From: a virus
Reading direction: 5' to 3' (one strand)
Length of the DNA: 28,183 bases
IMG/VR virus record: IMGVR_UViG_3300034102_002838
Span: 1-28,183 of that record
Shown: positions 1 to 28,183 of the stretch, piece after piece
Numbering within the stretch: position 1 is the first letter of the stretch
Layout of the letters: every line of letters begins with the position of its first letter
Notes under the pieces: model-generated
Databases searched by the model: none
Seen by the model: only the letters and a program-made list of their open reading frames with translations
What the model was told of the DNA's origin: nothing
Position numbers and translations under genes: made by a program

Positions 1-842
1 CAACCCGCAGGCAGCACCGGCCCCTCGGTAGGATGACCGACCAACTCCGCCCGCAGGCGAGGCGTCAGCGGAATGTGCCGGTCCGATCCGGTCTTCGATG
101 TCGCAGGCGCAATGTAGATTTCTTTCGCGCCCACAGCCTCCCAGTCGAGCCGCGCGATCTCTCCCGACTCAGCGTCCGGGCGGATGCCCGCAAAGGCGAG
201 GAGAGCCACCACACGGCGCTCCTCGACCGACTGGCAATGACCGAGCACCGCCTCGACCTCCGCCAGTGTGAGGATCTTGATCTCGGAGCTTTTCCGGTGC
301 CGTTCGCGGTAGTGAAGAACCGCCAGTACCCGCGTCGCCCTGGCATCGATCGTGGAGCGCGCCAATGGTCGATCCTGCACAAGCGCCGCCTCCACCACCG
401 CGCGGTCGATCGTCCCGCAGGGGAGGGATAGGAAACTCTTTGGCAGCCAGTTTAGCATCCGCCTCATTTCCGATTGATACCGCTTCGACCACCGCGCGTT
501 GCCAGCGGCCACCGAGCGGGAGTACCTCTCCTCAAATGTCTCCGAGCCCCCGGTCTGCGTGAGTTGCTTCACCACGACCCTCACAGCCTCGATCAACGAA
601 AGCCCAGTCGGAGCAAGTAAATCGACCGCAAGCGCTGCGTCTGCCGCGAGGTTGGCGCTGATCGCTCTGTTCCGCAGGCCGGAGTCATGCTGGTTTCGCA
701 ACGATGCCGCGAACTTTTTGGCTTCCGACATCGTTCGGAAAAACTTCCGGTGTCGCTTTCCATCCTGCGAGAGAGTCGCCGGAATGGAAACTCTTATCCC
801 CTCTGGGGTCTCTATCGGCACGATGGAAGGACGGCGTGGCAT
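1..842 (-). CDS. int: Tyrosine recombinase (phage integrase), 3' end beyond the window
   Basis: Reading the minus strand from the ATG at 842 gives 280 codons with no stop before the window edge. The visible part begins MPRRPSIVPIETPEG. It has an N-terminal region with a basic stretch (GKRHRKFFRTMSEAKKFAASLR) typical of arm-binding integrases, then a core-binding-like helical region, then the start of the catalytic domain. There, ALLAFAGIRPDAESGEIARLDW carries the first catalytic Arg (in GIRP) and the conserved Glu-Ile-x-x-Leu segment. SKTGSDRHIPLTPRL supplies the catalytic-Lys beta-turn region. The HxxR box and tyrosine lie beyond position 1 and cannot be checked. The enzyme should catalyse integration and excision. 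It reads away from an attachment region 118 bp upstream, the usual int-attP arrangement. Family assignment is firm; integrity is unknown. Confidence 0.9.
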   Translation of the reverse strand, partial: MPRRPSIVPIETPEGIRVSIPATLSQDGKRHRKFFRTMSEAKKFAASLRNQHDSGLRNRAISANLAADAALAVDLLAPTGLSLIEAVRVVVKQLTQTGGSETFEERYSRSVAAGNARWSKRYQSEMRRMLNWLPKSFLSLPCGTIDRAVVEAALVQDRPLARSTIDARATRVLAVLHYRERHRKSSEIKILTLAEVEAVLGHCQSVEERRVVALLAFAGIRPDAESGEIARLDWEAVGAKEIYIAPATSKTGSDRHIPLTPRLRAELVGHPTEGPVLPAG

Positions 843-887
843 TTGATTTATATCTAAATTACTGCCCAATAGCTGCCCAATCAAATG
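840..887 (-). promoter_or_regulatory. Inverted repeat enclosing the integrase start codon
   Basis: CATTTGATT (840-848) and AATCAAATG (879-887) are perfect 9-bp inverted arms. In the integrase mRNA the second arm contains the ATG start codon, so a 9-bp stem with a 30-nt loop could occlude initiation. The loop holds two CTGCCCAA repeats, so it may instead be a protein-binding site. The arms are seen; the role is inferred. Confidence 0.4.
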
Positions 888-1115
888 TTAAAATAGGCAA
901 CAACCGTAGGCTTTTGGCAACTATAGATTCTTGAAAAACCTAGGAAACACCTAGAAAACTGGAGCCGCTGGAGAGATTCGAACTCTCGGCCTGCACATTA
1001 CGAATGATTTACCTAGAGAAAAAAACCTAGGTTTTATCAGGAAAACCTTGGAAAAACTGCCCAATCCTGCCCAAACGCAAAAACACTGCCCAAACGCGAA
1101 AAAGTATTTGGGCAG
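862..1115. other. Phage attachment region (attP) with arm-type repeats on both sides of the core
   Basis: CTGCCCAA occurs at 862-869, 873-880, 1057-1064, 1067-1074 and 1086-1093, with an inverted copy at 1108-1115. A second motif, AAACCTAGG, occurs at 936-944 and 1023-1031, with relaxed copies at 949-955, 1011-1016 and 1043-1051. Both families flank the tRNA-derived core on both sides. Integrase arm-type sites are known to flank an attP core in this way. After integration each junction would keep only one arm, so repeats on both sides mean the window carries an unbroken attP or a circularised/virion-form genome. The stretch 843-1128 holds no gene. Confidence 0.7.
960..1006 (-). other. 3' half of tRNA-Thr(CGT): attachment core
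   Basis: On the minus strand this reads as the anticodon loop TTCGTAA (anticodon CGT, Thr), the 3' anticodon strand, the T arm GAGAG-TTCGAAT-CTCTC, the 3' acceptor strand CAGCGGC, discriminator T and CCA. Upstream of the loop the 5' anticodon strand is lost after two bases and no D arm follows, so this is not a functional tRNA. Phages that integrate into tRNA genes carry such a 3' half to rebuild the gene. The host target should be a tRNA-Thr(CGT) whose 5' acceptor strand is GCCGCTG. Confidence 0.8.
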
Positions 1116-1128
1116 TAAATGGCCGCTC

Positions 1129-1320
1129 CTACTTCTTCGTTTTCATCTCGGCCTCGATCTGCTCGATCACCAGTCCAAGGTGATGCGCAGACCAGTTCGC
1201 CATGGTGCGATTTTCACGAGCCGCCGCCTTTCGGATGCGTTCCTTAAGGGCTTTGGGCAATGAAACGCCCAGGAGCGTCTGATCCGGCGAGCGGTCTTTC
1301 GGCTTTTTGGGTGCTGACAT
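1129..1320 (-). CDS. Small ribbon-helix-helix (RHH) DNA-binding protein, leftward switch gene
   Basis: The product has 63 residues. After a short basic tail, LLGVSLPKALKERIRKAAARENRTMANWSAHHLG has the Arc/CopG pattern: a beta strand (residues about 16-21) followed by two helices with a basic face. Its closest relative in the window is the divergent gene at 1421-1624, with which it shares LGV-L-----KER--KAA---RT. RHH proteins act as dimers that insert paired beta strands in the major groove and often autorepress. It is transcribed towards the integrase and away from its partner across a 100-bp control region, like the two sides of a lysogeny switch. The family is fairly sure; the role as repressor or antirepressor is inferred. 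Confidence 0.75.
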   Translation of the reverse strand: MSAPKKPKDRSPDQTLLGVSLPKALKERIRKAAARENRTMANWSAHHLGLVIEQIEAEMKTKK

Positions 1321-1336
1321 GTCTGAATTTACAACA

Positions 1337-1373
1337 CCCTTAAAACCAAGGGAGCGATTTTTTTTTTTTTTTT
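1337..1373 (+). other. Short hairpin and 16-base T tract between the switch genes
   Basis: CCCTT (1337-1341) and AAGGG (1348-1352) can form a 5-bp stem. After five more bases comes an uninterrupted run of 16 T (1358-1373), the longest homopolymer in the window. A weak stem set back from the T run makes a poor intrinsic terminator. A rigid poly(dA:dT) tract shaping the divergent promoters is an equal alternative. The exact run length may carry sequencing error. Confidence 0.35.
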
Positions 1374-1380
1374 CGCGTTA

Positions 1381-1416
1381 TTGACTTGACGCTTTGCGTT
1401 AAACGCTGTTTAACGC
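1381..1416 (+). promoter_or_regulatory. Rightward switch promoter with tandem operator dyads
   Basis: TTGACG (1386-1391) and TTTAAC (1409-1414), 17 bp apart, form a possible sigma70-type promoter. Its predicted start would fall at or next to the ATG at 1421, making the mRNA nearly leaderless. GCGTTAAAC (1396-1404) and GTTTAACGC (1408-1416) are perfect inverted arms. The block also reads as two 11-bp dyads of type GCGTT-W-AACGC starting 10 bp apart (1396 and 1406). A half-site GCGTTA lies at 1375-1380. A protein bound here would cover the -10 element. Symmetry is seen; promoter use is inferred. Confidence 0.65.
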
Positions 1417-1420
1417 GGGC

Positions 1421-1624
1421 ATGCCACACGCAAAAGCAAAAACGACTACCTCCCAAACAGGGAATAAAGTTTCCGATTCAAGCACAGCATTTCTTGGCGT
1501 CAAGCTCTCAAGCGAGATGAAGGAGAGACTGAAAAAAGCAGCCTCACACCAAGAGCGTACAATCAGCGCATTTGCTCGCTACCATCTCTCCAAGGCCGCT
1601 GACAAAACACTCATCCATAATTGA
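1421..1624 (+). CDS. Small RHH DNA-binding protein, rightward switch gene
   Basis: The product has 67 residues and a polar, flexible N-terminus of about 25 residues. FLGVKLSSEMKERLKKAASHQERTISAFARYHLSK follows: a beta strand and two helices, paralogous to the leftward gene at 1129-1320. The ATG at 1421 sits only four bases after the operator dyads and has no Shine-Dalgarno sequence, which suits a leaderless or operator-controlled start. The stop at 1622-1624 is followed at once by the next gene's ATG at 1627, so the two are probably cotranscribed. Two related RHH proteins facing away from each other over one operator block suggests mutual repression, as with Cro and CI but in a different fold. 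Confidence 0.7.
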   Translation: MPHAKAKTTTSQTGNKVSDSSTAFLGVKLSSEMKERLKKAASHQERTISAFARYHLSKAADKTLIHN

Positions 1625-1626
1625 AA

Positions 1627-1818
1627 ATGAAACTGACCCCACAAGCACTTGCCGAGCAGCTCGGCGTCACCAAGCACACCATCTACCGCTGGACTCGCGA
1701 AGGAGTCATCACTCCAGTCGTCGCCGAGCGATCAATCACACGCTTCGATCTCACCGAGGTGATGGCGACACTCAAGGCCCGAGCCAAAAAGAAACAACCC
1801 CGCGCCCTTGTTTATTAA
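1627..1818 (+). CDS. MerR/excisionase-type helix-turn-helix protein
   Basis: The product has 63 residues starting MKLTPQALAEQLGV. The pattern LTPQALAEQLGVTKHTIYRWTREGVITP, followed by a short wing and ITRFDLTEVMATL, is the winged helix-turn-helix of the HTH_17/excisionase family. In such proteins the recognition helix is followed by a strand and a final helix that often names a DNA site. The TTG at 1621 is in frame, but ATG 1627 places the strand at the usual distance from the N-terminus. It follows the RHH gene by two bases. Excisionase (directing integrase to excise) and early transcription regulator are both possible; position near the switch fits either. Confidence 0.7.
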   Translation: MKLTPQALAEQLGVTKHTIYRWTREGVITPVVAERSITRFDLTEVMATLKARAKKKQPRALVY

Positions 1819-1838
1819 CCTCCCTTTTTTTGCATCTG

Positions 1839-1859
1839 CCGTTTAACGGCGTTTAACAA
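1839..1859 (+). promoter_or_regulatory. Second tandem operator matching the switch operator
   Basis: CCGTTTAACGG (1839-1849) is an 11-bp dyad with a single central base. The overlapping GCGTTTAACAA (1849-1859) repeats the pattern exactly 10 bp on. The switch operator at 1396-1416 has the same motif core and the same 10-bp register. It lies in the 59-bp gap before the membrane protein gene at 1878. The likely meaning is that one RHH protein controls both the switch and the early genes to the right. Confidence 0.6.
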
Positions 1860-1877
1860 CACCAACCCAACTACATC

Positions 1878-2156
1878 ATGAAAAGATCCGAACGCTACTA
1901 CCGAGACAGCCGCGCTGCGGCATTCCAATCCGCCACCGCATTCATGTCAGCAGTCGCCGCCGCTTGCTGGATACCCGGCGCGATCGTCGAAAACCAGCAG
2001 GGTGCCTCGTCGATCTGGCTGCTCTGCCTCATCGCCGCATCCGGCGCAGGACTCATTGCCGCCTTCGCAACCGCGACCAATGCCATGCGCTCCTACCGCA
2101 TCGGTGTCGAAGAAGAGTTCGTCGAAGCCCGCCGCGCGATCCGGCCGAGGATCTAA
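1878..2156 (+). CDS. Small membrane protein with two transmembrane segments
   Basis: The product has 92 residues. A basic N-terminus (MKRSERYYRDSRAAAFQ) precedes a hydrophobic segment around residues 17-36 (ATAFMSAVAAACWIPGAIV). A short polar loop (ENQQGASS) and a second segment (IWLLCLIAASGAGLIAAFA, about 46-65) follow, and the tail is charged. This is a helical hairpin in the inner membrane. I do not recognise a family. It is the first gene after the second RHH operator, so it may be under switch control. An immunity, superinfection-exclusion or holin-like role is conceivable, but nothing in the sequence decides. Confidence 0.6.
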   Translation: MKRSERYYRDSRAAAFQSATAFMSAVAAACWIPGAIVENQQGASSIWLLCLIAASGAGLIAAFATATNAMRSYRIGVEEEFVEARRAIRPRI

Positions 2157-2267
2157 AGATTTCCGACACTGCACTCCACCCCACGGCACAACACCACACT
2201 GCACTTCACGGCACAACGCGTCACTACACAACACAACATCCCATCTCCAACCCCAACGCTACAACCA
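2157..2267 (+). repeat. A/C-rich leader A
   Basis: This 111-bp untranslated stretch is first of three similar leaders. It opens with GATTTCCGAC (2158-2167) and continues as almost pure A and C on the coding strand, with recurring CACGGCAC and ACACAAC units, ending ACAACCAATG. It has no Shine-Dalgarno sequence and little ability to fold. See also 2876-3036 and 3541-3676. Confidence 0.6.
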
Positions 2268-2843
2268 ATGAAAAAAGCAACCGTTACACTGACAAGCGCG
2301 AGTCCCTACTCGCAGAGCCGACTTTATTCGGCAGAAGTCCCCAAACTCGAAAAGGAAAGCTCAGGCGACTATGATTCGAGAAACTGGAGAGAGCACCAGC
2401 ACTACAATAAAAAGACCGGCGAAGTCTATATCCCGCCGATGGCGATGAAGAACGCGCTCATGGAGTGCGCCCAATACCTCGGCGAGAAGATACCAGGCAA
2501 AGGCAACGCCACATGGACCAAGCACTTCACCGCAGGAATCCTTGTGACTGATCCACTCATGCTCGGAGTGAACAAGGACGAGACCCTTGGCGAAACCTTC
2601 ATGTGCCACGCCGACGGCAAAAGGAACTCTGGTACCCGCGTGCCGCGCAAGTTCCCCGTGATCCACGATTGGAGCGCCACGGCGATTTTCTACATCCTCG
2701 ATCAGACGATCACCAAGGATGTCTTTGAGAAGTACCTCGAAGAGGCTGGCAAGTTCATCGGTATCGGCCGCTTCCGCCCGCGCAACGGAGGATTCTATGG
2801 CCGCTTCCATGTCGGCGACGATCTCGTCTGGGAGGACGCATGA
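2268..2843 (+). CDS. RAMP/Cas7-like phage early protein (tentative)
   Basis: The product has 191 residues. Three features recall the RAMP (ferredoxin-like) proteins of CRISPR effector complexes. The first is an N-terminal strand followed by SPYSQSR. The second is EVYIPPMAMKNALMECAQYLG at about residues 51-71, which matches the 'IPGSSLKGALR' strand-helix transition. The third is FIGIGRFRPRNGGFYGRFHV near the C-terminus (about 163-182), which resembles the RAMP glycine-rich loop plus 'GRF' strand. The whole protein is about the size of a single small RAMP domain. No catalytic His is obvious. It could bind nucleic acid during early replication or recombination. It lies between two A/C-rich leaders and precedes a winged-helix-like gene and an OB-fold protein. 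The fold call is inferred from motif resemblance alone. Confidence 0.45.
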   Translation: MKKATVTLTSASPYSQSRLYSAEVPKLEKESSGDYDSRNWREHQHYNKKTGEVYIPPMAMKNALMECAQYLGEKIPGKGNATWTKHFTAGILVTDPLMLGVNKDETLGETFMCHADGKRNSGTRVPRKFPVIHDWSATAIFYILDQTITKDVFEKYLEEAGKFIGIGRFRPRNGGFYGRFHVGDDLVWEDA

Positions 2844-2849
2844 CACACC

Positions 2850-2873
2850 GGGGGCCGCGCATCCTACACGCGG
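2850..2873 (+). other. Intercistronic GC hairpin, copy 1
   Basis: CCGCG (2855-2859) pairs with CGCGG (2869-2873). It begins with the block CGGGGGCCGCGCATCC, which recurs with one change at 3940-3955. It sits seven bases after a stop codon and has no T tract, so it is better read as an mRNA-processing or stability element than a terminator. Confidence 0.45.
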
Positions 2874-2875
2874 AG

Positions 2876-3036
2876 GATTTCCGACGCACCACGGCACGCC
2901 ACCACACGTCACATCAAATCGCAACACAACACGACAACCTTTTTTCGGCACCGCACAACACCGCACCACACACCACGCCATGACACGACACTTCACAACA
3001 CAACACAACACAACACAACATCCAACTTTCAAAAAT
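2876..3036 (+). repeat. A/C-rich leader B with an (ACAAC)5 array
   Basis: This is the second leader. It opens GATTTCCGAC (2876-2885), then runs A/C-rich with CACGGCAC, a T/C burst near 2940 and five tandem ACAAC units at 2995-3019, ending just before ATG 3037. The strand asymmetry (A and C on top, almost no G or T) is extreme and not coding. An in-frame ORF extension through it encodes only Thr/His/Gln-rich junk. Confidence 0.65.
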
Positions 3037-3540
3037 ATGAACACTGACATCAACCCCAATCCAACTATCGGACGCGCTTCCGTCGAAGCGCAAGAACTCG
3101 CCAAGCACCTCGAAACTGCCGAGGTCGGCGATGTCTTCACCTATCAGCAGCTCAACACCCTTGCCAAGTGCGATGTGCAAAAGCGCAACACCGTCCTGCA
3201 AACAGCAAGGCGCATCGCTCAACGCCAGCGCAAGATCGTATTCGACACCATCGTCGGCGTCGGCATCAAGCGACTGAGTGATGAAGAGATCCCCGATGTC
3301 GGTGATGCCTCTATCAAGCGCAGCCGCAACATCGCGAAGAAAGGCATGCGCACACTCGCCTGCGCCGATCTTGGCAAGATGACCCAAGAAACAAAGGTCA
3401 AAGCGATCACCGCCAAGACCATCCTTGGCCTCTTTTCCGAAAGCGGATCACGCAAGGTCCGCTGCCTAGTCGAGCAAGGCGCTCGCACCGAGTCCGACAA
3501 CCTAAAGATCGGCAACATCAGCGCGCTCTTCGGGCGGTGA
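3037..3540 (+). CDS. Conserved-looking phage early protein, possible winged-helix DNA-binding
   Basis: The product has 167 residues from ATG 3037 (MNTDINPNPTIGRAS). The frame is open upstream to 2719, but that part overlaps the preceding gene and translates the A/C repeat, so it is rejected. The N-terminal half has a helix (VEAQELAKHLETAEVGD), then VFTYQQLNTLAKCDVQKRNTVLQTARRIAQRQ, then a strand pair KIVFDTIVGVGIKRLSDEEI. This layout suits a winged helix whose wing is the last strand pair. The C-terminal half is helical and rich in Lys, Ala and Thr. I do not recognise a named family. The place in an early module suggests a role in replication or transcription control. Confidence 0.7.
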   Translation: MNTDINPNPTIGRASVEAQELAKHLETAEVGDVFTYQQLNTLAKCDVQKRNTVLQTARRIAQRQRKIVFDTIVGVGIKRLSDEEIPDVGDASIKRSRNIAKKGMRTLACADLGKMTQETKVKAITAKTILGLFSESGSRKVRCLVEQGARTESDNLKIGNISALFGR

Positions 3541-3676
3541 GATTTCCTGCACATCACAACACAGCACTCCACACCACAACAAATCACCACACCACACGCC
3601 ACAACATCCGTTTTTCCGTCACCACACTACACATCGCCACACGGCACGTCGCCGCACAGCACAACACAACACCCCA
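3541..3676 (+). repeat. A/C-rich leader C
   Basis: This third leader again opens GATTTCC (3541-3547). It is dominated by CACAACAC-type units, carries a short T/C burst near 3610 and ends CACCCCAATG. The order 'GATTTCC, A/C tract, T/C burst, A/C tract, start codon' is the same as in leader B. Confidence 0.6.
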
Positions 3677-3928
3677 ATGATCTTCCAAATCCACCAACGA
3701 GTCTTCCGGCCGCATGTCATCATCCGAGAGCGCACACAGCGTGAGGACACTTACAAAGTCATCGAACGCCAGGACACATGCCTGCGCGTCTCGCCTAGCA
3801 ACGCAAAAGAAGTGCTTGCACTGCAACTCCTCGAGCACGGCGTCGACAAGTTTGCCCCAGCGGCCGGCAACGGCGTGGTCATTACGCAGGAGGCTCACCG
3901 CAAGCTCAACGCACCAACATCATTTTGA
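3677..3928 (+). CDS. Small protein of unknown function
   Basis: The product has 83 residues starting MIFQIHQRVFRPHVIIRERTQ. It looks like a compact alpha/beta protein: strands in the first 35 residues, then SPSNAKEVLALQLLEHGVDKFAPAAGNGVVITQEAHRKL. I see no catalytic motif, signal peptide or membrane segment. The ATG at 3677 directly follows leader C. An overlapping frame (3714-3938) gives a Ser/Thr/Arg-rich string and is a shadow. The gene belongs to the leader-separated early group, and the stop is followed by a copy of the GC hairpin. Function unknown. Confidence 0.6.
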   Translation: MIFQIHQRVFRPHVIIRERTQREDTYKVIERQDTCLRVSPSNAKEVLALQLLEHGVDKFAPAAGNGVVITQEAHRKLNAPTSF

Positions 3929-3939
3929 CAGCACATAAC

Positions 3940-3967
3940 GGGGGCCGCGCACCCGACGATCACGCGG
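3940..3967 (+). other. Intercistronic GC hairpin, copy 2
   Basis: CCGCG (3945-3949) pairs with CGCGG (3963-3967). The opening block CGGGGGCCGCGCACCC matches copy 1 at 2850 in 15 of 16 bases. It lies 11 bases after the stop of the preceding gene and before the ATG at 4000. Confidence 0.45.
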
Positions 3968-3999
3968 ACAAATCGAAACCATTGACCAACTGAAATACT

Positions 4000-4719
4000 A
4001 TGAAACTAAGCGAAAAAAAAGGCGGTGACTTCGTCCCGCACCCAATTACCGAAGGAACCGTTAAGGGCGTCATCGTCGATGTCACGCCGCTGAAGAAGCA
4101 GCAAAGCCAGTACGGCGAGCGCGAGGTCTTCCGCCTCGTCTATCAGACGGAAGTTGAGAACGAGGACGGCGGCCCCTGCTACATCTGGAGCCGTGCCTAT
4201 ACGCCATCGCTCAACGAGAAAGCAAATTTCCGCAAGGATCTGAAGAAGATCCTCGGCCGCGAACTCACCAAGGCCGAACTCGATGAGTTCGACCCAGATG
4301 TGTTGATCGGTACCGGCGTTAAGTTGATCGTCGAGCACGAGAAAAGCGAACGCGATGGGCAGACCTATGCAGTCATCTCGTTTCTCGGTGCTGACAAGAA
4401 AACCAAGGACAACGAGCCGCTCAAGCCTACCGGTAAGTATATCCGCGTGCAGGATCGTGACACCCAAGGCTCACCACAGAGCGCACCGGCTGCCCCAGCT
4501 AAAGCACCTGCAAAGGACGAACGCGCCGCATGGCAGAAGGTGATCGTTCACATCGGCAAGCACACAGGCAAAGCCCTGGGCGATGTCGATGAGGAAGGTG
4601 TCGAGCTGCTGATCCAGAAGTGGCTGCCGAGCGCGCTCAAGTCGAACAAGTCCGAGGACGCATTGCTGATCGCTGCACTCACCGAGGTGCAGGCACTGCT
4701 CAGCCCGAGCGACTACTAA
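4000..4719 (+). CDS. OB-fold ssDNA-binding-like protein with a C-terminal 'GKHTGK' domain
   Basis: The product has 239 residues. Residues about 17-130 alternate short strands (TVKGVIVDVTPLKK, REVFRLVYQTEVE, CYIWSRAYTPSL, GTGVKLIVEHEKSE, QTYAVISFLG). A helical insert (FRKDLKKILGRELTKAELDEF) separates the third and fourth. This is the layout of phage OB-fold ssDNA-binding proteins. An Ala/Pro-rich linker (SAPAAPAKAPAK, about 163-174) follows. The last 60 residues contain VIVHIGKHTGKALGDVDEEGVELLIQKWLP, like the small domain found at the end of ExoX-type exonucleases and some phage DNA-binding proteins. It probably coats ssDNA in replication or recombination. The neighbours (coiled-coil protein, nuclease, helicase, primase) agree. 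It is followed by a strong hairpin. Confidence 0.6.
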   Translation: MKLSEKKGGDFVPHPITEGTVKGVIVDVTPLKKQQSQYGEREVFRLVYQTEVENEDGGPCYIWSRAYTPSLNEKANFRKDLKKILGRELTKAELDEFDPDVLIGTGVKLIVEHEKSERDGQTYAVISFLGADKKTKDNEPLKPTGKYIRVQDRDTQGSPQSAPAAPAKAPAKDERAAWQKVIVHIGKHTGKALGDVDEEGVELLIQKWLPSALKSNKSEDALLIAALTEVQALLSPSDY

Positions 4720-4736
4720 AAGTCTCTCAGCCGTAG

Positions 4737-4764
4737 GTGCGCGCGCTTGGCCCGTCGCGCGTAC
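4737..4764 (+). other. Strong GC hairpin after the OB-fold gene
   Basis: GTGCGCGCG (4737-4745) pairs with CGCGCGTAC (4756-4764) over nine positions, one a G-T wobble, with a 10-base loop. It starts 17 bases after the stop at 4719. No T run follows, so transcription may read through to 4842. Third member of the stop-then-GC-hairpin pattern. Confidence 0.5.
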
Positions 4765-4841
4765 CGATCCGGCGGATGGCGAGGATTCCAAATCCGACCG
4801 CCAAGTCAACGGGCCGCCAATTTTCCACCCAATTACACCCA

Positions 4842-5231
4842 ATGCTCACCATCGCCGAAAAGATCGCCGCACAGCAGGCCGAGAAACAGGGAAAGCCCCA
4901 GCGGCCGCCGGCCGCCTCGATGATCCTCAAGAGGGATACGCCTCCATCGTCGCAAAGCTCGCTCCCGTCACCTCGATCTTTGAGCGCCAGCGTCGGCGAG
5001 GCGATCGACATGACGCCGACCAATGCCGACGCCGAGACAGCGACCTGGCACCAAGCACTGAACGCGTACGACTCGATGCTGTGCCTGATGCGGGATCCAT
5101 ACGAGCCGGAAGTGGTGTGGCTGGCAGTGAGAGCCGACCGACCGAGTCTGCCGCCGATCCTCATCCATCGTCTGCCGTGGGTCATCTACGACCACCCGAA
5201 CACACCACGGCACCCGAACGAGCCGTTCTAA
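4842..5231 (+). CDS. Unknown early protein beginning MLTIAEKIAAQQAEKQGKP
   Basis: The product has 129 residues from ATG 4842, preceded by CACCCA and no Shine-Dalgarno. The frame is open to 4737, but the upstream part covers the hairpin and is unlikely to be translated. An amphipathic helix (residues 1-18) leads into a Pro/Ser-rich linker. A conserved-looking C-terminus follows: WHQALNAYDSMLCLMRDPYEPEVVWLAVR, then LPPILIHRLPWVIYDHPN. I do not recognise the family. Its opening is echoed by LTISERLAAEARAKRDQP in the next frame, suggesting two tandem genes with a shared N-terminal module. Function unknown. Confidence 0.6.
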   Translation: MLTIAEKIAAQQAEKQGKPQRPPAASMILKRDTPPSSQSSLPSPRSLSASVGEAIDMTPTNADAETATWHQALNAYDSMLCLMRDPYEPEVVWLAVRADRPSLPPILIHRLPWVIYDHPNTPRHPNEPF

Positions 5232-5413
5232 CCATCTCCGAGCGATTGGCGGCCGAAGCACGCGCCAAACGCGACCAACCATGCCCCGCAGGCCACTGCG
5301 GGCGATGCTTCCACTCCTACTGCCGGATCCTGCTGATCGGCTGCTGCATCTGCACCGGCGACATCCAGACCGGCCGCCCAATTCTCCCATCACTAAGACA
5401 AACCAACCAATGA
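5081..5413 (+). CDS. Overlapping Cys-rich small protein; true start uncertain
   Basis: The open frame runs from GTG 5081, but the first 48 codons overlap the preceding gene and look non-coding. The convincing part starts near 5225: VLTISERLAAEARAKRDQPCPAGHCGRCFHSYCR and so on. This repeats the N-terminal module of the gene at 4842 and then has seven Cys in a possible zinc-binding arrangement (CPAGHCGRC, SYC, CCIC). No ATG or GTG lies at the expected start; GTT stands where the other gene has ATG, and TTG 5246 is the nearest usable codon. The stop TGA (5411-5413) overlaps ATG 5410 of the next gene, which argues that the frame is translated. It may be a real gene with unusual initiation or a decaying duplicate. 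Confidence 0.4.
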   Translation: MPDAGSIRAGSGVAGSESRPTESAADPHPSSAVGHLRPPEHTTAPERAVLTISERLAAEARAKRDQPCPAGHCGRCFHSYCRILLIGCCICTGDIQTGRPILPSLRQTNQ

Positions 5414-6171
5414 ACGCTACAACCACAACCGAAGCCCTCATCCTCGCGGGTGATGGCTACCACCTCAAGGTCTCGCCCGAGGCTTATGAGAAGAAGGCCG
5501 AGCTGCTGAGCAAGGCGTCCACCGTCACGCAGGTGACGAGCATCGAAGAGAGCAGCAACGCTCAATTCCACCTGCGGCGCTGCGCTGAAATGCGGATCCT
5601 CATCGAGAAGTCGCGCAAGGCGGTGAAGGAGCCGGTGCTCGCTGTCGGCAAGGCAATCGACAAGGCCGCTGCCGACTTCACTGCCGACATCGATGCCGAA
5701 GAGAAGCGGCTGAGCCTCATGATCGGCAAGCACGCCGAAGAGGTCGCACGCCTGCAACGGATCAAGGAAGAGGAAGAGCGCCGCGCCTTCGAGGAAGCTC
5801 GCGCTGCCCGACTTGCAAAAGAGCAGGCCGAACAAGCCGCTGCCGAGACGCGCACAATCGCTGATGTGCTCGCTGCCAAGCAAGCGGCAGAAGCAAACAA
5901 GGCGGCGCTCGATGCCCGCCTGCAAGCGAGCGAGGAACTGGCGACCACACAGCAGGCCTCCGGTGTGAGATTCGCCTGGGACTTCGAGGTGGTCGACATC
6001 GACCTGCTCGCCAAACGCCAACGCGCCTGCGTCGAGATCACCCCACGCCGCAAGGAGATCAAAACGATGATCGACCTTTGGTCGGAGCGACTCACCGACG
6101 ACAAGCTGATCGAGACCTTCACAGACCTCGGCCTGCGCGTCTTCAAGAAACCCATCATCTCCACCCGCTAA
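5410..6171 (+). CDS. Phage coiled-coil protein of the recombination/replication region
   Basis: The product has 253 residues from ATG 5410, which overlaps the previous stop as ATGA. The open frame upstream to 5281 lies inside the previous gene and is not needed. After an N-terminal globular part (about 1-60) comes a long helix. It includes VKEPVLAVGKAIDKAAADFTADIDAEEKRLS, then the heptad-rich stretch IKEEEERRAFEEARAARLAKEQAEQAA (about 117-143) and more helix to residue 180. The C-terminal 70 residues form a mixed domain (FAWDFEVVDIDLLAKRQRACVEITPRRKEI). Such proteins are common beside phage ssDNA-annealing or exonuclease genes and are of unknown biochemical role. I infer a structural or adaptor role in recombination. 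Confidence 0.7.
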   Translation: MNATTTTEALILAGDGYHLKVSPEAYEKKAELLSKASTVTQVTSIEESSNAQFHLRRCAEMRILIEKSRKAVKEPVLAVGKAIDKAAADFTADIDAEEKRLSLMIGKHAEEVARLQRIKEEEERRAFEEARAARLAKEQAEQAAAETRTIADVLAAKQAAEANKAALDARLQASEELATTQQASGVRFAWDFEVVDIDLLAKRQRACVEITPRRKEIKTMIDLWSERLTDDKLIETFTDLGLRVFKKPIISTR

Positions 6172-6175
6172 CACT

Positions 6176-6409
6176 ATGACACTCGAACACGACATTGCCG
6201 AACCAATTCGCCAACGAGCTGACGACGACACCCAAGAGGACGCGCGCGCACTCAAGGCCAAGGTCGACTACATGCTGACCTGCTACGAGACCACCGTGGT
6301 CGACGCAGCCATCGATGGCGTGATGGTCGACATGGCGCTCTTCAACTCCCTGCGTAACCAGTTCTCCAAGGACATCGCGGCGTGGAAGAATGAAGGAGGT
6401 GCAAGGTGA
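6176..6409 (+). CDS. Small acidic helical protein of unknown function
   Basis: The product has 77 residues starting MTLEHDIAEPIRQRADDDTQEDARALKAK. It appears fully helical, with an acidic first third and a hydrophobic middle (VVDAAIDGVMVDMALFNSLRNQF). It starts four bases after the previous stop and ends in GTGA, sharing bases with the GTG start of the next gene. The sequence AAGGAGGTG at 6394-6402 lies just before that GTG and is one of the few clear Shine-Dalgarno matches in the window. No family recognised. Confidence 0.6.
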   Translation: MTLEHDIAEPIRQRADDDTQEDARALKAKVDYMLTCYETTVVDAAIDGVMVDMALFNSLRNQFSKDIAAWKNEGGAR

Positions 6410-6612
6410 CGCCAAAGCACAGAGCACCAATCGAGAGAATCTTTGAAATTATCAAAATGCTCAAGACTGGAAAGAAGATGAACGCGAGCACACTCGCGAC
6501 CCATTTCGAGGTCGATCGGAAGACGATCCAAAGAGACATCACATTCGTACGAGACAGACTAAAAATGCCGATTTCTTACAACCCACACACAAACTCAATC
6601 GAAACATTATGA
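6406..6612 (+). CDS. Stand-alone DeoR/HTH_11-type helix-turn-helix protein
   Basis: The product has 68 residues from GTG 6406. IERIFEIIKMLKTGKKMNASTLATHFEVDRKTIQRDITFVRDRLKMPI matches the winged helix at the N-terminus of DeoR- and WYL-type regulators, where 'R[KR]T[IV]QRDI' marks the recognition helix. The usual ligand-binding domain is absent. The codons are clearly more AT-rich than in flanking genes, suggesting later acquisition. It starts within the previous stop (GTGA) and its own stop overlaps the next ATG (ATGA 6609-6612). It is probably a transcription factor acting in the early operon. Confidence 0.7.
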   Translation: MTPKHRAPIERIFEIIKMLKTGKKMNASTLATHFEVDRKTIQRDITFVRDRLKMPISYNPHTNSIETL

Positions 6613-6935
6613 GCACATCCGACTTTGAAGACCAATGCCAAGACCTCGACGAGGCATGGGAATGCCCGACCTGCCTGCGGCCGATGCCCGAGGAGCACGA
6701 CTACGAGTGCGGCACCTGCGAGGCCAAAGCCTCCGAGCACCTGCGTGTCACCACGCTTTGCCGATTGCTACGGGAAACGCAGAGGCGCGAGTCGTCGCTG
6801 ATCGTCAAAGTTAACAAACTGCTCAGGCTGATTGATGCGGCTCTTACTCAGTATGATCTCGGCGGCGAGCTTGAACCAGAAACCAGACACAACCTCGCGC
6901 TGGCGGTAGATGGGAGAGGCGATGAGCGCAGGTAA
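6609..6935 (+). CDS. Small zinc-ribbon protein with a C-terminal helix
   Basis: The product has 108 residues. An acidic N-terminus is followed by CPTC (about residues 19-22) and CGTC (about 38-41), the two halves of a zinc ribbon, then a long amphipathic helix (LRVTTLCRLLRETQRRESSLIVKVNKLLRLIDAAL). The start ATG at 6609 overlaps the previous stop. The 3' end overlaps the next gene by 14 bases. Phage zinc ribbons of this size can bind DNA or hold a partner protein. The function here is unknown. Confidence 0.6.
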   Translation: MSTSDFEDQCQDLDEAWECPTCLRPMPEEHDYECGTCEAKASEHLRVTTLCRLLRETQRRESSLIVKVNKLLRLIDAALTQYDLGGELEPETRHNLALAVDGRGDERR

Positions 6936-7113
6936 AGGAGACTCCCCGCGACCGGTCAATGGCGAGATGTTCCGCGACAATTACGACGAGATATTTCGCA
7001 AGGATACCGACGATATTGTCTGCCCGCATTGCGGCAGCGACAAAGATCCATTCTTCTCACGAATTGAGCCGATGGGGGATTACTGCCCCGACTGCGGAAA
7101 AGAACGCGCATGA
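6922..7113 (+). CDS. Small phage zinc-ribbon protein beginning MSAGKGDSPRPVNGEMFRDNYDEIF
   Basis: The product has 63 residues from ATG 6922, chosen over ATG 6910 because GGGAGAGG precedes 6922 at good distance and the N-terminus MS-GKGDSPRPV is a known opening of small phage proteins. CPHCG (about 35-39) and CPDCG (about 56-60) form a zinc ribbon. It starts inside the previous gene and its stop overlaps the next ATG (ATGA 7110-7113). Role unknown. Presence among replication genes suggests a DNA or protein contact. Confidence 0.65.
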   Translation: MSAGKGDSPRPVNGEMFRDNYDEIFRKDTDDIVCPHCGSDKDPFFSRIEPMGDYCPDCGKERA

Positions 7114-7211
7114 GCAATAAACCCAAACACACACCCAAGAGCATCACGCTCGGGCTCGTCCTCGCCTACTTCACCGCCGTCAACTGGCTCAGAAACAAAC
7201 TCAACAAATGA
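7110..7211 (+). CDS. 33-residue single-pass membrane microprotein
   Basis: The product has 33 residues: a basic N-terminus (MSNKPKHTPKS), one hydrophobic segment (ITLGLVLAYFTAVNWL, residues 12-27) and a basic tail. The start overlaps the previous stop as ATGA at 7110 and the stop overlaps the next ATG as ATGA at 7208. This exact fit on both sides, plus a sensible membrane topology, is the reason for calling it despite its length. No family recognised. It may modulate a membrane protein or tether the replication machinery. Confidence 0.55.
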   Translation: MSNKPKHTPKSITLGLVLAYFTAVNWLRNKLNK

Positions 7212-7489
7212 ATCCCATCGATCTCGCAAAATCATTCATCCGGCTCTCGAACTATCGAGTCGGTGTGCGTGAAGCTACATGCCTTTTCCTGTGCATCGGC
7301 GGTGCCACCAATACCAGCGTGGCCAAGGCGGCCAAGGAACCCGGCTATGTCGTGCGCAACCGCCTGATCTCGCTGCGCAATAAGGAGCTCATCGAGGTGG
7401 TCGAGCGCAAGGACAAGCCCAACATCTACCGCCCAACCCTACGCGGCCAGACAATCATCAACCATGTGCTCGGAAAGGTGCTGTCGTGA
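7208..7489 (+). CDS. Small winged-helix protein (MarR-like)
   Basis: The product has 93 residues. Helices (IDLAKSFIRLSNYRVGVREATCLFLCI) lead to TNTSVAKAAKEPGYVVRNRLISLRNKELIEVVERKDKPNIYRPTLRGQTII. This is the helix-turn-helix, recognition helix (VVRNRLISLRNKELI) and wing (KPNIYRPT) of a winged helix similar in plan to MarR. It starts at ATGA 7208 and ends in GTGA 7486, shared with the nuclease gene. It may regulate the operon or assist replication initiation. Confidence 0.65.
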   Translation: MNPIDLAKSFIRLSNYRVGVREATCLFLCIGGATNTSVAKAAKEPGYVVRNRLISLRNKELIEVVERKDKPNIYRPTLRGQTIINHVLGKVLS

Positions 7490-7767
7490 GGGAATCGACA
7501 ATCGAGCGCGCGGTCTGTGACTACGCGCGAAAGCATGGAGTCATGGCCATGAAGTTGGCAGGCCCGAACCAGAAAGGCCAACCCGACCGGATGTTCCTAT
7601 TCAAAGGCAAAGTCATCTTCGTCGAGTTCAAAGCCCCCGGCATGAAGCCAACACCACTCCAAGAGAAGTGGCTGCGCGACCTGCGAACTCAGAAGTTCAT
7701 CGCCGTGGTCTGCGAGGACGCCGACGACGGCAAGTGGCTCATCGACCAAATCTTTCTCACTCAATGA
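7486..7767 (+). CDS. VRR-NUC domain nuclease
   Basis: The product has 93 residues from GTG 7486. The VRR-NUC (PD-(D/E)XK) signature is present: E7 in the first helix, the glycine/proline stretch AGPNQKGQPDRMFLF with catalytic Asp (PD), and the VIFVEFKAPG core with Glu-x-Lys. The final LQEKWLRDLRTQKFIAVVCEDADDGKWLI supplies the Gln and last strand. The full domain is present and nothing else. These stand-alone phage nucleases are predicted to act on branched or flapped DNA. The next gene is an SNF2-type helicase, joined by ATGA overlap at 7764, a common phage pairing. Confidence 0.88.
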   Translation: MRESTIERAVCDYARKHGVMAMKLAGPNQKGQPDRMFLFKGKVIFVEFKAPGMKPTPLQEKWLRDLRTQKFIAVVCEDADDGKWLIDQIFLTQ

Positions 7768-9122
7768 CCGAAACCTTCAAGCCCTTCGCCTACCAGCGCC
7801 CAATGGTCGAGCACCTCGTCAACAACGAGCGGGCCGCCCTGTTTGTCCCGCCGGGCAAGGGCAAGACGGTGGTGACGCTGGCCGCTCTCGATCAGCTCGC
7901 CACCATCGGACAGATGCGCGGTGCTCTCATCATCGCACCATTGCGCGTGTGCTCGATCACATGGCCGACGCAGGTCGCCCGATGGAAGCACTCGGCATGG
8001 ATGAATGTCGCTAACCTGCGCACCAAGGACGGGCTCGACGCCTGGCATGAAGGCACAGCCGACATCTACCTGATCAACTCGGAAATGCTGCCGACCCGCC
8101 TGCCAGAGATGTTTCCGAAAGGCTCGCGCCATTGCCCAGTCGACACGCTGGTGATCGACGAGCTGAGCCTCGCCAAGAACCCGACCAGCAAGCGATTCAA
8201 GGCGCTGCGAGCGCATCTGCCGAAGTTCAAGCGCCGCATCGGTCTGACCGGCACCCCAGTCCCCAACAACTACCTCGACCTGTTCGCTCAGATCCGCCTC
8301 CTCGATGATGGCGAGCGCCTCGGCACCGCATTCTCGAAATTCAAGGACGAGTGGTTCTACGCAGCCGACTACATGGGCTACACATGGAAGCTGAGGCAAG
8401 GCGGCAAGGATGAGATCGACGCGAAGCTCTCCGACCTCTGCCTCGTGCTGATGGGCGACGACCATGAACTCCCAGCATCAAGCTTCATCGATGTGCCAGT
8501 GGTGCTCCCGCCGCCGGTCAAGACCAAGTACCGCGCGCTCCAGAAAGACCTCCTCGTCCAACTCGAACGCGGCGAGGTAGTGGCACTGACCGCCGCCACC
8601 CTTTGCAACAAGCTCCTCCAGTTCACCTCCGGTGCCGTCTACGACGAACACCGCGCCGTGCATGCAGTCCACAGCGCAAAGCTCGAGGCCCTGCGCACCA
8701 TCCGATCACGCCACAAGGGCGAACCGATCCTCGTGCTCTGCGCGTTCAAACACGAGTCCGAGCGCGTGCTCAAGGCCATCGCCGGCGCTCGCATGTTTGA
8801 CGAGCGGGACTTACCGCAATGGCAAGCCGGGGAGATCATGACATGGGTGGCGGACCCGCGATCACTTTCCCACGGTATCGACGGCATGCAGGCATCCTGC
8901 CGGATCGCCGTCTGGGTCTCGCTCACCTACTCCAACGAGACCTACATCCAGACCAACGCGCGCCTGATCCGCACCGGACAGGCAGCCGAGACGCTCATCT
9001 ACCGACTGATCTGCCCTGGCACGATCGATGACGCAGTCGCCGAAGCTCTTCGCGACAAGTCCGACACCCAAAGCGGCATGCTCGCCGCCATCAACGCTCT
9101 CCAACAACTGAACAAATCATGA
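7764..9122 (+). CDS. SNF2/SF2-family DNA helicase or translocase
   Basis: The product has 452 residues from ATG 7764 (the frame is open further up, but that is inside the nuclease gene). Helicase motifs in order: Q-like FKPFAYQ (5-11), Walker A PPGKGKT (29-35), motif Ia (LIIAPLRV), motif II IDEL (131-134) in place of DEAH, motif III LTGTPVPN (161-168), motif V SHGIDGMQ, and motif VI QTNARLIRTGQ near residue 400. All motifs are intact, so an active ATPase is expected. Size is that of small phage SNF2 proteins lacking accessory domains. With the VRR-NUC nuclease upstream it probably remodels forks or branched DNA. The stop overlaps the next ATG (9119-9122). Confidence 0.92.
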   Translation: MTETFKPFAYQRPMVEHLVNNERAALFVPPGKGKTVVTLAALDQLATIGQMRGALIIAPLRVCSITWPTQVARWKHSAWMNVANLRTKDGLDAWHEGTADIYLINSEMLPTRLPEMFPKGSRHCPVDTLVIDELSLAKNPTSKRFKALRAHLPKFKRRIGLTGTPVPNNYLDLFAQIRLLDDGERLGTAFSKFKDEWFYAADYMGYTWKLRQGGKDEIDAKLSDLCLVLMGDDHELPASSFIDVPVVLPPPVKTKYRALQKDLLVQLERGEVVALTAATLCNKLLQFTSGAVYDEHRAVHAVHSAKLEALRTIRSRHKGEPILVLCAFKHESERVLKAIAGARMFDERDLPQWQAGEIMTWVADPRSLSHGIDGMQASCRIAVWVSLTYSNETYIQTNARLIRTGQAAETLIYRLICPGTIDDAVAEALRDKSDTQSGMLAAINALQQLNKS

Positions 9123-11356
9123 CCACTACTACCGAAGCACCCACCAAGATCGACCTCTACGACTCAGCCGAGGCACGCAGCCCAGCCGGATCACTCACCC
9201 TCGAAGCCCTCATCGACGCCATCCGCTCGGATGAGTTCAAAAGCCAAGTACTCGAGCTACGGGCAATGCTCGCCGCCAATGACGAGGATGGATACGCGAA
9301 AGCCAAGCGCATGCTGCAAGCGGTCAGCATCTCGGGCGAAGTCACCCGTGGCGCCCGCAAGGCCGCAATCTCCGAAGGCCGCTTTGCCCACTCCGGCTTC
9401 CTCCAACTCGACTTCGACGCGAAAGACAATGTCGGGTGGACGGTCGAAGAGATCCGCGAAATCCTGCAAGCCGACCCGCGAGTGGTCGCCGCCTTCCGCT
9501 CACCAAGTGGCGATGGCGTCAAGGCCGTGGCGCGGATCCCGCAATGCCGGACGCCAGAGCAACACAAGGCCGCTTTCATCCTCGCCGAGTCCGAGTACGC
9601 CAAAGCCCACCTCACCATCGACACCGCATGCAAAGACCCCGGCCGCCTTTGCTTCGTGAGCTGGGATCCCGAGGCATGGGTCGACCTGAGCCGCACCGCT
9701 ATGTTCGACCCCGGCGAGGTGGTGGCTGAAAGCCAACCGCTGCTCAAGCCCGTCCAATCAAAGTCACCTGGGAGACTGATCCTGCGCGACAAGCACGGGC
9801 CATTCCCTGAGCCACCCCACAGCGGCATCCACACATGGCTCATGCAGGCCGCATGGTGGTGCCGACTCAACGACATGACCGAGCACGAGACCGTCGAGCG
9901 CCTCCGCTCGTATGACGGCACCCTGCGCCGCAGCCTCCAACCGACCGAGGCCGTCGACGCCGCACGCGCGGTCTTCTCATCCCAACTCAACAATCCCGAC
10001 TGGCAGATCGAGCAGCGGGTCGCCGCGATGCTCAACCCACCCGCAGGATCCACCGGCAAGTCATTCAAGCCCGAGGATGTCTTCTACGACGCGCCCTCCG
10101 GCAAGTACCTCATCCGACAAGGCAATGGATACGCAATCCACAGCAAGCGTGGGCCGGTGGTCACTGGCATCACCCGCCACCTCGCAGGCGAATATGAGTC
10201 GGCCAAGGAGCTGACTGCAGCCGTCAAGGCCGCCATCGACGACCGCGAGATCGATGGTGCGGTCCAATGGTCGGGTGTCATCGCCGGCCACCGCCAAGGC
10301 ATCATGCTCGACAACAACGGGCAGCAGATCCTTATCACCGGCGAACCGATCCTGCCTCAACCCGCAGAAGGCGACACGCCACTCATCGACAGCATCATTA
10401 GCCAGGCATTCCCCAATGACACCGCGATGGATGTCTTCATCTCGTGGCTCTCCGGCCGCTACAAAGCCGTCCGCAGCTACACCCACATCCCCGCGCCGAT
10501 GATGGTGCTCGCCGGTGAAATCAACTCCGGCAAGTCATTGCTCGCATGGACAGTCGCCCAGCTCCTCGGTGGCCGCACCGCCAACCCCTACGAGGCATGG
10601 TCCGGAGGGATCCTTTGGAATGACGACCTTGTCGGGTCCGAGTTCCTCCTCATCGACGACTGCACCGGCCACACCGACATCCGCGCCCGACGCGCCTTCG
10701 GGGCCGCCTTCAAGGGATCCATCTACCCGCACATGATCCAGCTCCGCAAGCGCCACTCATCCTCGATCAGCGTGCGACCAGTGTGGTGCTGCATGCTCTG
10801 CTGCAACGACACCCCCGAGGCACTCCAGATCATCCCGCCGCTCGATGCCGATGTCGCCGACAAGATCGCTATCCTGCATGTCCATCGCATCGCCCTGCCG
10901 ATCGACACCAGCACCCCCGAAGGCAAGAAGCAACTGCAGATCGCCATCCGCAAAGAACTGCCTGCCCTCGCCGATCGCCTCATGCAGTGGGAGGTGCCAA
11001 CCCACCTGCACGACACCCGCTCCGGTGTCATCGCATGGCGTGACCCCGAACTCGTCGACTGGGTCGACTCCCACTCGCCAGCACGCCGCCTCGAGGAGCT
11101 GCTCGAGATCGCCATCGAGGACATGGGACTCTGGCACGACCTGCCTGCCGAACTCACCGCGCTCGATGTCGAAGCTCGCCTCACCAACACCCACAGCAAG
11201 GTGCGCGACCAAGCTAAGGCGCTCTTCTCATGGCACGGCGCATGTGGCTCTGCCCTCTCGAGATTGGCGAAAATGGACAGGGGACAGGTCAAACTTGGGA
11301 CACCTGACATTCACAAGAAAATCAACCGCTACATCATCACAGGTGAAAAAAGTTAG
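9119..11356 (+). CDS. Primase-helicase: BT4734-like primase domain plus SF3/VirE-type helicase
   Basis: The product has 745 residues. The N-terminal 200 residues contain SGFLQLDFDAKDN, FRSPSGDGVKAVARIP and DPGRLCFVSWDPEA, which match the BT4734-like primase-type domain. A linking region follows. The helicase part has MMVLAGEINSGKSLLA (Walker A, about 460-475), FLLIDDCTG (Walker B, about 511-519) and later WCCMLCCNDTPEAL, consistent with an SF3/VirE-family ATPase with a sensor Asn. This is the main replication initiator of such phages: it unwinds the origin and primes synthesis. The gene ends inside the first 32-bp repeat of a candidate origin. Confidence 0.85.
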   Translation: MTTTTEAPTKIDLYDSAEARSPAGSLTLEALIDAIRSDEFKSQVLELRAMLAANDEDGYAKAKRMLQAVSISGEVTRGARKAAISEGRFAHSGFLQLDFDAKDNVGWTVEEIREILQADPRVVAAFRSPSGDGVKAVARIPQCRTPEQHKAAFILAESEYAKAHLTIDTACKDPGRLCFVSWDPEAWVDLSRTAMFDPGEVVAESQPLLKPVQSKSPGRLILRDKHGPFPEPPHSGIHTWLMQAAWWCRLNDMTEHETVERLRSYDGTLRRSLQPTEAVDAARAVFSSQLNNPDWQIEQRVAAMLNPPAGSTGKSFKPEDVFYDAPSGKYLIRQGNGYAIHSKRGPVVTGITRHLAGEYESAKELTAAVKAAIDDREIDGAVQWSGVIAGHRQGIMLDNNGQQILITGEPILPQPAEGDTPLIDSIISQAFPNDTAMDVFISWLSGRYKAVRSYTHIPAPMMVLAGEINSGKSLLAWTVAQLLGGRTANPYEAWSGGILWNDDLVGSEFLLIDDCTGHTDIRARRAFGAAFKGSIYPHMIQLRKRHSSSISVRPVWCCMLCCNDTPEALQIIPPLDADVADKIAILHVHRIALPIDTSTPEGKKQLQIAIRKELPALADRLMQWEVPTHLHDTRSGVIAWRDPELVDWVDSHSPARRLEELLEIAIEDMGLWHDLPAELTALDVEARLTNTHSKVRDQAKALFSWHGACGSALSRLAKMDRGQVKLGTPDIHKKINRYIITGEKS

Positions 11357-11502
11357 AAACTTAACCCCGCAGACCCCGCAGGGGTGGCGTTTTGCGGGTA
11401 CTGCGGGGTTATGTTTTATACTTTTACACGCGAGAAAATATATAAAGGGAACCCCACAACCAAACAGAGAAGTTAGAAACTAGACCCCGCAGACCCCGCA
11501 GG
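11351..11502. repeat. Candidate replication origin: 32-bp direct repeats around an AT-rich stretch
   Basis: The 32-bp unit at 11351-11382 recurs at 11471-11502 with 30 identical bases, offset by exactly 120 bp. Each unit is AGTTAGAAACT followed by two ACCCCGCAG motifs. An inverted CTGCGGGGTT lies at 11401-11410 and the interval 11411-11450 is strongly AT-rich. The first copy overlaps the primase stop codon. Iterons plus an AT-rich unwinding region next to the initiator gene is a classic origin layout. An alternative is a pair of terminator-like hairpins, since the inverted copy can pair with 11363-11372, but no T run follows. The rest of 11503-11612 is a plain leader. Confidence 0.55.
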
Positions 11503-11612
11503 CCTCGAACAATGAAAAATCATCGCTCACGGCGCTAAAATGAAATTTTGAGGCAACTATCATTGCGAACACATCAACCCAACATCAAATCGATGACAGA
11601 CCACGCAACCGA

Positions 11613-12104
11613 ATGCTGCACGACAACCAAGCGAGCTACACGCCCGACATGGCCGCCCTCATCGACACGGAGGAGGAGATCATCGCGGATGACCTCGGCG
11701 TCAGCCTATTCACCGCCCGCAAGATTATCAAGATGCGCGAGGATGCGGTCATACGGAACCAGTCGCTTCTCTCGGCCAAACTCATAGGCATCTTATTGGA
11801 TTCAAAAAACATGAAGGCATGTGTGCATGCGTTGGCTTTTGCAACAGGCCTAGACCAACTTAACGGAAAAAGATCACAAGCAGAAGTCGCGCGTGAAATC
11901 GGATGCACGCGCGCTCTTATCAGTCACTATGTCATAGCATTCCGCGATATGCTGAGTGATGAGATAAACAATTTCGATTACACCAAGTACCGCAAAGCCA
12001 ATTCAACCCGTGAGACCTACAAAGCGAAAGCCACCGACAAGCACACAATAGCCAAGGATAAAGTGATAAAGGCAATCCGCGCTAAACTGCGCAAAAAGAA
12101 ATAA
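11613..12104 (+). CDS. Helix-turn-helix protein, possible late-gene regulator
   Basis: The product has 163 residues. Two HTH-like segments are visible: IDTEEEIIADDLGVSLFTARKIIKMREDAV (about 17-46) and KRSQAEVAREIGCTRALISHYVIAFRDML (about 85-113). The last 45 residues are very basic (ending KAIRAKLRKKK). The second matches the C-terminal HTH of phage late activators and ParB/sigma-like proteins. Its position, the last regulator before the packaging genes and after the replication operon, is typical of a late-gene activator. Lower GC than the primase gene. The family is not certain. Confidence 0.6.
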   Translation: MLHDNQASYTPDMAALIDTEEEIIADDLGVSLFTARKIIKMREDAVIRNQSLLSAKLIGILLDSKNMKACVHALAFATGLDQLNGKRSQAEVAREIGCTRALISHYVIAFRDMLSDEINNFDYTKYRKANSTRETYKAKATDKHTIAKDKVIKAIRAKLRKKK

Positions 12105-12113
12105 TACACAGAC

Positions 12114-12548
12114 ATGAACATCATCGACACCGACCTTCTGAAGATCAAACAGATCAGCATTCCAGATGGCACCACCCAAGAGCAGTGGGCGGAAATCCAC
12201 CGCAGCCTGCTGGTCTGCAAGAAGTCCGCAGCCAAGTGGCTCAGCCAGTCCCGCTCGTTCGCCTCCGATCGCTGGGGCGTCGACTACGTGGCAGAGACCG
12301 AAGTGCAACTCGAGCTGGGCCTTGGATTTCTTGATCTAACGCAGCCAGAACCCGGACCGCTCAACCCCGAAGACAAAACATCAGGAATTGTCACCATCGA
12401 GGGACTGAGCCAGAAGTTTGTTATTTGGCAGCGCAAGATGTCAGAACAGATTGAGCGATGGGATGATGACCGACTCAAACGAGCGTTGGATCTTCTCGAG
12501 CCGATGGAGCAACAAGCCAAACGCATCCGCGAACTTTTGAACCGATGA
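12114..12548 (+). CDS. Phage protein of unknown function, helical
   Basis: The product has 144 residues starting MNIIDTDLLKIKQISIPDGTTQEQWAEIHRSLLVCKKSAAKWLSQSRSFASDRWG. This opening resembles plasmid and phage regulators in which a helix pair (EIHRSLLVCKKSAAKWLSQS) packs ahead of a DNA-binding core. The remainder, from TIEGLSQKFVIWQRKMSEQIERWDDDRLKRALDLLEPMEQQAKRIRELL, is helical and could be a coiled coil. It starts nine bases after the preceding gene, so the two are probably cotranscribed. Function unknown; a partner of the upstream regulator is plausible. Confidence 0.55.
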   Translation: MNIIDTDLLKIKQISIPDGTTQEQWAEIHRSLLVCKKSAAKWLSQSRSFASDRWGVDYVAETEVQLELGLGFLDLTQPEPGPLNPEDKTSGIVTIEGLSQKFVIWQRKMSEQIERWDDDRLKRALDLLEPMEQQAKRIRELLNR

Positions 12549-12554
12549 ACCAAG

Positions 12555-12589
12555 CAACCACTCGTTGTCAATTTGACAACAAGCGGTTG
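12555..12589. repeat. 35-bp near-perfect palindrome at the left edge of the AT-rich HNH island
   Basis: Arms of 17 bases (12555-12571 and 12573-12589) around one central T pair at 15 of 17 positions, and the inner eight (GTTGTCAA/TTGACAAC) are perfect. It begins six bases after a stop codon and ends 11 bases before the HNH gene's ATG. No T tract follows. It could be a bidirectional hairpin, a regulator site, or a mark of the insertion that brought the HNH gene. Confidence 0.55.
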
Positions 12590-12600
12590 TTGTGTGCGCC

Positions 12601-13568
12601 ATGAATCACAAGGAGTTCAGCAGAAAAGGTGGGTTAGCCAAGACGGAGAAAAAACGCAATTCAGGCATAATCAACCTGAGAAAAGCCAGAGAAGCTCGCG
12701 CAAGAAAAGCGGCCCTTTCAAAGAATGCAAACACTGCGGAGAAACATTTCAATGGGAACACAAATCAAGCGGAAGACTTTATTGTTCAGAAAGATGCTAT
12801 CATGACGCAAAGCTATCCATCAGCAAAGAACGATCAAAATGCTTAACATGTCACGCCTTAGTGGGAATGACTTCAACCGCATCAGGAAAAATGGTTGGCG
12901 TTTCTCACAGCGTAATCTCAGCCCAACGCAAACTATTCGGAATCAATGGTGGAGGATACAAACTAGCTGCGAATGTCAGCGCGTTGAAACGAATGACAAA
13001 ATCATGGGACTCACAAGAAAACTGGCATCAGGAACAATGGGGCGGGGTGGTTGATTCTTATTGGGGAAAAATAACTATACTGGAGGCTGACAAGATAATG
13101 CTCACAGGTAAAGGCCTTGATGTCTCAAACATGAGCGACGAGATGATCCGGTATTACGGAAACCACAAGAAATCAAAAGAGAATGGAAATAGAATTGCTA
13201 GATCAAGATACGCAAAAACAAGAGAAGATCACATCTCTAAAATCAAAAGAAAATTAAGGAATCATGTTTCTAGAGTATACCGCAAATCACAAACAACCAA
13301 GCGCGGCAGAACCATCGAACACCTTGGTTGCTCTATTCATGAAGCAAAAGATCACATTGAAAAACAATTCCGAGATGGAATGAATTGGATGAACCATGGA
13401 TTGCTTTGGGAGATAGACCACATAATACCCATGAGTCATTTCAATCTCAAAGATCAGAGGCAACGATTGATGGTCAATCATTTCACAAACCTACAACCGC
13501 TTCTTAAATCAGATAACAGAAAGAAAGGAAGAAACCTAATAACAAACCACCAGCTTGCATTGCTATGA
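12601..13568 (+). CDS. HNH homing-type endonuclease split by a -1 frameshift
   Basis: The reading frame from ATG 12601 gives MNHKEFSRKGGLAKTEKK, then LRKAREARARK, a known kind of N-terminus for phage HNH proteins. The frame one base back, open to 13568, gives the rest: a zinc finger (CKHCGETF, then CSERC, then CLTC), a basic middle and the HNH box LWEIDHIIPMSHF, LQPLLKSDNRKKGRN. That frame has no ATG before the zinc finger. A -1 slip at AGA AAA GCG (12703-12711) would join the two. Both halves look intact, so it is either a programmed shift, a sequencing error in an A run, or recent decay. Base composition is much more AT-rich than the flanks. Homing endonucleases spread by cutting uninvaded genomes and copying themselves into the break. 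Confidence 0.7.
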
Positions 13569-13651
13569 TACATCGACCATATAGAAAAATTAGGAGGCTT
13601 CCGCCGGAAAATCCTCATTTGGTGTTGGGCCACTCTCGTCAGTCGTCCGAA

Positions 13652-13677
13652 TGTTGCACAATCGGCCTTTGTTGCAC
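13652..13677. repeat. Direct repeats TGTTGCAC before the small terminase gene
   Basis: TGTTGCAC occurs at 13652-13659 and 13670-13677, 18 bp apart. The second copy lies seven bases before the ATG at 13684. Small terminases bind tandem sites near their own gene at cos or pac. This is a candidate packaging or regulatory site. A short hairpin TTCCG-C-CGGAA also lies at 13599-13609. Confidence 0.35.
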
Positions 13678-13683
13678 TGACCC

Positions 13684-14301
13684 ATGGGCATAAGCGAACT
13701 GGCGCAGGCGCTCGGGATCGACAAGTCAGTCGTTTCTCGGCTGGTCAAGAAGGGGATGCCGGTCAACTCGGCGTCCGCAGCGCAGGCGTGGCGTGAGGTG
13801 AACGCGAAGCCGAGGGCCAAGAAAGGCCAAGCAGGGGAGGCACCACCCAAGCCGAAGATCGACGAACCAAAGACCGCGCCGGTCGCGATCCCAGCGCATG
13901 ACGCACCCGAGCCGGACGACGATGACAACACCCCGCGCCAGTCGCTTCGCCGGGCGAGGTTGGCGGAAAAAGTCGGCTACAACGAGCTTGTGCTCTGCAA
14001 ACGGAACGGCGGATCGATCGAGGACATCCGAAAGGCTAACTCGATCTACATCGCGGCCCGAAACAACCGCCACAAAGCCGAACGCGACTTCAAGGAATGG
14101 CAACGCGCGGAGGGGATTCTGCTCTACTTCGACGAGGCCAAGGAGATCGCCGGTCGTCCGCATGTGGCCGCCAAGCAGATGCTCGAAGTGATGCCGAAAA
14201 GCCTCGCGCCTCGCTTGTTCGGCCAACCGCAAAAGGCCATCGAGGCCGCGCTTTCCGAGTGGTGTGATTCTCTGACTGAAGTCATTCGCAAAACCCTATG
14301 A
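13684..14301 (+). CDS. terS: Terminase small subunit (Nu1-like)
   Basis: The product has 205 residues. The N-terminal MGISELAQALGIDKSVVSRLVKKGMPVNSASAAQAWREVNA (1-41) is the winged HTH of Nu1-type small terminases, in which 'MP' plus Ala-rich helix follows the recognition helix. A Pro/Asp linker (about 45-80) precedes a helical assembly domain (LRRARLAEKVGYNELVLCKRNGGSIEDIRKANSIYIAARNN). The protein recognises phage DNA for packaging and delivers it to the large subunit. The stop overlaps the large terminase start (ATGA 14298-14301), which confirms pairing. No other terS candidate lies near. Confidence 0.85.
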   Translation: MGISELAQALGIDKSVVSRLVKKGMPVNSASAAQAWREVNAKPRAKKGQAGEAPPKPKIDEPKTAPVAIPAHDAPEPDDDDNTPRQSLRRARLAEKVGYNELVLCKRNGGSIEDIRKANSIYIAARNNRHKAERDFKEWQRAEGILLYFDEAKEIAGRPHVAAKQMLEVMPKSLAPRLFGQPQKAIEAALSEWCDSLTEVIRKTL

Positions 14302-16007
14302 CCCCCGCCGCCGAATCCCTGCGCGAGCACATCCGCTCAATCTACGCGCCGATCGATCGCCGGTCGGTGGTGGATTGGTGCAGTGATGAGGTGATTCTCT
14401 CCGAGCGTCAGACGCAAATGCCTGGCGCTTTTTCCGTCTCGATGACGCCGTACCTGCGCGAACCGCTCGAGTGCTTCGGCGACATCGATGTCACGGATGT
14501 CGTGCTCGTCTTCGGAACCCAGACCGGCAAGACGACCATGATCCAAGCAGGGACTGCATGGCGGATTTGCAACAAGCCGCAGCCGATGGTGTGGGTCATG
14601 CCGACAGAAGGCCTTGCTCGATCATTTTCCGAAACGCGATGGATGCCGCTCTTCGATGACAGTGCCACGCTCTCGGCTCAAAAGCCTGCCGATCGCCACA
14701 AGTTCAAAACCCTCGAGCAGCACTTCAGCCGATCATCGCTTGTCTTTGTCGGGTCCAACTCACCAGCCAACCTTGCCAGCCGCCCCGCCGGTCTTCTCCT
14801 ACTCGACGAGGTCGACAAGTTCGCCACCGAGACCGACAAGGAAACCAGCGCGCTGCACCTTGCCGAAAACCGCACGAAGAGTTTCGTCGGCGCACTACGC
14901 GTCAAGACATCGACACCGACCACGCCCGAGGGGCCGATCTGGAAAGAATTTCTCAAAGGCACGCAGGAAAAATTCATGCTGCCATGCCCGCATTGCGCGG
15001 AACGCATTGAGCTGCTCTGGGAGCAAGTGAAGTGGGACCGTGAGGCCAAGGCCGACGGCAAGTGGAACATGGCGCAGGTCGAAGAATCCGCGCGCTACGA
15101 ATGCCAACACTGCAAAGGCTCGATCAACGACGGGCAGAAAATGGAAATGCTCCATCAGGGGAAATGGCAATGCACCAATAAGTCCGCGCAAAAAGGCTTT
15201 CGCTCATTCCACCTCAATTCACTCTACGCCCCATGGCGGTCCTGCACCTTCGGCGCGCTGGCGGTCAAGTTCCTCCGCGATTCGGAAACCCTCAACGGCC
15301 TGCAAGATTTTACGAACTCGACCATGGCCCTGCCGTGGGAGCAGGTCGAGACGAGCATCGGCGACGCCAAGATCCTCGGCCTTTCCGGCAGCTACGAAGT
15401 CGGCACCTGCCCGATCGACGAACCCGCGCATGTAGTCACCTGCGCCGATGTCGGCCAGGAGAAGCAGCACTGGGTCACCACCGCCTTCGAGGCCGATGGA
15501 TCAAGCTATGTTCTGGACTACGGCACCACGCTCGCCGTCGAGGATCTTCTCCGTGATCCTCCACTCCGATCCTATGCTACACCGAACGGCGGTATCGTGA
15601 AACCCGAGTGCGGTCTGATCGACTCCGGCTTTGCGACCTTCCGCGTCTATGCGACCTGCCAAGAGTCTGGCGGATTCTTCCACCCTGCAAAGGGCGCGAA
15701 TGTCACCTTCGGAACGCGGATCTCACGCACCACGATCGACAACTTCCCCGGCGTCGTGCTCTACACCTATGTGGACCACGCGATCAAGACCGAGCTGTTC
15801 ATCGACCGGATCAAAGATCAAAAGCCCGAACTCAAGATCCCCAAGAAAGTCACCACCGAGTTCATCGCAGGACTGAGCGGTCAGAAGCTCGTCCCGCGCA
15901 AGACGCCATCCGGTCAAGTCTATGTCTGGAAAGATGTCCGCGACGACCACTTCATGGACGCGCTCAAGCTATGCCACATCGCATGGCACATTTTGAAAAA
16001 CGCCTGA
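14298..16007 (+). CDS. terL: Terminase large subunit, GpA family
   Basis: The product has 569 residues. The ATPase has Walker A GTQTGKTT (73-80) and Walker B LLLLDE (166-171), preceded by the adenine-binding Q segment (LSERQTQMPG). A zinc-binding insertion characteristic of GpA terminases has CPHC (about 230) and CQHC (about 265). The nuclease domain shows VTCADVGQEKQHW (first acidic residue), a central ECGLIDSGF strand and a C-terminal DDHFMDALKLCHIAW. GpA enzymes cut concatemers, often at cos, and pump DNA into the prohead. Slightly shorter than lambda gpA (641). A strong terminator follows at 16044-16079. Confidence 0.92.
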   Translation: MTPAAESLREHIRSIYAPIDRRSVVDWCSDEVILSERQTQMPGAFSVSMTPYLREPLECFGDIDVTDVVLVFGTQTGKTTMIQAGTAWRICNKPQPMVWVMPTEGLARSFSETRWMPLFDDSATLSAQKPADRHKFKTLEQHFSRSSLVFVGSNSPANLASRPAGLLLLDEVDKFATETDKETSALHLAENRTKSFVGALRVKTSTPTTPEGPIWKEFLKGTQEKFMLPCPHCAERIELLWEQVKWDREAKADGKWNMAQVEESARYECQHCKGSINDGQKMEMLHQGKWQCTNKSAQKGFRSFHLNSLYAPWRSCTFGALAVKFLRDSETLNGLQDFTNSTMALPWEQVETSIGDAKILGLSGSYEVGTCPIDEPAHVVTCADVGQEKQHWVTTAFEADGSSYVLDYGTTLAVEDLLRDPPLRSYATPNGGIVKPECGLIDSGFATFRVYATCQESGGFFHPAKGANVTFGTRISRTTIDNFPGVVLYTYVDHAIKTELFIDRIKDQKPELKIPKKVTTEFIAGLSGQKLVPRKTPSGQVYVWKDVRDDHFMDALKLCHIAWHILKNA

Positions 16008-16022
16008 ACTGGTAAGCAGCGC

Positions 16023-16211
16023 TTACAAGTCCAGAAACAACTCATCCGCCACGCTGGAAATGCTGGCGGATTTTTTTTTGGCCACGCTGCGAAGTTTTGC
16101 GTTCGCCTCATGAGAGATCGACAGCGCGATCGTCACGCGCGTTTTTCCTGCCGGTCGTCCTGCACCCTCGCGAGCGCCGCCTCTGGTTTCTTTCTTTTTC
16201 ATAAATGTCAT
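16023..16211 (-). CDS. Small RHH-type regulator with GGAREGAGRP N-terminus
   Basis: The product has 62 residues starting MTFMKKKETRGGAREGAGRPAGK. GGAREGAGRP is the familiar basic N-terminal patch of phage/plasmid DNA-binding proteins. The rest, TRVTIALSISHEANAKLRSVAKKKSASISSVADELFLDL, is strand-helix-helix, an RHH domain. ATG 16211 is chosen because ATGA (16211-16208) overlaps the ligase stop. It lies downstream of the ligase on the same strand, so the pair is one leftward operon. It may repress that operon at the inverted repeat near 17212-17240. Confidence 0.7.
   Translation of the reverse strand: MTFMKKKETRGGAREGAGRPAGKTRVTIALSISHEANAKLRSVAKKKSASISSVADELFLDL
16044..16079 (+). terminator. 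Intrinsic terminator after the large terminase gene
   Basis: ATCCGCCA (16044-16051) pairs with TGGCGGAT (16064-16071), and the T run 16071-16079 follows. It acts on rightward transcripts. It lies wholly inside the last codons of the leftward RHH gene (16023-16211), so the same bases encode protein on one strand and end transcription on the other. An additional dyad, GTAAGC-AGC-GCTTAC, lies at 16012-16026. Confidence 0.85.
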
Positions 16212-17191
16212 GCGCTCATATCCCAAGTCTCGCGGAATCCAATAAACACCGGAAACCGTGGGGCTTGTTTCGCGCCGCTCGGCTGATGGCTGAACTTCAC
16301 GATCTTGCCGACAAGGCCATCGCGGTTTTCCCACAGGTTCACGCGGTCAATACCGCCTGCGTTGTGATTGTATGCCAGCCGGAACTGCACGCCGGTCGTG
16401 AGGTTGCGAACCACGAAGCCACCGAGTTCGCCGCGTCCGATCATGCCAGCCTTGGAAAGTCCGCGCTTGGTATTTCCAAAGGCGTCTTGGACTGCCGCGT
16501 TTTGGTTGGTCATGCCTTCGTAAGTGGAAACCACCACCGCCTCGGCATCCTCAAAGCGCTTGATCTTGAGAAGGTAGCCTTGCTTCACGGTCGAGCGCCC
16601 GCACTTGTAAGGTGAATCAGGCGTGCGAACCATCACGCCCTCATAGCCTTCGGCCAAGCAGGTCTGTACATAGGCAGCGAGATCGTCGGTTCCTTGGACT
16701 TCCACAGGAAGCACCTTCACGACTCGATCGGAATCTGGAAGAGCGGCCAGAGCCTTGATGCGCTCGCTGTACGGCGTGCCGGTCGAGGTCTGCACATAGT
16801 CGAAGACATGGAAAACGAAATCGGGCTCGCCATCGCTGGAACCGATCGCGCTGGTCGTCTCGCTGAATGTGCCACCGCGCAGCATCAACTCGCCGTCCAC
16901 GCCGTCGGGAAGATTGGCCTCGATCCATTCGCGCACAAAGCGATTGGGAATAGGGATGAATGAACGGGTTAGAGCACGACCGCCAACCTTCAAGCAGCGG
17001 ATGCCGTCGAGCTTCGGCGTGGCGAGCAAGGGAAACGCCAACTCCTCATGTTCATCGCAGCGACTGGCAAGCATCGGCTTGGTGATCTCGGCAGGATACA
17101 CGACCGGCGCTTTCGCGGGACGGGCGCTGAGCTCTGCCTTCATGCTCTCGACGATTGAGAACAGATCCTCGGCGCTGATGGTGACTTGCAT
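16208..17191 (-). CDS. ATP-dependent DNA ligase (phage type)
   Basis: The product has 327 residues. Nucleotidyltransferase motifs are in order: motif I KLDGIR with catalytic Lys 60, motif III-like DGEL (99-102), motif IIIa FDY (130-132), motif IV EGVMVR (184-189) and motif V LLKIKR (207-212). The OB domain follows (about 220-327), with GGFVVRNLTTGVQFRLAYN and GLVGKIVKFSHQ. All catalytic residues are present. It seals nicks in replication or repair. Length is that of minimal phage ligases. It is transcribed opposite to the surrounding head genes and placed between the large terminase and the gpW-like joiner, as a cargo (moron) gene with its own promoter. Confidence 0.92.
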   Translation of the reverse strand: MQVTISAEDLFSIVESMKAELSARPAKAPVVYPAEITKPMLASRCDEHEELAFPLLATPKLDGIRCLKVGGRALTRSFIPIPNRFVREWIEANLPDGVDGELMLRGGTFSETTSAIGSSDGEPDFVFHVFDYVQTSTGTPYSERIKALAALPDSDRVVKVLPVEVQGTDDLAAYVQTCLAEGYEGVMVRTPDSPYKCGRSTVKQGYLLKIKRFEDAEAVVVSTYEGMTNQNAAVQDAFGNTKRGLSKAGMIGRGELGGFVVRNLTTGVQFRLAYNHNAGGIDRVNLWENRDGLVGKIVKFSHQPSGAKQAPRFPVFIGFRETWDMSA

Positions 17192-17197
17192 GGGAAG

Positions 17198-17240
17198 ACA
17201 CTAAATCCGCACTTTGATTCCGTCAACAGGGAAATCAAAG
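17198..17240 (-). promoter_or_regulatory. Leftward ligase promoter with an inverted repeat
   Basis: On the minus strand, TTGACG (17226-17221) and TAGTGT (17203-17198) are 17 bp apart. The predicted start falls at the ligase ATG (17191), so the mRNA could be leaderless. CTTTGATT (17212-17219) and AATCAAAG (17233-17240) are perfect inverted arms that straddle the -35 element, the right place for an operator of the RHH protein of this operon. Confidence 0.5.
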
Positions 17241-17276
17241 AAAGATGAAGTTTTTTGAGGGGTCAAAAAACCGCCA

Positions 17277-17285
17277 TTTTGACAC
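17277..17285 (+). promoter_or_regulatory. TTTTGACAC motif, site 1
   Basis: The motif ends 12 bases before GTG 17298. It is followed by a small GC stem, CGCC-CGTC-GGCG. It carries a -35-like TTGACA but no -10 element follows at 16-18 bp, so its nature is open. Confidence 0.45.
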
Positions 17286-17297
17286 CCGCCCGTCGGC

Positions 17298-17573
17298 GTG
17301 AGCGAATCCATGAAAATCAGCGGCGTGAAGTCCTACCTCCGCCGGACCAAGACCAACGAAGAGCTCGAGGCCTTGGCCGACACCGTCTTTTCCAGCGCCA
17401 CCGAGGAAGTCGTCATCACCAGCATCGGCACCGAGGGCTCAAGCTCGTCGGGGCAGGTGAGTTTCCCGAAGTGGCTGCTGCTCCAAGCGATTGAGGAACT
17501 ACTCACCGACGGCGGCCGTGAGCGTCAGCTCGCCGCGATCATCGACCGCTCGCGCTACTCGTCGCCGCTTTGA
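17298..17573 (+). CDS. gpW-like head-tail joining protein
   Basis: The product has 91 residues from GTG 17298 (MSESMKISGVKSYLRRTKTNEELEALADTVFSS). ATG 17310 is an alternative. GTG is preferred because the portal gene opens with the same GTGAGCGAA at the same distance from the TTTTGACAC motif. The protein is small and mixed: a helix pair, a strand pair (EEVVITSIG), then WLLLQAIEELLTDGGRERQLAAIIDRSR. Position between large terminase and portal is where lambda encodes gpW, which plugs the head-tail connector. Assignment rests mainly on position and size. Confidence 0.55.
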   Translation: MSESMKISGVKSYLRRTKTNEELEALADTVFSSATEEVVITSIGTEGSSSSGQVSFPKWLLLQAIEELLTDGGRERQLAAIIDRSRYSSPL

Positions 17574-17582
17574 TTTTGACAC
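17574..17582 (+). promoter_or_regulatory. TTTTGACAC motif, site 2
   Basis: It directly follows the joiner stop codon and ends 13 bases before the portal GTG at 17596. Confidence 0.45.
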
Positions 17583-17595
17583 CCCGAAATCAATC

Positions 17596-19020
17596 GTGAG
17601 CGAAATCAAAAAATCAAATCGTGGCGGCAAGCGCGCCGGAGCCGGACGCCCGAAGAAAAACGCCACGCCCAAGGCAGCTGCCTTTGAAGCAGCCGAGCAC
17701 TCAATCAATCGCGGTCTCGTCATCCTCAACACCGTCGAACCCCGCCGCGAGCTCCCCGCGCAGACTCGCCTCGAGCTACTCAAGAAAGCCCGCTGGCTTT
17801 ACAATAATGTCGGCGTCGCAGCCTACCTCATCGAACACCTTGCCCAGCGTGCCGTCGGCACCGGCATCGTCCCGAAGGCCCGCACCGCGAATGCCGAGTG
17901 GAACCGCCTTGCCGAGCGCGCGTTCGAGGATAGGGCCTGCGCTGAGGCATGGGCATTCGACGCATCATCACAGGTCAATTTCTACGGCGCGCAAAGCCTC
18001 ATCCTTCGGCAAGTCGCCTGCGATGGTGACTTCTTCGCGCAGTTCCTCACCACCCAGACCGGCGGCGCTCGCGTCCGCTTCATCGGCGGCGAGGCAGTCG
18101 GATCAACCGCCGACTCATCCGACCGCTCATTCGATGGCGTGCTACTCGACCAGTTCGGCGCACCCATATCCTACCGCGTTATTACCGACCGCGCCAACGG
18201 CAAGTACACCGATGTGCCAGCGCAGGACATGCTCCACTTCCGCCACATCCGCCGGGCAGGCTACCCACGCGGCGCGTCATGGCTGCACAATGCCGCGATC
18301 AACCTGCAAGACCTTTCGGAAATCCTCTCCTACACCAAGGGCGCATTCAAAGCAGGAGCGCAGATCGGCTTTTCGATCACCTCCAACGAAGCCGCCAAGA
18401 TCGGCCTCGGCGCGAAAATCACTACCAGCGAAGGCGAAGACCTCAGCACCGAGCGCCTCTACAACGGCACCTTGATTCCCAAGCTCAAGCCGGGCGAGTC
18501 GATCCAGAGTTTCAAAAACGAACATCCCGGCCAGAGCTTCGAACCATTCGTGCGTTATGTGATTTCAGAAGTCGCGCGCGGCATCGGCCTGCCACCCGAG
18601 GCACTGATGATCTTCGTCGGCGCGAGTGGCACCGAGTTTCGCGGTCTGCTCGAAGTCGCGCAGAACTTCCTCGAGCGTTTGCAACAAATGCTGGTCGATC
18701 AATTCTGCCGTCCGTTTTGGAAATTCTGGATCTATCAAGAGATCCAAGCCGGTCGCCTGCCATACCCCGGCGACGATTGGTGGCGGTGCGAGTTCATCCC
18801 GCCGAAGAAGATCACCGTCGACAACGGCCGCGATGGCCGCCTGTACAGCGACTTGATGGACAAGGGCTACATGTCGTGGGAGCGATACTGCAACCTGCAC
18901 GGCCTCGATGCCGAAGCCGAGGAGGACGACATCCTGCAAACCTACCTTCGCCGCAAAGCGAAGTGCGATCAACTCGGCCTCGAGGTTGGCGAGGTTTTCC
19001 CAAGCCAAGGCACCGTCTGA
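17596..19020 (+). CDS. Portal protein, lambda gpB family
   Basis: The product has 474 residues from GTG 17596 (MSEIKKSNRGGKRAGAGRPKKN). The frame is open to ATG 17491, but that part overlaps the joiner gene. The basic N-terminus with GGKRAGAGRP resembles that of DNA-binding phage proteins. The core has LELLKKARWLYNNVGVAAYLIEHLAQRAVGTGIVPKART and later RHIRRAGYPRGASWLHNAA. It also has FEPFVRYVISEVARGIGLPPEALMIF and FWKFWIYQEIQAGRLPYPGDDWWRCEFIPPKK, hallmarks of lambda-type portals. Twelve copies form the DNA-entry ring. Length is slightly below lambda gpB (533). Confidence 0.92.
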   Translation: MSEIKKSNRGGKRAGAGRPKKNATPKAAAFEAAEHSINRGLVILNTVEPRRELPAQTRLELLKKARWLYNNVGVAAYLIEHLAQRAVGTGIVPKARTANAEWNRLAERAFEDRACAEAWAFDASSQVNFYGAQSLILRQVACDGDFFAQFLTTQTGGARVRFIGGEAVGSTADSSDRSFDGVLLDQFGAPISYRVITDRANGKYTDVPAQDMLHFRHIRRAGYPRGASWLHNAAINLQDLSEILSYTKGAFKAGAQIGFSITSNEAAKIGLGAKITTSEGEDLSTERLYNGTLIPKLKPGESIQSFKNEHPGQSFEPFVRYVISEVARGIGLPPEALMIFVGASGTEFRGLLEVAQNFLERLQQMLVDQFCRPFWKFWIYQEIQAGRLPYPGDDWWRCEFIPPKKITVDNGRDGRLYSDLMDKGYMSWERYCNLHGLDAEAEEDDILQTYLRRKAKCDQLGLEVGEVFPSQGTV

Positions 19021-19022
19021 AA

Positions 19023-19031
19023 TTTTGACAC
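19023..19031 (+). promoter_or_regulatory. TTTTGACAC motif, site 3
   Basis: It ends 12 bases before the protease GTG at 19044 and is followed by a stem ACGCC-CGCTGC-GGCGT, like site 1. Confidence 0.45.
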
Positions 19032-19043
19032 GCCCGCTGCGGC

Positions 19044-20162
19044 GTGAAGACCTGGTATGCCCTATCTGCCCGCGCTGAAGTTCGCCAAACCGAAATCTCC
19101 ATCTTCGACGAGATCGGTTATTACGGCGTCTCGGCCAAGCAGTTCATCGGCGACCTCAAGCGCGTCCCTGCTGATCACGAGATCGTTCTCAAGATCCACA
19201 GCCCCGGCGGCGAAGTCTTCGATGGCAACGCGATCTTCAACGCGCTGAAGCGTCACCCCGGCGGCGTCACCGTCCAGATCGAAGGCCTAGCAGCCTCGAT
19301 GGCCACCGTCATCAGCCTTGCCGGTGCTCCGGTGAAGATGGCGGCGAATGGATTCTACATGATCCACAACCCGTGGGGAGTCGCGATGGGCGATGCCGAC
19401 GAGATGCGCGATCAAGCCGCACTCCTCGAGAAGATCCGCGAAGGCATGATCGCCGCCTACGCATCGAAGAGCGGTCAAGAGCCAGAGCAGATCGCCGCGT
19501 GGATGGATGCCGAGACATGGTTCTCTGCCGAAGAAGCGCAGGCCGCTGGCTTCGTCGATGAAGTCACCGATTCACTCGCGCTCGCTGCCAGCGCCAACAA
19601 GTTTTCGCGCCTCGGAAAGTTCCGCAACGCGCCATCCGATTTGACAGCCCGGTCCGTGGATATGGACCAAGAAGTCAAACCCTCCGAAGAGGAAGTCATC
19701 ATCGCCCCTGCCGATGAGACCATCGTCGAGCCTGCCGCTTCCGAAGAAACACCCGTCGCCATCACGGAAGACGCGGTCATCGAAAGCGAAGCTACCGAAG
19801 AAGAAGTTCAAGAAGAAGCACCTGCACCTGCCGCGCCGGTCGCATCCGTGCCACACGCCGACGCGATCTTCGCCAAGTACAGCGCCGTGCTCGCCCGCGC
19901 TGAAAAAGCCGAGAGCGAACTCACCGCAGTCAAAGCCGAGCTCGATGCAGAGCGCAGCGCACTCGCGAGCCTCGAGCGTTCGCTTGGCCTCGCCGCCGCA
20001 CGCGTCGTGCCGGTGATCGAAAATTCCGCGCCAGAAGTGAGCGACCCAGTCGCCGAGTACCTCGCCGCCGTTGAGGCAGGCGACCGCAAAGCCGCATCCG
20101 CGCTCTTCGAGTCGCACAAGGCCGCGATCTGGAAACACCGCGCATCCCTTTCGAAGGCGTGA
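19044..20162 (+). CDS. ClpP-type prohead protease fused to scaffold
   Basis: The product has 372 residues from GTG 19044. The protease domain (1-185) has the ClpP oxyanion strand IHSPGGEV (51-58), nucleophile Ser 85 in GLAASMA, His 108 in YMIHNPW and a candidate Asp 172 in GFVDEV. An acidic, Pro/Ala-rich linker follows (about 205-265, rich in Glu). The C-terminal segment is a coiled coil (KYSAVLARAEKAESELTAVKAELDAERSALASLERS) and ends with a small basic helix (FESHKAAIWKHRASLSKA), typical of a scaffold that contacts capsid. The protease matures the prohead and the scaffold guides shell assembly. In lambda these are gpC and the nested Nu3. Confidence 0.9.
   Translation: MKTWYALSARAEVRQTEISIFDEIGYYGVSAKQFIGDLKRVPADHEIVLKIHSPGGEVFDGNAIFNALKRHPGGVTVQIEGLAASMATVISLAGAPVKMAANGFYMIHNPWGVAMGDADEMRDQAALLEKIREGMIAAYASKSGQEPEQIAAWMDAETWFSAEEAQAAGFVDEVTDSLALAASANKFSRLGKFRNAPSDLTARSVDMDQEVKPSEEEVIIAPADETIVEPAASEETPVAITEDAVIESEATEEEVQEEAPAPAAPVASVPHADAIFAKYSAVLARAEKAESELTAVKAELDAERSALASLERSLGLAAARVVPVIENSAPEVSDPVAEYLAAVEAGDRKAASALFESHKAAIWKHRASLSKA
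19639..19647 (+). promoter_or_regulatory. ATTTGACAG, a relative of the TTTTGACAC motif, inside the protease gene
   Basis: It ends 14 bases before the in-frame ATG 19662, matching the motif-to-start spacing at the other sites and pointing to an internal start. Confidence 0.4.
19662..20162 (+). CDS. Nested scaffold protein (Nu3-like), internal in-frame start
   Basis: ATG 19662 is in frame with the protease gene. It would give 166 residues starting MDQEVKPSEEEVII: the acidic linker, the coiled coil and the basic C-terminal helix, without protease. Lambda makes its scaffold Nu3 from an internal start of gene C in just this way. Support here: the cut falls at the domain boundary (after LGKFRNAPSDLTARSVD), and the TTTGACA motif precedes it at the spacing seen elsewhere. 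Expression is inferred. Confidence 0.5.
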   Translation: MDQEVKPSEEEVIIAPADETIVEPAASEETPVAITEDAVIESEATEEEVQEEAPAPAAPVASVPHADAIFAKYSAVLARAEKAESELTAVKAELDAERSALASLERSLGLAAARVVPVIENSAPEVSDPVAEYLAAVEAGDRKAASALFESHKAAIWKHRASLSKA

Positions 20163-20204
20163 GCCGGAGAGAACCACGAAACCAACCCCAAACACACCCC
20201 CGCA

Positions 20205-21062
20205 ATGCCTAACACATTCGACTCCTCCCTCGTTGCCGATTCCATCGCGCAACAAGCACAGACGGTTCTCAGCAACCGTCTCGCCGCCCTTAACCTTTTC
20301 GCTTCGGATTTCTCGTCCGATGTCAAGAAGGCCAAGGACACTGTTCAAGTCCCGATCGTTTCCGCGACCGGCGCGACTGTTGTCAACCCGACCAACTTTG
20401 AGCCCGGCGGCAGCGCCACCGTGGGCAAAGCCACCGTCACCCTCGACCACATCTTCCAACCCTTCGCAATCACTGCGGCTGAGTTGGCAAACGGCCACCG
20501 CCTTGAGCGCTTGATCCAAATCTCGCTCGACGCACTCGCCGACAAGATCTGGGCGCTCGCCACCACTCCGGTTACTGTTGCCAACTTCGGTGCCGCTGCT
20601 GTGACGAAGGCTGCCACCGGCATCACCGCCACCTCTGGCGATCTGCCAAAGGTCTGGGCCGCGATCAGCAAGAGCGCCCGCAAAGGCCTCGTCGTGTCAC
20701 CCACGATCTACTCGCAGTTGATCCCGACCAGCACGACCGCCATCAACCTTGGCGCCGGTGCTTACGGCTTCGACAACGGTGTCCACTACGCCTCGAGCTT
20801 CGGTGGTGAAACCAACATGATCGGTTTCGGCTGCTCGCCAGAAGCCCTTGTGATGGCCGCTGCCGCTCCCGCGATCGACGACGCAGTGCGCGCTCAGTTC
20901 GCAGTCAGCGATGTTGTCACCCTCGATCAACTCGGTCTCTCGGTGCAATACAATGTCTGGGGCTCGACCGCCAACCGTCAAGTCAACGCTTCGCTCGAGC
21001 TTATGTTCGGCGCAGCCAAAGGCCTCACCGACGGCACCATGGCGATCATCAAGTCAGCCTAA
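20205..21062 (+). CDS. Major capsid protein
   Basis: The product has 285 residues starting MPNTFDSSLVADSIAQQAQTVLSNRLAALNLF. An N-terminal helix is followed by VKKAKDTVQVPIVSATGATV and ATVGKATVTLDHIFQPFAITAAELANG. It continues through a spine-helix-like LERLIQISLDALADKIWALATT, an A-domain region (ARKGLVVSPTIYSQLIP) and LSVQYNVWGSTANRQVNASLELMFGAAK at the end. This plan suits an HK97-fold coat protein. It lies right after the protease/scaffold and is followed by a strong terminator. An upstream A/C-rich leader and a plain ATG replace the TTTTGACAC motif seen at neighbours. No separate gpD-like decoration gene is visible. Confidence 0.85.
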   Translation: MPNTFDSSLVADSIAQQAQTVLSNRLAALNLFASDFSSDVKKAKDTVQVPIVSATGATVVNPTNFEPGGSATVGKATVTLDHIFQPFAITAAELANGHRLERLIQISLDALADKIWALATTPVTVANFGAAAVTKAATGITATSGDLPKVWAAISKSARKGLVVSPTIYSQLIPTSTTAINLGAGAYGFDNGVHYASSFGGETNMIGFGCSPEALVMAAAAPAIDDAVRAQFAVSDVVTLDQLGLSVQYNVWGSTANRQVNASLELMFGAAKGLTDGTMAIIKSA

Positions 21063-21088
21063 GGTTCGGATTCTCATCGGTAGCGTTC

Positions 21089-21129
21089 AACTCCCCATCG
21101 GCCAAGCGTCGGTGGGGAGTTCTTCTTTT
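21089..21129 (+). terminator. Intrinsic terminator after the capsid gene
   Basis: AACTCCCCATCG (21089-21100) pairs with CGGTGGGGAGTT (21110-21121) over 12 positions, one a G-T wobble, with a 9-base loop, then TTCTTCTTTT. It may limit transcription into the neck genes so that capsid mRNA is most abundant. The T run merges with the next TTTTGACAT motif. Confidence 0.8.
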
Positions 21130-21134
21130 GACAT
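21126..21134 (+). promoter_or_regulatory. TTTTGACAT motif, site 4
   Basis: It ends 15 bases before ATG 21150 and overlaps the T tract of the terminator. Confidence 0.4.
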
Positions 21135-21149
21135 ACACACGCATTCAGA

Positions 21150-21479
21150 ATGACCCCCGCCGCGATCAACGCCTTCCGCCTCAAATCGGCGGCAGTACAA
21201 AACGAGGCACACGGCGTCACGGTTCGCTTTCGCAATGCCGACATCAAGGTGGTGATTTCCACCGTGCGGCTTTCGCTCTCGCTCGAGCTTGGCGGCAATG
21301 CCCAAGGCGGTGAGTACACCGTGCGTTTTCTCGGTTCAACTCTCACCACCGCACCCACACGCGGCGAACAACTCACCTTTGGTGGTCGCAAGTACACCAT
21401 CACCGAGGTCCGCGATGCCATCAGCACGCCGGGCGAGCATGTCGTGACGATTCACCCTGGCTCAATTTCCAACCTATGA
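21150..21479 (+). CDS. Head-tail joining (neck) protein, FII-like by position
   Basis: The product has 109 residues starting MTPAAINAFRLKSAAVQNEAHGVTVRF. It is mostly beta (VKVVISTVRLSLSLELGG-like strands, YTVRFLGSTLTT, QLTFGGRKYTITEVRD, HVVTIHPGS). Small beta-barrels of about 115 residues directly after the capsid gene close the connector and offer the tail-binding face; lambda gpFII has 117. The stop overlaps the next start (ATGA 21476-21479). Family assignment is by position, size and strand content. Confidence 0.6.
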   Translation: MTPAAINAFRLKSAAVQNEAHGVTVRFRNADIKVVISTVRLSLSLELGGNAQGGEYTVRFLGSTLTTAPTRGEQLTFGGRKYTITEVRDAISTPGEHVVTIHPGSISNL

Positions 21480-21877
21480 ACCTTTTGATTGAGCAATCCG
21501 TGCGCGACTGGCTCGCCGACCTCGAGGCATTCGAAGGCATCGCTATTCATTGCGGCCAGAGTGACGAAGAAATCCCCAACGATACACCGCTCATCATGGT
21601 CGCCTGCGAGGACATCAACGCACCGGCACCCACGCTCTACATCGCCACCGTGCGGCTGATCGTCAGCACGCCATCCGTCATGGCCGATGCTCTCACCGAT
21701 CACCGCAACCTTGTGGCGAGCCTGCGCGGCACCCTCAACGACGCCGAGGCCATGGCCGATTTTTTCCCCGAGGGCATCACCTGCGCCGGTGCATCCATCA
21801 ACACATGGAACGAGTCGCAGAGCAATGACCGCTGGATGTCCCAAGTGAACCTCACACTCGGCATGGTCGAGAGCTAA
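21476..21877 (+). CDS. Tail terminator/completion protein, gpU-like by position
   Basis: The product has 133 residues starting MNLLIEQSVRDWLADLEAFEGIAIHCGQSDEEI. An alpha/beta layout with strands TPLIMVACEDIN, TLYIATVRLIVSTP and a final MSQVNLTLGMVES matches tail terminator proteins, which fold as a small sheet packed by two helices (lambda gpU has 131 residues). It lies between the joiner and the tail tube gene. Assignment is by size and order. Confidence 0.6.
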   Translation: MNLLIEQSVRDWLADLEAFEGIAIHCGQSDEEIPNDTPLIMVACEDINAPAPTLYIATVRLIVSTPSVMADALTDHRNLVASLRGTLNDAEAMADFFPEGITCAGASINTWNESQSNDRWMSQVNLTLGMVES

Positions 21878-21888
21878 GCGCGCAGGCG

Positions 21889-21897
21889 ATTTGACAC
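21889..21897 (+). promoter_or_regulatory. ATTTGACAC motif, site 5
   Basis: It lies 28 bases before ATG 21926 and seven bases before an in-frame GTG at 21905. The spacing differs from other sites. Confidence 0.35.
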
Positions 21898-21925
21898 GCA
21901 GGCAGTGGGAGACCCCCACAATCCT

Positions 21926-22297
21926 ATGCCCGCCACCATCTACAAAGCTTCGTCCGTCTCTTCCGTGGAGTTCGGCATCACCAACGAGACCGGCATCCTG
22001 CTCAGCTCGTTTTCGCGCAATGTCACCGCCAACAAGTCCGAGCTTCGCGACGCGGAAGGTGAAGTTGTCGCAGTCGCCATCACTGGCAAGCAAGCCGAGA
22101 TCACCCTCGAAGGCACGCTGAACGGCAGCGCGACGATGCAAGTCGGCAACCTGCTCACGCTGTCCAACGACATCGACAAGTACGGCCTCGCCGACGGCAC
22201 CGTGATCGTCAACTCGGTGCAGGAGAAGTCTGCCGCCGGTGAGTTCAAGACCATCTCGGTCAGCGCCACTCAGTACGGCGCGACGATGGACGACTAA
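21926..22297 (+). CDS. Major tail (tube) protein, tentative
   Basis: The product has 123 residues from ATG 21926 (MPATIYKASSVSSVEFGITNETGILLSSFSRN). GTG 21905 would add seven residues (MGDPHNP) that look non-native. The protein is all beta, with repeated strand-turn-strand (VVAVAITGKQAEITLEGTLNG, ADGTVIVNSVQEKS, FKTISVSATQYGA), as expected of a tail-tube ring subunit. It lies upstream of the tail chaperone and tape measure and has its own terminator, both usual for tube genes. It is shorter than lambda gpV, which has an extra C-terminal domain. Confidence 0.6.
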   Translation: MPATIYKASSVSSVEFGITNETGILLSSFSRNVTANKSELRDAEGEVVAVAITGKQAEITLEGTLNGSATMQVGNLLTLSNDIDKYGLADGTVIVNSVQEKSAAGEFKTISVSATQYGATMDD

Positions 22298-22322
22298 GCG
22301 CTCCGCGCCTCTACCCGCCGAC

Positions 22323-22353
22323 GGCTCCCCGGCTAATGGGAGCCAATTTTTTT
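22323..22353 (+). terminator. Intrinsic terminator after the tail tube gene
   Basis: GGCTCCC (22323-22329) pairs with GGGAGCC (22338-22344) with an 8-base loop, followed by AATTTTTTT (22345-22353). A perfect seven-bp GC-rich stem and a T7 run make this convincing. Confidence 0.85.
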
Positions 22354-22360
22354 ACACATT

Positions 22361-22756
22361 ATGGACCACACAGAACTATTCCACACTAGCAACCTCAAGC
22401 TCGCTGCGACGCTCGCCACCCTTGGCTTTGATCCGCACGAAGCACCCGTCACGCGACAAGTCCGCAGCGACGGCAACGAGACCACCATCTTCTGGTTCAA
22501 GGCTTCACACCCGCACAACGGAGAGAGCGCCTTCGATGTTTTCCAGAAGTTCACCAAGCGTGCCGAGTTTTTCGCCGAGAGCGATCCCGAGCACCCGATC
22601 AACTACATGCGCGCGGTCCTTCAGAACCGCGACGAGTTCATCGATCTGATCCGCAACACGCCGCGCGATGTCGTCATCGAGCGCAATGGCCGCCGCATAG
22701 CGATCCGCGAAACCGCCTCGGAAGAGACGAAGAAGAAGTTCGCAGCCCTTCTCTGA
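22361..22756 (+). CDS. Phage protein of unknown function between tube and chaperone genes
   Basis: The product has 131 residues starting MDHTELFHTSNLKLAATLATLGFDPHEAPVTRQVRSDGNETTIFWFKASHPHNG. A helix is followed by a strand pair and then a helical region (AFDVFQKFTKRAEFFAESDPEHPINYMRAVLQNRDEFIDLIRN), ending in a short strand pair (DVVIERNGRRIAIRE). I do not recognise the family. Its place within the tail module, right after the tube terminator, suggests an accessory role in tail assembly or host takeover. It has no signal peptide. Confidence 0.55.
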   Translation: MDHTELFHTSNLKLAATLATLGFDPHEAPVTRQVRSDGNETTIFWFKASHPHNGESAFDVFQKFTKRAEFFAESDPEHPINYMRAVLQNRDEFIDLIRNTPRDVVIERNGRRIAIRETASEETKKKFAALL

Positions 22757-22773
22757 ACCACACCCCAAAAAAT

Positions 22774-23190
22774 ATGCCAAAAAATACGAAAAACGAATTA
22801 GTAAAAGATGACGAAGTTCTGCGCGAAATCGGCTTCACCGAAGGCCCAAAGCAGGTATCAAAATTCACCATGCGACCAGTCACAGCGCTTTCGCTGTCAT
22901 GGCTGCAACGAAACAAGGTTTTCGACGGTGAGTTCTCCGACATGATGCAGAAGACTGCCGCCTACGCCTACCTGCACTGCGAGGACAAAGCGACGATCCG
23001 CAGCGTGGTCAATGACCCCCGCGAGTTCCTCGATGCCGTCGACGAGTGGATCGATGAGAACATCTCGCACCATTCTCAACTCGAGCCGATCGCCCTGGAG
23101 ATGAACGCGGCGCTCGAGACCTACATGGCAGCCACGACCACCGCAGCGCACCCGAGCACCGGCACAGGATCGAGCGGCTCAAAAAACTAG
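22774..23190 (+). CDS. Tail assembly chaperone, short form (gpG-like)
   Basis: The product has 138 residues (lambda gpG has 140) starting MPKNTKNELVKDDEVLREIGFTEGPK. A helical core (ALSLSWLQRNKVFDGEFSDMMQKTAAYAYLHCEDK, then DAVDEWIDENISHHSQLEPIALEMNAALETYM) ends in a flexible Thr/Ser/Gly-rich tail (TTTAAHPSTGTGSSGSKN). The tail carries the slippery site in its last codons. G-type proteins coat the tape measure and are lost from the mature tail. Position just upstream of the tape measure is as expected. Confidence 0.75.
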   Translation: MPKNTKNELVKDDEVLREIGFTEGPKQVSKFTMRPVTALSLSWLQRNKVFDGEFSDMMQKTAAYAYLHCEDKATIRSVVNDPREFLDAVDEWIDENISHHSQLEPIALEMNAALETYMAATTTAAHPSTGTGSSGSKN

Positions 23191-23414
23191 CTTCGCCCAG
23201 TTGGATTGCCAGCTATGTCCAGCACATCGCTGGCATGACCGGCTGGGCCTTCCGAGAAATCATGGAAGAACTGCCATTTTCCGCAGGCCTTCAGCTCATC
23301 GACGCCGACCTAAACTCGAAAGGCATCGAACGAGTCTATGTGAACAATCGTCCAGATTTTGACGCGCTGTCCCTAATAGACGAAGCATTCGACAAATTGA
23401 AGCCATGCCAATGA
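22774..23414 (+). CDS. Tail assembly chaperone, frameshifted long form (gpGT-like)
   Basis: A -1 slip on A AAA AAC (23181-23187) lets ribosomes bypass the stop at 23188-23190 and read on from 23187 to TGA at 23412-23414. This adds 75 residues beginning LASPSWIASYVQHIAGMTGWAFREIMEELPFSAGLQLIDADL. The sum is about 213 residues. The extension has a hydrophobic Trp-containing helix, as in lambda T. The extension has no start of its own and its stop overlaps the next gene's ATG (ATGA 23411-23414). The ratio of G to GT governs tail assembly in lambda. Slippage frequency cannot be seen. Confidence 0.8.
23181..23187 (+). other. Programmed -1 frameshift site A AAA AAC
   Basis: The canonical X XXY YYZ heptamer in register with the gpG frame, one codon before its TAG stop. 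No strong downstream stem is obvious within 15 bases. Confidence 0.85.
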
Positions 23415-24253
23415 CCATCGAGGCCACCAATCTTGAGGATATACTCAAGGCGTACAGCGCTTTGACTGGCAAAGGTCTTGCTCAAATCACAAGGGCTCAC
23501 GCTCGGCTTTGTGCTGTCGAACTAGCTAACCGAACCCAACCTTGGACCAGCAAAAACAGCAAAGGCCCAGATGTGCTTGCTAAGGTCTCAAAGACCGTCA
23601 CCAAAGATGTGAAAAAGGTGGTCAAGGCTAAGGATGATTTTGAAAGCTACATTCACGGAGCTATTCAAGATGACAAGATCAAACAGCGCCTATTGAAAGT
23701 CGCTAAGGATAACAGATACGACATTCTCTCCAAGATCATGTTCAACTGCGGCCTGATCACCAGCGAGGACAAACTCCAGCAAATCACTGGAAACAGTCAA
23801 CACAAGGAGACGCACATCAAGCATCGCGACAACAAGGGTCGAACATACATGCCGCGCGGGGCAAAGTACATCAGCCAAAACGGTCTTTCTACATACATTC
23901 AGCAAGTCATCAAGCGCATTGGCTACACCAAAAGCGGCTGGGCCGAATGCGCGCGCAGGATAGGTGGCCTCAGTGGTGACGGCGCACGCGGCATTCCGTC
24001 TTTCGCTAAACGCCAGCGTGGCAACAACTGGAATGTCGATGACAACGGGGCAAACATCGACAACCCCAATTTCGTCATGACTAACACCACCCCGTGGATT
24101 CGCCGACTGCTGAGTGCCAATGATGAAAAAGACGCCATGCGCATCGCACGGGACAAGATGATCAAATCCATGCAACGAGCAATCAAAGAAGCAAAGCGCG
24201 GTGAATCTGCCGCCAAAAAATCAATCGCCAAGGAGGTGGCAGACGCGCAATGA
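23411..24253 (+). CDS. Tail-module protein of unknown function
   Basis: The product has 280 residues from ATG 23411 (MTIEATNLEDILKAYSALTGKG), preferred over ATG 23405 because it overlaps the GT stop. The first part is helical and Lys-rich (VSKTVTKDVKKVVKAKDDFESYIHGAI). The middle has YISQNGLSTYIQQVIKRIGYTKSGWAECARRIGGLSGDGARGIPSFAKRQRG. The last part is a basic helix (IARDKMIKSMQRAIKEAKRGESAAKKSIAKEVADAQ). No enzyme motif. It sits between chaperone and tape measure, so it may cap or start the tail. GC is somewhat lower than neighbours. Stop overlaps tape measure start (ATGA 24250-24253). Confidence 0.6.
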   Translation: MTIEATNLEDILKAYSALTGKGLAQITRAHARLCAVELANRTQPWTSKNSKGPDVLAKVSKTVTKDVKKVVKAKDDFESYIHGAIQDDKIKQRLLKVAKDNRYDILSKIMFNCGLITSEDKLQQITGNSQHKETHIKHRDNKGRTYMPRGAKYISQNGLSTYIQQVIKRIGYTKSGWAECARRIGGLSGDGARGIPSFAKRQRGNNWNVDDNGANIDNPNFVMTNTTPWIRRLLSANDEKDAMRIARDKMIKSMQRAIKEAKRGESAAKKSIAKEVADAQ

Positions 24254-26388
24254 GTGATGTGACCGTAACATTCGGGGCAAAGGACAATGGCGTCGAATCG
24301 ACGATCGTCAAAATCAAAGGCAGTCTCAACAATCTCGAAAAAAGCACCCAGCAAGCCAGCGGCAGCTTCGATGGCGGATTCAAGAAAATGGCTATCGCCG
24401 GAGGTGCAGCGGGTCTTGCAATCGGCGCAGGCATGAAAGTCATTGGTGCTGCCACGGATGCAGCGAGGGCGGTGGTCAATCGCTTCGGCGATGCTCTCGA
24501 GCTCGGTGGCAGGCTCAATGATTTAAGCAGCCGCACCGGCGAGACCGCAGGCAAGTTGCTGGTGCTCGAGCGCGCATTCGACAACACAGGCGTCGGAGCC
24601 GACAAGGTCGGATCGACCATCAACCGCTTGCAGAAGTTCATCACCACGGCGGGCGATGAATCGAGCAAGCAGGCAGAGGTCATGGCTCGCCTTGGAATCT
24701 CGATGCAAGATTTGCAAGGCAAGACGCCGACTGAGCAAATGCAGGTCTTTGCCACCAAGATTGCTGGCATTCAAGATCCCACGGTTCGGGCCGCGACAGC
24801 GATGGAGATTTTCGGCAAGTCCGGCGGCCAGTTGCTGCCGATGCTGTCCAACTTTTCGTCTGAGATCAACGGCGCCAAAGGTCAGCTCGGCAGCTTGCCA
24901 GGCATCATGGACCGCAGCGCCGCCGCCTTCGACGCGATAGGCGACAATTTCGCGGCCATCAAAAACAAGTCACTTGAGTTCGCCGTTGGGCTTTCGGAAA
25001 AACTAACCCCTGCGCTCGAAAAGTTCACCAACATGCTCGTCGGCGTGGACGCTGCAAGCTGGGGTGCTCAACTCGGGCAGCAGATCATCAAGATTTCAGA
25101 CTTACTGATCGGCGCATTCAAAGCACCGATGACGGCGGTCGATGCGCTTGGCTCAGCGCTGTATGCTCACATCGCCACGATGGGGAATCTTTACATCAAC
25201 TCACTCATCAACGGCGCAAACTTTCTAAAGGAATTTTGGTCATCCGACCTCCCGAAATTACTCATCGGCCAACTCGGCAGCGCGCTGATCAAAGGCTTTG
25301 CCGATGGCCTCAAGTTCTTTGTCGATAACATCGGCCAGGTCATCATCAACTTCAAAGAGTTCTTCGGGCGCGCCATCGAGTCGATCGCCACATTCTTCAG
25401 CAACACCTTCAACAAGATCGTCAATTTCTTCGCGACCGACTTCAAGAACGCAATGGAGAACCCGGTCGACTTCATCCGTGGCAAGCTCGGGTCCGCCCTT
25501 TCGGCTGCAACCAAGGACGGCAGCTTTACCTTCAAGGATGCCTACGACAGCGCCAGCGGCAGCGTCATTGACCGCATGTCCAAAGGCCTCGGCGCAGTCT
25601 CCGACGAGTACGGACAAAAGCTCAAGGATGGCACTGGCAGGATCGACGAAGAATGGAAGAAGATCACCGGCAATATTGAATTTTCAGCCCGCGACTTTTT
25701 CGGTGCCGAGGGAGCATCACAACGGGTCAAAGACAAGCTCGGCGAGCTCGAGAAGACCGGGCAAAACTTCCGTGAGCAACTCACCGGAGCAACCGGTGGA
25801 GCTAAGAGCGACACGACCGGCATCAAGGGCGATCTCGAAGACGGCGCCGGTGCAATGACTCAAGCCGCAGCCAAAGTCAAAGAAGCCCTCACCATGTCCC
25901 AGCAGATCACCGAGGACATCAACAAGGCCGAGAAGGAGAACGACATCGACAAGGGCGGGAAGAAGAAGGAGAAAATCGACGACCTAGTCGATCAAGGAAA
26001 GTTTGATGCAGCCCGTCGAGAAAACGAGAAAATCGCCAACAAGGAGCGCGATCAAGAAATGCGCGGCGTCGGCAAAGACAAAGACAACCGCTCGGTCAAA
26101 GACATTGCCAAGGACGAAGGCATCGACACCTTCCGCAAAAACAATGAGCAGCTTCGCAAAGAAATCATGCAGAAGCGCGAGGACGAGAAAAAGAAAGCAG
26201 CAGAAAAGAAGGCCGCCGATGACGGAAAAAAACGCAACGACGAAATGAAACCCGGCAACGAAGGGAAGGACAAACCCAAAGATCAAGGCAAGGATTCGAT
26301 TGGGCAGCTGATCTCAGCGGTCCAAAGCATCGCTGCTGAAGTCACCGCCGTAAAGAACCGCCTGCCAATGGCAGCCCTCGGAGCCTAA
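24250..26388 (+). CDS. Tape measure protein
   Basis: The product has 712 residues. It opens MSDVTVTFGAKDNGVESTIVKIKGSLNNLEKSTQQAS. A Gly/Ala-rich hydrophobic stretch (IAGGAAGLAIGAGMKVIGAA, about 51-70) follows, then a domain with LNDLSSRTGETAGKLLVLERAFDNTGVGADKVGSTINRLQKFITTAG and AMEIFGKSGGQLLPML, a segment common to tail-length tape measures. Another hydrophobic region (about 330-380) is followed by a long charged coiled coil to the C-terminus. At the usual 0.15 nm per residue the tail would be near 100 nm (inference). The gene is the longest of the tail module, and it follows the chaperone as in all siphoviruses. Confidence 0.92.
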   Translation: MSDVTVTFGAKDNGVESTIVKIKGSLNNLEKSTQQASGSFDGGFKKMAIAGGAAGLAIGAGMKVIGAATDAARAVVNRFGDALELGGRLNDLSSRTGETAGKLLVLERAFDNTGVGADKVGSTINRLQKFITTAGDESSKQAEVMARLGISMQDLQGKTPTEQMQVFATKIAGIQDPTVRAATAMEIFGKSGGQLLPMLSNFSSEINGAKGQLGSLPGIMDRSAAAFDAIGDNFAAIKNKSLEFAVGLSEKLTPALEKFTNMLVGVDAASWGAQLGQQIIKISDLLIGAFKAPMTAVDALGSALYAHIATMGNLYINSLINGANFLKEFWSSDLPKLLIGQLGSALIKGFADGLKFFVDNIGQVIINFKEFFGRAIESIATFFSNTFNKIVNFFATDFKNAMENPVDFIRGKLGSALSAATKDGSFTFKDAYDSASGSVIDRMSKGLGAVSDEYGQKLKDGTGRIDEEWKKITGNIEFSARDFFGAEGASQRVKDKLGELEKTGQNFREQLTGATGGAKSDTTGIKGDLEDGAGAMTQAAAKVKEALTMSQQITEDINKAEKENDIDKGGKKKEKIDDLVDQGKFDAARRENEKIANKERDQEMRGVGKDKDNRSVKDIAKDEGIDTFRKNNEQLRKEIMQKREDEKKKAAEKKAADDGKKRNDEMKPGNEGKDKPKDQGKDSIGQLISAVQSIAAEVTAVKNRLPMAALGA

Positions 26389-26406
26389 CACCCACCACAT
26401 TACCAA

Positions 26407-27228
26407 ATGCCAGCGATCATCTACCAGAAAACACCGGGCGGGCTCTTCGCAACCGGCGAACGCACGGTCTCGACTTTCCCCAGCGGCCTCGTCCGCGTCG
26501 ACCAGATATTCATCTGCCCGACATCAGACGCCGCCACTCACCGCGCGGCACTAGCAGTCGGCAGCGACATGCCCGGAGGCAGCGCGCCCGCCATCGATGG
26601 CCTCAAGATTTTCCCCGAGCCGCAAGAGAAGAAACTAGACAACGGTTTTACTGAGTTCATCGTGAGTGCGTATGGGAGGACAACCACAAACAGCACCATC
26701 AATGAATCAATTAAATCAACATATTGGAGAGGTTACATCTATACTCGAAAAACGATTGATTTTATATATGTGATTCAAGGATCGGAAAATTTAATAAGAT
26801 ACCCAGAGATCTCACCATCTTGGCTGGTACTAGATATTGATTGGAATGTTTCTTTTAATCTCGTAAGCAACGGTGATACTTTATTGAATCAAACTATAAG
26901 TTTAACTGATGATTACAGGCCTACTTTTGTTTTTGCATTTGTTGGAAATGGTACGGTCACCCTATCAGGTTCGGGCGTTTCGAGCACCACAACGATAACG
27001 GGAATTGGGCCAGACACAGTAAAAACACAAACCGTGGATCGCTCCGTCGCATCGGGCAGTGTGATTGAAATTGCTGTTTCCGGAGATGTAAGGCTAGCCA
27101 CCCTTAAAAGGGCAACAACTCAACCTCCTGCAATAGAAATATCAAGAGGATATTGGCTTGCCCAAGACTCCCAAATCACGAATTTTGGGACATTCAAAGA
27201 GGTTGCGGTTAGTTATTTAAGTTATTGA
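26407..27228 (+). CDS. Distal tail or tail-fibre-type protein with a composition break
   Basis: The product has 273 residues. Residues 1-78 (MPAIIYQKTPGGLFATGERTVSTFPSGLVRVDQIFICP and on) are encoded by GC-rich DNA like the rest of the phage. From about base 26640 to the end the DNA is clearly AT-rich and the protein is beta and Ser/Thr/Asn-rich (FTEFIVSAYGRTTTNS, VTLSGSGVSSTTTITGIGPDTVKTQTV). This suits an anchored protein with an exchanged, possibly receptor-facing, outer domain. Right after the tape measure one expects distal tail or tip proteins. The family is not recognised. Confidence 0.55.
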   Translation: MPAIIYQKTPGGLFATGERTVSTFPSGLVRVDQIFICPTSDAATHRAALAVGSDMPGGSAPAIDGLKIFPEPQEKKLDNGFTEFIVSAYGRTTTNSTINESIKSTYWRGYIYTRKTIDFIYVIQGSENLIRYPEISPSWLVLDIDWNVSFNLVSNGDTLLNQTISLTDDYRPTFVFAFVGNGTVTLSGSGVSSTTTITGIGPDTVKTQTVDRSVASGSVIEIAVSGDVRLATLKRATTQPPAIEISRGYWLAQDSQITNFGTFKEVAVSYLSY

Positions 27229-27234
27229 TTTGCC

Positions 27235-27510
27235 ATGTCCAACCTCAAGCTACCAGTCAACTTCGAAGAGAAGGCCAAGCTGCCGCCTGCGGCCAATGGC
27301 ACGGGCTATCCGTACCGGATCTCGGCTTCGGATTTGATGAAGAACTTCACCTACGCCGCGCTCGACGCCCATGAGGACTGGATTGAAAATGTTGGAGCGT
27401 CGCAATACCCAGGTCGAAAGCTCAAGCTGCCTCAACTACCCGGTGGCGGCACGCATGTGCTCGGCTGCATCGATGGCGAGATCCAATGGATTGCAACTGA
27501 GGAATGCTAA
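27235..27510 (+). CDS. Small tail-associated protein of unknown function
   Basis: The product has 91 residues starting MSNLKLPVNFEEKAKLPPAANGTGYPYRISASDLMKNFTYAALDAHEDWIENVGASQ. A proline-rich opening leads to a helix and a short beta C-terminus (THVLGCIDGEIQWIATEEC). GC-rich, unlike the flanking AT-rich segments. It begins six bases after the previous stop. It could be a collar or fibre-attachment protein. No family recognised. Confidence 0.55.
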   Translation: MSNLKLPVNFEEKAKLPPAANGTGYPYRISASDLMKNFTYAALDAHEDWIENVGASQYPGRKLKLPQLPGGGTHVLGCIDGEIQWIATEEC

Positions 27511-27513
27511 GCC

Positions 27514-28014
27514 ATGGCGACGATCAAACTCCAAGAGGACGATCAGGGGAACAAGAAGATCGTCCTCAAGACCGACCCAGAAACCGGCCAGCAAAAGGTT
27601 AGCTGTGGATGTTGCGCATGCGGGGGATGCGGAGGTATAGAAGACGCTTTTGGTGTTACGACGTTAAACTATAAAGCAACCGTACCAAATGCATATAATC
27701 AAGTGCGATCCGTATCTGGCGTCCTCGGTCTCCTCAATCCAACTTCATCCGATTGCCTTTTTGAGAGTGCGTTTTCTCTTGGATTTTTTGTACAAATACA
27801 AGTGGCTAATATAGACAATGAATGCCGGTTATCTGTTTCGGTAATTCAATTTGGTAATTTGAGTTCAGTCATACTGTATGGACATATTACTTTAGAGCAG
27901 CCACCACCAGAATTGCCTATTACAATTGATCTTGCAGGAACTATTAACGATTATTGTTTTTCCCCGCCTTGCCAGCCACCTATTCCAGTTACAGGAACTA
28001 TTACTATATCATGA
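27514..28014 (+). CDS. Phage protein with Cys-rich cluster and AT-rich C-terminal part
   Basis: The product has 166 residues starting MATIKLQEDDQGNKKIVLKTDPETGQQKVSCGCCACGGCGG. Residues 31-41 carry six Cys in a CGCCACGGCGG-type cluster, a likely metal site or disulfide knot. The DNA is GC-rich up to about 27630 and AT-rich after. The remainder is beta-rich and hydrophobic (SAFSLGFFVQIQVANIDNECRLSVSVIQFGNLSSVILYGHITLEQPPPELPITIDLAGTI). As with 26407-27228, a conserved N-terminal anchor seems joined to a variable domain. The stop overlaps the next start (ATGA 28011). Confidence 0.55.
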   Translation: MATIKLQEDDQGNKKIVLKTDPETGQQKVSCGCCACGGCGGIEDAFGVTTLNYKATVPNAYNQVRSVSGVLGLLNPTSSDCLFESAFSLGFFVQIQVANIDNECRLSVSVIQFGNLSSVILYGHITLEQPPPELPITIDLAGTINDYCFSPPCQPPIPVTGTITIS

Positions 28015-28183
28015 CCTGCCATTACGCAACATCTGTTTCCGAAAACGCCAACACTTGCGGGCTTAATTTGCACGGTGGGTATCCAAGCAAAGGAGTCTGT
28101 GCTTACTGCATATCGCGCGGCGAAAACACGCCGGAGCACGCCGCGCGGATCAAGGCGAACCCACCCACGCCACCCAGCGCCAC
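28011..28183 (+). CDS. Small Cys-containing phage protein, cut by the window end
   Basis: The visible 57 codons read MTCHYATSVSENANTCGLNLHGGYPSKGVCAYCISRGENTPEHAARIKANPP, with no stop before the edge. CHYA, NTCGL, GVCAYC give four Cys plus a His that could hold one zinc. Such proteins occur downstream of phage tail genes and are of unknown function. ATG overlaps the previous stop (28011-28014). Confidence 0.6.
   Translation, partial: MTCHYATSVSENANTCGLNLHGGYPSKGVCAYCISRGENTPEHAARIKANPPTPPSA

Follow-up and report, generated by a model that had tools for sequence, protein, structure and literature searches.

Most textbook phage switches use HTH repressors. In phage P22, mnt and arc are divergent genes, and the 21-bp operator of Arc is occupied by two Arc dimers. 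Mnt and Arc are paralogous small ribbon-helix-helix (RHH) repressors at a lysogeny control locus, with Mnt active in lysogeny and Arc autoregulating during the lytic phase (PMC7549136, PMC2629481). Their target is the antirepressor gene ant, which belongs to a moron in the late region, and primary immunity is provided by the repressor C2 (PMC8022706, PMC6550527). Dimers of another RHH protein, RelB, bind adjacent half-sites cooperatively on one DNA face (PMC2812701), and omega binds heptad repeats (PMC4803016). Repressors with a Peptidase_S24 (S24) domain were described in a 2026 paper with an N-terminal HTH (PMC13148647). Here we analysed a viral record in which two RHH genes, RHHm and RHHp, diverge beside int/att. 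The analysed DNA, referred to below as the window, is the whole IMG/VR record of 28,183 bases; the record is cut inside int and the genome is therefore incomplete at that end. Comparison with related loci leads us to regard the pair as probably an exchangeable immunity cassette of a temperate Verrucomicrobiota phage, in which both halves of a divergent switch would be RHH proteins acting at two candidate operators, O1 and O2.

A divergent RHH gene pair beside int/att

As the earlier note had stated, two paralogous small RHH genes diverge in this region (Table 1). They are separated by 100 bp, and their products align over 33 aa with 42% identity (E 9e-10). The best Pfam matches of the pair were to RHH_5 (E 1.7e-4 and 3.9e-4; 21.7 and 20.5 bits), neither reaching the curated RHH cutoff of 26 bits. 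AlphaFold models of RHHm and RHHp (pLDDT 81 and 75) each contained two helices in the RHH register, with the strand not assigned in these monomer models. When both models were used for a PDB fold search, nearly all of the best matches were RHH proteins (Arc, CopG, PutA, TacA and AmrZ), none with a significant E value (E>0.1), and a PHROG search returned a weak match to an Arc-like repressor. By these models, both proteins have the predicted strand-helix-helix fold of about 45 residues that marks the RHH (Arc/MetJ/CopG) superfamily. An alignment to Arc predicts L/G/S in RHHm and F/G/K in RHHp at the three ribbon positions that read bases, which suggests related, not identical, DNA preferences. 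Neither protein matched any of 50,697 phage records; among 388 genomes of the phylum, RHHp had one weak match, a lone RHH gene with a different palindrome upstream (L104). A third small RHH-like protein was seen by inspection at 16023-16202 (-), with no Pfam match; its gene immediately follows one for an ATP-dependent DNA ligase (16208-17191) and runs on the strand opposite to the late genes.

The genes around the pair are those of an integration and early region. The complete integrases of kin have 361 aa (L016) and 355 aa (L021), and that of L026 matches Pfam Phage_integrase; the Pfam search returned no match for the truncated part in the window. The att-core sequence (GGAGCCGCTGG...) is kept in the window and in L008, L009, L016 and L021, including kin with other cassettes, and no complete tRNA gene was found. 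The excisionase-like HTH gene sits between RHHp and O2, and the early genes to the right of O2 include a primase-type protein. No match to an antirepressor gene ant was found downstream, where the genes encode the HTH_17 protein, the 92-aa protein and replication proteins. CA-rich repeats (CACAACACAACAC...) fill the early-region intergenic spacers 2159-2270, 2840-3036 and 3541-3676, and the spacer after the orf1878 homologue is much shorter in L016 than in the window.

RHH proteins are common in toxin-antitoxin and partition modules (ParD/RelB, or ParG/omega type), where they bind repeats for autoregulation or DNA segregation, and the present pair shows weak profile similarity to the TacA, RelB and FitA antitoxins. 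However, no toxin or ParA family matched above the Pfam and PHROG cutoffs beside either gene; int/att and an excisionase-like gene flank the pair, and CI-like repressors replace the RHH gene in kin. We consider a module of this kind highly improbable, and both the toxin-antitoxin and the partition readings were rejected.

Table 1. Features of the RHH cassette in the window, and RHH loci elsewhere (positions with a locus name refer to that locus)
Feature	Position	Strand	Description
Tyrosine-integrase-type gene, N-terminal part	3-842	-	C-terminus beyond the window edge; by homology to complete kin integrases
Likely att core	961-1005	-	tRNA 3' half (Thr-like by inspection); lies between int and the RHH cassette
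RHHm	1129-1320	-	63 aa; candidate maintenance repressor (CI/Mnt-like role); RHH by AlphaFold model, paralogy and a profile match below cutoff; role by slot comparison
Small hairpin and poly-T tract	1337-1374	.	CCCTT-N6-AAGGG, then poly-T; poly-T length differs among near-identical kin
Candidate RHHp promoter	1386-1414	+	TTGACG, 17 bp, TTTAAC; -10 inside the second GTTTAAC core of O1; weak evidence
O1, candidate operator	1396-1416	.	Perfect 21-bp palindrome GCGTTAAAC-GCT-GTTTAACGC; two GTTWAAC cores, 10 bp apart
RHHp	1421-1624	+	67 aa; opens the early operon; proposed Cro/Arc-like partner
HTH_17/MerR-type small protein, excisionase-like	1627-1818	+	Pfam HTH_17 E 3.1e-8; PHROG 66 (excisionase and transcriptional regulator) E 1.6e-7
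Candidate second promoter	1829-1857	+	TTTGCA, 17 bp, TTTAAC; -10 inside the second GTTTAAC core of O2
O2, candidate second operator	1841-1857	.	GTTTAAC-GGC-GTTTAAC; spacing as in O1
orf1878	1878-2156	+	92 aa; first gene past O2; also in kin with other cassettes
RHH-S24 repressor	L026:4149-4757	-	Faces a divergent RHH gene; Pfam Peptidase_S24 E 2.5e-12
RHH-S24 repressor	L106:1489-2145	+	Faces a divergent RHH gene
RHH-S24 repressor	L109:1012-1704	-	Faces a divergent RHH gene
L094 RHH regions	L094:1-1000 and 13398-14020		Virus contig, possibly archaeal; strong GTTWAAC excess around the RHH genes

Two candidate operators share a paired 7-bp core

The earlier note had described two GCGTT-W-AACGC dyads 10 bp apart, with the same paired arrangement about 440 bp away before the next early gene. 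The second part of this description is confirmed by O2, and the 10-bp spacing stands, while the 11-bp motif is exact for the first O1 dyad only: the second in O1 is CTGTT-T-AACGC, and at O2 the two dyads are GCCGTTTAACGGC and GGCGTTTAACAAC. A single perfect 21-bp palindrome describes O1 better than two 11-bp dyads do. None of 300 dinucleotide-shuffled versions of the intergenic region equalled its 9-bp arms around a 3-bp centre. The unit common to O1 and O2 is the 7-bp core at 10-bp spacing, with core centres at 1401/1411 and 1844/1854 and the pair centres 443 bp apart. In all 28,183 bases, GTTWAAC-N3-GTTWAAC occurs at exactly two places, 1398-1414 and 1841-1857; the shuffle expectation was 0.00, and two pairs were found in 0 of 100 shuffles.

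O1 and O2 are placed alike on the candidate promoters, the second core serving as a -10-like box at 17-bp spacing. A strict sigma-70 scan reported no promoter at O1 or O2, and the assignment is therefore only suggestive. Since the second core of each pair coincides with a candidate -10 box, the repeats could in principle be promoter elements alone (two TTTAAC boxes), with the O1 palindrome incidental. A -10 box, however, accounts neither for a perfect palindrome with 9+9 arms nor for a 10-bp pair that occurs twice, both of which are beyond chance, and kin with another cassette lack the GTTWAAC pairs. A pure promoter role was rejected, and we assign it hardly any probability. The hairpin and poly-T tract next to O1 could act as a terminator for rightward transcription ahead of it, or as a site of slippage within the leader of RHHm.

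The RHH genes and candidate operators are exchanged together

Two kin (L003 and L004) carry the same RHH cassette at 98-100% identity. O1 is identical in both, although the window-type cassette is known only from such near-identical kin and the conservation of O1 itself says little. Both O2 cores are kept as well, the sole change lying in the N3 linker, against a difference of 13-17% in the flanking coding DNA. Two further kin, L016 and L021, have a primase 98% identical and keep the gene after O2 (85% and 49% identity of the orf1878 product, with 82-85% in L009/L016), yet carry a different cassette, made up of a longer minus-strand HTH-type protein and another small plus-strand gene. They retain an HTH protein 40% identical to the excisionase-like product, and the GTTWAAC pair is absent at both the O1 and the O2 positions. 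The RHH genes have thus been exchanged for an HTH-type gene and the pairs have gone with them; presence or absence of O1 and O2 therefore matches that of the RHH genes. In related phages, where the earlier note proposed to look for gene pair and dyads, O1 and the O2 cores are kept in L003/L004, and pair and dyads are missing together from L016/L021.

The locus thus combines a divergent pair beside int/att, heading an early operon, with exchange as a cassette for HTH repressors in kin, which is the layout of CI/Cro-type switches. Judged from these comparisons, the slot between int/att and the early operon appears to be an exchangeable immunity cassette.

The phage belongs to a Verrucomicrobiota-infecting group; the hosts of its relatives are Verrucomicrobiota. 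The host phylum was identified via genome contigs found through the downstream gene (L077-L088), which do not carry the RHH cassette. By terminase, the nearest isolated phage is Akkermansia phage Moulinsart (34.5%), whose annotation lists repressors and regulators.

Sister cassettes include RHH repressors with an S24 domain

Searching with the downstream gene at 4000-4719 yielded 54 viral loci. In kin, the same slot holds either HTH_3-type repressors (L030 and, as read from sequence, L051, L060 and L062) or RHH proteins. Further divergent RHH|RHH pairs were found at 9 loci, six of them viral (L026, L031/L027, L063, L061, L122 and L136) and three in bacterial genomes (L106, L107 and L109). In 3 of these 9 (L026, L106 and L109), the protein on the repressor side joins its RHH to a C-terminal Peptidase_S24 domain, with the Ala-Gly cleavage site and the catalytic Ser (in GxSMEP) and Lys intact in all three and the S24 part matching the CI-type family PHROG 4. 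L109 adjoins a gene with a Pfam integrase match, and L106 an integrase-like gene without one. The S24 domain of L064 has 77% identity to the L026 domain and follows a different N-terminal part; the DNA-binding part has therefore been exchanged. By inspection, four repressor-slot proteins appear to have an HTH followed by an RHH-like segment: L016:2558-2965 (-), L021:2405-2836 (-), L064:4092-4847 (-) and L105:822-1625 (+). S24 is present in the last two and absent from the first two.

The RHH-S24 combination had no record among 50,697 phages. Our literature search found no paper joining ribbon-helix-helix with peptidase S24, which is weak evidence of novelty with subscription journals mostly outside the search; within the same bounds, none was found joining ribbon-helix-helix with immunity repressor and temperate phage. 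RHH-S24 repressors have apparently not been described before.

In a tree of RHH domains, the plus-side and minus-side proteins clustered apart (2 changes, compared with 6.9 on average after shuffling; 0 of 500 shuffles as low), the alignment of 42 columns being too short for fine branching. The window pair fell outside both clusters and grouped with L104, L032, L033 and L094. We read this as a two-RHH layout that may have arisen at least twice, or as a window type that replaced the other type.

The candidate operator follows the repressor-side ribbon in sister cassettes

The ribbon VSAPIRM and the palindrome GTAGTCA-N3-TGACTAC between the divergent genes are common to L026, L122 and L106. L106 was found through protein similarity alone, and in 378 Verrucomicrobiota genomes the palindrome occurs once, exactly at the L106 gene. 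In the same way, the ribbon TVKFPQST and the palindrome TAGTAGAWTCTACTA are common to L136 and L109. Within each of two ribbon classes of the sister cassettes, then, identical predicted DNA-reading strands come with an identical palindrome between the genes. Loci of one class differ in their HTH neighbours and in their plus-side RHH ribbons; therefore the operator follows the repressor-side RHH. As a marker the GTAGTCA palindrome does not suffice in the viral collection, because only 2 of 50 contigs that contain it have an RHH neighbour (both already known) and 48 have none detectable. At 3 of 10 RHH|RHH loci (L031, L063 and L107) the palindrome was not above chance. Between the divergent RHH genes of L061 lies a perfect 23-bp palindrome, GTAGCGGTAGCGGCTACCGCTAC (5081-5103).

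These data bear on whether the GTTWAAC pairs are read by an RHH protein at all. The gene for the excisionase-like HTH protein lies between O1 and O2; Cox/Xis proteins recognise direct repeats spaced by about one helical turn, and Cox-like proteins can act as both excisionase and repressor. It could therefore be the HTH protein that binds the pairs. In the sister cassettes, however, the palindrome follows the RHH ribbon while the HTH neighbours differ strongly (L026 vs L122), and L016/L021 keep the HTH protein without the pairs. On these two observations Cox-type binding was rejected; we think it quite improbable.

For the window operator, a DNA-only search with the GTTWAAC pattern gave 13 unrelated contigs. 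One of them, L094, has two RHH genes with the ribbon FLGV[KR]I (FLGVK in the window) and GTTWAAC-type pairs, 10-bp and 12-bp pairs included, just upstream of both. It has 16 cores where 0.6 would be expected, and some of the 16 lie in repetitive coding DNA. Although post hoc, this match is suggestive of a link between ribbon and operator in the window. Among the 378 genomes, two matches to the window operator pattern were found, both without RHH neighbours, and no GTTWAAC sites lie upstream of the RHH gene of Methanobacterium virus PhiF3.

A proposed switch of two RHH proteins

From the genes, the candidate operators, their exchange as a unit and the operator-ribbon matching in sister cassettes, we infer binding by RHHm and RHHp, cooperativity, the dominance of one protein or the other at each site, and the lysogeny outcome. 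RHHm dimers would sit next to each other on one face of the DNA, occupying the two GTTWAAC half-sites of O1; the operator geometry fits such binding of paired half-sites by dimers. RHHm would thereby mask the -10 of the rightward promoter together with its spacer, and keep the early operon (RHHp, the excisionase-like HTH protein and replication genes) silent. Occupancy of O2 would prevent initiation at a second start, or stop transcripts from extending into the remainder of the early region. Once produced, RHHp would recognise the same half-sites, shut RHHm off and limit its own operon, much as lambda Cro or P22 Arc does. That the switch runs in this direction, with RHHm as the maintenance repressor, is proposed from the slot comparison. 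RHHm has no S24 or other sensing domain, and the model gives no account of prophage induction.

RHHp alone might instead autorepress the early operon at O1 and O2 in the manner of Arc or CopG, with RHHm accessory and primary immunity encoded elsewhere or in the missing genome end. The cut inside int and the lack of an inducer domain in RHHm would suit this arrangement, and the P22 RHH pair serves only secondary immunity (PMC8022706). RHHm, however, occupies the slot where kin have CI-like repressors, RHH-S24 included, and the remaining regulators that were sampled (in the window, HTH_11 at 6406-6609 and a weak TrmB-like match at 7208-7486) are rightward, lie inside the early operon and are not CI-like. 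We therefore regard autorepression by RHHp alone as unlikely and retain the two-protein switch.

The earlier note's idea of a lysogeny switch made of two RHH proteins thus gains support, by comparison only, from the immunity slot, from the CI-like HTH or RHH-S24 repressors that kin have there, from candidate operators that travel with the RHH cassette and vanish on its replacement, and from the operator tracking the repressor-side ribbon in sister cassettes. More broadly, we lean slightly towards a class of Verrucomicrobiota phages whose primary switch is built on RHH|RHH pairs, with at least two origins. The nine other loci would form the second type, in which SOS-type self-cleaving RHH-S24 repressors would be a previously undescribed RHH counterpart of lambda CI, and specificity would be readable from a short ribbon.

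Such a switch would place a different DNA-binding fold on both sides, joined in sister phages to the self-cleaving domain of CI and LexA. It would amount to a natural swap experiment on how far switch behaviour depends on the DNA-binding fold, and the ribbon-operator matching may offer a simple system in which sequence could predict immunity specificity. In our own judgement, these proteins are also possible repressors for genetics in Verrucomicrobiota, such as relatives of Akkermansia, where few are known.

Comparison with known systems

The design was called unusual in the earlier note. That is apt for the primary CI/Cro slot, but the design is not unprecedented, the Mnt/Arc pair of P22 immI being a known pair of RHH repressors. 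What is apparently new here is the presence of RHH pairs in the primary CI/Cro slot, seemingly of two origins, and the RHH-S24 repressors. Like P22 immI, the window has two paralogous, divergently encoded RHH repressors, and the 21-bp operator of Arc is close to the 21-bp palindrome of O1. In contrast to immI, the window pair lies in the primary slot beside int/att and heads the early operon, with an excisionase-like gene, a second candidate operator and no ant. CopG, RelB and omega autorepressors place RHH dimers on adjacent half-sites, as proposed here, but each is the only RHH protein of a plasmid or toxin-antitoxin operon and not one of a divergent pair at a phage immunity locus. The lambda-type immC (CI/Cro) resembles the window cassette in position, divergent layout, an operator over the early promoter, cassette exchange and, in some sister repressors, S24; it differs in having HTH instead of RHH on both sides, and RHHm carries no S24 domain. 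The repressors of L026, L106 and L109 share their S24 residues with the LexA/CI family of autoproteases and differ from it in their N-terminal domain, which is RHH.
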